Assembly: GCA_946542235.1 (NCBI GenBank)
Contig: CAMNKK010000003.1
Span: forward strand, 1-64,000
Source of the DNA: an uncultured Clostridia bacterium
Lineage (GTDB): Bacteria > Bacillota > Clostridia > Christensenellales > Aristaeellaceae
Reading direction: 5' to 3'
DNA length: 64,000 nucleotides
The notes beneath the pieces were generated by a model, which was not told the DNA's origin, did not search any database, and was given only the letters and a program-made list of their open reading frames with translations. The translations under genes were made by a program, and so were the position numbers. The number at the start of each line of letters is the position of its first letter. Position 1 is the stretch's first letter. This document shows positions 1 through 64,000 of this stretch, piece by piece.

Positions 1-707
1 CCGAACACCGCCGCCGTAAAGGCCTTGATGCCGGGCATGGAGCCGGTGGTCGGCATCAGCGTCGGATAGGCCGAGCACAGCAGGATGCCCGCCACCGCCG
101 CCAGGGCTGAGCCGATGGCGAAGGTGGCGGAGATGGTCCGGTTCACATTGATGCCCATCAGCTCCGCGGCGCCCCGGTCCTCGGACACGCAGCGCATGGC
201 CTTGCCCAGCTTCGTCCGGCTGATAAAGGCGGTCAGCAGCGCCATGATCACCAGGTTCGCCAGGATGGCGATCAGCGTGACTCCGCTGATGTTCAGCCGG
301 CCGCCGAAAAGGGAAATGGTGGAGATCGGAATCATGGTCGCCGCCGGAAAGCTCTTGGGATTCGGGCCCCAGATCAGCAGCGCCAGGTTCTGCAGCAGAT
401 AGCTCATGCCGATGGCGGTAATCAGCACCGCCAGGCCCGTCGCCTGGCGCAGGGGGCGGTAGGCCAGCCCTTCAATGGTAATGCCCAGGACCGTGCACAG
501 CACCATGGCGGCCAGCAGCGCCGCCACCGGGGGCAGACCCCAGTACTGCAGCGCGCAGAAGGCCACGTAGGCGCCCACCATAATCACGTCCCCGTGGGCA
601 AAGTTCAGCATCTTGGCGATGCCGTACACCATGGTGTAGCCCAGGGCGATGATCGCGTAGATGCTCCCCAGGCTGATCCCGTTCACCAGGTTGGACAGAA
701 AAATCAT
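1..707 (-). CDS. livH: Branched-chain amino acid ABC transporter permease LivH-like (partial, runs off window start)
   Basis: Reverse-strand reading from ATG at 707 gives MIFLSNLVNGISLGSIYAIIALGYTMVYGIAKMLNFAHGDVIMVGAY..., a LivH signature; paralogous to the ORF at 9260-10183. Confidence 0.9.
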   Translation of the reverse strand, partial: MIFLSNLVNGISLGSIYAIIALGYTMVYGIAKMLNFAHGDVIMVGAYVAFCALQYWGLPPVAALLAAMVLCTVLGITIEGLAYRPLRQATGLAVLITAIGMSYLLQNLALLIWGPNPKSFPAATMIPISTISLFGGRLNISGVTLIAILANLVIMALLTAFISRTKLGKAMRCVSEDRGAAELMGINVNRTISATFAIGSALAAVAGILLCSAYPTLMPTTGSMPGIKAFTAAVF

Positions 708-804
708 GGTCCAACTCCTCTCCTTCCCATCCTCCGCATATCCGATCCGGCCGGTTTTTGACCAGATATCTCATGCGTCAGCGGCTCTGAAAAAACGAGC
801 GAAT

Positions 805-828
805 CCGCTCCCGGAAAACCGGGAGCGG
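805..828 (-). promoter_or_regulatory. Perfect 10-bp stem hairpin (CCGCTCCCGG-AAAA-CCGGGAGCGG) between livK and livH
   Basis: Exact inverted repeat read directly in the intergenic gap. Confidence 0.75.
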
Positions 829-868
829 ACCGCAATACCTTGCCTCAGACCGGGTCAGGCGACCCGTC

Positions 869-2005
869 TCACTTGTTGAATCCGACATAGACGCCGTTTT
901 CGATGATGACGGCGGTGGGGGTCTTGGTCACTTCGCCGTTGGCGGCCCAGGTCATGGTGCCGGTCACGCCGTCAATCTCGATTTCCTGCATGGCCGCGAT
1001 GAGCCGGTCGCAGATGTCCTCGGCCTTCTCGCCTTCCTTCACATCCGCCTTTTCGGCCGCCGCCACCAGGGCGTACACGCCGTCATAGGCGTCCGCGGCA
1101 AACTGGTTCGGGATCTCGTCATACAGCTCCTTGTAGGTCGCCACGAACTTCTGGGTCTTCTCGTCCTCCGCGTCCGCGGAGAAGGGGGTCAGCAGCATGA
1201 CGCCCTCGGCCAGGGAGGTGTCAAAGCCTTCGATGCTCAGGATGCCGTCCATGCCGTCCACGCCGAACCACACGGGCTTGTAGCCGATGCTGTTGGCGGT
1301 GATCAGGATCTGGGAAGCGGGGGTGTAGTAGATGGGCAGGAACACCAGCTCCGCGCCCTTGTTCTGGGCATCCGCCACCTGGACGGAGTAGTCCGTGGTT
1401 TCATCGGTGAAGGTGGTGGTGGACACGATTTCCAGGCCCACTTCCGGAGCCTTCTCCGCGAAGGTCTGGTAGATGCCGGTGGAATAGGCGTCCGCGTTGT
1501 TGTAGATCACGGCGACCTTGGTGGCCAGCTCGTGCTCCGCGATGTATTCGGCGGAAGCGGATCCCTGCGCCGGGTCGGTGAAGCAGACCTGGTAGACATT
1601 GTCCTTGTCCGCGGTGACCGCGGTGGAGGAGGCGGAGGGCGTCAGCATGAACACGCGCTCCTCATAGGCCACGGCGCCCACCGCGATGCAGGGGGTGGTG
1701 GTCGTGGTGCCGATGATCATCTGGGCGCCCGCGTCCATGGCGCTGTTGTACGCGTTCACGGCGACTTCCGCGTCATGGGTATCATCTTCGTCAATAATTT
1801 CCACCTTATACTTGCCGCCCTTGGCGTTGATCTCGTCCGCGGCGATCTTCGCGCCGCGGCTGGTGGCCGTGCCGTACACGGCGGCCGCGCCCGTCAGCGG
1901 ACCGATATGCGCAATCTTCAGCGTAATGGCTTCCTCCGCGCCCGCGAACGCGAACACGCTCAGGCACATCGCCAGCGCCAGCGCCAGTGCAATGATCTTC
2001 TTCAT
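869..2005 (-). CDS. livK: Branched-chain amino acid ABC transporter substrate-binding protein (LivK-like)
   Basis: Signal peptide MKKIIALALALAMCLSVFAFA then ITLKIAHIGPLTGAAAVYGTATSRGAKIAADEINAKGG; start trimmed from the ORF call at 2041 to the MKK. Confidence 0.92.
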   Translation of the reverse strand: MKKIIALALALAMCLSVFAFAGAEEAITLKIAHIGPLTGAAAVYGTATSRGAKIAADEINAKGGKYKVEIIDEDDTHDAEVAVNAYNSAMDAGAQMIIGTTTTTPCIAVGAVAYEERVFMLTPSASSTAVTADKDNVYQVCFTDPAQGSASAEYIAEHELATKVAVIYNNADAYSTGIYQTFAEKAPEVGLEIVSTTTFTDETTDYSVQVADAQNKGAELVFLPIYYTPASQILITANSIGYKPVWFGVDGMDGILSIEGFDTSLAEGVMLLTPFSADAEDEKTQKFVATYKELYDEIPNQFAADAYDGVYALVAAAEKADVKEGEKAEDICDRLIAAMQEIEIDGVTGTMTWAANGEVTKTPTAVIIENGVYVGFNK

Positions 2006-2261
2006 TTTTCTTTCCCTCCATTCTTTCTCTGGGAAACCCATCCGGTTTCTCCGCGATATTATAATCCCCGAAGGGCCTGCCGTAAAGCGCCGCGCTTGTT
2101 CCTTTCTTGTTTTTTAGCGTCCTCCCGCGGCCGCCGGAAGCCGTCCGCCCTCCCGGGGACCGGGACATCCGCCCCCCGGGCGCCGGGAAAGGTCTGTGGC
2201 TTTTTGGCGGGGAATATGGTAAGATGGGATTATTCGGAAGCGAAAGGAAAGGAATAGTGAC

Positions 2262-3602
2262 ATGCCGGATCTGAGTCCCCTGATTCCCCCGGACAGCGCC
2301 GCCTTTGCCGGCCAGCCGCTGGCCGCCCGGATGCGGCCCGAAACCCTGGAGGAATTCGCCGGCCAGAAGCATCTGATCGGCGAGGGAAAGGTGCTGCGCA
2401 GGCTGATCGCCTCGGATACGATTTCCTCCATGATCTTCTGGGGGCCGCCCGGAGTGGGGAAGACCACCCTGGCCCAGATCATCGCCCGGCAGACCCGGGC
2501 CACCTTCATCAACTTTTCCGCCGTCACCAGCGGCATCAAGGAAATCCGCCAGGTCATGAACCAGGCGGAGGAAAACCGGATCTACGGGATCCGGACCATC
2601 GTCTTCGTGGACGAAATTCACCGGTTCAACAAGGCCCAGCAGGACGCCTTTCTGCCCTATGTGGAAAAGGGGAGCATCGTGCTGATCGGCGCCACCACGG
2701 AGAACCCGTCCTTCGAGATCAACAGCGCGCTGCTGTCCCGGTGCAAGGTGTTCGTGCTGCAGGCCCTGACCCGGGAGGATATCCTGGGGCTGCTTCGCCG
2801 CGCCCTGACGGACGAGCGGGGCTTCGGCCGGGAGCATGTGGAGATCACGGAGCAGGCCCTGGAGGCCATCGCGGACTTCAGCAACGGGGACGCCCGGTCC
2901 GCCCTGAGCACCCTGGAGATGGTGGTGCTCAACGGGGACGCGGATGAAAAGGGGATCACCGTCACCGACGAAACCCTGGCCCAGTGCCTCTCCCGGAAAA
3001 GCCTGATGTATGACAAGGACGGGGACGAGCATTACAACCTGATCTCCGCCCTGCACAAGTCCATGCGGAACTCCGACCCGGACGCGGCGGTCTACTGGAT
3101 GATGCGCATGCTGGAGGGCGGGGAGGATCCCCTGTACATCGCCCGGCGGGTGCTCCGCTTCGCGGCGGAGGACGTGGGGCTGGCGGATCCCCGGGCCATG
3201 GAGGTCGGGGTCGCCGCCTACCAGGCCTGCCATTTCATCGGCGTGCCGGAATGCAACGTGCACCTGGCGGAAGCCGTGGTCTACATGTCCCTGGCCAGCA
3301 AGTCCAACGCGATGGAAATGGCCACCATGGAAGCCCGGGCCGCCATCGAGAAGGAACCGGACGCCCCGGTTCCCCTGCACATCCGCAACGCGCCCACCAC
3401 CCTGATGAAAAATCTGGACTACGGCAAGGGATATCAGTATGCCCATGACTACGCGGAAAAGATGACCGCCATGGAATGCCTGCCCGACAACCTGAAGGGC
3501 CGGCGCTTCTACCACCCCACGGATCAGGGGCAGGAAGCGCGCTACCGGGAGCGTCTGGAGCAGATCCTCGCCTGGAAGGAAAGCAAAAGGCAGCAGTCCT
3601 GA
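2262..3602 (+). CDS. rarA: Replication-associated recombination protein A (RarA/MgsA AAA+ ATPase)
   Basis: PLAARMRPETLEEFAGQKHLIGEGK...FWGPPGVGKTTLAQIIA...FVDEIHRFNKAQQDAFLPYVEKG; full-length RarA family architecture. Confidence 0.95.
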   Translation: MPDLSPLIPPDSAAFAGQPLAARMRPETLEEFAGQKHLIGEGKVLRRLIASDTISSMIFWGPPGVGKTTLAQIIARQTRATFINFSAVTSGIKEIRQVMNQAEENRIYGIRTIVFVDEIHRFNKAQQDAFLPYVEKGSIVLIGATTENPSFEINSALLSRCKVFVLQALTREDILGLLRRALTDERGFGREHVEITEQALEAIADFSNGDARSALSTLEMVVLNGDADEKGITVTDETLAQCLSRKSLMYDKDGDEHYNLISALHKSMRNSDPDAAVYWMMRMLEGGEDPLYIARRVLRFAAEDVGLADPRAMEVGVAAYQACHFIGVPECNVHLAEAVVYMSLASKSNAMEMATMEARAAIEKEPDAPVPLHIRNAPTTLMKNLDYGKGYQYAHDYAEKMTAMECLPDNLKGRRFYHPTDQGQEARYRERLEQILAWKESKRQQS

Positions 3603-3646
3603 TTCCCCTTCCGGCGGCCGGTTCCATCCCACAGGAGGAAACAAAC

Positions 3647-5392
3647 GTGCTGAAGCTGAAACGAATTCCCGCCCTGCTGCTCTGCCTGCTTCTGCTGCTG
3701 ACAGCCGCCCTTCCGGCCGGGGGCGCGGAGGAGGATCCCGCCCCCACCGTCCGGGTCTGGCTGCAGCGGCTGGCGCTGACGGACCGGATCGATCTCCGCC
3801 TGCAGAGCGAATACCTGGCCTCCTGGGGAAAGGAGAGCCGGATGCTGATTCCCCGGGGGGCGGAAATAACGGTGCAGGTCCGCCGGGATCACCTGGTGCT
3901 GTTCTATCGGGACGCCGCGGTGGACTGCGGGGAAACGCTGGACCTGACCCGCACCCGCGATCCGCAATCCGGCACCGGCTCCGCCGGGCTGTGCGTCCTG
4001 CCCTGGGACGGGCTCTATCCGGGGGACCTGCGGCTCAGCGTCTCCGGCGGACAGCTCCGCCCCATCCTCACCGCCAGCGTGGAGGACTACCTGCTGGGCG
4101 TCCTGCCCTATGAGATGAGCGAGGACTTTCCGCTGGAAGCCCTGAAGGCCCAGGCGGTCTGCGCCCGCAATTACGCCCTGAGCCGGGTGAATCCGAAGCG
4201 GGACTACGATCTGGTGGACACCACCAACGACCAGGTTTTCCGCCCGGTGCTGTCCTCCCAGGCCCGGACCGCTCAGGCGGTTCGGGAGACCGCGGGGCTG
4301 GTGGTCACCTCCGGGGGCGCGCTGGCCAGCTGCTACTACAGCGCCTCCAACGGCGGGCAGACAGAGCTGCCCTCCCATGTGTGGAGCGGCGCGGAAGCCA
4401 GCAGGTGCTATGCGATCACGGAGGATCCCTACGATCTCGAAAACCCCGAATCCATTCGGAAAAAAGCGGATCTGCGGAAGGACGGCACCCGGCTTCCGGA
4501 GGACTTTCTGGCCATCCTGCGGGAGGAGGTTTTCGCGCAGCCGGAAATGAAGGAATACTGTCAGGATCCGGAGGCCTTCCGGGTGGATGAAATCCGCTCC
4601 GTCGCCCTGACCACCCCCCGCTTTCCCGCCCCCAGCCGGCTGATGACCCGGATGGAGATCACCGTTTCCGTGTCCGGAAGAAAATATCTGCCCGCGGACA
4701 CGCCGGAGCCGGCCCTGTCCTTTGAGCCCGACGAGGACGACGCCACCGGCACGCCCCCGCCGTCCCCGACGCCGGTGCCGGCGCTGCGGCTCGGCGATTT
4801 CCAAAGCGCGGGCACCTTTGCCCTGACCTTCGATCTCTTTCCCCGGATCGTCCAGGCCCTGAATCTGAGCATCTACGGCGCCAACAACGAAATCATCACC
4901 GTCTCCGAAGGCGGGGACGCCTTCCGGCTCTCCGCCGGCCGATACGGCCACGGCGTGGGCATGAGCCAGCGGGGCGCCCAGTGGATGGCCGGCCATTACC
5001 ATAAAACCTTCGAGGAAATCCTGGCCTTCTACTTTCCGGGCATGAAGCTGCAGAAGGCCGCCGCCGGCGCCCTTCCCATCCCCACGCCGGATCCCGTGCT
5101 GGCGGAAACCCCCGGACCCGCCGCCACGCCCACCCCGCGGCCCACGCAGATGCCCGTCACGGAGGACAATCTGCCGGAGGGCGCGTGGCTGGCCAGCGTG
5201 GAGCACATCGCGGACGACAGCACCCTGAACCTGCGGGCGGAGCCTTCCTCCGCCGGGGAAATCCTGATGCGGCTGTACCGGCACCAGAAGCTCATCGTGC
5301 TGGAGACCTGCGAGGACCCCGTCTGGGTGCATGTCCGCACGGACGTGATCGAGGGCTATGTCATGGTCTCCTTCCTGGAGCCGGTCTCCTGA
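3647..5392 (+). CDS. SpoIID/LytB-domain secreted protein with C-terminal SH3-like domain
   Basis: GTG start after AGGAGG; signal peptide; SVEDYLLGVLPYEMSEDFPLEALKAQAVCARNYALSR and GRYGHGVGMSQRGAQWMA motifs; Pro/Thr linker; SH3-like tail. Confidence 0.88.
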   Translation: MLKLKRIPALLLCLLLLLTAALPAGGAEEDPAPTVRVWLQRLALTDRIDLRLQSEYLASWGKESRMLIPRGAEITVQVRRDHLVLFYRDAAVDCGETLDLTRTRDPQSGTGSAGLCVLPWDGLYPGDLRLSVSGGQLRPILTASVEDYLLGVLPYEMSEDFPLEALKAQAVCARNYALSRVNPKRDYDLVDTTNDQVFRPVLSSQARTAQAVRETAGLVVTSGGALASCYYSASNGGQTELPSHVWSGAEASRCYAITEDPYDLENPESIRKKADLRKDGTRLPEDFLAILREEVFAQPEMKEYCQDPEAFRVDEIRSVALTTPRFPAPSRLMTRMEITVSVSGRKYLPADTPEPALSFEPDEDDATGTPPPSPTPVPALRLGDFQSAGTFALTFDLFPRIVQALNLSIYGANNEIITVSEGGDAFRLSAGRYGHGVGMSQRGAQWMAGHYHKTFEEILAFYFPGMKLQKAAAGALPIPTPDPVLAETPGPAATPTPRPTQMPVTEDNLPEGAWLASVEHIADDSTLNLRAEPSSAGEILMRLYRHQKLIVLETCEDPVWVHVRTDVIEGYVMVSFLEPVS

Positions 5393-5506
5393 TCGGCCCC
5401 CGTCCGGGCGTCTTCCCTTCCATCCTGCTTTTCCCCCGGGCCATCCCGGGAAAACATAACCAGGCGCAGGCATATCCATCCATTCGGCAAAAGGAGGAAA
5501 CACGGC

Positions 5507-6532
5507 ATGAGAAAGGTATTGTTTATCGGCGGAACCGGAACCATCAGCGCGGCCATTACCCGCAGGCTGATCCGGGAAGGGAACTGGGAAGTCTGGCTGC
5601 TGAACCGGGGCAGCCGGCCCGAGGCGGTTCCCGAAGGCGCCCGCAGCGTGGTCGCGGACATCAATGACGAGGCGGATGTCCTGCGGAAGCTGGAGGGCAT
5701 GAACTTTGACGTGATCGGAGAATTCATCGGCTTCACCGTGGATCAGGTGGAGCGGGACTACCGCCTCTTCCGGGGACGGACGAAGCAGTATATCTACATC
5801 AGCTCCGCCTCCGCCTATCACAAGCCCGCCGCGGATTTCCGCATCACCGAGGGAACCACCCTGGCCAATCCCCACTGGGAATATTCCCGGAACAAGATTG
5901 CCTGCGAGGAGTTCCTGATGAAGAAGTACCGGGAAGAGGGTTTCCCGGTCACCATCGTCCGCCCCAGCCACACCTATGACGAGCGGAGCATTCCCGTGGG
6001 CATCCACGGCCAGAAGGGCCCCTGGCAGGTGATCCGGCGGATGCGGGAAGGGAAGCCCGTCCTGATTCAGGGCGACGGAACCTCCCTCTGGCACCTGACC
6101 TTCAACGAGGACTTTGCCATCGGCTATACCGGCCTCATGGGAAACCCGCATGCCATCGGGGAAGCCTTCCACATCACCGGCGATGAGGTCCTGACCTGGA
6201 ATCAGATCCATGCCGCCATCGCCGACGCGCTGGGCGTGGAGCTGAAGCCCTACTATGTTTCCTCCGCCTTCCTGGCGGAAGCGGGCAAAAAGTACGGCTA
6301 TGACTTCGGCGGAAGCCTGCTGGGGGACAAGGCCGTCTCCGTCTTCTTTGACAACACGAAAGTGAAGCGCCTGGCGCCGGATCTGACCACCCATATTCCC
6401 TTCGACCGGGGGGTCCGGATCGCCCTGGACTACATTCTTTCCCATCCGGAATGCCAGCAGCCCGATCCGGAATTCGACGCCTGGTGCGACCGGGTTATCG
6501 CGGCGCTGGAAAAGGCAAAAGGGGAGATCTGA
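5507..6532 (+). CDS. NAD-dependent epimerase/dehydratase (SDR) family protein
   Basis: MRKVLFIGGTGTISAAITRRLI Rossmann motif; extended SDR features. Confidence 0.88.
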   Translation: MRKVLFIGGTGTISAAITRRLIREGNWEVWLLNRGSRPEAVPEGARSVVADINDEADVLRKLEGMNFDVIGEFIGFTVDQVERDYRLFRGRTKQYIYISSASAYHKPAADFRITEGTTLANPHWEYSRNKIACEEFLMKKYREEGFPVTIVRPSHTYDERSIPVGIHGQKGPWQVIRRMREGKPVLIQGDGTSLWHLTFNEDFAIGYTGLMGNPHAIGEAFHITGDEVLTWNQIHAAIADALGVELKPYYVSSAFLAEAGKKYGYDFGGSLLGDKAVSVFFDNTKVKRLAPDLTTHIPFDRGVRIALDYILSHPECQQPDPEFDAWCDRVIAALEKAKGEI

Positions 6533-6566
6533 TTCCCTGCCGGCCCGGCCGGCGCAAAGAACACAA

Positions 6567-6606
6567 AGCAGGGAGCGGACAGGCTGTCCGCTCCCTGCTC
6601 TTATTC
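6567..6606. terminator. Bidirectional intrinsic terminator between convergent epimerase and livF
   Basis: Perfect 15-bp inverted repeat AGCAGGGAGCGGACA/TGTCCGCTCCCTGCT with AAA on the left and CTTATT on the right. Confidence 0.8.
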
Positions 6607-7330
6607 ATGCTTCCTTGCTGCTCTTTCCCAGATAGGCTTCCTGGATCGCCGAGCTGGCCAGCAGCTCCTCCCCGGTTCCGCTCATGGTGATCCGCCCGGT
6701 CTCCAGCACATAGGCGAAGTCGCAGGCGTGCAGCGCGGCATTGGCGTTCTGCTCGATCAGCAGCACCGTCATGCCCGTTTCCTTCAGCGTCTGGATAATC
6801 CGGAAAATATCCTTCACGACCAGGGGCGCCAGGCCCAGGCTGGGCTCATCCATCATGATCATCTTCGGACGGGTCATCATCGCCCGGCCCACCGCCAGCA
6901 TCTGCTGCTCGCCCCCCGACAGGGTGCCCGCCAGCTGCCAGGAGCGCTCCCGCAGCCGGGGGAACAGATCGTAGATATACTCGATATCCTGCTCGATGAC
7001 ATCCCGGTCCCGGCGCAGGTACGCGCCGATCCGCAGGTTTTCCAGCACCGTCAGGTTCGGGAAGACCCGCCGTCCCTCCGGCACCATGGCGATGCCGGTT
7101 TCCACAATCTTCTGGGTGCCGTAGTCCGTAATGTCCCGGCCCTCGAAATAGACCCGGCCTTCCTTGCCCCGGACCAGGCCGGAGATCGTCCGCAGGGTCG
7201 TGCTCTTTCCCGCGCCGTTGGCGCCGATCAGGGTGACAATCTGCCCCTGTTCCACCTCGAAGGAGATTCCCTTCAGGGCCTCAATGCCGCCGTAGCTGAC
7301 CACCAGATCCGTCACTTTCAGCAGGCTCAT
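6605..7330 (-). CDS. livF: Branched-chain amino acid ABC transporter ATP-binding protein LivF
   Basis: Walker A GANGAGKST, LSGGEQQMLAVGRAMM, LAPLVVKDIF; livF family. Confidence 0.95.
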   Translation of the reverse strand: MSLLKVTDLVVSYGGIEALKGISFEVEQGQIVTLIGANGAGKSTTLRTISGLVRGKEGRVYFEGRDITDYGTQKIVETGIAMVPEGRRVFPNLTVLENLRIGAYLRRDRDVIEQDIEYIYDLFPRLRERSWQLAGTLSGGEQQMLAVGRAMMTRPKMIMMDEPSLGLAPLVVKDIFRIIQTLKETGMTVLLIEQNANAALHACDFAYVLETGRITMSGTGEELLASSAIQEAYLGKSSKEA

Positions 7331-8148
7331 TCTTCATCCACCCCCAGATAAGCGGCAATGACCACGGGATTCTGCTGTACCTCCTCCGGCGTGCCGTTGG
7401 CGATCGGCTTGCCGAAGTCCAGCACATAGATCCGGTCCGAGATGTCCATTACCAGATTCATATGGTGCTCAATCATGAACACGGTCAGGTTGAACTCATT
7501 CTTGATCCGGACAATGAACTGCCCCAGCTCGTTGGTTTCCTGGGGATTCATGCCCGCCGCCGGCTCATCCAGCAGCAGCAGGGTCGGCTCCGTAGCCAGC
7601 GCCCGGGCGATCTCCAGCAGCCGCTGTTTTCCGTAGGGCAGGCTGGTGGCCATTTCCTCCGCCACGTCCGTCAGCCCCACGGTTTCCAGCAGTTTCCAGG
7701 CCTTCTCCCGGTTTTTCTTTTCCTCCTCCGCGTTCAGATGCAGCACCTGGGTCAGCAGACCGCTCTTCCGGCGGAGATGCATGGCCGTCATGATATTGTC
7801 AAACACGGTCATGCCGGAGAACAGCCGGATATTCTGGAAGGTCCGGGCGATCCCCTGCTCCGTAATCCTGTCCGGCGTCACGTGCATCTTCTCCCCGCCG
7901 ATCTCCTTCCCGTGGAAGTAGATATGCCCGCTGGTGGGCTGATACACGCTGGTCACACAGTTGAAGGCCGTCGTCTTTCCCGCGCCGTTGGGGCCGATCA
8001 GGGCGACGATTTCCCCCCGGTCGATATGCATGGAAAAATCATTCACCGCGATCACGCCGCCGAACTGCATCGTCAGATGCTCCAGCTTCAGCACGGTCTC
8101 GCCGTCCGTCTCCATGTCCGGGACGGTTTTGATTTCCATCTCGCTCAT
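7327..8148 (-). CDS. livG: Branched-chain amino acid ABC transporter ATP-binding protein LivG
   Basis: GPNGAGKTTAFNCVTSVYQPTSG, ARTFQNIRLF, IEHHMNLVMDISDRIYVLDFGKPIA; stop/start overlap with livF. Confidence 0.95.
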   Translation of the reverse strand: MSEMEIKTVPDMETDGETVLKLEHLTMQFGGVIAVNDFSMHIDRGEIVALIGPNGAGKTTAFNCVTSVYQPTSGHIYFHGKEIGGEKMHVTPDRITEQGIARTFQNIRLFSGMTVFDNIMTAMHLRRKSGLLTQVLHLNAEEEKKNREKAWKLLETVGLTDVAEEMATSLPYGKQRLLEIARALATEPTLLLLDEPAAGMNPQETNELGQFIVRIKNEFNLTVFMIEHHMNLVMDISDRIYVLDFGKPIANGTPEEVQQNPVVIAAYLGVDEE

Positions 8149-9242
8149 TTCGCCGCCTCCTTCCGCTTCCGCCGGAACAGATCCGGCAGCTCTCTCGTGC
8201 CCATGATGCCCTTCCGGAAGAACAGCACCACCACCATGATGATGATGGAGAACACCACCAGCCGGAAGCCGTTGCGCAGCAGCGGCACTTCGAAGTTTCC
8301 GATCATCTGCTTCTCATCCAGGAACCGCAGCCACCACTCGCTGGCCGCCACGAACAGGAAGGAGCTGAACACGCTGCCCGTTACCGAGCCCACGCCGCCG
8401 ATCACCACAATCAGCAGAATCTCATAGGTCATGGCGGTGGTAAAGAACTTCGCCTGCACCGTCGTCTGGTACATGGCCAGCATCGCGCCGCCGATGCCCG
8501 CAAAGAAGGAGGAAATGCAGAAGGCCAGCCGCTTGTGATGCGCCAGGTTGATGCCCATGGCCTCCGCCGCGATCTCGTCATCCCGGATGGACTTCAGCGC
8601 CCGGCCGTATCCGGAGTGGAGCAGCAGCACGATCAGCCCGATGCAGATCCCGGCAATCAGGAAGGGCACCAGCGTGGACAGATACAGGGTCACATTGCCC
8701 TCCGCGTCCCGGATGTTGAAGTCGTTGAAGCTGGGGAACATCCGCAGCATGTTGGCCCCGTTGGTGATGGGCCCCATGGGATCCCACTGTACAATGACGC
8801 GGATGATTTCCGCGAAGCCCAGGGTCGCGATCGCCAGATAGTCGCTCTTCAGCCGCAGCACCGGCAGACCGATCAGCAGCGCGAAGAACGCCGCGGCCAG
8901 CCCGGCCAGAATCAGGGCCACCGCCACCGGCACCGTGAACTGGATCAGCCCGCCCTCATAATACTGATAAACCACCGGCCGGCTTTCCACCGGGATGGTA
9001 AAGATTCCGTACACATAAGCCCCGATCAGCATGAAGCCGGCCTGGCCCAGGGAGAAAATCCCGGTGAAGCCGTTCAGCAGGTTCATGCTCACCGCCACCA
9101 GGGCGTAGGTGGCGCCCTTTTTCAGCACGGTAAAGAGCATGGAGGACGGGGGCAGAATCTGCTCCGCCGCGAATACCGCCGCATACACCGCCGCCACGAT
9201 CACCCAGGTCAGGACGGCGGGTTTTCTTGATTTCGTCTTCAT
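8145..9242 (-). CDS. livM: Branched-chain amino acid ABC transporter permease LivM
   Basis: MNLLNGFTGIFSLGQAGFMLIGAY, LRLKSDYLAIATLGFAEIIR. Confidence 0.94.
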   Translation of the reverse strand: MKTKSRKPAVLTWVIVAAVYAAVFAAEQILPPSSMLFTVLKKGATYALVAVSMNLLNGFTGIFSLGQAGFMLIGAYVYGIFTIPVESRPVVYQYYEGGLIQFTVPVAVALILAGLAAAFFALLIGLPVLRLKSDYLAIATLGFAEIIRVIVQWDPMGPITNGANMLRMFPSFNDFNIRDAEGNVTLYLSTLVPFLIAGICIGLIVLLLHSGYGRALKSIRDDEIAAEAMGINLAHHKRLAFCISSFFAGIGGAMLAMYQTTVQAKFFTTAMTYEILLIVVIGGVGSVTGSVFSSFLFVAASEWWLRFLDEKQMIGNFEVPLLRNGFRLVVFSIIIMVVVLFFRKGIMGTRELPDLFRRKRKEAAK

Positions 9243-9259
9243 GATTCGCTCCGCCTCCC

Positions 9260-10183
9260 TTACACCTTGTCCGTCGTTTTTTCACCGAAAAGGCCGGTGG
9301 GTTTGACAACCAGAATAATGATCAGCAGCGCGAAGGTGAAGGCATCGGAGAAAATGGCCAGACCCAGGGGTCTGCTGATGGCTCCGGCCTTGAAAAGGAT
9401 CACGTCCAGGCCCTTGATCAGATTCTCCATAATGCCGATGATAAACGCGCCGATCACCGCCCCGGGAATGGAGCCGATGCCGCCGAACACCGCCGCCACA
9501 AAGGCCTTCAGGCCGGGCATGGCGCCGGAGGTCTGGATCACCGTGGGATAGTTGGTGAAGTAAAGCACGCTGCCCACGCCCGCCAGGAAGGAGCCGATCA
9601 CGAAGGTCGTGGAGATGACGCTGTTGATCTTGATGCCCATCAGCTGCGCGGTTTCAAAGTCCTTGGAAACCGCCCGCATGGCCATGCCGATCTTGGTCCT
9701 GTTGATCAGCATCACCAGCCCGACCACCAGCAGGATCACCAGCACCGGCGTCACGATCGTCACGACCTTGGTGGTGGCGGAGCCGATTTTGACGGAGTCG
9801 GAGATCACCGGGATGGCCGGATACTGCTTGTTCAGGCCGCCGGTGATGTAGAGCACCAGGTTCTGCAGGGTGTAGCTGACCCCGATGGCGGAAATCATCA
9901 CGGACATCCGGGGCGCGGTGCGCAGCGGCTTATAGGCCACCCGCTCAATCACAAAGCCGACCAGCGCCGTAATGATCAGCACCAGCAGCACGGAAATCCA
10001 GACGGGCAGCCCGCTGGCGGCGATATAGACCATGATAATTCCTGCGACCATGAAAACATCGCCGTGGGCAAAGTTGATCAGGCGCAGGATGCCGTACACC
10101 ATGGTATATCCGATGGCGATCAGCGCGTACTGTCCGCCTACCGAAATACCGGAAAGCAGGTAGGGAAAAATGGTATCCCACAT
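9260..10183 (-). CDS. livH: Branched-chain amino acid ABC transporter permease LivH
   Basis: GGQYALIAIGYTMVYGILRLINFAHGDVFMVAG. Confidence 0.95.
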   Translation of the reverse strand: MWDTIFPYLLSGISVGGQYALIAIGYTMVYGILRLINFAHGDVFMVAGIIMVYIAASGLPVWISVLLVLIITALVGFVIERVAYKPLRTAPRMSVMISAIGVSYTLQNLVLYITGGLNKQYPAIPVISDSVKIGSATTKVVTIVTPVLVILLVVGLVMLINRTKIGMAMRAVSKDFETAQLMGIKINSVISTTFVIGSFLAGVGSVLYFTNYPTVIQTSGAMPGLKAFVAAVFGGIGSIPGAVIGAFIIGIMENLIKGLDVILFKAGAISRPLGLAIFSDAFTFALLIIILVVKPTGLFGEKTTDKV

Positions 10184-10252
10184 GACCGAAACCCTTCCTT
10201 TCGGATCATTCTTTCGTTCCGGGCGCCGGGCCCGGGATATCGGGGAACAGAA

Positions 10253-10282
10253 GCGCGGCGGAGGCAGCCGCCCCCGCCGCGC
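10253..10282 (-). promoter_or_regulatory. Perfect 9-bp GC stem hairpin between livK and livH
   Basis: GCGCGGCGG ... CCGCCGCGC inverted repeat in the intergenic gap. Confidence 0.65.
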
Positions 10283-10314
10283 CGGAGTCTACTTTCATCG
10301 GATCGGTTTCGGAA

Positions 10315-11478
10315 TTATTCCACCGTCTGCTCAGCGACAAACTCCCAGTCACCGGTCTCGTTGTTCGCCTTCTTCACGAAAGCGGAGGTGCGGATGGCAT
10401 CGCCGGTCTCGTCAAAGGCGATATGGCCGGACACGCCGTCGATCTCCACCGCGGGCAGGGCGGCCATCACCGCCGCGCTGTCGATGGATCCCGCCGCCTG
10501 CAGCGCCGCCAGGGCGGTCATGTATCCGTCGTAGCCCATGCAGGTCACGCCGGCGATCATGTCGTTGCCGCCGTTGTTGGTCAGGGCCTCGGCGTCCTCC
10601 GCCAGCCAGGCCTTGAAGCCGTTGTCGAATTCCGCGTTGGCGCCTTCCTGATAGAAGGTGGTCACGATCAGGTCAATGCTGGTTCCCTTCGCCGCAGCCG
10701 CCACCACGTTGCTGTCCAGCGTATCGCCGCCCAGCACCGGGATCGAGATGCCCTGGCTGGCCGCCTGGGAAACGATCTGGGTGGAATAGGCAATGGAGAC
10801 GGGGCAGAAGATCAGGTCCGCGCCGTACATCTGCGCATTGCTCAGGAAGGAAGTAAAGTCGGAGTTGTTGGTCTGGAAGGAGTCGGTGTAAACCATGCCG
10901 CCCAGGCCCGTAAAGGCTTCCTGGAAGAACTTGATCAGGCCCTGATCATAGTCGTTGCCGGCTTCGCCCAGGCAGTAGGCGGTCTTGGCGCCCAGCTCCT
11001 TGAAGGCGTAGTTGGCCAGCACGGTGCCCTGGAAGGGATCCAGGAAGCAAACCCGGAAGTAGTGGCTGTTGCCCGCGGTCACCTGCGGATTGGTGCAGGT
11101 CAGGCCGATGGCCGGGATATTCGCGTTCTTGAAATACTCGGAGCCCGCGATGGACACGCCGGAGCCGTAGGAACCCAGCACGATGCTGACGTTCTCGGAA
11201 ACCAGCTTCTGCGCGGCGGAGGGAGCCTTGTCCGCGGAAGAACCGTTGTCCGCCATCACCAGCTCCACCTTGTATTCCGTGTCGCCCACCTTCACCGTGG
11301 GAGCCACCCTGTTGGCATACTGAACGCCCAGGGTCTCCTGCTTTCCGCCGGCGCCGGAATCTCCGGAAGCGGGCTCAAACACGCCGATTTTCACGACGGG
11401 CAGATCCTCGGCCACCGCCATGGCCGCGCAGCTCAGCGCCAGAATCAGCGCCAGGACGATCATTGCAATCTTCTTCAT
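10315..11478 (-). CDS. livK: Branched-chain amino acid ABC transporter substrate-binding protein LivK
   Basis: Signal peptide; VVKIGVFEPASGDSGAGGKQETLGVQYAN; first gene of the liv operon. Confidence 0.93.
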   Translation of the reverse strand: MKKIAMIVLALILALSCAAMAVAEDLPVVKIGVFEPASGDSGAGGKQETLGVQYANRVAPTVKVGDTEYKVELVMADNGSSADKAPSAAQKLVSENVSIVLGSYGSGVSIAGSEYFKNANIPAIGLTCTNPQVTAGNSHYFRVCFLDPFQGTVLANYAFKELGAKTAYCLGEAGNDYDQGLIKFFQEAFTGLGGMVYTDSFQTNNSDFTSFLSNAQMYGADLIFCPVSIAYSTQIVSQAASQGISIPVLGGDTLDSNVVAAAAKGTSIDLIVTTFYQEGANAEFDNGFKAWLAEDAEALTNNGGNDMIAGVTCMGYDGYMTALAALQAAGSIDSAAVMAALPAVEIDGVSGHIAFDETGDAIRTSAFVKKANNETGDWEFVAEQTVE

Positions 11479-11734
11479 GATGTTTTCCTCCTTTTCATTG
11501 TTCCTCCAAATAAAAGGACCGTTTTAGTATAAGCAGTTCCATTTTGGATGACAACCTGAAAAACAAAAAGAAGACAATCAAAATCGGCCGTTTTTCCGAA
11601 ACGGCGCCCGAAAAAAAAGGAACATCCCCCTTCCGGCAGGATTTTTGCTCCGTCCTGAAGAATTATTCTATTCATGCGCCTGATCAGGCGCCGCATTACA
11701 CGGCAGGCTCCCGCCTGAAGAGAGGAAGAAAACC

Positions 11735-12034
11735 ATGAGTGAACTGACCCGGAGCGAACTGGAAGAAATCGAGGAGTTTCAGAAATATAAGTTCGATACC
11801 CAGCTGCTGATTGAGAGAACGGAAGAGGATCTGGACGACTTTGAAATCCGGGACTATATCTCCGAGCATTTTGAGGGCAATGAGCTGCTGGTTGTCGGAG
11901 ACGAGGATCTGATCAAGATTCATTTCCACACCAACGAGCCCTGGCTGGTTCTGGCCTGGTGCGCCACCAAGGGCGATATCTACGACGTCGTCGTCGAAAA
12001 CATGTTCCGTCAGGCCCAGGGGCTGCAGGGGTAA
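11735..12034 (+). CDS. Small standalone protein resembling the C-terminal domain of FakA/YloV (DAK2-associated) proteins
   Basis: KFDTQLLIERTEEDLDDFEIRDYISEHFEGNELLVVGDEDLIKIHFHTNEPWLVL matches the pattern of the FakA C-terminal domain; kinase domain absent. Confidence 0.7.
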   Translation: MSELTRSELEEIEEFQKYKFDTQLLIERTEEDLDDFEIRDYISEHFEGNELLVVGDEDLIKIHFHTNEPWLVLAWCATKGDIYDVVVENMFRQAQGLQG

Positions 12035-12057
12035 GGCACCCGGAGCCCTTCGTTTCC

Positions 12058-12082
12058 GCCGCGCTTTTCCGCGCGGCTTTTT
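12058..12082 (+). terminator. Intrinsic terminator downstream of 11735-12034
   Basis: GCCGCGC-TTTTCC-GCGCGGC followed by TTTTTC. Confidence 0.75.
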
Positions 12083-12153
12083 CTGTTTCCCGGAGCGCCC
12101 CGGGGTTCGGAAGCCCCGGCGCCCTTCCGTTTTCCCGGGCTTTCCGGCCGGGC

Positions 12154-13068
12154 CTACCGCGCCATTCGGTTCCGCAGGGTTTCCGGGGACAGCTCCGGAT
12201 TGATGGTTTCCTCGCTCTCCACGGCAACCGCCGCGGCCGCGGCCGCGGCGCGGCAGGTTTCCCCGAGGTCCAGGCCCTCCTGCCAGGCCCAGACAAGCGC
12301 CGCCATGAAGGCATCCCCGGCGCCGGTGGCATTCCGCATCCGGGCCGGGCAGCAGGGCGCGTGGATCATCCGCCGGCCGTCCGCCGCCAGCACCCCTTCT
12401 TCGCCCATGGTGATAAACACCCGGCCGAGCCCCGTCTCCAGCAGCTTCTCCGCCGCGGCCCGAAGGCTTTCCTCCCCCGTGATCCGAATCCCGGAAAGGA
12501 GCTCCGCCTCCAGGCGGTTGGGCTTCAGCGTATGGATCCGGGAAAGCACGGAACGCAGCTTTCCCGCTTTGGCCGCGGAGACCGGATCGGCAAAAACCGG
12601 AACCCGGCAGTGCTCCGCCGCAAAGGCCAGCGATTCCTCCGGAATGTTGGCATCCAGAACCACCAGGTCCGCGCCGGACAGCACGTCCATCCGCTGCGCC
12701 AGATATTCCGGCGTAATCCGGTCGCAGACAGCCATGTCGGACAGGGCCAGCGCCATATCCCCGTCCGCGTCGTCCAGATAGATATAGGTGGAGGTTGCTT
12801 CCCCCGGCACGGTCAGCGCATGCCGGACGTCAATCCCCAGCTCCGCGCAGGAAGCCAGAATCCGCTGGGCGGGCAGATCGTCCCCCAGCGCCGTCAGCAG
12901 GCAGACATCCCGGCCCAGCAGGCTCAGGTTATGGGCGATATTCCTGCCGACGCCCCCCAGGCTGATGGTCACCCGGCCCGGATTGGAATCCTTCGCCGCC
13001 AGGGGGGCAAAGGGCCGGCCGCCGATATCCATATTCACACCGCCGACCACTGCAATATAGGAATTCAT
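12154..13068 (-). CDS. PfkB-family carbohydrate/nucleoside kinase (pseudouridine kinase-like)
   Basis: VVGGVNMDIGGRPF...DSNPGRVTISLGGVGRNIAHNLSLLG and RNATGAGDAFMAAL; PsuK-like N-terminus. Confidence 0.82.
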   Translation of the reverse strand: MNSYIAVVGGVNMDIGGRPFAPLAAKDSNPGRVTISLGGVGRNIAHNLSLLGRDVCLLTALGDDLPAQRILASCAELGIDVRHALTVPGEATSTYIYLDDADGDMALALSDMAVCDRITPEYLAQRMDVLSGADLVVLDANIPEESLAFAAEHCRVPVFADPVSAAKAGKLRSVLSRIHTLKPNRLEAELLSGIRITGEESLRAAAEKLLETGLGRVFITMGEEGVLAADGRRMIHAPCCPARMRNATGAGDAFMAALVWAWQEGLDLGETCRAAAAAAAVAVESEETINPELSPETLRNRMAR

Positions 13069-13153
13069 TTCTGTCCGTTACTCCGCCTTTTCAGAATGGG
13101 TATGTCCTCCGGATCCGGCGGCCCGCCGCATGCGCGCCTGCGGGCCCCTCCGT

Positions 13154-15721
13154 TTACTTGGCTTCAAACCAGTTGCTTCCCCGGTGCACCTCCGCCACCA
13201 GGGGCACCTTCAGGGCAATCACCTGCTCCATCGCTTCCTGCAGCAGCTTCGCCGCCGCGTCCGCCTCCTCCGGCGGGCATTCCAGCAGCAGCTCATCATG
13301 CACCTGCAGAATCAGCCGGCTTTGCAGATGCTCCCTTCGGAGCGCTTCATCCACCCGGACCATGGCCAGCTTCATGATGTCCGCCGCCGTGCCCTGGATG
13401 GGCGTGTTCATGGCGGCTCTTTTGCCGAACTCCCGGATGGGCGCCTTCGGGCTCCGCAGCTCCGGCAGGTATCTCCGCCGTCCCATCATCGTCTGGGCAT
13501 ATCCCTTCTGCGCCCCTTCCGACGCAGCTTCGTCCATGAACCGCTTGACCCCCGGATACTTTTCAAAATACTTCTCGATAAAGGAGGCCGCTTCCCTGCG
13601 GCTGACGCCGGTATTCCGGCTCAGGCCGAAACCGCTGATGCCGTAAATCAGGCCGAAATTCACCGCCTTGGCCCGGCTGCGCAGCTCCGGCGTCACCCAT
13701 TCCGGCGGCACCTCAAAGATTTCACTGGCCGTCCGGGCATGGATATCCTCTCCGTTCCGGAATGCTTCCACCAGCGCCGGATCCCCGGAAAAATGCGCCA
13801 TCAGCCGCAGCTCAATCTGGCTGTAGTCCGCGTCCAGCAGCACCCAGCCCTCCCGGGGAACAAAGACCTTCCGCAGCTCCCGGCCCTCCTCCGTCCGCAC
13901 GGGGATGTTCTGCAGGTTGGGCTCCGAGGAGGACAGGCGCCCCGTGGCCGTCGCCACCTGGTCAAAGGTGGAATGGACCCGCCCCTTCGCATCGATCAGC
14001 GGCAGCATCCCCTCCACATAGGTTCCGTTCAGCTTCATCAGCTTCCGGTAGCGCAGCAGGGGCTCTATGATTTCCGGCGCGTCCCAGCGAAGCCCTTCCA
14101 GCACCTCCACCGCGGTGGAATAGCCCTTGCTGGTTTTCTTTCCGTGGGGCAGATTCAGCCGGTCGAAGAGCACCTCTCCCAGCTGCTGCGTGCTGTTCAG
14201 ATTGAATTCTCCCTGGCCGCAGGCATCGATCACCTCCTGCCGCCGCTGGGCGATCTCCCGGGTATATTCCCTGCCCAGCTCCCGCAGATAGTCCGCGTCC
14301 ACCGCGAAGCCTTCCTTCTCCATGCGGAACAGGGTATGGCTCAGGGGCATCTCCACCTGCAGCATCAGGTTCTCCATGCCCTCCTCCCGGATTTTCTCCC
14401 GCTGCCACCGCCACAGGGAGCAGACCGCCGCGGCATCCTCTTCCCAGTCCGGGCAGAGCGCCTTCAGCCGGTAGCTCTTTTCCTGGGGATTCAGGAGGTA
14501 CGCCCCCAGCATGGTATCCCATTCCAGCTTCTCCGGCAGGGGCAGCTTCATCCGATCCAGCTGATGCAGCAGGTGCTTTCCGTCGTGCACCACCGCTCTG
14601 CCCGACTGCAGCAGGGGGGACAGCAGCGTCATGACCTCCAGGGGATCCAGCCCCGGCATCAGCAGATCCCCGCCCAGGGAAACCCGAAGCCGGTCCCCCG
14701 TCTCCGCCGCCAGCGTCACCCGGGTATCGCCCGCATGCAGGCACAGCGTTCCGGGATGGGCCGCAATCCACGCCTCCAGCTCCCCGGGCGCCGCGGCCTC
14801 CTGCCATTCCCCGAAGGGCAGCAGCTCCGGTCCCTGCTCCGGCGCAGCGGCCGCCGCGGCCCCGCCCCGATCCTCATTGATCCGCCGGACCAGTGAAAAC
14901 AGCTTCAGCTTCTCCAGCGCCGGCACCGCGTTTTTCAGGTCCGGCAGGCCGCATTTTTCCAGGCTGAAGGAGACCGGCGCATCCCGGTGAATGGTCGCCA
15001 GCTCCTTGCAGAATCTGGCCTGATCCGCCCAGGCAGCCAGCTTTTCTCCCAGCTTTCCCTTGACTTCCCCCGCATGGGCCAGCACCTCTTCCAGCGTGCC
15101 GTACTCCTGCAGCAGCCTGACCGCCGTTTTGTCTCCCACCCCCGGCACGCCGGGAATATTGTCGCTGCTGTCGCCGGCCAGGCCCTTCCAGTCCGTCACC
15201 TGCTGCGGGGTAAATCCGTATTCCTCATAAACCTTCTCCGGCGTAAAGCGAATGGTTTCGCTGATGCCCTTCCGGGTAAACATCAGCTCCGTCCCGCCGC
15301 CGACCAGCTGCAGCGCGTCCCGGTCCCCCGTCAGCAGCAGGGGCGTAACCCCCGCCTCCGCCCCCCGCAGGCTCAGGGTGCCCAGCAGGTCATCCGCCTC
15401 CCAGCCCTGCAGGGAGAAGCGGGCAATGCCCATCCCGTCCAGCAGCGTCCGGATGGTTTCCAGCTGCTGGCGCAGCTCCGGCGGGGTTGCGCTCCGCCCT
15501 GCCTTGTATTCCGGATAAATATTGTGCCGGAAGGTCGGCCCGTGCTCGTCAAAGCAGACGGCCAGATACTGAACATTCTCCTCCCGGATCACCTTCAGCA
15601 GCATGCTCAGGAAGCCGTAGATCGCATTGGTGTAAACCCCGTCCGCGTCCATCAGCGGCAGGGCATGAAACGCCCGGTGGATCAGACTGTTTCCGTCCAC
15701 AATCAAGAAAAGATCCTTCAT
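13154..15721 (-). CDS. polA: DNA polymerase I
   Basis: MKDLFLIVDGNSLIHRAFHAL (5' nuclease), LLDADYSQIELRLMAHFSGD, KAVNFGLIYG, LQVHDELLLECP; start trimmed from ORF 15913 to MKD. Confidence 0.96.
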   Translation of the reverse strand: MKDLFLIVDGNSLIHRAFHALPLMDADGVYTNAIYGFLSMLLKVIREENVQYLAVCFDEHGPTFRHNIYPEYKAGRSATPPELRQQLETIRTLLDGMGIARFSLQGWEADDLLGTLSLRGAEAGVTPLLLTGDRDALQLVGGGTELMFTRKGISETIRFTPEKVYEEYGFTPQQVTDWKGLAGDSSDNIPGVPGVGDKTAVRLLQEYGTLEEVLAHAGEVKGKLGEKLAAWADQARFCKELATIHRDAPVSFSLEKCGLPDLKNAVPALEKLKLFSLVRRINEDRGGAAAAAAPEQGPELLPFGEWQEAAAPGELEAWIAAHPGTLCLHAGDTRVTLAAETGDRLRVSLGGDLLMPGLDPLEVMTLLSPLLQSGRAVVHDGKHLLHQLDRMKLPLPEKLEWDTMLGAYLLNPQEKSYRLKALCPDWEEDAAAVCSLWRWQREKIREEGMENLMLQVEMPLSHTLFRMEKEGFAVDADYLRELGREYTREIAQRRQEVIDACGQGEFNLNSTQQLGEVLFDRLNLPHGKKTSKGYSTAVEVLEGLRWDAPEIIEPLLRYRKLMKLNGTYVEGMLPLIDAKGRVHSTFDQVATATGRLSSSEPNLQNIPVRTEEGRELRKVFVPREGWVLLDADYSQIELRLMAHFSGDPALVEAFRNGEDIHARTASEIFEVPPEWVTPELRSRAKAVNFGLIYGISGFGLSRNTGVSRREAASFIEKYFEKYPGVKRFMDEAASEGAQKGYAQTMMGRRRYLPELRSPKAPIREFGKRAAMNTPIQGTAADIMKLAMVRVDEALRREHLQSRLILQVHDELLLECPPEEADAAAKLLQEAMEQVIALKVPLVAEVHRGSNWFEAK

Positions 15722-15934
15722 GGCTGAATACCCGCTCCTTCTTTTTCCGTTCCGGGAACGATCGGTGTTTCTCTGCGCTTCATTATATGCTTTTTCCATT
15801 TTCCTGTCCAATCCCCGGATGCCTCTCCGCGCCCTCCGCCGCTTCTCCGGGGGAGAAACCCGTCCCGGCGGGGCCGGAAGGCGCCCTGCCGGCGGCCCGG
15901 TTGTAAAAAACAATCGAAAAACATTCCGGAGGGA

Positions 15935-15964
15935 TTGACAGCGCGGTCTCTCCTGTGGTATTTT
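15935..15964 (+). promoter_or_regulatory. Sigma-A-like promoter for T-box leader
   Basis: TTGACA (15935-15940), 18-nt spacer, TATTTT (15959-15964). Confidence 0.6.
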
Positions 15965-15984
15965 TTCCGCAAATAAAGCAAACC

Positions 15985-16245
15985 TTTGAAGCGAAGATCA
16001 AACCGGGAGGGACGCCCACAGAGAGCGGGGGCAGCTGAAAACCCGCGGAAGGTTCACCGGCAAATGGATCGCTGAGGGAAAGGGGAAAGGGGCTTCGCCC
16101 CGAGTATCCGGACCGTGTGCCCGCGTTAAGGGCAGAGGGTGTGTTGGCACTCTCGTAAGAGTGGGGTCTCTCCGGAGGCCCGGCAAAGGTGGTACCATGG
16201 GTTTGTGTTTGCAGGCTCGTCCTTTGGGGGACGGGCCTTTTTCTT
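15985..16245 (+). ncRNA. T-box riboswitch leader
   Basis: AGAGAG motif (about 16020), Stem I specifier region CAAATGGATCGCTGAG, antiterminator AAAGGTGGTACCATGG (16185-16200), terminator GGCTCGTCC...GGACGGGCC-TTTTTCTTTT (16214-16245). Confidence 0.9.
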
Positions 16246-16354
16246 TTCCACCTTTCCTCTTTCCCCACGCGGGGACGGCATCCCGCGGACAACAGGTTTC
16301 TGTTTTCTCCATCGACCGATTTCCGAAAAGGAAGGAAAGAAAGGAAGGATTCCC

Positions 16355-16894
16355 ATGGCAGAAAAAAGGATCATCAACACCCAGGAGACCAAAGGCTTTT
16401 CCATTCAGGATCTGATTCTGGTGGCCGTTCTGCTGGCCGCCGGCGCCGTGCTGAAGCTCTTCGTGGGCAGCGTCATCAATTTCTTCGGCATGAAGCCGAA
16501 CTTCATCATTGCGGCCTACTGTCTGGCCATTCTGCTGATCCGTCCCGGGCTGGCGGGCAGCGCCATCATCGGGATCCTCGCCGGCGCCATCTGTCAGTTC
16601 CTGCCCGGAACCCCGTGGCTCAATCTGATCTCGGAGCTGCTGGGCGCGGTGGTCATGAGCCTGATGATCCGGGTTCCCCTCCGGGTGAAAAAGCTGGATC
16701 TGAATCCCCTGCTGGCAACCTTTGTCTCCACCGTGGTCTCCGGCGGCAGCTTCGTGGTCTGCCTCTTCGCGTTCATGCACATGGAAACCAGCGGACTGGT
16801 GGCCTATATCCCGATCGTGCTCGGAACCGCCGCCATCGGCAGCGTCCTGGTTCAGCTGCTGTACCTGCCCCTGAAAAAGGTGCTGAAGAAGTAA
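16355..16894 (+). CDS. ECF transporter S component (TrpP-like candidate)
   Basis: Small multi-TM protein with FFGMKPNFIIAAYCLAILL, resembling the MKPD region of TrpP; followed directly by two EcfA ATPases and EcfT. Confidence 0.75.
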   Translation: MAEKRIINTQETKGFSIQDLILVAVLLAAGAVLKLFVGSVINFFGMKPNFIIAAYCLAILLIRPGLAGSAIIGILAGAICQFLPGTPWLNLISELLGAVVMSLMIRVPLRVKKLDLNPLLATFVSTVVSGGSFVVCLFAFMHMETSGLVAYIPIVLGTAAIGSVLVQLLYLPLKKVLKK

Positions 16895-16999
16895 TCCCGT
16901 TTCCCTTCCGGACGCGCCGCGCTTCGGATCAGATTCCCCGGAGCGCGGGCGCTCATCCCGGATGCCGATCCCAAATTGCCGGAGAGAGGAGCCCGGACC

Positions 17000-17839
17000 A
17001 TGATCGATATACAGTCCTTTTCCTTCACCTACAAAAATGAGGCGGAACCCGCCCTGCGGGATGTAAGCATCTCCGTGCCCGAAGGCGGTTTTCTCGGCAT
17101 CATCGGCCCCGCCGGCGCCGGCAAAACGACGCTGGCCCGGGCCGTATGCGGCATCATACCGCATCACTATCCCGGGGATTATTACGGCCGGATCTCCGTC
17201 GGCGGCCTGGATCCCGTGGAAGCCTCCCTGACGGATCTGTCCCGCCTCGTCGGTCTGGTTTTCCAGGATGTGGACAGCCAGATCATTTCCACCATGGTCG
17301 AGGATGAGATCCTCTACGGCCTGGAGAATTTCGGCATCCCTCATGCGGAAATTCCGGAGCGCATCCGTCTCGCCCTGGCACAGGCCGGCATCGCGGACCT
17401 GCAGGACCGCACCGTCGCCTCCCTCTCCGGCGGCCAGCGCCAGAAGGTGGCCATCGCCTCCATTCTCGCCCTGCGTCCCCGGGTCCTGGTGCTGGACGAA
17501 CCGACCGGGGAGCTGGATCCCGTCAGCAGCCGTCAGGTTTTCTCCCTGCTGAAGCAGCTGCGGAAGGAGCACGGCGTCACGGTGATCGTGATCGAGCAGA
17601 AAATCATGCTGCTGTGCGAGTTTGCGGAGCAGCTGGCCGTGCTGGATCACGGGGCCGTCCTCCGCCAGGGGCCCACCCGGGAGGTGCTTGCCCACGCGGA
17701 GGAGCTGCTGGCCCTCGGGGTCAACTGCCCCCGGGTCACCACCCTCAGCCGGCTGCTTTCCCGGCGTCTGGGGCGGGAGCTTCCCGTCTGCGTGAATCTG
17801 GAGGAAGCGGAAGAAACGGCAAGGAGGCTGATGACATGA
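17000..17839 (+). CDS. ecfA: ECF transporter ATPase EcfA
   Basis: GPAGAGKTTLARAVCGIIPHHYPGDYYGRI, LSGGQRQKVAIASILALRPRVLVLDEPTGELDP. Confidence 0.9.
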   Translation: MIDIQSFSFTYKNEAEPALRDVSISVPEGGFLGIIGPAGAGKTTLARAVCGIIPHHYPGDYYGRISVGGLDPVEASLTDLSRLVGLVFQDVDSQIISTMVEDEILYGLENFGIPHAEIPERIRLALAQAGIADLQDRTVASLSGGQRQKVAIASILALRPRVLVLDEPTGELDPVSSRQVFSLLKQLRKEHGVTVIVIEQKIMLLCEFAEQLAVLDHGAVLRQGPTREVLAHAEELLALGVNCPRVTTLSRLLSRRLGRELPVCVNLEEAEETARRLMT

Positions 17840-18651
17840 TACAGCTGGATCAGGTCAGTTTTGCATACCCGTCCCAGGGACCCACGGTCCGGGATCTTTC
17901 CTTTCATATTCGGAAAGGGGAGTTCGTCGCCCTTCTCGGCGCCAACGGCGCGGGAAAAACCACCACGGTCCGGCTGATTGACGGCCTGATCAGGCCGACC
18001 TCCGGCCGGGTGCTGATCGGCGGCGCGGACACCGCCGGATCCTCCGTAAGCCAGCGGGCCCGCCGGGTCGGATTCCTCTTTCAGAATCCGGACCGCCAGA
18101 TCTGCAAAAACACCGTCCGGGAAGAAATCCTTTTCGGCCTGAACGCCGTGCGGGCGGAAGAAGGCCCGGAAAAGCTGGCTGCCCGGACAGACCGGGTTCT
18201 GGCGGATTTCGGCTTCACCGGCGATGAAGAGCCCTTCTCCCTGAGCCGGGGGCAGCGGCAGCGGGTGGCGCTGGCCTCCATCCTGGCCGCGGAGCCGGAG
18301 GTGCTCATTCTGGATGAGCCCACCACCGGCCTGGACTATCAGGAATGCTGCCATATCATGGATCGGATCCGCCGGATGAACCGGGAACAGCAGGTCACCG
18401 TCATCATGGTCTGCCACGACATGGAGGTGGTGCTGGACTATGTGGACCGGGCGCTGGTCATGGCCGGGGGACGGCTCCTGGCGGACGGTCCCGTCCGGCA
18501 GATCTTCCGGGATGCCGCCCTGATGGAGCGGGCCTCCATCCTTCCGCCCCAGATGATCGACCTGTCCCTCCGGCTGGACCTGCCCGGGGCGGATTCCCCG
18601 GAAACCATGGCGGACGCCATTCTCGCCGCGAAAGGAGGAAAGCCGGCATGA
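17836..18651 (+). CDS. ecfA: ECF transporter ATPase EcfA'
   Basis: GANGAGKTTTVRLIDGLIRPTSG, LSRGQRQRVALASILAAEPEVLILDEPTTGLD; ATGA overlap with the upstream gene. Confidence 0.9.
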   Translation: MIQLDQVSFAYPSQGPTVRDLSFHIRKGEFVALLGANGAGKTTTVRLIDGLIRPTSGRVLIGGADTAGSSVSQRARRVGFLFQNPDRQICKNTVREEILFGLNAVRAEEGPEKLAARTDRVLADFGFTGDEEPFSLSRGQRQRVALASILAAEPEVLILDEPTTGLDYQECCHIMDRIRRMNREQQVTVIMVCHDMEVVLDYVDRALVMAGGRLLADGPVRQIFRDAALMERASILPPQMIDLSLRLDLPGADSPETMADAILAAKGGKPA

Positions 18652-19394
18652 AGGAGCTTTTTCAGTATGTTCCCGGCCAGTCCCTGCTTCATCGGCTGAA
18701 CCCGGTCACCAAGCTGATCCTGACCATCATGATCTGCGCAGCCGCCTTCATCACCTCCAGCGTTTTTTTCCTGCTGGGACTGCTGGCGGTGGATCTGGCC
18801 ATCGGGCTGATCGCCGGGGTTGCCAGGAAGACCCTCGGCATCCTGCGGGGCCTGATGAAAATTGCCGTATTTCTCTTTGTGCTCCAGGTGCTGCTGAGCC
18901 GTCAGGGTACGCCTGTTTTCTGGATCATCACGGATCGCGGGCTGCTGACCGCAGCCACCGTGGTGCTGCGCCTGGTGGTCGTATGCATGCCCCTGGCCCT
19001 GGTGCTGGCGGTCACCCGGGTTTCCGACCTGTCCAACGCGCTGGTGCAGGTGCTGCACGTGCCCTATAAATATGCCTTTACCCTGACCACCGCCATCCGT
19101 TTCATCCCCCAGTTTCTGGAGGAAATGAGCGATATCATGGAAGCCCAGACCGCCCGGGGCATTGCCTTTGATCAGGCCCGAGGCCTGAAAAAGCTGGGCA
19201 TGATGCTGCCGCTGTGCGCGCCCCTGCTGATTTCCTCCGTCCGCCGCACGGACCAGACCGCCGCCGCGGCAGAGATACGGGGGTTCAGCCTCCGCACCTC
19301 CGCCTCCGCCTTCCGGCGTTATCCCTTTCACCTGGAGGACGCGCTGGTTCTGGGCTTCTGCGTTCTCCTGATCGCAGCCTCCATCCTCCTGTAA
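18648..19394 (+). CDS. ecfT: ECF transporter transmembrane component EcfT
   Basis: MKELFQYVPGQSLLHRLNPVTKLI and TARGIAFDQA...ADQTAAAAEIRGF-like EcfT motifs (ARG box). Confidence 0.92.
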   Translation: MKELFQYVPGQSLLHRLNPVTKLILTIMICAAAFITSSVFFLLGLLAVDLAIGLIAGVARKTLGILRGLMKIAVFLFVLQVLLSRQGTPVFWIITDRGLLTAATVVLRLVVVCMPLALVLAVTRVSDLSNALVQVLHVPYKYAFTLTTAIRFIPQFLEEMSDIMEAQTARGIAFDQARGLKKLGMMLPLCAPLLISSVRRTDQTAAAAEIRGFSLRTSASAFRRYPFHLEDALVLGFCVLLIAASILL

Positions 19395-19417
19395 GCTTTC
19401 CCCCCTTCCGGGAACGG

Positions 19418-19458
19418 AAAAAGGAGCCGTGATGCCAGGGCATCAGGCTCCTTTTTTT
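19418..19458 (+). terminator. Intrinsic terminator of ECF operon
   Basis: GGAGCC-GT-GATG-CCAGGG-CATC-A-GGCTCC followed by T7. Confidence 0.85.
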
Positions 19459-19496
19459 AACACTCCCCGCAGGGCTTTATTCCCGGAAAACCCGGC

Positions 19497-20585
19497 TTAC
19501 TGCCACGGTACATAATACCTGTGGATCTGCTTCAGCTCTCCGTTTTCGTCAAAGGTGGCATTCACATTCAGCTGATCAAAGCCGATGCCGTCCTTTTCCT
19601 CCGCGGCCAGCGCCGCAAAGAAATCCTCCGCCGTCATTTCCCTGTTCTCCTCCAGGGGGCTGCCGGCTTCCGGATCGACGCCTTCCAGATAGACCATTCC
19701 GTCCGGCACGGTCAGCGTCAGCTGCGCCGCTTCCTTCATAATCGGATAATCGTTGTAGGTGACGGCCGTATACAGGCCGTCCTCGTTTTTCCGCAGGAAA
19801 TATTCATCATTGATGATTGCGTCATACCCTTCGTAGGCCAGGGTCTCGATCAGAACGTCCTCCGTGCCGATCCGGATGGTGTCCCCTTCCTTCACGGAGA
19901 TCACATCCCACTCCAGCAGGGTATAGGGAACCAGCAGGGTCAGATCCACGGTCTTCGCGGCCGCGTCAAAGCCGGTAATGCTGACGTCGAAGGTTTTCCC
20001 CTCGATCTTCAGCGCTTCCTCCTCCGCGCCGGCAATGAAGTCCAGATCCGACAGGAAGGCATTTCCCATCGCGATTTCATCTTCCGTCAGCTTCTGTTCC
20101 GGGGCCTGCTTCCCGGGGGTCATGACGAACTCGATAAAATATCCCGCATAGATCGAGAAGATGCTCAGATAATCATAGCTGTCCGCCACGGTGCGGCAGA
20201 CCAGCAGCCGGGTGCCGTGGGCGGTCTCATCATAGGTGATGTTGGCGTAGGGATCGGTATCCGTAAAGGTTTTTTCCAGAATCATCAGCGCTTCGTCATC
20301 CAGATCGTTGATCCGGACCACGCCGGCATAGGTCTCGTCATAGGCGACGGACAGCACCATCTGCGGCTTTGCCGGATCCTCGGTGACCATGGAACACAGA
20401 AGCGCTTCATCATTCTGCATGAACGGCACGACCCGGTATCCTTCCGGCACCGTTCCCTTCAGGGTAAATTCCCCGTTCACCCGGACCGTCCCGAAGTTAT
20501 ACTTCTCCGCTGCTTCCTCCGCGCTTCCGGCGGCACAGCCCAGCAGCAGAACCAGGCTCAGCAGCATGGCAATGATTTTTTTCAT
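19497..20585 (-). CDS. Secreted/lipoprotein-like protein of unknown function
   Basis: MKKIIAMLLSLVLLLGCAAGSAEEAAEK: signal peptide with lipobox-like LLGC; no recognised domain. Confidence 0.7.
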   Translation of the reverse strand: MKKIIAMLLSLVLLLGCAAGSAEEAAEKYNFGTVRVNGEFTLKGTVPEGYRVVPFMQNDEALLCSMVTEDPAKPQMVLSVAYDETYAGVVRINDLDDEALMILEKTFTDTDPYANITYDETAHGTRLLVCRTVADSYDYLSIFSIYAGYFIEFVMTPGKQAPEQKLTEDEIAMGNAFLSDLDFIAGAEEEALKIEGKTFDVSITGFDAAAKTVDLTLLVPYTLLEWDVISVKEGDTIRIGTEDVLIETLAYEGYDAIINDEYFLRKNEDGLYTAVTYNDYPIMKEAAQLTLTVPDGMVYLEGVDPEAGSPLEENREMTAEDFFAALAAEEKDGIGFDQLNVNATFDENGELKQIHRYYVPWQ

Positions 20586-20636
20586 GGATGGAATCCTCCT
20601 TCATTTCCTCATGCTCCGGTTCTTTTCCGGGCCGGT

Positions 20637-21254
20637 TTATTTCTGGGCAAACCGCTTGTGAATGTACCCGACATCCCCGGTGTCCGGATCCTGCACCTGC
20701 AGATAATGCGCGGTTTCCTTCAGCACGATCAGTTCCTCGGTCGTCGTATACCGCGCGATCTCCATGCCCGTTTCGCTGGGAATCCAGCGCATGCTCACCC
20801 AGCTGGTAACCCGGGCGGGCCTGGCCGTCACACGGTAGGGGGTGACCTCCGCCGCCGTGGCAAACTCCGCGTTGATATCCGTCATCGGATCTCCCGTATA
20901 GGCTTCCTTCTCGCTTTCCAGCAGCGCGTCGATCTCTTCCGGCGCGATATCGGACAGATAGCGCCAGTTCACATAGGCCGTCCAGTCGCCCTCCCCGTTC
21001 TGCGGATGATTGTAATGGAAGATGATTTCCGCCCACCTGTCCCCGGTGACGGACAGGACCTTCACTTTTTCGCCGTATTCCAGCCGGCCGACAATCTGTC
21101 CCTGCGGCTCCGTGCGTACGCTCAGCGGCTGATGGTTTTCCGTGTATACATAGCATTCCCTGGCTTCCGCTTCTTCCTCGCCAAGCGCCGCGGAAACCGC
21201 CGTCCCCAGCACCAGCAGGGCCGCCAGCGCCAGCATCAGAATCTTTTTCATCAT
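20637..21254 (-). CDS. Secreted SH3-domain protein
   Basis: MMKKILMLALAALLVLGTAVSA signal; SVRTEPQGQIVGRLEYGEKVKVLSVTGDRWAEI SH3_3-type repeat, second copy RWIPSETGMEIARYTTTEELIVLKE. Confidence 0.8.
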   Translation of the reverse strand: MMKKILMLALAALLVLGTAVSAALGEEEAEARECYVYTENHQPLSVRTEPQGQIVGRLEYGEKVKVLSVTGDRWAEIIFHYNHPQNGEGDWTAYVNWRYLSDIAPEEIDALLESEKEAYTGDPMTDINAEFATAAEVTPYRVTARPARVTSWVSMRWIPSETGMEIARYTTTEELIVLKETAHYLQVQDPDTGDVGYIHKRFAQK

Positions 21255-21307
21255 CTTTTTTCCCTCCTTGTCTCCGTGCATTTCTCAGGAAGCGCCCCGG
21301 ACCGGTC

Positions 21308-23326
21308 TCAGTAATCCTTTTTGGTGCGGTGTCTCTCCCGGATCGTCTTGATCCAGTCGTTGTCAATCTGGAACTGGTACAGGGTAATCGTACCGCTGGT
21401 TTTCTTGATGCCCTGGGACGGCGCCGAATAGTTGACCATCTTCCAGTGCCTCGTGCCGGTGGTCTCGCCGGGCTGCAGCGCGCCGCTCCAGACGATGTCC
21501 ACCTTGTTGGAGCCGTCCTTGGTGTTCACCGCCACGCCCTCGCGTCCGTCAAAGACCTCCAGGGAGGCCACGATCCGCGTAATGGTGAATGCGGAATCAT
21601 TCCGGACGGACAGCCAGAAATTGCCGTCCTTGTCATAGTCAAAGCTCCGGAAGGTCAGGCTGCGGTCAAAGTCGCCCACGGTCACCCGGAGGGAGGTCTG
21701 GAAGCCGCCGTCCTCCGTGGTTCCGGTGACGGTTGCTTCTCCGTATCCGACGCCCTTCAGCTTCATTTTGGAATTGGTCTTTCCGTTCGCGGTTACGACG
21801 CTTTCATCGGAGCTGACCCAGGTCATGTTCTTGTTGGTGGCATCCTTCGGATAAATGGTCGCGCCGGCCGTGGCCGTTTCGTTCAGATCGATATAGGCAT
21901 GCTCCCGCACCATCTGGACCCCTGTCACATGCTCGCCGACCCTGACCTGGATCTGGGCCTTCCGCCTGGAGCCGTCCACGGTCGTCGCCGTGATGCTGGC
22001 GTTGCCCCGGGATACGCCGGTTACCACGCCGTTTTCATCCACCACCGCCACCTTGGGATTGGAGCTCTGGAAGGTCACCCCGGGATTGGTGGCATTGGCC
22101 GGTTCCGTAATCCAGCTCAGCTGCGTTGTTTCCCCGGCATAGGCCGCCGCGGATTTTTCCGTAAAGGCGACGCTCTTCACCGGCTGCTGCACATGAACCT
22201 TCAGCTCCGCGCTGACGCTTTCCAGCGCTTCCGCCCGGCAGGTCACCACGCATTCGCCCGGCGCCACCCCGGTGATCCTCCCGTCCTTTCCGACCTTCGC
22301 AATGCTCTCGTCCGAGCTGGACCAGATCACCCGCTTGTTATCCGCGTCCACCGGAGCCACCGTATATTTTGTCACCTGGTTCCGGCCCACATCCACGGTC
22401 ATCTCTTCGCTGCCCAGCGTAATGGCTTCCGGATTCTGAACCACCTTCAGGCTGAAGTTGGCCCGGATATTGCTTCCGTCCGCCGCTGTGGCAACCAGCC
22501 GGCCGTTTCCCCGCTTCAGGCCCGTAACCACGCCCTGGGCGTCCACCGTCAGGATCCGCTCGTCCCCGCTGGACCAGATCACCTGCGGAATGGAAGCGTT
22601 CTCCGGCATCACGGAAGCCTTCACGGTGACCTGACCGCCCACGGTCACAGCCTGCCCGGAGGCTTCCACCGTCAGCCGGGTCACCGGCTGAATCACCAGC
22701 ACCCGATACCGGACGCTGACCTCCGGATTGGATGCGCTGGCCACCGTCAGCACGGCCTCCCCGGGAACCAGCCCGGTCAGCCCGTTCCCCTGTACCTTCA
22801 GCACGCTGTCATTGTCGCTTTTCAGGACAAATTTCCTGTTGCTGGCATCCTGGGGCAGCACGGTCACCTGCAGGTTGATCTGCTTCTTCACGGAAACCAG
22901 CAGCACCGGCAGATCCTCCCCGCCGGCCTGCAGCAGGGGGGCAACCAGCGGATCGTCCGCCGGATACAGCGGCAGCTTTGCCGTCTGTACCTGAACCTCC
23001 GCCGCCTTCCGGTCCACGAACAGGTTCAGCTGGTTCCGATAGGTCTTTCCCTCCGCGGTCACTGTCGCCGTGATATTGGTCTGGCCCTTGCTGACCCCCG
23101 TCACCACGCCGTTTTCATCCACCGTCGCCACTTTTTCGTTGGCAGAGGTATAGCTCAGCTCCCCGCCGGCCGGCGCGCCCTCCCGGATCAGCACGGTCTG
23201 CAGCGTCTCTCCCTCGAACACCCTGTTCACGTTCCGGTCGAACTGCAGAACGTTGTTTTCCGCCAGCGCGGAAAAGCCGAAGCAGAGCAGGGCTGCGGCC
23301 AGCAGGAGAATGAGAATTTTTTTCAT
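21308..23326 (-). CDS. Secreted protein with multiple BIG2 (bacterial Ig-like 2) repeats
   Basis: Repeated pattern VTGxxxGxxxITA / WSSSDESIAKVGKDGRITGVAPGECVVTCRA; about six tandem Ig-like units. Confidence 0.88.
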   Translation of the reverse strand: MKKILILLLAAALLCFGFSALAENNVLQFDRNVNRVFEGETLQTVLIREGAPAGGELSYTSANEKVATVDENGVVTGVSKGQTNITATVTAEGKTYRNQLNLFVDRKAAEVQVQTAKLPLYPADDPLVAPLLQAGGEDLPVLLVSVKKQINLQVTVLPQDASNRKFVLKSDNDSVLKVQGNGLTGLVPGEAVLTVASASNPEVSVRYRVLVIQPVTRLTVEASGQAVTVGGQVTVKASVMPENASIPQVIWSSGDERILTVDAQGVVTGLKRGNGRLVATAADGSNIRANFSLKVVQNPEAITLGSEEMTVDVGRNQVTKYTVAPVDADNKRVIWSSSDESIAKVGKDGRITGVAPGECVVTCRAEALESVSAELKVHVQQPVKSVAFTEKSAAAYAGETTQLSWITEPANATNPGVTFQSSNPKVAVVDENGVVTGVSRGNASITATTVDGSRRKAQIQVRVGEHVTGVQMVREHAYIDLNETATAGATIYPKDATNKNMTWVSSDESVVTANGKTNSKMKLKGVGYGEATVTGTTEDGGFQTSLRVTVGDFDRSLTFRSFDYDKDGNFWLSVRNDSAFTITRIVASLEVFDGREGVAVNTKDGSNKVDIVWSGALQPGETTGTRHWKMVNYSAPSQGIKKTSGTITLYQFQIDNDWIKTIRERHRTKKDY

Positions 23327-23475
23327 TCCGTCAGCCTCCTTTTTTATTCTTTCCATTTATTCATACCTGGATATGTCCTCTTTCCCGCAAAGCTATTTTA
23401 GCGCTTTTCGGGGTCAATTTCAAGTGCCGGCGTCCCGCTCCCGCGGGAAGCGCAGCGCCGGCGGAGCCGCCCGTC

Positions 23476-25356
23476 TCAGGACAGCTGCAGCTGATAAAGC
23501 TTTTTGTAGATCCCGTCCCTGGCCAGCAGCTCCTGATGGGTTCCGGACTCCCGGATCCGCCCGTGATGCATGACAAGGATCCGGTCGCAGTGCTGGATCG
23601 TGGACAGCCGGTGCGCCACCATGATGCTGGTCCGCCCCCGCATCAGCCGGGCCACCGCCTCCTGAATCCACTGCTCCGTCTCCGTGTCAATATTGGCGGT
23701 CGCCTCGTCCAGAATCAGGATGGCCGGATCATAGGCCAGCGTCCGGGCAAAGGACAGCAGCTGCCTCTCTCCGGCGGAGAAGGTCGCGCCCCGCTCCGTC
23801 ACCCGGGAGGCGTATCCGTCCGGAAGGCGTTCGATAAACCGGGCCGCGTTGACTTCCCGGGCCGCCTCCCGGATTTCCTCATCCGAAATGCTTTCGTCCC
23901 GGAGGCGGATGTTGGAAGCGATGTCCCCGGTGAACAGGAACACATCCTGCTGCACCTGGCCCACCGCCCGGCGGATCTGCTCCCGGCTCATCAGCCGGAT
24001 GTCCGTGTCATCGATCCGGATCGTTCCCTTCTGGACATCATAGTATCTGCCGATCAGGTTCAGGATGGAGCTCTTTCCGGCGCCCGTGGCGCCCACAAAG
24101 GCGACGGACTGGCCGGGCTCGATCTCGAAGCTGACATCCTTCAGCACCCAGTCTCCCTCCCGGCCGGTATAGGAAAACCAGACATGATCAAAGGTGATCT
24201 TTCCGCGGATTTCCGGCAGCAGCACCGGGGATTTCTCCTCGGCGATGTCGGGCTCCGTATCCATCAGGGTAAAGATTTTCTCCGCGGCGGAGATGGCGCT
24301 CTGCAGGGTGGTAAACTGCTCCGCCAGCTCCTGAATCGGCTCAAAGAAGCTGTTGATATACTGCAGGAAAATATACAGCGTTCCGATCGTGATCGCCCCG
24401 CCCAGCACCTCCCGGCCGCCGGTAAGCATGATGATCATCAGGGCCAGGACGCTCAGCAGATAGATCCCCGGCCGGAAAACGGCGAAAACCATCATTTCCC
24501 GGAAGCTGGCGTTGTACAGGCTGGCGTTTTTCTGTTCAAACTCGTCATATTTCTTCTGTTCCCGGCCGAAAATCCGGATGACCTTCATGCCCGACAGATG
24601 CTCGGACAGGAAGGTATTGAGCGCCGTCAGACGGGTTCGCACCAGCCGGTAGGTCTTCCGGCTGATCATCCTGAAAACCAGCGTCAGGGCCGCCACCACC
24701 GGGAGCAGAATAAAGCTGTAAAGCGCCATTCGGGGATTCAGCGAAATCATGATCACCGCCAGCCCCGCCATCTTCACCACATTCCGGAAAAGCTTCACCA
24801 GAATATTGGAGAAGACCTCGTTGATCGCTTCCACATCGTTGGTCAGCCTGGTCACAATCTTCCCCACCGGGGTAATATCAAAGAAGCGCATGGTCAGGCT
24901 TTCCGTATGCCGGAAAAGGTCATTCCGAATCTCATAGATGATGTCCTGCCCCATTTTCTGCAGCAGGAGCGTCTGGCTCCGGTTCAGGATCATCAGCAGA
25001 ACCAGCGCCGCCAGATACAGGCCGCCCGCCGTCAGCACGCCCCGGAAGCGCTCCTCCGCCCGCTCGCCGGGCGCCCATTCCTCCCGGCCTTCCTCCTGCA
25101 GGATTTCACTGCTCTCTCCCGTAATATACCGGTCTATGGCCTGCCCGATAATCATGGGCTTCACCAGTTCCAGCCCCGTCAGCCCCAGCACCAGCACCAG
25201 GCACAGGATAAACACCTTCCTGTGCGGCTTCAGGTACTCCAGGAGCCTCCGCATGGGCTTCCCGCGGTAATGAATGTCCTCCCGCTCCTCGTCCTGAGGG
25301 CGGAAAAGAGACATGAACCTTTCCTTCAGGGACGGCTTCCTTTCCGTACCGCTCAT
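23476..25356 (-). CDS. ABC exporter (TMD-NBD), canonical Walker B subunit
   Basis: GATGAGKSSILNLIGRYYD, FSAGERQLLSFARTLAYDPAILILDEATANID. Confidence 0.92.
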   Translation of the reverse strand: MSGTERKPSLKERFMSLFRPQDEEREDIHYRGKPMRRLLEYLKPHRKVFILCLVLVLGLTGLELVKPMIIGQAIDRYITGESSEILQEEGREEWAPGERAEERFRGVLTAGGLYLAALVLLMILNRSQTLLLQKMGQDIIYEIRNDLFRHTESLTMRFFDITPVGKIVTRLTNDVEAINEVFSNILVKLFRNVVKMAGLAVIMISLNPRMALYSFILLPVVAALTLVFRMISRKTYRLVRTRLTALNTFLSEHLSGMKVIRIFGREQKKYDEFEQKNASLYNASFREMMVFAVFRPGIYLLSVLALMIIMLTGGREVLGGAITIGTLYIFLQYINSFFEPIQELAEQFTTLQSAISAAEKIFTLMDTEPDIAEEKSPVLLPEIRGKITFDHVWFSYTGREGDWVLKDVSFEIEPGQSVAFVGATGAGKSSILNLIGRYYDVQKGTIRIDDTDIRLMSREQIRRAVGQVQQDVFLFTGDIASNIRLRDESISDEEIREAAREVNAARFIERLPDGYASRVTERGATFSAGERQLLSFARTLAYDPAILILDEATANIDTETEQWIQEAVARLMRGRTSIMVAHRLSTIQHCDRILVMHHGRIRESGTHQELLARDGIYKKLYQLQLS

Positions 25357-27149
25357 GCCGGCTCACCTCCTTCCGGCCCGGATTCCCCCTGCTCCTTCGC
25401 CAGCTGGGCCTCCAGCTGCTGCTTGTCATAGATGGAGCGGTACAGGCCTCCCGCCTTCATCAGCTCCTCATGGGTTCCGTACTCCGCGGTCCGCCCGTCC
25501 TCCAGCACCAGAATGTGATCCGCGTGCTGAATGGTGGAAATCCGGTGGGCAATAATCAGCGTGGTCCTGTTCCGGCGCAGCTCCTGCAGCCGGGACAGGA
25601 TCCGTTCCTCCGTGTCCGTATCCACGGCGCTGAGAGAATCGTCCAGAATCAGCACCGGCGCGTCCTTCATCAGCGCCCGGGCGATGGAAATCCGCTGCTT
25701 CTGGCCGCCGGAAATCGTGACGCCCCGTTCCCCCAGCAGGGTCTGGTACTGGTTCGGAAATTCCATGATATTGTCATGCACATCCGCCGCTTCGGCCGCC
25801 GCCATGATCTCCTCCCGGGAAGCCTGCTGCACGCCGAAGGCAATATTGTTTTCAATGGTATCGCTGAACAGGAAGGAATCCTGGGGAACGCAGGCCAGAT
25901 CCCGGTGAAGGACATGCAGGGGGATCTCCCGCAGGGGGTGTCCGTCCATCCGGATCATATCCGGATCCTCCGTATCCCACAGCCTTTCCAGCAGATTCAC
26001 CAGGGTTGTCTTGCCGCATCCCGTGCGCCCGATCACCGCCAGGGTTTCCCCGGGGCGCACCCGCAGGGAGATTCCCTGCAGCGCCGGGTGATCTTCCGCT
26101 GACCCCGGATACCGGAAGGTCAGATCCCTCAGTTCAATCTCTCCCCGCAGCGACGTAATGGAGGGATCTCCCTCCTCCCGGATTTCCGGCTTTTCATCCA
26201 GGATCGTCCGGATCCGGCGCAGGGAAGCCAGGCCCTGGCTCAGGTTGGAAACGCTCTCTCCCACGGCAATCATGGGCCACACCAGCATGGTCACATAGCT
26301 GTTGAAGGCCACAAACTGGCCGATGGTAATCTCTCCGTAAATCGCCATCCGCCCGCCGAAAACCAGGGTCAGCAGCAGGCTGATTCCGATGACCAGGTCC
26401 AGGAGCGGCAGCACCAGGGCCATCAGCCGGACCACCGCCAGATTCTTTTCCCGGCTGTTGGCGTTCGCCCGGGCAAAGGCCGCCAGCTCCTTCCGTTCCT
26501 GCACGAAAGCCTTGATGACCCGGATGCCGGAAATCGCTTCCTGCGTCTGGTCCGTCAGGGCGGAAAAGGCTTCCTGCCTGGCCAGGAACCTGCGGTGCAT
26601 GGCCTTCCCGAACCAGATGTCCCCGAAGATGATCAGAATCAGCGGAATGACCGCGATCATGGTCAGCCGGAAGCTGACAAACCGGATCATGCTGATCAGG
26701 ACCAGAACCAGCATGACCGTCGCGTCAAAGGTGGAAATCACCGTCATGCCCATGAGCCCCCGGACGGCGCCCAGGTCGTTGGTGAAGTGCGCCATCAGGT
26801 CCCCTGTCTTGTGCTCGTTGTACCAGGACATGGAAAGGGTTTCCAGATGGGCAAACAGCTCTCCCCGCAGGTCCCGCTCCACCAGCCTTGCCGCCCCGAA
26901 AAGGCATACCCGCCAGCCGAACCGGCCCAGCATGATCAGCGATCCCATCCCCAGCAGCCGCAGCACGATATTCCACACGCCGCTCATATCCAGCCTGCCC
27001 GCCGCCAGCCCGTCCGTCAGCTCCCCGGACAGCAGCGGAACGTTCGCATTGATCTGATCCACCGCAAACAGGGCGATCAGCCCCAGCACATACCGCCACC
27101 AGTATTTCCTGACATAGCGTCCCGCCAGCTTCAGTTCTTTTCTCATCAT
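25353..27149 (-). CDS. ABC exporter (TMD-NBD), degenerate Walker B subunit
   Basis: GRTGCGKTTLVNLLERLWD, SGGQKQRISIARALMKDAPVLILDDSLSAVD (Asp replaces catalytic Glu); ATGA overlap with partner. Confidence 0.92.
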   Translation of the reverse strand: MMRKELKLAGRYVRKYWWRYVLGLIALFAVDQINANVPLLSGELTDGLAAGRLDMSGVWNIVLRLLGMGSLIMLGRFGWRVCLFGAARLVERDLRGELFAHLETLSMSWYNEHKTGDLMAHFTNDLGAVRGLMGMTVISTFDATVMLVLVLISMIRFVSFRLTMIAVIPLILIIFGDIWFGKAMHRRFLARQEAFSALTDQTQEAISGIRVIKAFVQERKELAAFARANANSREKNLAVVRLMALVLPLLDLVIGISLLLTLVFGGRMAIYGEITIGQFVAFNSYVTMLVWPMIAVGESVSNLSQGLASLRRIRTILDEKPEIREEGDPSITSLRGEIELRDLTFRYPGSAEDHPALQGISLRVRPGETLAVIGRTGCGKTTLVNLLERLWDTEDPDMIRMDGHPLREIPLHVLHRDLACVPQDSFLFSDTIENNIAFGVQQASREEIMAAAEAADVHDNIMEFPNQYQTLLGERGVTISGGQKQRISIARALMKDAPVLILDDSLSAVDTDTEERILSRLQELRRNRTTLIIAHRISTIQHADHILVLEDGRTAEYGTHEELMKAGGLYRSIYDKQQLEAQLAKEQGESGPEGGEPA

Positions 27150-27323
27150 TCCTCCCGGAAGTACCGCTCATTTCTGATTCCGAACGAGAAAGAAGTCTAT
27201 CGGGAACACCCGGAAAAGTCAATAGAAAACCGGCTTTCGGCGCAAAACTTCTTCTTGCTTTTTCAGCGCGTTATGCTATGCTTTTCAAAAACGGATCCCT
27301 CCCGGGATCGGAAGGAACGGAAC

Positions 27324-28271
27324 ATGCTGAAGGGGCTTGCTTTTGAAAGGGGAATCAACCTGGGCGGCTGGATGAGCCAGTGCGACTATTCAGAGGACCG
27401 GCTGAACCATTTCATCACGGAGGAGGATATCGCCCGCATCGCCTCCTGGGGGCTGGATCACGTGCGCCTGCCCGTGGACTACAATGTGCTGGAGACGGAG
27501 GACGGCTCCGAATACCGGGCGGACGGCTTTGCGCGGATCAGCCGGGCTTACGGCTGGTGCCGGGCCCATGGGCTGAACCTGGTGATCGACCTGCACAAAA
27601 CCGCCGGCTTCTCCTTTGACGCCGGAGAACAGGAAACCGGTTTTTTTGAGAGCGCCTCCTGCCAGGAACGGTTTTACCGCCTCTGGGAACAGATCGCGGC
27701 CCGCTGCGGGGAAAGCCCGGAGCATGTGGCCTTCGAACTGCTCAATGAGGTCACGGACCCTGCTTTCATCGGCGCCTGGAACCGGATCGCCCGTACCTGC
27801 ATCCGGCGGATCCGCGCCATCTGCCCCCGCCATCTGATCCTGGTGGGCAGCTATCACAACAACAGCGCCGCGGCGGTGCCCGCCCTGGATCCGCCCTTGG
27901 ACGACCGGGTGATCTACAACTTCCACTGCTATGAGCCCCTGGCTTTTACCCATCAGGGAGCCCACTGGGTGCCGCAGCTGGACCGGGATCGGCGGATCTC
28001 CTTTGAGGAAGCCGGGATTCCGGAGGATTATTTCGACCGGCTGTTCGCTCCGGCCCTGGAGGCTGCCCGGAAGAACGGGACGGAGCTCTACTGCGGCGAA
28101 TACGGCGTCATCGATCAGGCCGAGCCGGAATCCGCCGTAAAGTGGTTCCGTCTGATTCACGCCGCCTTCGCCCGATACGGGATCGGCCACAGCATCTGGA
28201 GCTACCGGGAAATGGACTTCGGCCTGGCAGACGCCCGGATGGACGGCTATCGGGAGCAGATTCTGGAATAA
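27324..28271 (+). CDS. Glycoside hydrolase family 5 (cellulase-like)
   Basis: RGINLGGWMSQCDYS, DHVRLPVDYNVLE, FELLNEV (acid/base) and LYCGEYGV (nucleophile). Confidence 0.88.
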   Translation: MLKGLAFERGINLGGWMSQCDYSEDRLNHFITEEDIARIASWGLDHVRLPVDYNVLETEDGSEYRADGFARISRAYGWCRAHGLNLVIDLHKTAGFSFDAGEQETGFFESASCQERFYRLWEQIAARCGESPEHVAFELLNEVTDPAFIGAWNRIARTCIRRIRAICPRHLILVGSYHNNSAAAVPALDPPLDDRVIYNFHCYEPLAFTHQGAHWVPQLDRDRRISFEEAGIPEDYFDRLFAPALEAARKNGTELYCGEYGVIDQAEPESAVKWFRLIHAAFARYGIGHSIWSYREMDFGLADARMDGYREQILE

Positions 28272-28382
28272 TCCGATCCGCCGCAGGCATGTGTTTTTTG
28301 ATTTTCATTGTCTTTCCCTTCCTTCTGTGTTATATTGGAAGCGCCGAAACCGGTAAAAAATCAGAAGAAGAGGGCTGGACAA

Positions 28383-29846
28383 ATGTCAGAGATGAATGAA
28401 AAGAAAACCCGGGTTGCCTTTGTCGGATCCGAATGTTACCCCTTTGTAAAAACAGGCGGGCTGGGTGATGTCATGTATGCCCTGCCCCGTGCTCTGGTGC
28501 GGGAAGGCTGCGAGGTGCGCGTTTTCCTGCCCCTGTACAGCTGCATTCCCCAGAAGTACAAGGATCAGATGAACTGGAAGGGCTCCTTCATGATGGACCT
28601 GACCACGGACGGACGGACCTTCTTCGTGGGCATCATGGAGCTGTCCATGAACGGCGTCATCTACGACTTCATCGAAAACAGGGAATTCTTTGACTGGGGA
28701 AATCCCTATACCGGCCTGTGGGAGGACATCCCGAAATACTGCTATTTCTCCAAGGCCGTCCTGGCGGCGCTGAACTATCTGGAGTGGATTCCGGATGTCA
28801 TCCACTGCCATGACTGGCAGGCCTCCCTGACCCCGGTTTATCTCCGGACCCGCTTCGCCGGAACCCCCGTAGGCGCCGCCCGCAGCATGCTGACCATTCA
28901 CAACCTGCGGTTCCAGGGCATCTGCAGCATCGACCATCTGAAATACTGGTCCGGTCTTCCGGATGACCTTTTCAATTATCCCGTCTTCAAGATCAATGAA
29001 AATGAAGCCAACATGTTCAAGGGCGGCCTCGCCTTCGCGGACCGGATCACAACCGTCAGTGAAACCTATGCCCATGAAATTCAGACCGATTTTTACGGGG
29101 AAGGGCTGAACAGCCATCTGTCCTACCATTCCGTCAAGCTCCGGGGCATCGTCAACGGCATCGATGTGGAGCAGTGGGACAGCCGGACAGACGCGCTCCT
29201 GCCCGCTCCCTACGGCCGGGAAAACGCGCTGGCCGCCAAGGGAGAAAACAAGCTGGCGCTGCAGCGCCGTCTGGGCCTGGAGGAGGATCAGGGCAAATTC
29301 GTGATCGGCCTTGTTTCCCGTCTGACGGATCAGAAGGGCCTGGATCTGGTGGACGCGATCTTCGAGCAGATGCTGGATGAGAACACCCAGGTCGTCGTGC
29401 TGGGGACCGGCGATCCCCGGTATGAAGGCGCCTTCCGCTATTATGAAAGCGTTCACAGAGGTCAGGTCTGCTCCTGCATCATGTATGACGAAAGCCTGGC
29501 TCATCTGATTTACGCCGGGGCGGATGCCCTGCTGGTACCCAGCCTCTTTGAGCCCTGCGGACTGACCCAGCTGATCTCCATGCGCTACGGCACCGTGCCC
29601 ATCGTTCGGGAAACCGGCGGCCTGAAGGATACCGTGGCTCCCTTCAATCCGGAAAACGGAGAGGGGAACGGCTTCACCTTCGATGCCTACCGGGCCGATC
29701 TGCTGCTGGACGCGGTGCGGCGGGGCAGGGAAGTCTATCTTGGGGACCGGGACCGCTGGAACGCCATCGTTCTGCGGGATATGGACAGGGATGTTTCCTG
29801 GACCCATTCCGCCCTCCAGTATCTGGAGCTGTACCGGGAGGGCTGA
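28383..29846 (+). CDS. glgA: Glycogen synthase (ADP-glucose type)
   Basis: VAFVGSECYPFVKTGGLGDVMYALPRAL, DVIHCHDWQASLTPVYLRT, PSLFEPCGLTQLISMRYGTVPIVRETGGLKDTV. Confidence 0.95.
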   Translation: MSEMNEKKTRVAFVGSECYPFVKTGGLGDVMYALPRALVREGCEVRVFLPLYSCIPQKYKDQMNWKGSFMMDLTTDGRTFFVGIMELSMNGVIYDFIENREFFDWGNPYTGLWEDIPKYCYFSKAVLAALNYLEWIPDVIHCHDWQASLTPVYLRTRFAGTPVGAARSMLTIHNLRFQGICSIDHLKYWSGLPDDLFNYPVFKINENEANMFKGGLAFADRITTVSETYAHEIQTDFYGEGLNSHLSYHSVKLRGIVNGIDVEQWDSRTDALLPAPYGRENALAAKGENKLALQRRLGLEEDQGKFVIGLVSRLTDQKGLDLVDAIFEQMLDENTQVVVLGTGDPRYEGAFRYYESVHRGQVCSCIMYDESLAHLIYAGADALLVPSLFEPCGLTQLISMRYGTVPIVRETGGLKDTVAPFNPENGEGNGFTFDAYRADLLLDAVRRGREVYLGDRDRWNAIVLRDMDRDVSWTHSALQYLELYREG

Positions 29847-29891
29847 CGCCTTTCCCCGGGCTTTCAAATCAATTCATCCGGAGGTATCCCG

Positions 29892-31907
29892 ATGCAGACA
29901 TCCTTTTCCTCCCCGCTGCCCCTGACGCAGGTTCATATTACGGACGCCTTCTGGAAACGGGAGATGGATCTGATCCGAAATACGGTGCTGCCCTACCAGT
30001 GGGCCGCGCTGAACGACCGGGTGGAAGGCGCTGTTCCCAGCTGGTGGATGCACAACATGCGGGCCGCGGCCCGGGTCGTTGCAGCCCGAAAGGCGGGGAA
30101 GGCGCTCCCTTCCCGCCAGCAGGTGCCGGGCATGGTTTCGGAAGGTCCTTCTCCCGATCAGGCGGACCCGGATTTCTTCTATGGCTGGGTCTTTCAGGAC
30201 AGCGACGGATACAAATGGATTGAAGCCGCCTCCTGCCAGCTGTCCGTCCTGCCGGACGAAGCCCTCCGGAGTCAGGTTCAGGAAGCGGTGGACGCGATCC
30301 GTGCCGCCCAGGAGGAAGACGGCTACCTGGATACCTTCTATACCATCACCGGCATCGAAAACGCCTTCACCAACCTGAAGGACCATCACGAGCTCTATTG
30401 CTTCGGGCATCTGGCGGAAGCCGCCGTTGCCTGGTGGCAGGCGACCGGAAACGACGACCTGCTCCAGGTGACCCGCCGCTTTGCCGCCTGTATCGCCCGG
30501 CGCTTCGGCCCGGGAAAGGAGCGGGGCTGCCCCGGCCATGAAATTGCGGAGATGGCCCTGTTCCGCCTCTATGAAGCAACGGGCGAGCAGGAATGGATGG
30601 ATCTGGCGCAGTTCTTTCTGGATGTGCGCGGAACGGATCCCAGCACCTTCGCCCTGGAAGAGAACGTCCGGCGGAAGCGTTCCGGTCAGCCGGAGCTTCC
30701 GGTCACCGCCGACCGATATGAATACTATCAGGCCCATCTTCCCGTCCGGCAGATGAAGGAAGCCACCGGCCACGCCGTCCGGCAGATGTATCTGTGCAGC
30801 GGCATGGCGGACTCTGCCCGGCTGCGGAAAGACGCCGCCCTTCGGGAAGCCTGCGAACGGCTCTGGCATTCCGCCGTTGCCGAAAAGATGTACGTAACCG
30901 GGGGCGTCGGCGCCACCCATGTGGGGGAAGCCTTCTCCCGTCCGTGGGATCTTCCTTCCGATACCGCCTATTCTGAAACCTGCGCCGCCATCGGCCTGGT
31001 TTTCTTCGCCCGCCGTATGCTGCAAATGCAGGCGAAAGGCGAATATGCCGACGTCATGGAGCGCGCCCTGTACAACACCGTCCTGTCCGGAATGGCGCTG
31101 GACGGAAAGAGCTTCTTCTATGTCAATCCCCTGGAGGTGGATCCTGCCGCCTGTGAAAAGGATACCCGCCTTTCCCACGTAAAGCCCGTCCGGCAGAAGT
31201 GGTTCGGCTGCGCCTGCTGCCCGCCCAATATCGCCCGGCTGCTTTCGTCCCTGGGCGCCTATCTTGTCACATGCCGGGAGGATACGATCTGTTTCCATCT
31301 TTATATCGACAGCGAAATCGAAGCTTCCCTCGCAAACAGTCCCCTTCGTCTCCGGCTTTCCGCCAATCTGCTGAAGGACGGAAAAGTTCAGCTGACGATC
31401 CTGTCCGGCAGCGGGGAAGGCACCCTTGCCTTCCGGATTCCGGAATGGTCCGGCGCCTGGCATTGCAGCGCGCCCGGAAAGGAAGCCCGGGAAGAGGAGG
31501 GTTATCTGTTCCTTCGGGGCCGCTGGCAGGAAGGGGATACCGTATCCCTTGATTTTTCCATGCCGGTGCGGGCGCTCACGGGACATCCCCTGATCCGGGA
31601 AACGGCCCATCAGGTCTGCTTCTCCCGGGGGCCGCTGGTCTACTGCGCGGAGGAAAAGGATAACGGTCCCCTGCTGCATCTGCTGCGGGCGCTTCCGGAG
31701 GCGGAAGCCCGGGTCGAGTGGCAGGAAATCGGAGGCGTTGATCTGCCCGTGCTTCGGATGGACGCCCTCCGCCAGGAGGTGACGGACGGAGCCCTTTACC
31801 GTCCTCTGGCCGCGCCCCGGGAATCCGGGGTTACCCTCCGCCTGATTCCCTATTTTGCCTGGGCCAACCGGGGAAAAGGCGAGATGCGGGTCTGGCTGTA
31901 CCGCTGA
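29892..31907 (+). CDS. GH127 family beta-L-arabinofuranosidase-like protein (DUF1680)
   Basis: YVTGGVGATHVGEAFSRPWDLPSDTAYSETCAAIGLVFFARRML and GCACCPPNIARLLSSLGAY motifs. Confidence 0.9.
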   Translation: MQTSFSSPLPLTQVHITDAFWKREMDLIRNTVLPYQWAALNDRVEGAVPSWWMHNMRAAARVVAARKAGKALPSRQQVPGMVSEGPSPDQADPDFFYGWVFQDSDGYKWIEAASCQLSVLPDEALRSQVQEAVDAIRAAQEEDGYLDTFYTITGIENAFTNLKDHHELYCFGHLAEAAVAWWQATGNDDLLQVTRRFAACIARRFGPGKERGCPGHEIAEMALFRLYEATGEQEWMDLAQFFLDVRGTDPSTFALEENVRRKRSGQPELPVTADRYEYYQAHLPVRQMKEATGHAVRQMYLCSGMADSARLRKDAALREACERLWHSAVAEKMYVTGGVGATHVGEAFSRPWDLPSDTAYSETCAAIGLVFFARRMLQMQAKGEYADVMERALYNTVLSGMALDGKSFFYVNPLEVDPAACEKDTRLSHVKPVRQKWFGCACCPPNIARLLSSLGAYLVTCREDTICFHLYIDSEIEASLANSPLRLRLSANLLKDGKVQLTILSGSGEGTLAFRIPEWSGAWHCSAPGKEAREEEGYLFLRGRWQEGDTVSLDFSMPVRALTGHPLIRETAHQVCFSRGPLVYCAEEKDNGPLLHLLRALPEAEARVEWQEIGGVDLPVLRMDALRQEVTDGALYRPLAAPRESGVTLRLIPYFAWANRGKGEMRVWLYR

Positions 31908-31960
31908 TCATCCTGACGGCAGGATCTTTCCTCCCGGAAAGATCTCCCTTTCATCCCCGT

Positions 31961-31992
31961 AAAAAACCTCCCGCTTAGGGCGGTGTCCGTAA
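31961..31992. repeat. Left copy of imperfect inverted repeat (AAAAAACCTCCCGCTTAGGGCGGTGTCCGTAA)
   Basis: Compare reverse complement of the right copy at 41011-41044: AAAAAACCTCCCGCATGAGGCGGGGGCTTCGTAA. Confidence 0.5.
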
Positions 31993-32045
31993 CCCAGTAT
32001 GAAACAAATTTCAGAGGAAAAGGCATCCCCGTACAGGATTGGTCA

Positions 32046-32346
32046 TTATAATTCCTGGGTGCTTCCATCCTGTAGGAGCCACTGGATCAAATTTCTCTGC
32101 AGGACGCCAGACATGGTATTAGGCATTTCCGGATCAAGAGACAAAACGATCTTTTTATATTGATCGCTCCAAATCTACGCGAAAAGAATTAATAACCTTT
32201 TCCCATCCTTTGACCAGTTGCAGTTCATCGACAAACAGATACATTCTCTTTCCCGGACGTGCGCACTTGATGACATATTCATGAAATACGTTCCTGCCAT
32301 GCCGTCAAAAGTAACCGGGCTAGCCAAATTTGAATTTTTCGATATT
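32046..32346 (-). pseudogene. Decayed AAA+ ATPase (AAA_14/DUF4143-like) remnant with internal deletion and frameshifts
   Basis: Reverse frames give HEYVIKCARPGKRMYLFVDELQLVKGWEKVINSFRVDLERSI* then, in another frame, DQYKKIVLSLDPEMPNTMSGVLQRNLIQWLLQDGSTQEL*; Walker B region and C-terminus survive, the middle is missing. Confidence 0.75.
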
Positions 32347-32353
32347 CTCTCCA

Positions 32354-34150
32354 TCAATCTCGCTGGAAATAATAATATAGGCCCCAGTCCTGGTCATTTG
32401 CCCAGGGATCATAAAAATGTGCCTGCTCCCCATTCACGCTTCTGGGATAAACCATCGCGCAGCTGGCGCTGCCATCCTCAAAAAACAGCGGAAGACTTCC
32501 CCGCAGGTTTTGTTCCGCCCGATCCAGCCAGGCTTTTTCTCCCGTGATTTGCCCATATCGCGCAAAGGCAATGCCGCTCAGGCTGCTCCAATAATGAGGA
32601 AAAGTATCCCCCAGCATCCGACGCTTGCCAAACCAGTAACCGTCCCAATGGCGAATCGCTACCTCGTTCAGGTGGTAATCCGGCTGCATTCCCTGGAAAA
32701 GGAGCAACAGGTTCATCTGTTCCTGGGTTGCCTCCAGCAGCTTCTGCTTTCCGCTGAGTTGATATCCCATCAGCAGCATATTCACCGCAGGAGCTACGAT
32801 GCTCTGCTCATAATCCACCTCGCTGGTCGGATAATGAATGCCGACTTCCGCAATCTTCTCCGCATGCCGGACAAAAAGCTCCCGTAATTCTTCCGCGCGA
32901 TCTTTCCTCCCCGCCTCGCGAAGCAGCGCCACCAGGTCCGTCATGGGAATTCCGATCGCGTAGAACTTATCTCCCCCCCACTGATAATAGCTTTCCATCA
33001 CATCGGCGGCCCGGTCAATCCAGACCGGTTCCCGGGTCAATCGATACATCTCCATAAAGAAGATCGCCGTCCAGGGTTCATTATACAGGCGATGTCTTTC
33101 CTCCGCGTACCCCGCATCGTCGTAAACCGTATGGGTGGATTCCTCATAGACTTCTCTCAGGATGAAATCCGCGTACCGACGCAGACTCCGGGATGCCTCC
33201 GAATCCTGATTGTGCTGCAGATAGATCGCCACGAGCGCGCCCATCCCCAGCCGCTCTCTGGCGCTGTTGTGATCCGGGATTTCGTGGCTGTAGCAAAGTT
33301 TTCCCGTCTCATTATCATAAATCAGATATGCCCCGTCCAGTCTGCTGTCCGAATCATTGCACTGCTGCTTCGTCACAATAAAACGCGCCCGCTGCTGAAG
33401 CAGTTTTTCCGGCGATGGCATAACTCTCCATGTCGCGTGCGTAGTCCTTCCATTGACCTGCCAGGTTCGGCTGACCTCGCCAATCCTGTCGGTATCCACT
33501 TCGCCGCCGGTCCATTTGATCTTTTCGCCTTGAAATGGTACCCACTGATCCGATGTAATATAAAGGGGGCCGAATTTTTCCTTCAGAATCCGTTCTCCGT
33601 CCGCCCGACCCTCGTAACGGAAAAGCCGCCACTGGATCACTTTGGTTTCTCCGGGAGAAAGTGAAAAGGATACCGGATGAAGCAGAAAGACGCCCCGGGT
33701 ATTGCTGACGCAGTGGCTCTCCGTCAGGCTTCGGTGAACGCTGTAACTTCCTATCGCTCCCTCTGTCAGCCAAAGCCCCAGATGCGGCGCCTGGCCGCCC
33801 ATGCGAAGTGCCAGAATCCACGCAACTTCCCCGCCGCACCAGATATGCGCATGGCAGCGCTGTGTCAGGCAGATATCCGCCGCCAGATAATTATCATTCA
33901 GGGAAACCTCGATTGCGACACTGCCCTCCGGGCATCGGATTTCTTCTTGCATCGTGTTGGTAAAGGTATAGGTCTCCTCCACGGTCTCATCGTCCAACAC
34001 ACGTCTTTCGGCGTCGCGGGCAATCCCTTCCGGCGCGGTCATGCTGCCCCAGGGATGACCTTCGCTGACCCAGTTCATACCCCAGGGGTCGTCCGCAAAA
34101 GCAATGCGGCGGAGCGTTCCCTTTTCTTCTTCCAGTATCCAGCGGTTCAT
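32354..34150 (-). CDS. Putative (alpha/alpha)6-barrel carbohydrate-active enzyme, family unassigned
   Basis: 598 aa; N-terminal beta-rich region, C-terminal alpha/alpha-toroid-like repeats (YNEPWTAIFFMEMYRLTREPVWIDRAADVMESYYQWGGDKFY); genomic link to sugar ABC importer. Confidence 0.55.
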   Translation of the reverse strand: MNRWILEEEKGTLRRIAFADDPWGMNWVSEGHPWGSMTAPEGIARDAERRVLDDETVEETYTFTNTMQEEIRCPEGSVAIEVSLNDNYLAADICLTQRCHAHIWCGGEVAWILALRMGGQAPHLGLWLTEGAIGSYSVHRSLTESHCVSNTRGVFLLHPVSFSLSPGETKVIQWRLFRYEGRADGERILKEKFGPLYITSDQWVPFQGEKIKWTGGEVDTDRIGEVSRTWQVNGRTTHATWRVMPSPEKLLQQRARFIVTKQQCNDSDSRLDGAYLIYDNETGKLCYSHEIPDHNSARERLGMGALVAIYLQHNQDSEASRSLRRYADFILREVYEESTHTVYDDAGYAEERHRLYNEPWTAIFFMEMYRLTREPVWIDRAADVMESYYQWGGDKFYAIGIPMTDLVALLREAGRKDRAEELRELFVRHAEKIAEVGIHYPTSEVDYEQSIVAPAVNMLLMGYQLSGKQKLLEATQEQMNLLLLFQGMQPDYHLNEVAIRHWDGYWFGKRRMLGDTFPHYWSSLSGIAFARYGQITGEKAWLDRAEQNLRGSLPLFFEDGSASCAMVYPRSVNGEQAHFYDPWANDQDWGLYYYFQRD

Positions 34151-34163
34151 CGAATTCCTCCCG

Positions 34164-35051
34164 TCATTCCTTCACGGATCCGATCATAATTCCTGTTACA
34201 AAATACTTCTGAATAAATGGATAAACCACCAGCATGGGGATGATGGTAATAAAGACTTTCGCTGCGTTCAGGGATTTATTGGAAAGCTGGTTCATCTTAA
34301 TCATCTGCTCCGTGGTCAGGTTCACGCCCATGGGAATGCTGACAACAATCTGACGGATATAGGTCTGTAAAGGATAGTGCGATTCCGTGTTGGACAGAAC
34401 CAGTCCCTGGAAATACTCATTCCAGTAGTAGACGCTGACAAACAGCGTAATCGTGGCGATCACGGATTTGGAGCAGGGTACAACGATCTGGAAAAGAGTC
34501 CGCCATTTTCCCGCGCCGTCCACAATCGCGGCTTCCTCCACATCCCTGGGAAAATTCCGGAAAAAGTTCATCATCAGAATTACATTGAACACCGGAAGGC
34601 TGCAGCTGAGAATCAGACCGGCCATATTGTCAATCATCCCATAGTTTTTCATGCACATATACCAGGGGATGGTTCCGCCATTAAATAGCATGCAGAAAAC
34701 CACGATCCACATGAATACATTTCTGCCGTGAAACTCCCGCTGACTGCGCGACAGCGGATACGCGATCATGATGACGATGAGCAGCGTCAGCGGCGTACCC
34801 AGGAAAACCCGCTCCACAGAAATCAGAAAGGAATTAAAGAACGCCTGATCCTTGATGATCTCCCCATAAGCAGACGTCGTAAACCCAATAGGATAGAAAG
34901 TGACCCAGCCCGCGTTTGTCGCCGCCTTGTCCGAGAAGGAAAGGCAGAAAGTATACCAGATTGGATACAGGCAGCTGAAGGCGAGCGCAATCAGCAGGAT
35001 GGTATTCACAACCAGAAAGACCCGCCGGGACAGAGATTTTGTTTCAATCAC
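34164..35051 (-). CDS. Carbohydrate ABC transporter permease (LplC/YtcP-like)
   Basis: EEAAIVDGAGKWRTLFQIVVPCSKSVIATI EAA loop; FVTGIMIGSVKE C-terminus; GTG start after GAGGAGG. Confidence 0.9.
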   Translation of the reverse strand: MIETKSLSRRVFLVVNTILLIALAFSCLYPIWYTFCLSFSDKAATNAGWVTFYPIGFTTSAYGEIIKDQAFFNSFLISVERVFLGTPLTLLIVIMIAYPLSRSQREFHGRNVFMWIVVFCMLFNGGTIPWYMCMKNYGMIDNMAGLILSCSLPVFNVILMMNFFRNFPRDVEEAAIVDGAGKWRTLFQIVVPCSKSVIATITLFVSVYYWNEYFQGLVLSNTESHYPLQTYIRQIVVSIPMGVNLTTEQMIKMNQLSNKSLNAAKVFITIIPMLVVYPFIQKYFVTGIMIGSVKE

Positions 35052-35064
35052 TTTGCTCGCCTCC

Positions 35065-35979
35065 TCAGAAGATCGTGTAATCCGCGAACTTGTACGCCAG
35101 GGCATAGGAGATAACGATGAGCACAAAGCTGACCACTGATTTGAAGAGGCCTGCCGCAGTCGCCAGCGAGAATTGCAGTTTTGTCAAACCAATCCGGTAA
35201 ACCCAGGTATCCAGGATATCCACCGTGGAATAGACCATCGGATTATAGGTATTAAAAACCTGATCAAACCCCGCGTTCAGGATGTTTCCCAGCGCGAGCA
35301 CCGTCAGCAGCACGACCGTCGTGGACAGGCCCGGCAGCGTGATATGAAGCGTCTGCTTCCACCGGCCCGCGCCGTCAATCGCGGACGCCTCATACAGGGC
35401 GGGATTGATCCCCGTCAGCGCGGCCAGGTAGATCACCGCGTTGTAACCGAATTCCTTCCACACATCGGTCCAGATGATGAAGCCCCGAAAGAAACCCGCA
35501 TCGCTCAGAAATACCTTTTTTTCGTACCCGAACAGCCCTCCGATCAGGTTCACGATGCCGTCATAGCCAAAGATATTCGTCATCACGCTGGCCAGAATGA
35601 CCCACGACAGAAAGTGGGGAAGGTATACGATCGTCTGCACGGTTTTCTTAAACCGGATGCGGCGCACTTCATTCAACATCAGCGCAAAGGCCAGCGGGAC
35701 GATCATGTTCAGCACAATTTTCGCGAACGCGATGATGATCGTGTTCATAATCACGTTCTGTGCGTCCTTCATGGAGAAAAGATATTCAAAATTTTCCCAA
35801 CCGACGAACTTGGAGCCAAAGATTCCCCGCCTCGGCTTGAAATCCTGAAAAGCCATCAGAATTCCCGCCATAGGCACAATGGAAAAAAAGAACAGCCAAA
35901 GCATACCGGGCGCGCACATCAGGTAGTACGCCGCCTGATCTTTGATTCGAACCGCCAGATTCTTCTTACTCCCTTTCAT
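35065..35979 (-). CDS. Carbohydrate ABC transporter permease (LplB-like)
   Basis: YEASAIDGAGRWKQTLHITLPGLSTTVVLLTVLALGNILNAGFDQVFN; typical LplB family. Confidence 0.92.
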   Translation of the reverse strand: MKGSKKNLAVRIKDQAAYYLMCAPGMLWLFFFSIVPMAGILMAFQDFKPRRGIFGSKFVGWENFEYLFSMKDAQNVIMNTIIIAFAKIVLNMIVPLAFALMLNEVRRIRFKKTVQTIVYLPHFLSWVILASVMTNIFGYDGIVNLIGGLFGYEKKVFLSDAGFFRGFIIWTDVWKEFGYNAVIYLAALTGINPALYEASAIDGAGRWKQTLHITLPGLSTTVVLLTVLALGNILNAGFDQVFNTYNPMVYSTVDILDTWVYRIGLTKLQFSLATAAGLFKSVVSFVLIVISYALAYKFADYTIF

Positions 35980-36061
35980 GCGCTCCCCTCCGCTGCAAAA
36001 ATTCATTCCGCGCGATGAATGCGTTCTGCCTTCGCTTTTCATCGTGCGGTTTGAAAAGATT

Positions 36062-36085
36062 GTCGCTGCGGTTTCCCGCAGCGAC
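36062..36085 (-). promoter_or_regulatory. Perfect 10-bp stem hairpin between solute-binding protein and permease genes
   Basis: GTCGCTGCGG-TTTC-CCGCAGCGAC inverted repeat. Confidence 0.75.
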
Positions 36086-36106
36086 ATCCTGTAAAACCCG
36101 AATTCC

Positions 36107-37771
36107 TTACTTGGTGGCGTCATATTCTTCCTGCACGCTCTGCAGAATCTTGTCGCCGCCTTCCGCCATCCACTGTTCCGCGAAGGAATCGAAGGCGGAA
36201 ATATCTCTCTTGCCCGTAATGATGGACCTAATCACGCTGCCCTCCAGCGCTTCCAGGTTTGCCCAGTACCGATCGATCGTCTCGTTCGTCGTGTAGGTCA
36301 CAGAATAGACAGGGTTATTCAGCTCAACAGTTGCATACGGCCGATCACCAATCAACAGCGCGTACTGACGCTGGAAATTGGATTCCGTTTCCGGGGTATA
36401 GAGGAAGTCGGACCGATGAAGCGTCTCGCCCTGCTTATATCCGGGAACCATGCTGCGCACAACCGCTGTATCCGCCGCCAGCAGCTTGTAGTTGGGTTCG
36501 CTCTGCCAGTCTTCGGGCTCGGTTTCGCCGTTCAGTACGCTGATCTCCGCCTTATAGGTATATTCGCATTCATCCATGGCCGCCGTCACATTGCGCAGCG
36601 GATACCACTCAATGTCCTCCGCGGTCTCATTCTGGAACACGGATTCATTGGCCACCAGCACATTGTTCATGATCACAATCGCCTGAGCCACCTCCTCGGA
36701 CACTCCGCTGTTGACCAGGGTATAGGAGGTTCCCAGCGTCTTCATCTTCGCGTTCCAGATGCCGTCATCCGTAAAGAGCGGATAAGCCTGCCAGTCCACG
36801 GTCTCGCTGTTCTTGAAGGAATCTCCGTTGCCGTAGCCCAGCGCCCACCAGGGTCCGCAGAAAAAGCCGCACTCATTCGCGTTCACGATATCCTGAGAGT
36901 AATCCCGGGTCGCGAATTCCGGATCGATCAGGCCTTCCGCGTACCACTGCGCCAGCGTTTCCAGCGCCGTCCGCGTTTCCGCGGAAAGCGTGCCATACTG
37001 CACTTTTCCTTCCTCATCCAGCACAAAATATCCCGGATAAGCGTTCATCGCCGCAAAGATCGCGTCAAAACCAAAAGAGAAATTGGAGTGGAGGAAATCC
37101 GCGTACACCCGGCCGTCCTTCTGCGCACCCAGGATCGGGATGGTCCGATCCCCTGCGGGTTTCGCGTCACGAATGGCCGCCGCCGCGTCGTGCAGTTCCT
37201 GCACGGTGGTCGGCACCGCGATGCCCAGATCGTCCAGCCAGTTCTGCTGCATCATCAGCACCAGCACGCCGTCTGCCGCCACGGAAATGTTCGGCAGCGC
37301 CAGCATCTTTCCGCCATAGGTAACCAGTTCCGCCGCTTTGCCCGCGGTGGTCGCGTGAATCGCTTTCACCTGCTCAGAAGCGTACTGATCAAACACTTCT
37401 GTCAGATCATAGAGCATATCGTCCTCTGCCGCGGCGGTAAAGTAAGTTCTGTCACTCACCACCATGGCGTCCGGCAGGCTGTCGGAAGCGATTGTCAACG
37501 CCACTTTCTGATTGAAATCGTCTCCGGACGCTGCCGTCCAGTCCACGACCACCTTGATGTTGTAATTGTCCAGCAGGTAACGCGTGTAATAGTTGTTGTC
37601 CGCCGTGTCTCCATCTTCCAGGGTTACATCCGTCGGCTCTACCGCCATGCCGATATGGACTTCCACCACATGGTCGAATTTCTGGAAGGCCAGATCCTCA
37701 TCCGCGGCAGCCGCGCCGCACAGCCCGAGCAGGAGCGCAGCAGTCAGAAGTAGAGAAAGGAACTTTTTCAT
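36107..37771 (-). CDS. Extracellular solute-binding protein (LplA-like)
   Basis: Signal peptide MKKFLSLLLTAALLLGLCGAAAA; family 1 SBP-like sequence; gene order SBP-LplB-LplC. Confidence 0.88.
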   Translation of the reverse strand: MKKFLSLLLTAALLLGLCGAAAADEDLAFQKFDHVVEVHIGMAVEPTDVTLEDGDTADNNYYTRYLLDNYNIKVVVDWTAASGDDFNQKVALTIASDSLPDAMVVSDRTYFTAAAEDDMLYDLTEVFDQYASEQVKAIHATTAGKAAELVTYGGKMLALPNISVAADGVLVLMMQQNWLDDLGIAVPTTVQELHDAAAAIRDAKPAGDRTIPILGAQKDGRVYADFLHSNFSFGFDAIFAAMNAYPGYFVLDEEGKVQYGTLSAETRTALETLAQWYAEGLIDPEFATRDYSQDIVNANECGFFCGPWWALGYGNGDSFKNSETVDWQAYPLFTDDGIWNAKMKTLGTSYTLVNSGVSEEVAQAIVIMNNVLVANESVFQNETAEDIEWYPLRNVTAAMDECEYTYKAEISVLNGETEPEDWQSEPNYKLLAADTAVVRSMVPGYKQGETLHRSDFLYTPETESNFQRQYALLIGDRPYATVELNNPVYSVTYTTNETIDRYWANLEALEGSVIRSIITGKRDISAFDSFAEQWMAEGGDKILQSVQEEYDATK

Positions 37772-37910
37772 CAGGGGGAACCCTCCTTTGCTTGTTTTAT
37801 ATGATGATCATAGCAAAAGAACATGGCAATCTACAGACCCTTTCTTTCCAAATACAACAAACAAAAGAGATTTTCTGGTACAAATGTTTGCCACATATTG
37901 AACAAATGAA

Positions 37911-38939
37911 TCAGTTCTCCTCGGTCTGAGATGCCTCAAACGCCCTCCTGAAATCCTTCGGCGTCTCCTTCCTGACTTCCTGAAACATCTTTTTATAATG
38001 CTGGTAGCTGTCGTATCCAACCCTGAGCGCGATCTCAGTCAGCGAAAGCTCCCCCTGCATGATCAGTTTCATGCTTTCGTAGATTCTTTTCCGGCGGGTA
38101 AACTCATTGGGCGTAATTCCAAAGTACCGGCTGAAGCAGCTGCTCAGGTAGCTTCTGCTCAGTCCGGATTCATCCGCAACTTCCTGAAGGAGAAACGATT
38201 CCTGATAGGATTTGTTGATCAGATCCGCCGCGACAATCAGTCTGGCTTCTGTGGTATTGGGGTCGCCATTTCCAGCCCTCTCCGTAATGGATTTTCGGCA
38301 TTCTTTCAGATATAGAATGACATCCTGCGCAGACCGAACCAGTCCAACCTCCGGCACCGCGTAGTGATCGTTAATTTCCAGGCGCATCAGCGCTTCCCTT
38401 AGCACCTTCTCCAATTGCGGAGCCGCATAATTCTTTTCCTCCAGCATTTTTTCCGTTTCCCACAGATACAGATCATCGCAAATCCAAAGCGGACTGGCCA
38501 GGCGCTCCGCGATCTCCTGCGCATTGTCCTTTCCCGTTTCCATCTCCGGCGCGTACATCCGCTGCTGCACAGTTTCCGAAATGCGGGACATCAGCGAATC
38601 CAGATCCTCTTCTTCCAGCTTCAGTTTGGAAATATAATCGATGACCCCCTGCCGAAGCGCTTCCTGGATATAGGAAAAATCCTCATGGAATGTCATGACC
38701 ACATATTGAATCTGCGGATGTTTTTCCCTGCATTTCTGAATGAACGTGAGACCATCCATGATAGGCATCGCCAGATCCAGCATCACCAAGTCCACCGCGT
38801 GATCCTCCAGAAAGCGAAGTCCTTCTCTTCCATTATATGCCTCTCCAACCACCTGCATCTGGTATTTTTCCCAGGGAAGCATCGCCTTGATCCCGGAGAG
38901 AGACAGCCTGTCGTCGTCAATGATGAGTACCCTGATCAT
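37911..38939 (-). CDS. Response regulator, AraC-type HTH output (YesN-like)
   Basis: VLIIDDDRLSLSGIKAMLPWEKYQMQVVGEAYNG receiver; C-terminal AraC HTH (YLSSCFSRYFGITPNEFTRRKRI). Confidence 0.94.
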   Translation of the reverse strand: MIRVLIIDDDRLSLSGIKAMLPWEKYQMQVVGEAYNGREGLRFLEDHAVDLVMLDLAMPIMDGLTFIQKCREKHPQIQYVVMTFHEDFSYIQEALRQGVIDYISKLKLEEEDLDSLMSRISETVQQRMYAPEMETGKDNAQEIAERLASPLWICDDLYLWETEKMLEEKNYAAPQLEKVLREALMRLEINDHYAVPEVGLVRSAQDVILYLKECRKSITERAGNGDPNTTEARLIVAADLINKSYQESFLLQEVADESGLSRSYLSSCFSRYFGITPNEFTRRKRIYESMKLIMQGELSLTEIALRVGYDSYQHYKKMFQEVRKETPKDFRRAFEASQTEEN

Positions 38940-40656
38940 GAAAACTCTCCTTCCACATGTACAGCCTGATGGTTGCCCTTGTTCCCCCCTCGGGCCTGTT
39001 TTCCAGTTTCAGCAAAGCCGCATTCCCATAGAACTGCCGGAGCATGCTGACCGTGTATCTCAGGCCTATCCCGGCATGCTCCTGAATCTGTTCCATGGTC
39101 TGGAGCATCCGCAGTCTTTCAGGCTCAATTCCACATCCATCGTCTTCAATGGTGAGAATGGTTCCACTGTCATCCGGATGAACAGAGATACGCAGATGAC
39201 CGTCCGTATCCATTCCGTGGCTGACCGCGTTTTCCACCACAGGCTGAAGAAAAAGTCTGGGTGTCGGGGAATCCAAGTAGGATCCCTCCTCAATCTGATA
39301 ATCCACGGAAAAACTGTGCTTCATCTGTTCCAGAGCCAGATAATCCCGGATCACTTCCAGCTCCCGGCGCAGCGTCGGCCCCTTTCCGCTTCTGCCCAAC
39401 GAGTAGTTCAGCAGTTCCATCAGGTGATGGGTGTATTCGCTGATCTCCTTTTGATGATTCAGCCGCGCCAGCCAGTATAACGAATTCAGCGAATTCATCA
39501 GAAAGTGGGGATTGATCTGATAGTACAGTCTCTCCAGCTCCAGCTTCGCCTTCTGTTCTTCCTGTCTCTTGACCTCTTCGATCAGCTGGCGGGCGTATTC
39601 CAGCAGGTTTTCGAAACGTTCCATCAGGTTGTCGTATTCCATCATGCCCGTGCGCTGTGAAGTCATCCGCAGCTCCGGTCTGCTGACCGCGTTTACAGCG
39701 TCCACGATCATCTGAAGCTTTTGAAGAATCAGCCGGTTGAACAGATAGACCGCTGCAGCCACAAGAATCAGCGCGATCAGCACGCCTGTGATCAAATAAT
39801 CAAACCAATGAAGTACATGCTGATAAAAGACGCTGCGAGGAATCGCAAGCACATAGTAAAAACCGGAGGCGGACTGATTTTTACACCAGACCATCTCATT
39901 GGACATTCGGAATCCGTCTTCTCCGGAAAAGCAAATCTTTCCCGCCATTTCCTTGAGACAGGTTGGATTGCTGCAATAGCAGATTTCTTCCTCCGGCGTC
40001 AGTTGAAACAGCATGTAACCGTTCGTTTCCTCTGCGTTAACTTCCTCAAGCATTTCCGGAACGGATGTACGGGCCTCCACATAGATAATTAAATCCAGAT
40101 CAGATGCAAAAGTATCCGGCCAGGCCACGGAGAGGACGTCATGATTGCTGAATCTGGACTGAGATTCATGCACCGCGTGAAAGGTGACGCTCTTGGTCTT
40201 TCGGACCGTCCGAAGCCCCTCCGTGGGGCTGAAGGAATCCCTAGGCAGGAAGGTTGTCGCAAAAATGCTGCTGTTCTCCGGCATATAGTAAGTTGCGAGC
40301 TCCACCTGTTTTCCAATGGCGGTTACGGTTTGCAGATTGCGGATCATCGCTCTCTTTGCTTCCCCGAGATCATACATATCCTCGGATCGCAGGATCTCAT
40401 TCACCTGTTTTCCAACTACGCCGTGGGAAGTCATATGCTGGGAAATCTGCAGTACATGCTGGTATTCCTCGTCCATTTGGTGCGCAATCATGCGGGTGGA
40501 TGATTCCATATACGACTTTCCACGATTTTCAATCGTTGTCTGAATCATCTGGTACGAAAAGAACGAAAGCACAATCAGGATACTGAACACCAGCAAAATA
40601 ATGATCAGAATATATCGTCCGCGGACCGTTCGAATTGGCTGTTTTCTCATCTGCAA
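38917..40656 (-). CDS. Sensor histidine kinase (YesM-like)
   Basis: YYQINPHFLMNSLNSLYWLARLN (His box), LFLQPVVENAVSHGM (N box), two TM helices; overlaps the response regulator start. Confidence 0.93.
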   Translation of the reverse strand: MQMRKQPIRTVRGRYILIIILLVFSILIVLSFFSYQMIQTTIENRGKSYMESSTRMIAHQMDEEYQHVLQISQHMTSHGVVGKQVNEILRSEDMYDLGEAKRAMIRNLQTVTAIGKQVELATYYMPENSSIFATTFLPRDSFSPTEGLRTVRKTKSVTFHAVHESQSRFSNHDVLSVAWPDTFASDLDLIIYVEARTSVPEMLEEVNAEETNGYMLFQLTPEEEICYCSNPTCLKEMAGKICFSGEDGFRMSNEMVWCKNQSASGFYYVLAIPRSVFYQHVLHWFDYLITGVLIALILVAAAVYLFNRLILQKLQMIVDAVNAVSRPELRMTSQRTGMMEYDNLMERFENLLEYARQLIEEVKRQEEQKAKLELERLYYQINPHFLMNSLNSLYWLARLNHQKEISEYTHHLMELLNYSLGRSGKGPTLRRELEVIRDYLALEQMKHSFSVDYQIEEGSYLDSPTPRLFLQPVVENAVSHGMDTDGHLRISVHPDDSGTILTIEDDGCGIEPERLRMLQTMEQIQEHAGIGLRYTVSMLRQFYGNAALLKLENRPEGGTRATIRLYMWKESFHDQGTHH

Positions 40657-40782
40657 TTCCTCTCCGTATGGAAATTAACGCAAACTTCCTGTTCGAAAAA
40701 TCGCTGTTATTGTAGACAGGATACAAGTCTCTGTCAAATCGATCGGTCCAAATACATCACTGTCAGGCATACAAAAAGATCC

Positions 40783-40947
40783 CGAATTGACACGCTGGAC
40801 GGCTACGTTCTCCATGAGCTGATTGACGCCATCTATGTGGAGGCTCCCGATAAGAGCAGCGGACACCGTGTGCAGAGAATCCACATCAAGTACAACGGCA
40901 TCGGCTTCATCCCGATCAATGAACTGATGGCAAAGCGAACGGCGTGA
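40783..40947 (+). pseudogene. C-terminal remnant (DUF4368-like) of a large serine recombinase
   Basis: Translation RIDTLDGYVLHELIDAIYVEAPDKSSGHRVQRIHIKYNGIGFIPINELMAKRTA*; the APDKSSGHR...I-I-YNGIG pattern is typical of DUF4368 tails; no catalytic domain present. Confidence 0.75.
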
Positions 40948-41010
40948 CCGAAGTCACGCCGCAAGCCTTGAAAACATTGTGTTTTCACGAATATGAACCT
41001 AATACTGTTT

Positions 41011-41044
41011 TACGAAGCCCCCGCCTCATGCGGGAGGTTTTTTC
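41011..41044. repeat. Right copy of imperfect inverted repeat, also a terminator-like hairpin
   Basis: TTACGAAGCCCCCGCCTCATGCGGGAGGTTTTTTT; partner at 31961-31992. Confidence 0.5.
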
Positions 41045-41051
41045 GCAGGGG

Positions 41052-41966
41052 TCAGACCTTCAGATATTTCTTCATTTCCTCGATGAACTGCAGCCCCAGG
41101 GCGGTATGTACGCTGTCCTTCCGGTCGATATAGACAATCTCCATCGTGGCATCCTGCCGGGATCCGTCCGGCTGGAAGGGCACCGCAATATAGTCCACAC
41201 CGCTCAGTTCCTCGCAGATAATCCCGGAACAGAGCGTATATCCCTTCAGCCCCACCATCAGGTTCAGCACCGTCGCCCGGTCGCAGCAGTGAATCAGGCG
41301 GGAATACTTTTCCGTGGACATCAGCTCCTCCGCGTAGTAGAAGGGCGCGTCCCCCTGTTCAAAGGCCAGGCACGGGTAAGGCCGCAGATCCTCCATGGTG
41401 ATGGATTTCCGCCCGGCCAGGGGATGCCCCTTCCACAGGTAAACAAACGCCCCGCACTCAATCAGCGGATGATAGTTCAGCCGCTCCTGATCCAGCAGCT
41501 TCATCAGCGGCTTCCGGTTGCTTTCGTTCAGGTAGATAACGCCGATCTCGCTTCGCAGGCTGCTGACATCCCGGATCACCTCCTGCGTTCGGGTTTCCCG
41601 GATGGCCAGCTCATATTCTGCCACATCCACCTGCTGGGTCATCTCCACAAAAGCCTTGACCACAAAGGAATAATGCTGGGAGGAAACCGCGAAGCTGGCC
41701 CGCTGCTTTTCCGCTTTTCCGAATTCCTCCAGCAGGGTCTGATGCTGTGCCTCCACAGCCCGGGCATAGGGGAGGAAGCGCAGGCCCTCCGTGGTCAGGG
41801 AAACTCCCTTGCTTGTCCGGAGAAACAGCTCCATCCCCAGCTCCCTTTCAAGCTCCTTGACCGATTTGGTCAGAGAGGGCTGGGAAATAAAGAGCTTCTC
41901 CGCCGCCTTCCCCAGGGATCCCGTTTCCGCAATGACAATCACATATTTCAGCTGCTGCAGGGTCAT
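41052..41966 (-). CDS. LysR family transcriptional regulator
   Basis: MTLQQLKYVIVIAETGSLGKAAEKLFISQPSLTKSVKELERELGMELFLRTSKGVSLT. Confidence 0.95.
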   Translation of the reverse strand: MTLQQLKYVIVIAETGSLGKAAEKLFISQPSLTKSVKELERELGMELFLRTSKGVSLTTEGLRFLPYARAVEAQHQTLLEEFGKAEKQRASFAVSSQHYSFVVKAFVEMTQQVDVAEYELAIRETRTQEVIRDVSSLRSEIGVIYLNESNRKPLMKLLDQERLNYHPLIECGAFVYLWKGHPLAGRKSITMEDLRPYPCLAFEQGDAPFYYAEELMSTEKYSRLIHCCDRATVLNLMVGLKGYTLCSGIICEELSGVDYIAVPFQPDGSRQDATMEIVYIDRKDSVHTALGLQFIEEMKKYLKV

Positions 41967-42047
41967 TTTTTCGTTTCCTTCCTTCCCGTTTTATCTGCCC
42001 GGCCGGACGGTTTCCGCGTTCGGGAAAAAGGCCCCGGGGCTTTCAAG

Positions 42048-43424
42048 TCAGAAAAGGACGCTCAGCGCCTGCATAACCGTATCCACACCCACAATTCGCA
42101 CCCCTTCCGGCGTTTCCCGGAGGCGCCGGGCATTTTCCCGGGGCACGATCAGGGTCGTGAAGCCCAGCCTGGCGCATTCCGCCACCCGCCGTTCACACTG
42201 GGGAACCGCGCGGATTTCTCCCGCCAGACCTACTTCCCCCATGACGGCTACCTCCGAACCCACCGCCTGATCCTTGAGGCTGGAGGCCACCGCGGCGCAC
42301 AGGGCCAGATCCGCCGCCGGCTCACTCAGCTCCAGGCCGCCGGCCACATTGATATAAACGTCCTGATTGTAGGTTCGCTGCCCGGCCCGCTTCTCCAGCA
42401 CGGCCAGCAGCATGGCGATCCGCCCCGCATCCGCTCCGTTGACAGTCCGGCGGGGCGAATTCAGATAGCTCTGGCTGGTCAGCGCCTGCACATCGCAGAG
42501 CAGCGGTCTGCTGCCCTCCAGCCCGCAGAACACCGTGCTGCCGCTGGCACCCTGCGCCCGGCGGCTCAGCAGCTCCTCGCTGGGATTGGGCACCACCTGC
42601 ATCCCTTTTCCGGTCATGCGGAAAACCCCCAGCTCATTGACGGAGCCGAACCGGTTCTTGACCGCCCGGAGCAGCCTGTAATCCTGCTGCCGGTCCCCTT
42701 CGAAATACAGCACCACATCCACCATATGCTCCAGCATCCGGGGCCCGGCAATGGCTCCGTCCTTTGTCACATGGCCGACCACAAACATGGCTGTTCCGGT
42801 CTCCTTGCAGATGCGCATCAGCAGGCTGGTGCTCTCCCGGATCTGGGAAACCGATCCCGGAGCCGATGCCATCTCCGGGCGGTACATGGTCTGGATGGAA
42901 TCCACCACCGCCGCGTCCGGCTGCATCTCCCGCAGCCGGGTCTCCACGGCGTCCAGCGCGTTTTCCGCCAGAACATACAGCCCCGGTGTCTCAATCTCCA
43001 GCCGCCGGGCCCGAAGCTTGATCTGACGCGCGCTCTCCTCGCCGGAAATATACAGAATCCGCTTTCCTTCCGCCGCCAGATTCGCGCAGACCTGCAGCAG
43101 CAGCGTGCTCTTTCCGATGCCCGGATCCCCGCCGATCAGCATCAGCCCGCCTTCCACGATTCCTCCTCCCAGAACCCGGTCCAGCTCGCTGATTCCCGTC
43201 GGCGTCCGCAGCGCGGTATCCTCCGGGATATCCTTCAGCTGCAAAGGTGCCGCGCCCGTTCCGGGACGCTGGTTGGCGGCCAGCTTTGCCGGTCCCTTTT
43301 CCGGAGCGGAAGACAGGCTTTCCTCCAGCGTGTTCCAGGCCCCGCAGCTCGGGCACCGCCCCACCCAGCGGGGCGTCTCATATCCGCAGGCCGTACAGGC
43401 ATAAACCGATTTTACCTTTGCCAT
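42048..43424 (-). CDS. radA: DNA repair protein RadA
   Basis: N-terminal zinc motif CTACGYETPRWVGRCPSCGAWNT, GGDPGIGKSTLLLQ, C-terminal Lon-like domain. Confidence 0.96.
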   Translation of the reverse strand: MAKVKSVYACTACGYETPRWVGRCPSCGAWNTLEESLSSAPEKGPAKLAANQRPGTGAAPLQLKDIPEDTALRTPTGISELDRVLGGGIVEGGLMLIGGDPGIGKSTLLLQVCANLAAEGKRILYISGEESARQIKLRARRLEIETPGLYVLAENALDAVETRLREMQPDAAVVDSIQTMYRPEMASAPGSVSQIRESTSLLMRICKETGTAMFVVGHVTKDGAIAGPRMLEHMVDVVLYFEGDRQQDYRLLRAVKNRFGSVNELGVFRMTGKGMQVVPNPSEELLSRRAQGASGSTVFCGLEGSRPLLCDVQALTSQSYLNSPRRTVNGADAGRIAMLLAVLEKRAGQRTYNQDVYINVAGGLELSEPAADLALCAAVASSLKDQAVGSEVAVMGEVGLAGEIRAVPQCERRVAECARLGFTTLIVPRENARRLRETPEGVRIVGVDTVMQALSVLF

Positions 43425-43476
43425 ATCCGTACCTCCCTGAGATTGGTTCCGATGGCTGACGCTTTCCCTGTTCCGT

Positions 43477-44610
43477 TCAGAATTTCTCCAGAAAGCTGTG
43501 CTCTTCGCCGTGCAGCCGGTAGCCCAGTACGGTATCCAGATTCACGCACCGGGCGCTGTTGAACAGATGCGCTTCCACATCCGGATTTGTTTCATGCAGC
43601 TTTCGGATCAGCTGCTTGGTTTCCATCCGTTTGGAAACGGACACCCCATCCTCCCGGCAGGAGGAACAGGTATCCGTAAAATGGCACGCGCACTGGATGA
43701 AGTGCAGCCCATGATGATCCCGCCAGGCCTTGATTTCATCCTCCCGGATCAGCGTCATGGGGCGGATCAGCTCCATCCCCTCAAAGTTTTTGCTGCGGAC
43801 CCGGGGCATCATGGTTTGAAACTGGCCGCTCCACAGCATCCCCATCAGAATGGTTTCGATGACATCGTCATAATGATGTCCCAGCGCGATTTTATTGCAT
43901 CCAAGCGCCTGCGCCTGTTTATACAGGTGGCCGCGGCGCATCCGGGCGCAGAGATAGCAGGGGGATTTGGGAATATTGTCCACGATGTCAAAAATATCCG
44001 ATTCAAAAACGGTGATGGGAATTCCCAATGCGGCCGCATTGGATTCAATGATCAGCCGGTTCAGTTCATTGTATCCCGGATCCATCACGAGAAACACCAG
44101 TTCAAAGGGAAATTTCCGGTGGCGCTGCAGCTCCTGAAAAAGCTTGGCCATCAGCATGGAATCCTTGCCTCCGGAGATGCATACGGCCACCCTGTCCCCG
44201 GGCTGCAGCAGGCTGTAGGTACGGATGGCCTTCGTGAAGGGCGTCATCAGGTTCTCCCGAAACCGCCGCACCCGCCGCAGGGCTTCCTCAATTTCCTCCT
44301 GCCGGCTTTCCCGGGACAGGTTTTTCCGCAGCCACGCGCCGTATCCATCCTGCAGGCTCACCGCGTCATAGCCCTTCTCCTGCAGCTCCTCGGCCAGGGG
44401 CAGGCTCTGGGTTCCGTGCATGCAGAACAGGACAAGCTTCCGGTCCCCCGGAAGCTGCCCGTTTTCCGCCCGGACAGACAGATCCGGAACATGCAGCGCT
44501 CCCGGAATCGTCCCATAGGTATAGGAAGCTTCATCTCTTACATCAATCAGAACCCGGGCCTTCTCCGGAATATCCGCCAGTTGCTCCAGGGTTATTTCCA
44601 GGTTTTCCAC
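43477..44610 (-). CDS. Rhodanese domain fused to TtcA/TilS-type PP-loop tRNA thiolation-like protein
   Basis: N-term VLIDVRDEASYTYGTIPGALHVPDL...LVLFCMHGTQSLPLAEEL rhodanese; then CISGGKDSMLMAKLFQEL PP-loop, SPCYLCARMRRGHLY and GHHYDDVIETILMGM TtcA motifs. Confidence 0.88.
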   Translation of the reverse strand: MENLEITLEQLADIPEKARVLIDVRDEASYTYGTIPGALHVPDLSVRAENGQLPGDRKLVLFCMHGTQSLPLAEELQEKGYDAVSLQDGYGAWLRKNLSRESRQEEIEEALRRVRRFRENLMTPFTKAIRTYSLLQPGDRVAVCISGGKDSMLMAKLFQELQRHRKFPFELVFLVMDPGYNELNRLIIESNAAALGIPITVFESDIFDIVDNIPKSPCYLCARMRRGHLYKQAQALGCNKIALGHHYDDVIETILMGMLWSGQFQTMMPRVRSKNFEGMELIRPMTLIREDEIKAWRDHHGLHFIQCACHFTDTCSSCREDGVSVSKRMETKQLIRKLHETNPDVEAHLFNSARCVNLDTVLGYRLHGEEHSFLEKF

Positions 44611-44662
44611 GCTCTTTCTCTCCTGTCCGCCGGCTTTCAGTGTGTTTTTTCCTTCCGGACCC

Positions 44663-46468
44663 TTACATCAGCACGCTGCTGGTGGCTTCTTCCTCATACT
44701 GCCTTGTATACAGGCGATAGTAGTATCCCTTCGCCTTCAGGAGCTCCTTATGCGTTCCCTGTTCCACGATCTTTCCGTCGTTGACCACCAGGATCAGATC
44801 CGCGTTCTTTACCGTGGAAAGCCGGTGGGCAATGACCAGGGAGGTCCGTCCGGCAATCACCGTTTCAATGGCGGACTGGATTTTCTGCTCTGTCAGGGTA
44901 TCCACGGATGCCGTTGCCTCATCCAGCACCAGGATCCGCGGATCCGCCAGAATGGCCCGCGCAAAGGAAATCAGCTGCTTTTCGCCGGTGGACAGCAGAT
45001 CTCCGCCCTCTCCCACATCCGCGTCCAGGCCTTTTTCCATTCGCTTTACGACCTCATCCGCGGAAACCAGCTTCAGCGCCTTCCAGATCTGATCCTCCGA
45101 AGCGTTCGGGTTGCCGTACAGCAGATTTTCCCGAATCGTACCGGAAAAAAGATGCGGTGTCTGCAGCACGTAGCCGATGGCGCTGTGCAGCCAGAGCTGG
45201 GAGCGTTCCCGGGCATCCTTCCCGTCGATCAGCACCTGGCCTTCGGTCGGTTCGAAAAACCGGCATACCAGGTTTACCAGCGTGCTCTTGCCCGCTCCCG
45301 TTTCTCCCACAATCGCAATGTTTGAGCCGAAGGGGATTCTGAGGCTGAAATGCTCCAGCACATACTCGTCCCCGTCCGGATACCGGAAGGATACGTCCCG
45401 GAATTCAATATCACCCCGGATGGGCTCCCAGTTTTCCTTCTTTGGATCAAAGCTGTCGCCGTAGATCCGGATCACCTCGTCGGAGTCCTTCACATCCGGT
45501 ACGGTACCCAGCAGCCGGGTCAGGCGTTCAATATTCACCTGGGTGGTAATCACGTCGGAGATCGCGTCCACAATCCAGCGGACCGGTTCCATCATTCCCT
45601 GGGCATAGTTCATGAACAGGGAAAAGGTACCGATCTCACTTTCCGCGATATATCCGCCCTTCCACAGGACAATCGCCAGCGCCAGGGAAGAGGCCAGGTT
45701 CATGGTCATGGCAAACATGCCCCGCAGCCGGGCCACATGAATTCCCTTTTTTCGCATTTCCGCGGTATCCGCCAGAAAATCCCGTCCCATCCGGTCCTCA
45801 ATGACCAGGGTTTTGATGGTCTTGGCTCCGGTGATTCCCTCATTGAAATCCCCGGTAATTTTGCTGTTCAGTTCACGGATCTGCCGGTTGGCCAGAATCA
45901 GCTTTCCCTGAAAGAGGGAATACAGAATCACGATCAGCGGCAGAATCAGCATCACCATCAGCGCCAGGCGGGCATTGATCAGCAGCATGACCGTAACGGA
46001 TCCGATCAGATAGCTGGTATGCCAGACGCCGTCCATCATGGTCCAGGACACCAGGGAGCCTATCCTGCTGGTGTCGCTCATCACCCGGGAATGGATGTAT
46101 CCCACCGCATTCTGATTGAAATAGCTGAAGGACAGCTTCTGCAGATGGTCAAAGGCGCTGGATCGCAGATCCCTGTTTACCCGCACCTCCGTGGACATGG
46201 CCCCCCGGGTGGAAATATAGTTGACCGCCGCTCCGAAAAGAAGAATGGCAACGTAGATCACAATATACAGGGGCAGACCCTCCAGGGTTCTCTCCGCCAC
46301 ATAGCGGTTCAGCGCATAGCGCTGCAGCAGGGGAATCGCCAGATCCATACCGGTTCCGCCCAGCCCGCAGATCAGCATGATCAGCAGCGTCCTGCGATAC
46401 TTCCGGATATAGGGGAAGAGCCGGGGTATCCCGAAAAAGGGCAGGGAAGTCTTCTGATTTTCCATCAC
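44663..46468 (-). CDS. ABC exporter (TMD-NBD), canonical Walker B subunit
   Basis: GETGAGKSTLVNLVCRFFEPTEG, LSTGEKQLISFARAILADPRILVLDEATASVD. Confidence 0.92.
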   Translation of the reverse strand: MMENQKTSLPFFGIPRLFPYIRKYRRTLLIMLICGLGGTGMDLAIPLLQRYALNRYVAERTLEGLPLYIVIYVAILLFGAAVNYISTRGAMSTEVRVNRDLRSSAFDHLQKLSFSYFNQNAVGYIHSRVMSDTSRIGSLVSWTMMDGVWHTSYLIGSVTVMLLINARLALMVMLILPLIVILYSLFQGKLILANRQIRELNSKITGDFNEGITGAKTIKTLVIEDRMGRDFLADTAEMRKKGIHVARLRGMFAMTMNLASSLALAIVLWKGGYIAESEIGTFSLFMNYAQGMMEPVRWIVDAISDVITTQVNIERLTRLLGTVPDVKDSDEVIRIYGDSFDPKKENWEPIRGDIEFRDVSFRYPDGDEYVLEHFSLRIPFGSNIAIVGETGAGKSTLVNLVCRFFEPTEGQVLIDGKDARERSQLWLHSAIGYVLQTPHLFSGTIRENLLYGNPNASEDQIWKALKLVSADEVVKRMEKGLDADVGEGGDLLSTGEKQLISFARAILADPRILVLDEATASVDTLTEQKIQSAIETVIAGRTSLVIAHRLSTVKNADLILVVNDGKIVEQGTHKELLKAKGYYYRLYTRQYEEEATSSVLM

Positions 46469-48309
46469 GCGGTCTCCTCCTCTCTGCTCAGGCTCTGGAT
46501 TCTGTCAATTTCCTGATACAGCCCGGGCTGGTTCCGAAGCTCTTCCGGAGTTCCCAGCTGAGCCACCCTGCCGTGATCCAGTACCAGGACCTGGTCCGCT
46601 TTGGACAGGGTCGTCATCCGATGACTGATCAGAATAATCGTTGCCTGGCCAAATTTCTTTTCCAGCGCCTGCCGGATTTTCGCGTCGGTTTCCGTATCCA
46701 CCGCCGACAGGGAATCGTCAAAAATCATGATGGGCGCCTTCTGCGTCAGCATCCGGGCAATGGCCGCCCGCTGCTTCTGTCCGCCGGACAGGGTGACCCC
46801 CCGCTCTCCCACAAAGGTTTCATATCCCTTCGAAAATCCCAGGATCGTTTCTTCCAGACAGGCGGCCCGGGAAGCTTCCTTCAGTTCGCGCTCCTGCAGA
46901 TTCGGAGAAGCAATCATCAGGTTCTCCCGCAGGGTACGGGAAAACAGAAAGGGCTCCTGCAGCACGATGCCGATGCCGCCCCGCAGATGGGACAGGCGCA
47001 TCTGCTGAATATCCACTCCGCCGATGGTAATTCTTCCGCCGGAAGCAGGAAGAGGATACAGCCGGTCCAGCAGATACATCATGGTGCTCTTTCCGGAGCC
47101 GGTTCCTCCCAGAATGCCCAGGGTGCTTCCCGCAGGAATGGTCAGGCTCACATCGTGGAGCATTTCCGGCGCGCCTTCGTAGCCGAAGGTTACATGCTCG
47201 AACCGGATGTCTCCGTTCAGCGGAGGCGCAGCCCCCGCGGGATCATCCTTTTCCTCTTCCGCGTCCATGATCTCCCCGATGCGTTCCATGGAAACGCCGG
47301 CCTTGCTCATTTCACTGATCATCCGGCCCAGCTGGCGGATGGGCCAGACCAGCATGCCGTTATAGCTGATAAAGGCGATATATTCCCCGCTGGTCATCTC
47401 ATTCCGGAGACAGAATACCACCCCGAATACCACGACCAGCATCACCTGGATTCCCGACAGCACATCGCTGGTGCTCCAGAAGCGGGACATGATTTCTCCC
47501 ATCCGGACCCACAGGGAGGTATAATACTCATTCTGCCGGTCAAACCGATCCCGCTCATAGCGCTCCCGTCCGAAAGCCCTCACAACCCGGACCCCCGTCA
47601 GGTTTTCCTGAACCATCGCGGAGAGCTTTCCCTCGTTCTCATCGCATTTCTGGAATCCTTCCCAGATCTGATGATGAAAATAAATGGAATAACCGATAAT
47701 CAGCGGTACCGGGATCATGGCGATCAGCGTCAGGGAAACATTCATTCCCAGCATGAATACCAGGCTCATCACAAGCAGGATCAGAATCCGGATCAGGTTT
47801 GTCAGCTGCTCGGAAACAAAGTTCCGGGTGGTTTCAATATCGCTGGTGCAGCGCTGAATGATATCCCCGGTATGATGCATCATATGCCACTGGAACGGGA
47901 GCCGCTCAATATGGGTATACAGCGTGTCCCGCATGGTTTTGACCAGCGTTTCTCCTCCCCAGGCGTTATATACTCTGAATCCGTACTGGGAAGCAGCCTT
48001 GATCAGCGCCACCGCCATGACGGCCGCGGCCAGAATCCAGAGATTTGCCCGCAGATACTCCGCTCCGCCCGCCCGGGCCAGCAGAGACCGAGCGATCGGG
48101 CTCAGGCTTTCCGTTCCGTTCTTTCCCAGCACCTGATCCACCGCGACGCGGATAATCTGGGGGGTCACCATCTCCGCCAGGGCGGAAAACACCGCGCAGA
48201 GCATGCACAGCAGAAAAAACCCCCGGCTTCCCTTCAGAAAATGCCAGATCAACCCGCTCCTTCGGGAGCGGGGAGCATGATTCGGCGTTGTGTTGCTTGT
48301 TTCGCTCAT
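46465..48309 (-). CDS. ABC exporter (TMD-NBD), degenerate Walker B subunit
   Basis: GGTGSGKSTMMYLLDRLY, LSGGQKQRAAIARMLTQKAPIMIFDDSLSAVD; ATGA overlap with partner. Confidence 0.92.
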   Translation of the reverse strand: MSETSNTTPNHAPRSRRSGLIWHFLKGSRGFFLLCMLCAVFSALAEMVTPQIIRVAVDQVLGKNGTESLSPIARSLLARAGGAEYLRANLWILAAAVMAVALIKAASQYGFRVYNAWGGETLVKTMRDTLYTHIERLPFQWHMMHHTGDIIQRCTSDIETTRNFVSEQLTNLIRILILLVMSLVFMLGMNVSLTLIAMIPVPLIIGYSIYFHHQIWEGFQKCDENEGKLSAMVQENLTGVRVVRAFGRERYERDRFDRQNEYYTSLWVRMGEIMSRFWSTSDVLSGIQVMLVVVFGVVFCLRNEMTSGEYIAFISYNGMLVWPIRQLGRMISEMSKAGVSMERIGEIMDAEEEKDDPAGAAPPLNGDIRFEHVTFGYEGAPEMLHDVSLTIPAGSTLGILGGTGSGKSTMMYLLDRLYPLPASGGRITIGGVDIQQMRLSHLRGGIGIVLQEPFLFSRTLRENLMIASPNLQERELKEASRAACLEETILGFSKGYETFVGERGVTLSGGQKQRAAIARMLTQKAPIMIFDDSLSAVDTETDAKIRQALEKKFGQATIILISHRMTTLSKADQVLVLDHGRVAQLGTPEELRNQPGLYQEIDRIQSLSREEETA

Positions 48310-48414
48310 CTCTCTCCAACCTCATTTATCAGCTGCAGTTTTTATCCCGATTCCGGAGATCCTTTTTCCGGGAGCGGCTCTCTTTTTATATGAAAGGAAT
48401 CCGTCTGCAGGCAC

Positions 48415-48456
48415 AAAAGGAGCCCATTCTCCTTTTATACCGGAAGAATGGGCTCC
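48415..48456 (-). terminator. Intrinsic terminator of gap (minus strand)
   Basis: GGAGCCCATTCT ... AGAATGGGCTCC stem; minus-strand read-out followed by TTTT. Confidence 0.75.
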
Positions 48457-48564
48457 TCAACATCCCGTTTTTCCTTCGGTCTCCGGAAGAGACGGAAAGA
48501 ATGAACGAATCGGCTCGCGTCCGGGATCCGCGCCGCGGCGCAGGCCCGGAGAAGCAGTCCTGGA

Positions 48565-49635
48565 TTACTTCAGTTCCGCGAAGTACTTGATGGTACGGAC
48601 CATCTGGCTGGTGTAGCTGTTCTCGTTGTCATACCAGGACACGACCTGCACCTGATAGGTGTCGTCGTCAATCTTGGTCACCATGGTCTGGTTGGCATCG
48701 AACAGGGAGCCGTAGGTCATGCCGATGATGTCGCTGGAAACCAGCTTCTCGGTGGTATAGCCGAAGGACTCAGAGGTCTGGGCCTTCATGGCAGCGTTGA
48801 TGGATTCCTTGGTGATGTCCTTGCCCTTGACAACAGCCACCAGAATCGTGGTGGAGCCGGTGGGCACGGGCACGCGCTGGGCGGAGCCGATCAGCTTGCC
48901 GTTCAGTTCCGGAATAACCAGGCCGATCGCCTTGGCGGCGCCGGTGGAGTTGGGAACGATATTGGCGGCGCCGGCACGGGCACGCTGCAGATCGCCCTTG
49001 CGATGGGGGCCGTCCAGGATCATCTGATCGCCGGTGTAGGCATGCACGGTGGTCATGATGCCGGAAACGATCGGATACGCATCATTCAGCGCCTTGGTCA
49101 TGGGAGCCAGGCAGTTGGTGGTGCAGGATGCGGCGGAAATCACGGTATCCTCGGGCTTGAGGACATTGTGGTTCACGTTGTACACGATGGTGGGCAGGTC
49201 ATTTCCCGCAGGAGCGGAAATAACGACCTTCTTGGCGCCGGCATCGATATGGGCCTGGCTCTTGGCCTTGGAGGTGTAGAAACCGGTGCACTCGAGCACG
49301 ACGTCCACATCCAGCGCTTTCCAGGGCAGGTTCGCAGCCTTGGGCTCGGCATAGATCGTGATTTCCTTGCCGTCCACGGTGATGGAGCCGGGAACCTTCA
49401 CGGTCTTTCCGTCTTCTTCGAAAACGGGCTCCTTGGATTCCACAGTGTGCTTATTCTCGCCGATCACGCCGCAGTAACCCTTCTGGGCGGTATCATACTT
49501 CAGCAGGTGGGCCAGCATCGCAGGGCTGGTCAGGTCGTTGATTGCAACGATCTCATACCCCTCAGCGCCGAACATCTGACGGAAAGCCAGACGGCCGATC
49601 CGACCGAAACCATTAATTGCTACTTTCACTGCCAT
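48565..49635 (-). CDS. gap: Glyceraldehyde-3-phosphate dehydrogenase, type I
   Basis: [55 protein letters not shown]. Confidence 0.97.
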
Positions 49636-49860
49636 TGGAAAATCCCTCCTGTATTAATTCATCAAGTGAGGTCCTGCAGACCCGTCTCTTATAATAACTG
49701 TTTTTTCTTTGTTTGGCAACCTTTTTATTTAAAATTCCGCGGGTGCCGAAGAATGCGAATCAACCGGCAAAGCCCTTTTCTCCCCGGTTGACGTTTCCTT
49801 CTTCTGATGGTATTTTATCAGCAGCAGTTCAGTCCCGGACGGGAAGAAGGCAGGAATGAT

Positions 49861-51081
49861 ATGAGAAAAGCTGTTCTGGTTTCCCTGGATGCCTTTTTTG
49901 ATTCGGATTTTCAGCATCTGCGGCCGGACGGAGGGCTCTCCCGGATGGTGCAGGAGGGCTGTGTCTGCCGTCATGTAAAAACGGTTTTTCCCGCGCTGAC
50001 CTATCCGGCCCATGTAACGCTGATTACCGGGTGCGACCCGGCTGACACCGGCATCGGCCAGAATCAGCCCTATCAGCCGGACGTCCCCGGTCCCGGCCGG
50101 GTCTGGTACTGGGAAAGAAAGCATATCCGGGTTCCGACGCTCTTTGATGCGGTCAGATCAGCGGGAGGGAAAAGCTGTTCCGTTCTGTGGCCGGTCTGCT
50201 GCCGGAATCCGGCGGCAAACTGGTGTTTTCCGGAAGTTCATCCGCTGCCGGGGGAGAATATCGTCCTCAAAACGCTCCGGTACGGAAACCCCCTGTTCAT
50301 TCTCGGCTCGGAACTCCGTTACGGATCCCTGCGGAAGGGGATCTCGGAGCCCGGCCTGAGCGATTACGCCTCCGCCATTACCATCCGGACCGTCCGGACC
50401 AAAAAGCCGGATCTGACGGCGGTTCACCTGATTGATCTGGACGAAATGCGTCATCATCACGGGACCTTCAGCCCGGAAGCCGTCTCCGCGATCCATCGGA
50501 ATGAGGACCGGCTTGAAATGATCCGGAAAGCGATGACAGAGACGCCCGGCATGGAGGATGCCCTCCTGATCGCGGTCAGCGACCACGGGCAATCCGATAT
50601 TTCCGTCACGGTCAATCTGACGGACGGCCTGAAAAAGCTTGGGCTCTCCGACGAATTCGGCGTTCAGAGCAACGGCGAAAGCGCCTATTTTTTCCCGAAG
50701 AAAACGGACGCGGATCCGGACAGAGCCATGAAGCTTCTGCAGGATCATCTCCGGGAATACGGGATTCTCCGGCTCTATTCCCGGGAGGATCTGGACCGGA
50801 TGCATGCCGTATCAGGCGTTTCCTTTGCCTGCGAGGCAGCGGATCAGGTGGTTTTCAGCGACGGGCTGGACGAAGAAAAACGGGAGAAGGCAACCCATGG
50901 ATTCGGACCCGGACACAAGGCTGAAAACTGCCTCTTCGCGGTCTGGGGAAAGGGAATCCGGGCCGGAACGGAGATTCCCGGCATGCCCATGCGGGATGTC
51001 GCTCCGACCATCGCCGGACTGATGGGTCTTTCCTTTCCTTCCGCCAGGGGAACGGATCATTCCCGGGAAATCTGTCTGTAA
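49861..51081 (+). CDS. Type I phosphodiesterase/nucleotide pyrophosphatase (alkaline phosphatase superfamily)
   Basis: VSLDAFF...TVFPALTYPAHVTLITG metal/nucleophile motif, AVSDHGQ. Confidence 0.88.
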   Translation: MRKAVLVSLDAFFDSDFQHLRPDGGLSRMVQEGCVCRHVKTVFPALTYPAHVTLITGCDPADTGIGQNQPYQPDVPGPGRVWYWERKHIRVPTLFDAVRSAGGKSCSVLWPVCCRNPAANWCFPEVHPLPGENIVLKTLRYGNPLFILGSELRYGSLRKGISEPGLSDYASAITIRTVRTKKPDLTAVHLIDLDEMRHHHGTFSPEAVSAIHRNEDRLEMIRKAMTETPGMEDALLIAVSDHGQSDISVTVNLTDGLKKLGLSDEFGVQSNGESAYFFPKKTDADPDRAMKLLQDHLREYGILRLYSREDLDRMHAVSGVSFACEAADQVVFSDGLDEEKREKATHGFGPGHKAENCLFAVWGKGIRAGTEIPGMPMRDVAPTIAGLMGLSFPSARGTDHSREICL

Positions 51082-51087
51082 ATCCCA

Positions 51088-51117
51088 CCGGTGGGTTTGA
51101 CCCACCGGTTTTTTTTT
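51088..51117 (+). terminator. Intrinsic terminator
   Basis: CCGGTGGG-TTTGA-CCCACCGG followed by T9. Confidence 0.9.
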
Positions 51118-51165
51118 AATTTATTTGTTTTTTTGGGATTTTTGTAGTTTTTTTGTGGTAAATAT

Positions 51166-51194
51166 TTGACAAAAGTGGGAACACATGTTAATAT
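51166..51194 (+). promoter_or_regulatory. Strong sigma-A-like promoter upstream of MBL hydrolase
   Basis: TTGACA (51166-51171), 17-nt spacer, TAATAT (51189-51194) in a T-rich tract. Confidence 0.75.
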
Positions 51195-51341
51195 TTCCCT
51201 CACATGACGGGTTCGCCGCCTCTGCTCCGGGTGGCTTTTGAATAGATTGATGGGTTTTTCTCGTTATTCTGACAGATGTCACTCCTTTTCCTTTTCCTTT
51301 TCATGAGGAGAATTCTGCCATGGCGGAGGTGCATTGATTCA

Positions 51342-52241
51342 GTGGATCTTCAACTCAGGATTACACATTATTATCACAGCGGATTTTCCGTGGAAGCCGA
51401 TGATCTTCTTTTTGTCTTTGACTACTGGCGCGGCGAAAAGCAGGAGCTTCACGGGCGTCTTCAGATTATGCCGGAACAGCTTTCCAAATACCGGCATGTC
51501 TATGTTTTTATTTCTCATGAGCATATTGACCACCTGGATCCGGTGGTATTCACCTGGAAAGACAGTGCCAGCGTTACCTATATCGTTTCTTCCGACATGC
51601 CCGTGGGAACCCGCGGCAAGAGGATGGCTCCGGGGGATACCCTGGAGCTGGAGCCGCAGGTTTCCGTGACCGCTTTTGATTCCACTGACCTGGGGGTTTC
51701 CTTTCTCCTGAATATTCAGGGAAAAAAGATCTTTCACGCCGGAGATCTGAATTTCTGGCACTGGCGGGATGAATCTTCCCTGAAGGAGATCGAAGAGGCT
51801 GAAATGGAGTTTATCCGCGCTGTCAAACCCATCAGCAAGGAATCCGTCGACATTGCCTTTTTCCCGGTGGATCCCCGCCAGGGAACCATGTTCGAAGCAG
51901 GAGCCAATTACTTTATTCTTCAGGTGAAGCCCCGGCTGCTGATTCCCATGCACTATTTTCACAAAACGGAAATCATTCTTGAATATGCGAGGACTGCCAG
52001 CTCCCGGACAACGGAAGTTCTGGCCATGCCCGGAATCGGCGACAGTATTCTGGTTCAGTTTGATCAATCCGGTTTCATGAATATTTCCTTTCCCCGGGAT
52101 GAAAAAAATGATTCCGAAGAGATGGAAGAAACCCTGGAAGTCATTTCGGAAGATAATCCCTTTTCCGAATCAGATCTTCCTCTTTCCCAGCTTGTGGATA
52201 AGAACGACGCGGATTCTGACGGCGCTGATCCTTTGCCGTAA
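51342..52241 (+). CDS. MBL-fold metallo-hydrolase (UlaG-like)
   Basis: THYYHSGFSVEADDLLFVFDYW, VFISHEHIDHLDP, KKIFHAGDLNFWHW; start uncertain (GTG 51342 versus ATG 51276). Confidence 0.82.
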   Translation: MDLQLRITHYYHSGFSVEADDLLFVFDYWRGEKQELHGRLQIMPEQLSKYRHVYVFISHEHIDHLDPVVFTWKDSASVTYIVSSDMPVGTRGKRMAPGDTLELEPQVSVTAFDSTDLGVSFLLNIQGKKIFHAGDLNFWHWRDESSLKEIEEAEMEFIRAVKPISKESVDIAFFPVDPRQGTMFEAGANYFILQVKPRLLIPMHYFHKTEIILEYARTASSRTTEVLAMPGIGDSILVQFDQSGFMNISFPRDEKNDSEEMEETLEVISEDNPFSESDLPLSQLVDKNDADSDGADPLP

Positions 52242-52665
52242 AGGGTTTTCCCTCTTTTTGCACAGGTTTTCCACAGTCTGTTTCAGCTTATCCACAGTTT
52301 TGTACAAAACCCCGAAGGCCTTCAAATACAAGACCTTCGGGGTTTTACTTCTGAAGAATCACGGTTTTTCAATCGTTTCAAACTGTGGATAACTTTCTGG
52401 TTTGCTTTTTTATCGCTTTTGACAAAACTCTGATCAATTCTTTCAGCCTGGCCGATCCGGAAACGACCTTCCACTTTCCCGGAAAAAAGAAGCTCCCGAT
52501 TCATATCTTTATCCACAGTTCATCCACAGCCGGTGCAGAAAACTTGGAAACAAGCCATCCTGCCATGCTGTGGAAATCTCTGTACTTTTCCACAATTTTC
52601 TGTTGATTCATCCTTCAAACCGTTGATTTATAAGGTTTCTCGTCCTGTTAATAACTTGTGGATAA
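52193..52665. other. DnaA-box cluster A (candidate oriC subregion)
   Basis: Exact TTATCCACA/TGTGGATAA at 52193-52201, 52288-52296, 52384-52392, 52509-52517, 52657-52665, plus near-matches (TTTTCCACA 52267, TCATCCACA about 52519). Confidence 0.82.
52306..52346. terminator. Bidirectional terminator-like hairpin inside DnaA-box cluster A
   Basis: AAAACCCCGAAGG ... CCTTCGGGGTTTT, 13-bp perfect stem. Confidence 0.75.
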
Positions 52666-52776
52666 TTTTTGCCCTGTGACGCACATCTTCCATCGTCGTT
52701 CACCGGACCGTGCAGAACTGCCGCAGCCATCTTTTTTCCATCCCTCATCAGATCATCCCCTGTTTTTCGGCAGCTC

Positions 52777-52792
52777 TGTTTCACGTGAAACA
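52777..52792. other. parS site
   Basis: TGTTTCACGTGAAACA, perfect 16-bp palindrome matching the ParB/Spo0J parS consensus. Confidence 0.92.
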
Positions 52793-52804
52793 ATCAATTC
52801 GTTT

Positions 52805-53968
52805 TCAGGAAAAATCAGGTTCATGCAAAACCGGCGTTTTCATTTCCACTCCCGCTTTGGTCATCGTCATCTTTCCTTTTTCCTGGACGCTCTGTACCTG
52901 ATAGGTACGATAATTATGATAATCCGCAAGATCTCCTTCATCGGAACAGGTGATAAACGTCTGCACGCCTTCAATCATCTTCAGCAGATTCATTCTTCTG
53001 TCCAGATCCAGTTCACTTAATACATCATCCAGGAGCAGAACAGGATATTCTCCCGTAATATGCTGAAAAATGTCCATCTGCGCAAGCTTCAGGCTCAGCG
53101 CCGCCGTTCTCATCTGTCCCTGGGACGCATAGAGCTTCATGCTTTTATGATTCAGACTCAGAAGCAGATCATCCCGATGAGGTCCGACGGAAGCTGTTCC
53201 CTGCCGAAGATCGTCATCCCGGTTTTTCTCCAGCAGCTTTTCCATCGACTCCGTCTCATCATCCCATGAATAGGAAGGATGATAAGCAATCGAAAGGTTT
53301 TCCGTTTCCCGTCCGCTGATCTTCCGGTATATTTCATTTCCCTTTTCGGATATCAGATCGGTTATTTTTTTTCTTTCCCGATAAATCGCCTGTCCGTATT
53401 CAGCCATTTCCTTTTCAAAATCCGCAATCATGGAATCCGGTCTTCTGTTTTCAAGCCTGGCCTGTCTTAATATGGCGTTTCTCTGATTATAGGCAATCCT
53501 GTACTGCTGAAGGGCAATAAAATAGGACCGGCTGATCTGACTGATCATCATATCAAGAAACTTTCTGCGGACAGCAGGCCCTTCCTTGATCAGATTCAGA
53601 TCCTCCGGACTGAATATCACGCATCGAAGAATTCCCATCATCTCGGACAGCCGTCCGATTTTCTTCTGATTGATCCATACGGTCTTCACCGTTTCAACGC
53701 CGGGCTGCAGCCGTATCTCAATTTCATTCTTCACGGAGCTGCCTTTGATTGTCAGGCTGCAGGAGGCTCCCTTTTTTCCGATCATCACCGCATTCTGGTC
53801 CTGAGAAATCCGATGGCTTTTTCCGAGAGAACAGTAATGAACCGCTTCCAGCAGATTTGTTTTTCCAGATCCGTTCTTTCCGAAAAATATATTGATTCCC
53901 TCATGAGGTTGCAGGAACAGTTCCTCATAGTTTCTGAAGTAATGTAAACTGATCTTCTCAATGATCAT
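52805..53968 (-). CDS. recF: DNA replication and repair protein RecF
   Basis: MIIEKISLHYFRNYEELFLQPHEGINIFFGKNGSGKTNLLEAVHYCSLGKSHR; LLLDDVLSELDLDRR. Confidence 0.95.
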   Translation of the reverse strand: MIIEKISLHYFRNYEELFLQPHEGINIFFGKNGSGKTNLLEAVHYCSLGKSHRISQDQNAVMIGKKGASCSLTIKGSSVKNEIEIRLQPGVETVKTVWINQKKIGRLSEMMGILRCVIFSPEDLNLIKEGPAVRRKFLDMMISQISRSYFIALQQYRIAYNQRNAILRQARLENRRPDSMIADFEKEMAEYGQAIYRERKKITDLISEKGNEIYRKISGRETENLSIAYHPSYSWDDETESMEKLLEKNRDDDLRQGTASVGPHRDDLLLSLNHKSMKLYASQGQMRTAALSLKLAQMDIFQHITGEYPVLLLDDVLSELDLDRRMNLLKMIEGVQTFITCSDEGDLADYHNYRTYQVQSVQEKGKMTMTKAGVEMKTPVLHEPDFS

Positions 53969-54039
53969 TCGGCACCTCATCAAGAAAAGCAGCGCGGCTG
54001 AACTCAGTACGCGCTGCATGATGCAAACTGATAATCGGA

Positions 54040-55158
54040 TTACTGGAAAACACGAACCGGCAGAATCAGATAAATATATTCTTCACCGGAAGGCGGCATG
54101 ACGACGCAGGGGCTTACGCTGCTGTTGAAATTCATGTACAGCTCTTCTCCCTCCACATTCCGGATCACATCAACGATATATCTGGAATTGAAGGCGATAT
54201 CGATGGGATCTCCGATCAGATCCGCTTCCATCTCTTCTTCCACGTCCCCCAGTTCCGCATTGGAGGTAACCCGCAGAGTGTTTTCATGAAAACTCATTTT
54301 GATCAGATTGTTTTTTCCTTCCCGGGCCATCAGGCTTGCCCGGTCGATCGCGTCCGATACTTCGCTTCTCTTCGCTTTTGCGCGGGTTTTGAATTCACTC
54401 GGAAGAATTCTTCTGTAGTCGATATATTCTCCGGCCAGCAGCACGGAACTCAGCCTGATATTTCCGAATGTACACTGCATTCTTCCCTGATCGAAAATCA
54501 GGCTGCAGAATGCCTCATCATCCGGAAGAATACGGCTCAATTCGTTAATCACCTTTCCGGGAATAATGGCCTTCACAATTTCCTTGTCTTCCGGAAGTTC
54601 AAAAGGCTGGAAAATCTTCTGCATGGCAAGGCGGAATCCATCCAGCGCCACCAGTCTGGCTTCGCTGCGGCTCACTTCGAGCAGGCATCCCGTCAGGATC
54701 TGCCTGTTTTCATCGGTAGCGATCGCAAAACTGACATGAGAAATCATTTCCTTCAGTTTTTTCTGAGGAATTTTGATCGGAAAACGATTTTTGACTCCCA
54801 TGATTTCGGGATACTCCGCAGCATTCATGATCGCCAGATTGCTTTTTGCCCGCTGGCAGCGGACAGAAGCTGTCCTGCTGTTTGCCGTCAGAGAAATTTC
54901 AACCTCTCCGCCGGGCATTTTTCTGATCAGCTCGGAAAACAGCCTGCCCGGCAGCACAGTCTGTCCTTCCTCAACTACATCCGCCACGTTCGTATATTCA
55001 ATGGAAAGGGATCCATCCGAACAGGTCAGATTAATCCTGTTATCCTCCGCTACGATCAGCACTCCATCCAGAATCTGTTTGGCCGGTCTGGCTGACAAAG
55101 CTCTGGTAACTGTGTTGAGACCTTCCAGCAGATCCTGATTGTTCATCCGAAATTTCAT
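54040..55158 (-). CDS. dnaN: DNA polymerase III beta sliding clamp
   Basis: MKFRMNNQDLLEGLNTVTRALSARPAKQILDGVLIVAEDN...; full clamp length, adjacent to recF. Confidence 0.95.
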   Translation of the reverse strand: MKFRMNNQDLLEGLNTVTRALSARPAKQILDGVLIVAEDNRINLTCSDGSLSIEYTNVADVVEEGQTVLPGRLFSELIRKMPGGEVEISLTANSRTASVRCQRAKSNLAIMNAAEYPEIMGVKNRFPIKIPQKKLKEMISHVSFAIATDENRQILTGCLLEVSRSEARLVALDGFRLAMQKIFQPFELPEDKEIVKAIIPGKVINELSRILPDDEAFCSLIFDQGRMQCTFGNIRLSSVLLAGEYIDYRRILPSEFKTRAKAKRSEVSDAIDRASLMAREGKNNLIKMSFHENTLRVTSNAELGDVEEEMEADLIGDPIDIAFNSRYIVDVIRNVEGEELYMNFNSSVSPCVVMPPSGEEYIYLILPVRVFQ

Positions 55159-55253
55159 ATAACTGCTTCATCCTTTCGAAGGCCCCGTCTCCTGAGAGAG
55201 GACCATTATAATAAATAATACTAATCAGTCATCGTAATAGGCACTGTGAAATC

Positions 55254-55494
55254 TGTGCATAACCCGCGAAAACAAGGTAACACCACTGTTCTGCCGGTGA
55301 AAAACCTGTGCATAATTCTTCGAATTATCAACAGTTTTCCCGTATCTATTCCCTGTTCTTCAGGAAAAATCCTTTTTTTTCCTTTCCGGAGGAAAAGAAA
55401 AAAGGAGAAAATGTTACACGTGAAACATTTTGGAAACAAGTTTTTCCCCGAAATCACAGATTTCACAGGGATGTGGATAACAGGGTGTGGATAA
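55254..55494. other. DnaA-box cluster B (upstream of dnaN)
   Basis: Exact TTATNCACA-consensus boxes at 55254-55262 and 55307-55315 (TGTGCATAA), 55472-55480 and 55486-55494 (TGTGGATAA); near-match TTATCAACA 55325-55333. Confidence 0.8.
55412..55427. other. parS site
   Basis: TGTTACACGTGAAACA, fits TGTTNCACGTGAAACA. Confidence 0.9.
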
Positions 55495-56022
55495 TTACTT
55501 CAGCAGATTCAGGTTTCGAATGAAGTAATCACATCCGCTCCAGAGGGTAATCAGGCATACCCAGATTCCAAGAATGATTCCCGCAGGAAAGGAAAACAGG
55601 GGGATCCGCAAAATCAGAAGAAGAAGGATCATGATCATCTGGCTCACGGTTTTCAGTTTTCCCAGAGGTCCGGCAGCAATGACACAGCCTCTGGAAATGG
55701 CGACGAGACGAAGCCCGTCTACGCTCAGCTCTCTGGTCAGAATCAAAATTCCCGTCCAGGCCGGAATCAGCTGCAGGGAGATCAGCATGATCAGCGTGGA
55801 AAGTACAAGCAGCTTATCCGCAACCGGATCAATGAACTTTCCGAAAACGGTAATCCACTGTTTTTTTCTGGCCAGATATCCGTCCAGAAAATCCGTCAGG
55901 GAAGCCACCGCAAAGAGCGCAACCGCGGCCCATCTGCACCAGGGTGCGGACAGGGAAAGCAGCAAAACCAGCACCGGAACACACAGAACCCGGAGAATAC
56001 TCAGACGATTCGGCCAGTTCAT
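55495..56022 (-). CDS. pgsA: CDP-diacylglycerol--glycerol-3-phosphate 3-phosphatidyltransferase
   Basis: MNWPNRLSILRVLCVPVLVLLL; SLTDFLDGYLARKKQWITVFGKFIDPVADKLL (CDP-alcohol phosphotransferase motif). Confidence 0.94.
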   Translation of the reverse strand: MNWPNRLSILRVLCVPVLVLLLSLSAPWCRWAAVALFAVASLTDFLDGYLARKKQWITVFGKFIDPVADKLLVLSTLIMLISLQLIPAWTGILILTRELSVDGLRLVAISRGCVIAAGPLGKLKTVSQMIMILLLLILRIPLFSFPAGIILGIWVCLITLWSGCDYFIRNLNLLK

Positions 56023-57335
56023 ATCATTTCTCCTGTCAAATCATAGGTTTTCGCGTCTGTAATACGAACCTGCACGAAGGAACCGATGTCCGGTTTACGG
56101 GATCCGCAGGTGAAAAGAATTTCTCCGTCGGTTTCGGGAGCCTCGGTTCTGCTTCTTCCCAGAGCCATCCCGTCTTCATTCAGGTCGGTGACCAGGACGG
56201 TTTCGACGGATCCGATTCTCTTTCTGTTGTTTTTCAGGGAAATCCGGCTCTGCAGGGTCATCAGGCGATCCAGCCGTTCCTGCTTGATTTCTTCAGAAAT
56301 CTGATCCTTCATCCTGGCTGCGGGCGTATTTTCCTCAGGGGAATAGGCAAAGGCTCCCAGCCGGTCGAATTCCGCTTCCTCAACGAAATCAAGCAGCTCC
56401 TGGAACTGCTCCTCTGTTTCTCCCGGAAAACCCGTGATCAGGGTGGTCCGAAGCGTCAGTCCTCTGGCTTTTGCACCCCTTACGCAGCGAAGGATATCCT
56501 CCCGGGTTCCGCGCCGATGCATTCTTTTCAGAATGTCGGAGTTAATGTGCTGAATCGGGATATCCAGATAGGGACATATATTCGGAGTGCCGGCCATCAG
56601 ATCCAGCAGTTCGTCGTTGGTTTCATCGGGGTAGCAGTAAAGAACCCGAAGCCAGTCTACCCCGGGAATATCCGCGATTTTTTTCATCAGGGAGGGAAGG
56701 AGCGTATGCCCCCCCTCATCCGTGCCCCACCGGGTGGTATCCTGGGCGACCAGAATATGTTCCCTTACACCGCGGGAAGCAAAGCTGCGGACTTCATCGA
56801 GAATGTTTTTTTCCCCGCGGCTGCGGTAGGGACCCCGAATCATGGGAATGGCACAGAAGGTGCACCGGTTGGAGCATCCTTCCCCGATTCGGATATAGGC
56901 GGAGTAGAAGGGAGTGGTCAGAACTCTGTCATGCTCATAATAGCTGAAATCATCCTGGCAGGAATGCAGGGCGGATCCATGCAGGGCTTTTTCGATCCGA
57001 TCCGGAAGGGAAGCATACTGATTCACACCCAGCATCAGATCAATCTCAGGCAGTTCCTGAAGCAGCTCCTTTTCATATCGCTGAATCAGGCAGCCCGTGA
57101 CAACAAGCAGCCTGCATCTGCCGGAAGTTTTGTATTCAGCCATTTCCAGAATGGTATTGATGGATTCCTCTTTGGCCGGATCAATAAAACCGCAGGTATT
57201 GATCATGATAATATCCGCGTCAGCCGGATCGGAAACAATGCGGAAACCCCTTTCCTTCAGAAGACCCAGAGCGGTTTCGGTATCCACCCGGTTTTTATTG
57301 CATCCCAGAGAAACGGCGCCGACAGAATACGCCAT
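56019..57335 (-). CDS. rimO: Ribosomal protein S12 methylthiotransferase RimO
   Basis: VSLGCNKNRVDTE, EGCSNRCTFCAIPMIRG radical SAM motif, C-terminal TRAM region. Confidence 0.95.
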   Translation of the reverse strand: MAYSVGAVSLGCNKNRVDTETALGLLKERGFRIVSDPADADIIMINTCGFIDPAKEESINTILEMAEYKTSGRCRLLVVTGCLIQRYEKELLQELPEIDLMLGVNQYASLPDRIEKALHGSALHSCQDDFSYYEHDRVLTTPFYSAYIRIGEGCSNRCTFCAIPMIRGPYRSRGEKNILDEVRSFASRGVREHILVAQDTTRWGTDEGGHTLLPSLMKKIADIPGVDWLRVLYCYPDETNDELLDLMAGTPNICPYLDIPIQHINSDILKRMHRRGTREDILRCVRGAKARGLTLRTTLITGFPGETEEQFQELLDFVEEAEFDRLGAFAYSPEENTPAARMKDQISEEIKQERLDRLMTLQSRISLKNNRKRIGSVETVLVTDLNEDGMALGRSRTEAPETDGEILFTCGSRKPDIGSFVQVRITDAKTYDLTGEMI

Positions 57336-57657
57336 AAAGCTTTCTTCCTCCTTCATAAGATGGAAGAAAGTATATCATGAATTGACACCTTTGAAAAGTT
57401 TTCTTTTAGTCCTCTTTCGGGTCTTTCCGATCTGGGCCGGGCTGTCCGGAGAGCCGGGGAAAAGGGAAAGACGGAGATGAAACGCAAAACGCGGGACATC
57501 GGGGAAATCGGATTCCAGCAGAGCTCCTTGTTGAAACTTGTCCGAAAGAGGAGTATGATGGAACGGAAACGGCAGCGTGTGATTGTGAAAAGGCATTCCG
57601 ATTTCCGGTTTTCGGGAACGGTCCGGAAAACAGGAACAGATGAAGGAGGAAGATAGG

Positions 57658-57882
57658 ATGGCTTTATCTCTTTTTCGGCATCAGGTCAAAAGGGAGGAAT
57701 ATGACCATGATCGGTTTACTCCTGTCATTCGAAGCAGCATCTGTACAGGGGAAAAGGTGGCGGGATTTAAGGATCGGGAGACAGGAAAAATAGAGGAAAT
57801 CATGCTGATCCGTTCCAGGGAGGATCTGGAGGCTTTTCAGCAGAGATACGGAATAGAGGGAGAAATACAGACGATATACTGA
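57658..57882 (+). CDS. Small conserved-looking protein of unknown function (74 aa)
   Basis: MALSLFRHQVKREEYDHDRFTPVIRSSICTGEKVAGFKDRETGKIEEIMLIRSREDLEAFQQRYGIEGEIQTIY; RBS GGAGGAAG upstream. Confidence 0.7.
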   Translation: MALSLFRHQVKREEYDHDRFTPVIRSSICTGEKVAGFKDRETGKIEEIMLIRSREDLEAFQQRYGIEGEIQTIY

Positions 57883-57913
57883 AATAGAAGGGCTGCGGTT
57901 TTCAATTTGCGGG

Positions 57914-58390
57914 ATGGGTAAAACGGGATACGGTCCTTTCTCCGGGACGAAAGGAATTCAAAAAATGATGCTGACGGAAGAATTGAATGAAATACTGAAA
58001 GAATATGATCTGGCGGTTCAGGAAGTGCAGAAAAAAAGAAAGTTCATGGACGGTGTATTCGGGTTTGGAAATCATCCCGGAAATGCCGCCTGCCATGAAC
58101 AGCTGGATCAGAAAATGGAATCGCTTTGCCGGCGGGCCGCGGAAAGCGGGGATGAACAGGAAATATACGCGCTGACAAAAGCGGTTTTTGAGGCAGGGGA
58201 CAGATGGGAAGGGCCGGAATATGCAAGGCTGATGCTGGTCGCGGTTCAGCGCCATGCGATGGATCTGATTCCGATGCTCTCCTCTGAAAGCAGGAAGGAG
58301 CTGGCCGCTGCGTATGATCGGAAATATCCGCGCCGAAAACGGCTGCCGGTGCAGGAAACTCTGTACCGTGAGCTGACCGGCAAAAAATGA
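57914..58390 (+). CDS. Hypothetical protein (start possibly 57965 or 57968)
   Basis: Co-directional ORF with no overlapping better candidate; helical, no recognised motif. Confidence 0.6.
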   Translation: MGKTGYGPFSGTKGIQKMMLTEELNEILKEYDLAVQEVQKKRKFMDGVFGFGNHPGNAACHEQLDQKMESLCRRAAESGDEQEIYALTKAVFEAGDRWEGPEYARLMLVAVQRHAMDLIPMLSSESRKELAAAYDRKYPRRKRLPVQETLYRELTGKK

Positions 58391-58601
58391 AGGAGCAGGC
58401 AGCTTTTCCGCGGGAAATCCGGATCCGGTCAGGCCGGCATAAGGCAAAAAAAGAAAAGAAGCATTTTTCACTGGACAAGCTCCATGGATCATGTGTTATA
58501 CTAGGCAGGATCAGATTCGGTGGAGAACAGCGGGAAACGGGCAATCTGAGTCTGAGAAGCAAAAGAAAACGGAAAGCAGAATTTCTGAAGGGAGAAATAA
58601 G

Positions 58602-59210
58602 ATGAAAACAAATGAAATTGTAGTTTCAAGCAAAGGCCGTGAAATGGAGAAAGCCCTTCATGAAGTGGAGAAGGTTGCGGTTTATAATGACCTGTCTCCC
58701 AAAAATGCGCTGCATCTTCGTCTGCTGACAGAGGAAATGATGGGCATGATGCGTTCACTGACCGGGGAAACGGAAGGAATATTCTGGATTGAAAACAAGG
58801 AGAATGAATATTTCCTGCATCTGCAGGTGGAAACCCGTATGGACAGCGGAAAGCGGGATCAGCTTCTGGCAGCGTCCACCAGCGGGAAAAATGAATCCGC
58901 CAAAGGTCTGATGGGCCGTCTGCGGGATTTCTTTGACCGGGGAACGGACGAGGATGTAGCTTCCTTCAGCCCCATGCTTCTTTCCGGATTGTATGAGGAG
59001 GCTGCGACCTCTCCGCAGGCCTGGGAATGGTCCATGACGAGATATCAGAGCGCGCTTTCCGATGAGAGCCGTCAGTGGGAGGAGCCCAGGAGGAAGGAAG
59101 CGTGGGATGAGCTGGAAAAATCGGTGGTTGCCCATGTAGCGGATGAAGTGAAGGTTTCGATTCGCGGGCAGTCGGTGGAAATGGTGATTATCAAAAAGAT
59201 GGCAGCCTGA
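58602..59210 (+). CDS. Hypothetical protein with possible degenerate GHKL/HATPase-like N-terminal half
   Basis: LSPKNALHLRLLTEEMMGMMRSLTG resembles an anti-sigma/HATPase N-box helix; RBS AAGGGAGAAATAAG before ATG. Confidence 0.6.
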   Translation: MKTNEIVVSSKGREMEKALHEVEKVAVYNDLSPKNALHLRLLTEEMMGMMRSLTGETEGIFWIENKENEYFLHLQVETRMDSGKRDQLLAASTSGKNESAKGLMGRLRDFFDRGTDEDVASFSPMLLSGLYEEAATSPQAWEWSMTRYQSALSDESRQWEEPRRKEAWDELEKSVVAHVADEVKVSIRGQSVEMVIIKKMAA

Positions 59211-59220
59211 TTTCAGCTTT

Positions 59221-60912
59221 TCAGGCTACGGAGCGGTAGTAGGCTTCCAGCCTGGGCCGCGCCCGCCGGTAAGCGGATTCCAGGTTTGGATCAAACTGGG
59301 ATCCCATCCCTTCCAGAATAATGCTGTTTGCTTTTTCAAAGGACATTTTTTCCTTATAAACACGCTTGCTGACCAGCGCGTCATATACATCGGCGATAGC
59401 CATAATACGGGCTTCCAGGGGAATTTCCTCCCCCTGCAGTCCGTCGGGATATCCTTTTCCGTCCCATCGCTCATGATGATAATGCGCGACATTCTCCGCA
59501 ATCCTCTGAAATTCCGTGTCATCTGTATTCTTCAGAATCTCATGGACAATGCGGGCGCCTTCCGGCGCATGGGTTTTCATGATTTCATATTCCTCGGGGG
59601 AAAACCGGCCCGGCTTCCGGAGAATGGCGTCGTCTACGGATATTTTACCAAGGTCGTGCATGGGCGCGGCCTTGATCAGTTTTTTGCAGAAATCATCCTC
59701 CAGGGGACAGTCCGGGTTCTTTTTCATTTCGTCGATCAGGATGCGGACGCCCTCGCTTGTCCGACGGATATGCCCGCCGGTGGAATTATCCCGGCTTTCC
59801 ACCATGGTTGCCATTCCCAGAATCAGCTGGTCATGCATTTCGATGATATGGACGGTGGCTTTGTCCACCTGCGTTTGCAGGTCTGAATTGAACTGGTTCA
59901 GCAGGCGGATATAGTTTTGATCCTGGGTGTTGTCCGTAATGACCATCTCATATCCTTTTTTCTTTCTGCCGTTATAGAGCCAGGAAAGATCAAAGAGATA
60001 AATTTTATCGCCGATTTCATGATTTTGCCGGTGATCCGTTTCATTTTCCTCGAAGGATCTGATCCATGGGAGCAGCAGGCCGGCGATTTCGGTATTTTTT
60101 TTCAGGGGAAAATCCACCGTCATCAGATTCAATTCGGGGAAGAGCTCTTTGGCGGCTTCGTTGCTTCCCAGATACCGGTATCTGAAGTCAAAGTGAATAA
60201 ACCCTGTTTTACCGGAGCGCATCAGGGAGTCCACCGCCGTATCGGTGATATCGTACAGGCCGATCCGATGGACAATCATCAGATACATGACCTGGGCCAG
60301 AAGATAGGCAGCCGGCATGAGATCCAGATCCGGGATCAGGATCCGGCCTCCGAAATAGCAGAACATGCTGATGATTTCAGGCAGAAAAAGAAAAAACAGA
60401 ATGATTCTGGAAACCTGGTTTTTCCGGCAGAAGGTATAAATGATGGCGATCATGCTTGCGGCAAAGTACAGAATCACCATCGCGACAAAGATATGATGCA
60501 GATATCCGTATTCCCGCTGCAGAATGCTCAGATTATTCTTCCGCAGAAAGGAAACGGATGTATAAAAGTCGGATTGTTCTCCCTGGCTCAGCGACAGAAA
60601 GAATACCACGTTACTGAGGGCCAGCAGCCCGGTTTTGACCAGGCGGTTCATCGGAAGTCCGCAGAGGCTGAATACGGTCAGCAGAACCATCAGCTGAAGA
60701 AAACAGCCGCCCAGATAGGTAATTTTATGCGCCAGCAGCGCTTCCTCCAGCCCCTGGGAGCGGGACAGAAGCCAGAATCCAAGGTTGACGATGGGGACCA
60801 GCACGAATACCAGGGTGATATGGACATCAAAATGGCGGTGCCAGATGAACATATACAGACCTGTCAGGAGAACGGACAGGATGAAGGTGAAAAAATAGTA
60901 GAGCTCGCTCAT
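59221..60912 (-). CDS. HD-GYP-type phosphohydrolase with N-terminal multi-TM (histidine-kinase 7TM-like) sensor
   Basis: ATMVESRDNSTGGHIRRTSEGVRILIDEM, APMHDLGKISVDDAILRKPGRFSPEEYEIMKTH, HHERWDGKGYPDGLQGEEIPLEARIMAIADVYDAL. Confidence 0.9.
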   Translation of the reverse strand: MSELYYFFTFILSVLLTGLYMFIWHRHFDVHITLVFVLVPIVNLGFWLLSRSQGLEEALLAHKITYLGGCFLQLMVLLTVFSLCGLPMNRLVKTGLLALSNVVFFLSLSQGEQSDFYTSVSFLRKNNLSILQREYGYLHHIFVAMVILYFAASMIAIIYTFCRKNQVSRIILFFLFLPEIISMFCYFGGRILIPDLDLMPAAYLLAQVMYLMIVHRIGLYDITDTAVDSLMRSGKTGFIHFDFRYRYLGSNEAAKELFPELNLMTVDFPLKKNTEIAGLLLPWIRSFEENETDHRQNHEIGDKIYLFDLSWLYNGRKKKGYEMVITDNTQDQNYIRLLNQFNSDLQTQVDKATVHIIEMHDQLILGMATMVESRDNSTGGHIRRTSEGVRILIDEMKKNPDCPLEDDFCKKLIKAAPMHDLGKISVDDAILRKPGRFSPEEYEIMKTHAPEGARIVHEILKNTDDTEFQRIAENVAHYHHERWDGKGYPDGLQGEEIPLEARIMAIADVYDALVSKRVYKEKMSFEKANSIILEGMGSQFDPNLESAYRRARPRLEAYYRSVA

Positions 60913-61260
60913 AAATTTCCTTTCCGGAAAGCCGGGCAGGCATTCCGCCGCTGCATGCTGATGGGCACAGTGTATCACACCTGATAGTGCTTTTCAAGGC
61001 GGCGGAACCGGCGCCTGTCCGCTCCCGGCATGATCCGGGAATCAACGTCCTTTTCAGCGGCTCGGCCGGCTGACGCATTGCCAGTCAGGTTCTTTTCTGG
61101 TAAAATCAGAGAAAGCACTGAAGGAGCGGAAAGGCGGATTTCGTCTGCATAAGGAAGGATTCCGGTTTCATCCGAATGCGGCGGCATCCGGCGGGAGCCA
61201 TGGAGCGCAGGCTCGGAAGGTGTCCGGTGAAGGGAAAACCGAAAGGAGAGAAGGAAAAAC

Positions 61261-62895
61261 ATGACGGAGCAGGGAGCCGCAACCCGGCGGTTTGGCTGTC
61301 CCTCCTGCGGCGGAGGGCTGCAATATGATATTTTGTCCGGAAAAATGAAATGCGACCGATGTGACAGGCTGACGGCCGTTTCGTCGCTGCAGGAGGAAAA
61401 AGCAGAGGATACCATGGAGGTTACGGAATATCACTGCCCCCAGTGCGGAGCGGCGATTTATTCCACCGATACCGAGGTGACCAGCTTCTGCAGCTTCTGC
61501 GGCAGCGACGTGGTACTGACGGGGAAAATGGGCAGGACAAAGCGTCCGGCCCGGATTGTTCCCTTTGCGGTGACGCGGGAGAAATGCGAGGAAGCCTACC
61601 GGAATCATCTGAAAAAATATCGGCTGGCGCCGGGAGATCTGAAAAAGGCGGAAACGCTGTCCCATTTTCGTCCGGTTTACGTTCCCTTCTGGTCCTATTC
61701 GGTGGAGGCGGAAGGCCCGGCCAGGCTGGAAGGGAAGAGAAGCTATACCCAGGGGGACTACAGGTATGATGAGACCTACGACCTGAGCATGGATGCGGAA
61801 ATCCGGCAGAAGGGAATCCTGTATGATGCGTCCTCTGCCTTTGAGGATGAGACCGCCGCCATGCTGCAGCATACGACCCGGGAAGCCGTTCCCTTCCATT
61901 CGGCCTATCTCAGCGGCTTTTACGCCCAGGGGGCGGATGTGCCGGGAGATACCTATCATCAGGAGGCGGCGGCGACCGCGGTGCGGATGTTCATGGACCA
62001 GGTCAAAAAAGAGCAGAAGATGGACTCTGTGACCATGAAGGGGGATATTTCCGAAAACTTTGGCCTTCCCCACGCGCGGTATCAGGAGGAGCTGGTGATG
62101 ATGCCGGTCTGGCTGCTGGCGCACCGGCAGGGGCAGCGGGTCGTCTATACCGCCGTCAACGGGGACAGCGGAGATGTTGTCTGTGATGTGCCTGTCAGCA
62201 ACGGAAAGGAGATTGCGGTTACCGCGGTGCTGGCGGTGATCATTTTCTTCCTGCTGCAGATGTTCCTGACCATGCGTCCGGAGATCCTGATGGCCCTGTG
62301 CGCGCTGCTGAGCCTGATTATCCAGTTCCAGTTCAGCGGGACGCAGAAGCGGCTTTTCAACCGCAGAACCAGGGCTTTTGAACCCCATAAGGAGGATACG
62401 GGAATGTCCTCCTTTGTGGGTCCCGCCCAGGCCATGCTGAATGTGAAAAAGGACGGCATTGAGGAGAAAAGCACGGTGGCTGCCGGGCTGGGAGAGAAGC
62501 TGGCCGGCGTCGGCCGCGCGCTGACCTGGATTGCGGTGATCCTTGGCTTCGGCCTGCTGCCCAGGCTGATTTCCCGCACCGGCACCAGCGCGGATCGAAG
62601 GCTGGTGATCCTCGTAATTCTGGTTGCTTCCCTGGCGGTGATGGTGATTCATACCATCCGCAGAATCCGCAAACCGGAGGCAGGCCCTCTGTGGCCCCGG
62701 ATTCTGTCGGTTCTTGCATGCGGTGCGGCGCTGGTGAGCATGCTGGCCGGCCAGGTGGAGGATCTGCTCTACTATGGCTGTGCCGGGGTCATGCTGCTGG
62801 CCAGTGCGGTGGAGCTGGTGATGATCAACCGGGCGCATAACGAATATGCTTCCCGGCCTGTGCCTTTCTTTGACAGGGAGGAGGATGCAGAATGA
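61261..62895 (+). CDS. Zinc-ribbon (TFIIB-type) membrane protein
   Basis: CPSCGGGLQYDILSGKMKCDRCDR and CPQCGAAIYSTDTEVTSFCSFCGSDVVL zinc ribbons; C-terminal TM helices. Confidence 0.82.
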   Translation: MTEQGAATRRFGCPSCGGGLQYDILSGKMKCDRCDRLTAVSSLQEEKAEDTMEVTEYHCPQCGAAIYSTDTEVTSFCSFCGSDVVLTGKMGRTKRPARIVPFAVTREKCEEAYRNHLKKYRLAPGDLKKAETLSHFRPVYVPFWSYSVEAEGPARLEGKRSYTQGDYRYDETYDLSMDAEIRQKGILYDASSAFEDETAAMLQHTTREAVPFHSAYLSGFYAQGADVPGDTYHQEAAATAVRMFMDQVKKEQKMDSVTMKGDISENFGLPHARYQEELVMMPVWLLAHRQGQRVVYTAVNGDSGDVVCDVPVSNGKEIAVTAVLAVIIFFLLQMFLTMRPEILMALCALLSLIIQFQFSGTQKRLFNRRTRAFEPHKEDTGMSSFVGPAQAMLNVKKDGIEEKSTVAAGLGEKLAGVGRALTWIAVILGFGLLPRLISRTGTSADRRLVILVILVASLAVMVIHTIRRIRKPEAGPLWPRILSVLACGAALVSMLAGQVEDLLYYGCAGVMLLASAVELVMINRAHNEYASRPVPFFDREEDAE

Positions 62896-63656
62896 AAAAA
62901 AGAACGGCAGCGGTGCTGTTTTCGGGATTTCTGATGATTTGTTTCTGCCTGATGGGGTGGGCTGCGGCAGAGCGGGAGCCGGTTATTCAGGATGATGCGG
63001 ATCTGCTGACATCGGAGGAAGAAGCGGCGCTGTATCAGGAAATGCTTCCGCTGTGTGAATACGGAACACCGATGTTCTGGACCACGACGGAGGCCGGAGA
63101 TTATGAAACCCTGTCGGAGAATTTTCTTCACAGCCGGGTTGGACAGGGCGGAGACGGCGTCGTGTTTACCATCAATATGCTGTACCGGCAGCTGGTCATC
63201 AGCGCGGACGGCGCGGTTTACCGGGTTGTGAACAGGGCAGAAGAAGAAACCATCACGGACAATGTGTTCCGGATGGCTGGAAGGGGCGAATATTATGCCT
63301 GCGCCAGCAGCGCCTTTCAGCAAATGCTTCAGCTGCTGAAGGGAGAGCAGATTGACCGGCCCATGAAGACGGCCGGCAACGTGCTCCTGGGGCTGGTTTT
63401 GGCGCTGCTGGGCGTGTACATTTATGTCAGTACCAGATATGAAACCCGTCCGAAATTCGGAAAGGCCGGAGCTGCTCTGCCGGTCACCGCCGCCGCGGCG
63501 GCGACCTTCGCCGCCGTGAATCTCAACAGGGAAAGAAAAATGATCAAACAGAAGAAAACCGATATCAGTTCAAATTCCCATGACGGCGGGGGCGGCGGCT
63601 TTTCCGGCGGCGGCGGAGGCGGAAGCTCCGGCGGCAGCGGAAGTCACGGATTCTGA
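62892..63656 (+). CDS. TPM-domain membrane protein with Gly/Ser-rich C-terminus
   Basis: Signal peptide; VIQDDADLLTSEEEAALYQEMLPL TPM-like start; tail HDGGGGGFSGGGGGGSSGGSGSHGF; ATGA overlap with upstream gene. Confidence 0.82.
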   Translation: MKKRTAAVLFSGFLMICFCLMGWAAAEREPVIQDDADLLTSEEEAALYQEMLPLCEYGTPMFWTTTEAGDYETLSENFLHSRVGQGGDGVVFTINMLYRQLVISADGAVYRVVNRAEEETITDNVFRMAGRGEYYACASSAFQQMLQLLKGEQIDRPMKTAGNVLLGLVLALLGVYIYVSTRYETRPKFGKAGAALPVTAAAAATFAAVNLNRERKMIKQKKTDISSNSHDGGGGGFSGGGGGGSSGGSGSHGF

Positions 63657-63662
63657 CAGAGG

Positions 63663-64000
63663 TCAGCCGAGAAATTCTTCCCGCAGGGTTACGCCGAATT
63701 CCTTTGCGATGGCGCGGAGACCGTCGTCGGTGATGGTCTGCAGCTCCGGAAGGCCTGTGCTCTTCTGGAGAACCCAGATCTGTGCGCTCTTTTCGATGGT
63801 GTGCATCAGGCCGAAGGTAATGTCAAAGTCCGGGCCGGAAACGAACAGGCCGTGCTGAGCCCAGACGGCGGCTTCGAATTCCTTCATCTTCTCGCAGGTG
63901 GCCAGGGCGATGTCCGCGCCGCCGGGAACCATCCACGGCACAACACCGACGCCGCCGGGGAAGACGACGGGGCATTCGGTCGCGCTCTTCCACAGGGCCC
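63663..64000 (-). CDS. rhaD: Rhamnulose-1-phosphate aldolase, C-terminal part (runs off window end)
   Basis: GPLWKSATECPVVFPGGVGVVPWMVPGGADIALATCEKMKEFEAAVWAQHGLFVSGPDFDITFGLMHTIEKSAQIWV matches RhaD class II aldolase. Confidence 0.85.
   Translation of the reverse strand, partial: ALWKSATECPVVFPGGVGVVPWMVPGGADIALATCEKMKEFEAAVWAQHGLFVSGPDFDITFGLMHTIEKSAQIWVLQKSTGLPELQTITDDGLRAIAKEFGVTLREEFLG

Follow-up and report, generated by a model that had tools for sequence, protein, structure and literature searches.

Gene content and features of the locus

The window (the whole 64-kb stretch of DNA analysed) carries a locus with the gene order rimO-pgsA-dnaN-recF-gap-MBL (Table 1). The MBL-fold hydrolase gene (+, ending at 52241) and recF (-, ending at 52805) converge on an intergenic gap of 563 bp (52242-52804), in agreement with the preliminary description, which gave about 560 bp. 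That description had also placed four exact DnaA boxes with several near-boxes, a strong two-way hairpin at 52306-52346 and a parS at the recF edge in this gap, and all of these were recovered. The exact TTATCCACA boxes lie at 52288 (+), 52384 (-), 52509 (+) and 52657 (-), with three one-mismatch boxes at 52267, 52520 and 52586. Strong folding was computed for both strands of the hairpin (-22.8 kcal/mol, z -4.3 on the plus strand; -29.5 kcal/mol, z -5.9 on the minus strand), and the parS at 52777-52792 is an exact copy.

Across the window TTATNCACA occurs nine times against 0.62 expected, a count reached by none of 100 shuffles. All nine occurrences fall in two clusters (52193-52665 and 55254-55494) separated by recF and dnaN, and the same division is seen in relatives. 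The 2.19-Mb assembly holds 14 exact copies of TTATCCACA, half of them (7/14) at this locus; the remainder are three copies upstream of dnaA on another contig and four singletons. No dnaA gene is present in the dnaN-recF neighbourhood; it was found on contig C57.

Table 1 Features of the dnaN-recF locus in the window (site offsets are in the addA direction).
Feature	Position	Strand	Remarks
MBL-fold hydrolase	51276..52241	+	converges on recF; module C at its 3' end
Exact DnaA box	52193..52201	-	in 3' end of MBL gene
Module C (array C)	52256..52392	-	DnaA boxes at offsets 0, 96, 117, 128 around hairpin
Module C site	52256-52264	+	TTTTGCACA
Module C site	52267-52275	+	
Module C site	52288-52296	+	
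Module C site	52384-52392	-	
Hairpin	52306..52346	.	bidirectional, terminator-like; perfect stem of 13 bp, longer on - strand; flanked by T-runs on either side
Module B (array B)	52509..52665	-	six-site DnaA array; frame-broken remnant of addA codons ~866-918 (tblastn, offset scan, alignment)
Module B site, offset 148	52509-52517	+	TTATCCACA
Module B site, offset 137	52520-52528	+	TCATCCACA
Module B site, offset 88	52569-52577	-	ATTTCCACA
Module B site, offset 71	52586-52594	+	TTTTCCACA
Module B site, offset 11	52646-52654	-	TTATTAACA
Module B site, offset 0	52657-52665	-	TTATCCACA
parS	52777..52792	.	exact TGTTTCACGTGAAACA, 12 bp past recF stop
recF	52805..54019	-	Pfam SMC_N/AAA_23
dnaN	54040..55158	-	Pfam DNA_pol3_beta 1-3
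Module A	55159..55494	-	pgsA-dnaN gap, probable unwinding half
Predicted DUE	55202..55241	-	CTA TTA CGA TGA triplets from 55240 downward; within least stable 40-mer of rimO-MBL stretch
Module A weak site	55245-55253	-	abuts box
Module A box	55254-55262	-	
Module A box	55307-55315	-	
Module A box	55325-55333	+	
parS-like site	55412..55427	.	one mismatch
Module A box	55472-55480	-	
Module A box	55486-55494	-	
pgsA-like CDP-alcohol phosphatidyltransferase	55495..56022	-	
rimO-like radical SAM/TRAM protein	56019..57356	-	

The six-site array is a remnant of addA

Array B spans 157 bp, is nearly two-fold symmetric and carries its six sites at offsets 0(+), 11(+), 71(-), 88(+), 137(-) and 148(-) in the addA direction, the same in the window and in relatives. 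In two of these relatives ('Clostridia bacterium' from roe deer omasum; L005, L006) recF is followed by a UvrD-helicase/PD-(D/E)XK protein of ~1150 residues, which is taken to be AddA, judged from its domains. The addA of the relatives contains six DnaA boxes at fixed offsets within codons ~866-918. A tblastn search with the relatives' AddA aligned residues 867-919 to positions 52507-52665 of the window (58% identity over 53 aa), and a genome search with AddA returned the same place (55% identity, interrupted in frame by one TGA and one TAA). Scanning for the array's offsets gave a score of 48/54 here, compared with a shuffled maximum of 31. The rest of this type-1 addA was not detectable in the window.

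The source genome (G000) encodes a second AddA, 34% identical, on contig C84 (893-4402, L128). This type-2 gene was rejected as a carrier of the array, since it has no box cluster. The second type (~34% identical; also L163 and L164) is common in genomes without a recF-linked addA, as if one type had displaced the other, and parts of both types are present in G160.

The array persists after addA is lost

A full or near-full type-1 addA was found in 27 of 45 genomes of the genus, and recF without it in ten (G000, G166, G180, G183, G179, G188, G171, G153, G175 and G159), of which G183 has kept a longer addA fragment (residues 841-1030). Faulty assembly was rejected as the cause, given that recF and MBL lie on one contig in nine of these ten genomes, which are separate assemblies. 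On a tree of rimO, dnaN, recF and MBL from 25 genomes of the genus and three outgroups, built by a quick method with SH-aLRT support only, the presence of addA requires six changes, each forced by well-supported branches. Since the outgroups carry addA, most of these changes are losses, and addA appears to have been lost independently about six times here.

Seven of these ten genomes have kept array B whole: its score there is 45-51 of 54, against ~30 for the next-best place and no more than 31 in 1000 shuffled gaps. In G159, G171 and G153 half of it has eroded away, and G186, whose locus is partial, lacks it at the expected place. Pairwise identity is 86% for boxes and 63% for spacers among addA-bearing genomes, and 84% and 49%, respectively, among addA-less ones. 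When addA-less genomes are compared with their near relatives, the boxes are more conserved than the spacers (Fisher p 6e-4 to 2e-6 per pair, the pairs not being fully independent). That the DnaA sites were kept in several lineages from which addA has gone suggests that they matter on their own account.

Selection on the boxes can also be read from addA itself. Of the 27 addA genes found in the genus, the 24 that remained once near-duplicates had been removed were analysed in 20-codon windows, and the excess of identical synonymous codons peaks at the array (z 5.7), with a second peak at the array's other half (z 4.1). Codon-shuffled addA contains 0.7-1.9 boxes on average versus 3-7 observed, by which the boxes were rejected as a mere by-product of the AddA protein sequence; the exceptions are the addA of L149 and L156, which did not exceed their own highest shuffle. 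These comparisons of sequence show array B to be the box-bearing piece of an otherwise deleted addA, evidently kept by selection after repeated loss of the gene.

The array has a narrow distribution. A three-box pattern with its spacing, allowing up to three mismatches, was sought in 396 genomes of the order and was present in ten, from only two genera, including all eight same-genus genomes of the draw; the backwards control gave none. Most matches occur on both strands because the array is nearly two-fold symmetric. In a family-wide search the exact three-box pattern occurred in three genomes only, all of one genus.

Array C, the hairpin and parS

Array C consists of a plus box followed by minus boxes at +96, +117 and +128, with the hairpin enclosed. 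These offsets recur genus-wide to within a base (for example 14383/14479/14500/14511 in G026 and 9953/10050/10070/10081 in G188), some genomes being without some of the boxes. The MBL gene is inverted relative to recF in G179, G153, G171 and G159 (loci L193, L195, L196, L198), and boxes of the array C type are still found at its 3' end. L195, L196 and L198 combine a half-eroded array B with a box-poor module A, and the gap of the last two contains a 494-aa ORF. G188 has arrays B and C both intact, with a 394-aa ORF between them (L194, about 8200-9950) that resembles a transposase, by eye of the IS66 type.

The hairpin has the features by which an intrinsic terminator is predicted, namely a GC-rich stem-loop, a T-run and a conserved structure, with compensatory changes at 8 of 10 consensus pairs across 12 genomes. 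It resembles a bidirectional intrinsic terminator in its T-runs on both sides and its place between MBL and recF/addA, but differs in standing at near-constant spacing among DnaA boxes. The data support its being a conserved structure within a fixed frame of DnaA boxes. A 15-bp dyad, CCTTNNNAAATAAGG, occurs ~10 bp after a plus DnaA box in arrays B and C of relatives (e.g. L200 at 11630, 12518 and 12559); its background rate is five matches at ≤3 mismatches in 300 kb. It may be bound by another protein or form a structure.

The TGTTTCACGTGAAACA site is the sole exact 16-bp parS copy in the 86%-complete assembly, a parS is found beside the end of recF in most relatives, and its position here is that of a predicted origin-proximal parS. 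In 9 of 14 intact loci (L088, L089, L090, L200, L201, L202, L206, L207, L208) the addA gene itself contains an exact parS, always at nucleotide 724 of the coding sequence, and in a tenth (L204) it is at nucleotide 730. Thus addA bears a predicted partition site besides its DnaA sites.

GC skew and the predicted unwinding site

In two near-complete genomes of the same genus dnaA lies far from recF, at 1.21 Mb in G091 and 1.29 Mb in G132. The GC skew of G091, taken from twenty 15-kb samples and the recF locus, is ≤0 between 0.16 and 1.595 Mb and positive between 1.740 and 3.0 Mb. The skew turns between 1.595 and 1.740 Mb, around recF (1.672 Mb, within the switch), which places the origin near the dnaN-recF locus. 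The locus of dnaA itself was rejected as the origin, as at 0.458 Mb it sits inside the negative-skew arm. On the window's contig the cumulative skew has its minimum at 56529, and the inflection in GC skew that marks a chromosome origin is found at the locus. The preliminary description had taken the gap for oriC; its assignment of the region to the chromosome origin stands, given that the relative's skew turns here and not at dnaA, but the gap as the origin proper, or as the holder of the DUE, is not supported.

Coding-strand skew at four-fold sites, pooled over the genus, rises from -0.03 (rimO) through 0.08 (pgsA), 0.15 (dnaN) and 0.21 (recF) to 0.31 (addA), the G091 references being +0.13 (leading genes) and -0.20 (lagging genes). 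This transition indicates the pgsA-dnaN side. The skew of MBL and PDE is about zero, a poor fit in that the expected lagging-strand skew is missing.

Alignment of 24 pgsA-dnaN gaps revealed a conserved box with a second CACA site directly next to it, followed by a short spacer, CTA-NNA-CNA-NNA-CGA triplets, AT-rich DNA and dnaN. In module A of the window this reads, on the minus strand from 55262, TTATGCACA-GATTTCACA-GTGC-CTA-TTA-CGA-TGA, in which the first two of the four triplets are canonical (CTA TTA) and are followed by CGA TGA. Duplex stability was computed along the rimO-MBL stretch of 22 genomes: in 17 of them the 40-mer of lowest stability begins 56-130 bp upstream of dnaN, and arrays B and C are more stable than module A in most. 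The skew turn, the least stable DNA and the box pair with its triplets and AT-rich DNA all place the unwinding site in the pgsA-dnaN gap as its likely position, ~2.6 kb from the array gap, or ~5 kb where addA is present. The reading of the MBL-recF gap as a DUE-bearing origin was rejected on these three features, which lie ~2.5 kb away from it.

A probable split origin and its alternatives

Arrays B and C are very probably selected DnaA sites that belong to the origin. On balance, we favour the reading of a split chromosome origin, with dnaN-recF(-addA) as the spacer and the MBL-recF gap as the distal half, to which DnaA would bind. DnaA would load on arrays B and C and on the box cluster of module A, and the two complexes would meet with dnaN-recF(-addA) looped out, as has been proposed for bipartite origins. 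DnaA would thereby be driven onto the triplet element and the AT-rich DNA beside dnaN, where the duplex would open. The hairpin of array C would block MBL and recF/addA transcripts from traversing the arrays. There is about an even chance that the 157-bp six-site array is a distinct origin element, held in the addA frame across two genera and freed as non-coding DNA by repeated gene loss, and that it enhances or controls initiation at a split origin that dnaA has left. Several observations count against a split origin: the distance from module A to array B varies roughly twofold; the separation of 2.6-5 kb is longer than the described bipartite origins, which reach ~2 kb (PMC4285127); array B is eroded or missing in the four genomes named above; the MBL/PDE skew is a misfit; and module A has only two canonical trios.

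Like E. coli datA and DARS and the DnaA-box clusters of B. subtilis, the arrays are compact, multi-box and of fixed spacing, and in principle able to bind or titrate DnaA. Sites of the datA/DARS type are DnaA arrays with IHF/Fis sites that alter the nucleotide state of DnaA. The arrays might form an origin-proximal site for DnaA titration or control of the DnaA nucleotide state that is not needed for unwinding, which would suit arrays that themselves have neither triplets nor markedly unstable DNA, and whose distance from the unwinding site varies about twofold while the array is retained. Yet in every genome where both could be read only a few kb separate the arrays from the unwinding gap, and they lie on its dnaN side, an adjacency to the origin that sites of the datA kind do not need, and we regard this explanation as possible but rather unlikely. 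Much less probable is that the gap is by itself a whole oriC, DUE included, which the terminator insulates: its box density, parS and hairpin are real, but the least stable DNA, the triplets and the skew transition are in the pgsA-dnaN gap, and array B is intragenic in most relatives. Least credible of all is that array B is a neutral pseudogene remnant awaiting decay. Its homology to addA and broken frame are what such a remnant would have; seven addA-less genomes from several loss events nevertheless keep the same six sites, with little or nothing left of the other ~1,100 addA codons and the spacers diverged, and synonymous sites are constrained at the array within intact addA.

Relation to known origins

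Two-part origins with a DUE in one half are established for B. subtilis, H. pylori and C. difficile (PMC4285127, PMC7561715); bipartite origins usually, not obligatorily, have dnaA as the spacer and reach ~2 kb in length (PMC4285127). The putative split origin described here shares with them two DnaA-box clusters that flank a block of genes, one cluster holding, by computed stability, the predicted DUE together with triplets. As in C. difficile, the DUE half adjoins dnaN, and the dnaA-dnaN element of that species resembles module A (PMC7561715). It differs from them in that the spacer is dnaN-recF(-addA) and not dnaA, which is unlinked (on another contig here and >1.2 Mb from recF in G091 and G132), in that the distal cluster is part of a coding sequence or descended from one, and in the separation of 2.6-5 kb. 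Module A is also comparable to the basal unwinding system (BUS), defined as a DnaA-box, a spacer of ≤16 bp and at least three DnaA-trios with a middle adenine (PMC8287927). It has the abutting box pair, the short spacer, CTA-type triplets and AT-rich DNA beside dnaN, but only two canonical trios before CGA-type ones, and it lies outside the 52242-52804 gap.

Bipartite origins as such are already known, and what differs here is the dnaA-free spacer and the addA-borne distal half. Within the partial coverage of our literature search we found no report of DnaA boxes inside addA, none on point of a dnaA-free clostridial origin, and none of a split origin without dnaA whose distal half lies in addA codons and outlives the loss of that gene. 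Why origins are split, and how much the distance between the halves weighs, have been described as open questions (PMC4285127). This genus offers natural replicates for both, with the same two halves and a spacer of ~2.6 kb or ~5 kb according to the absence or presence of addA. The repeated loss of the host gene with the array kept is evolutionary evidence that points to a function of the DnaA array, a putative replication element written in the codons of the repair gene addA. Origin finding keyed to dnaA-adjacent intergenic DNA would misplace the origin of this genus. The unlinked dnaA itself has three exact DnaA boxes within 165 bp upstream (L002; 1033, 1109 and 1124), which are possibly autoregulatory.
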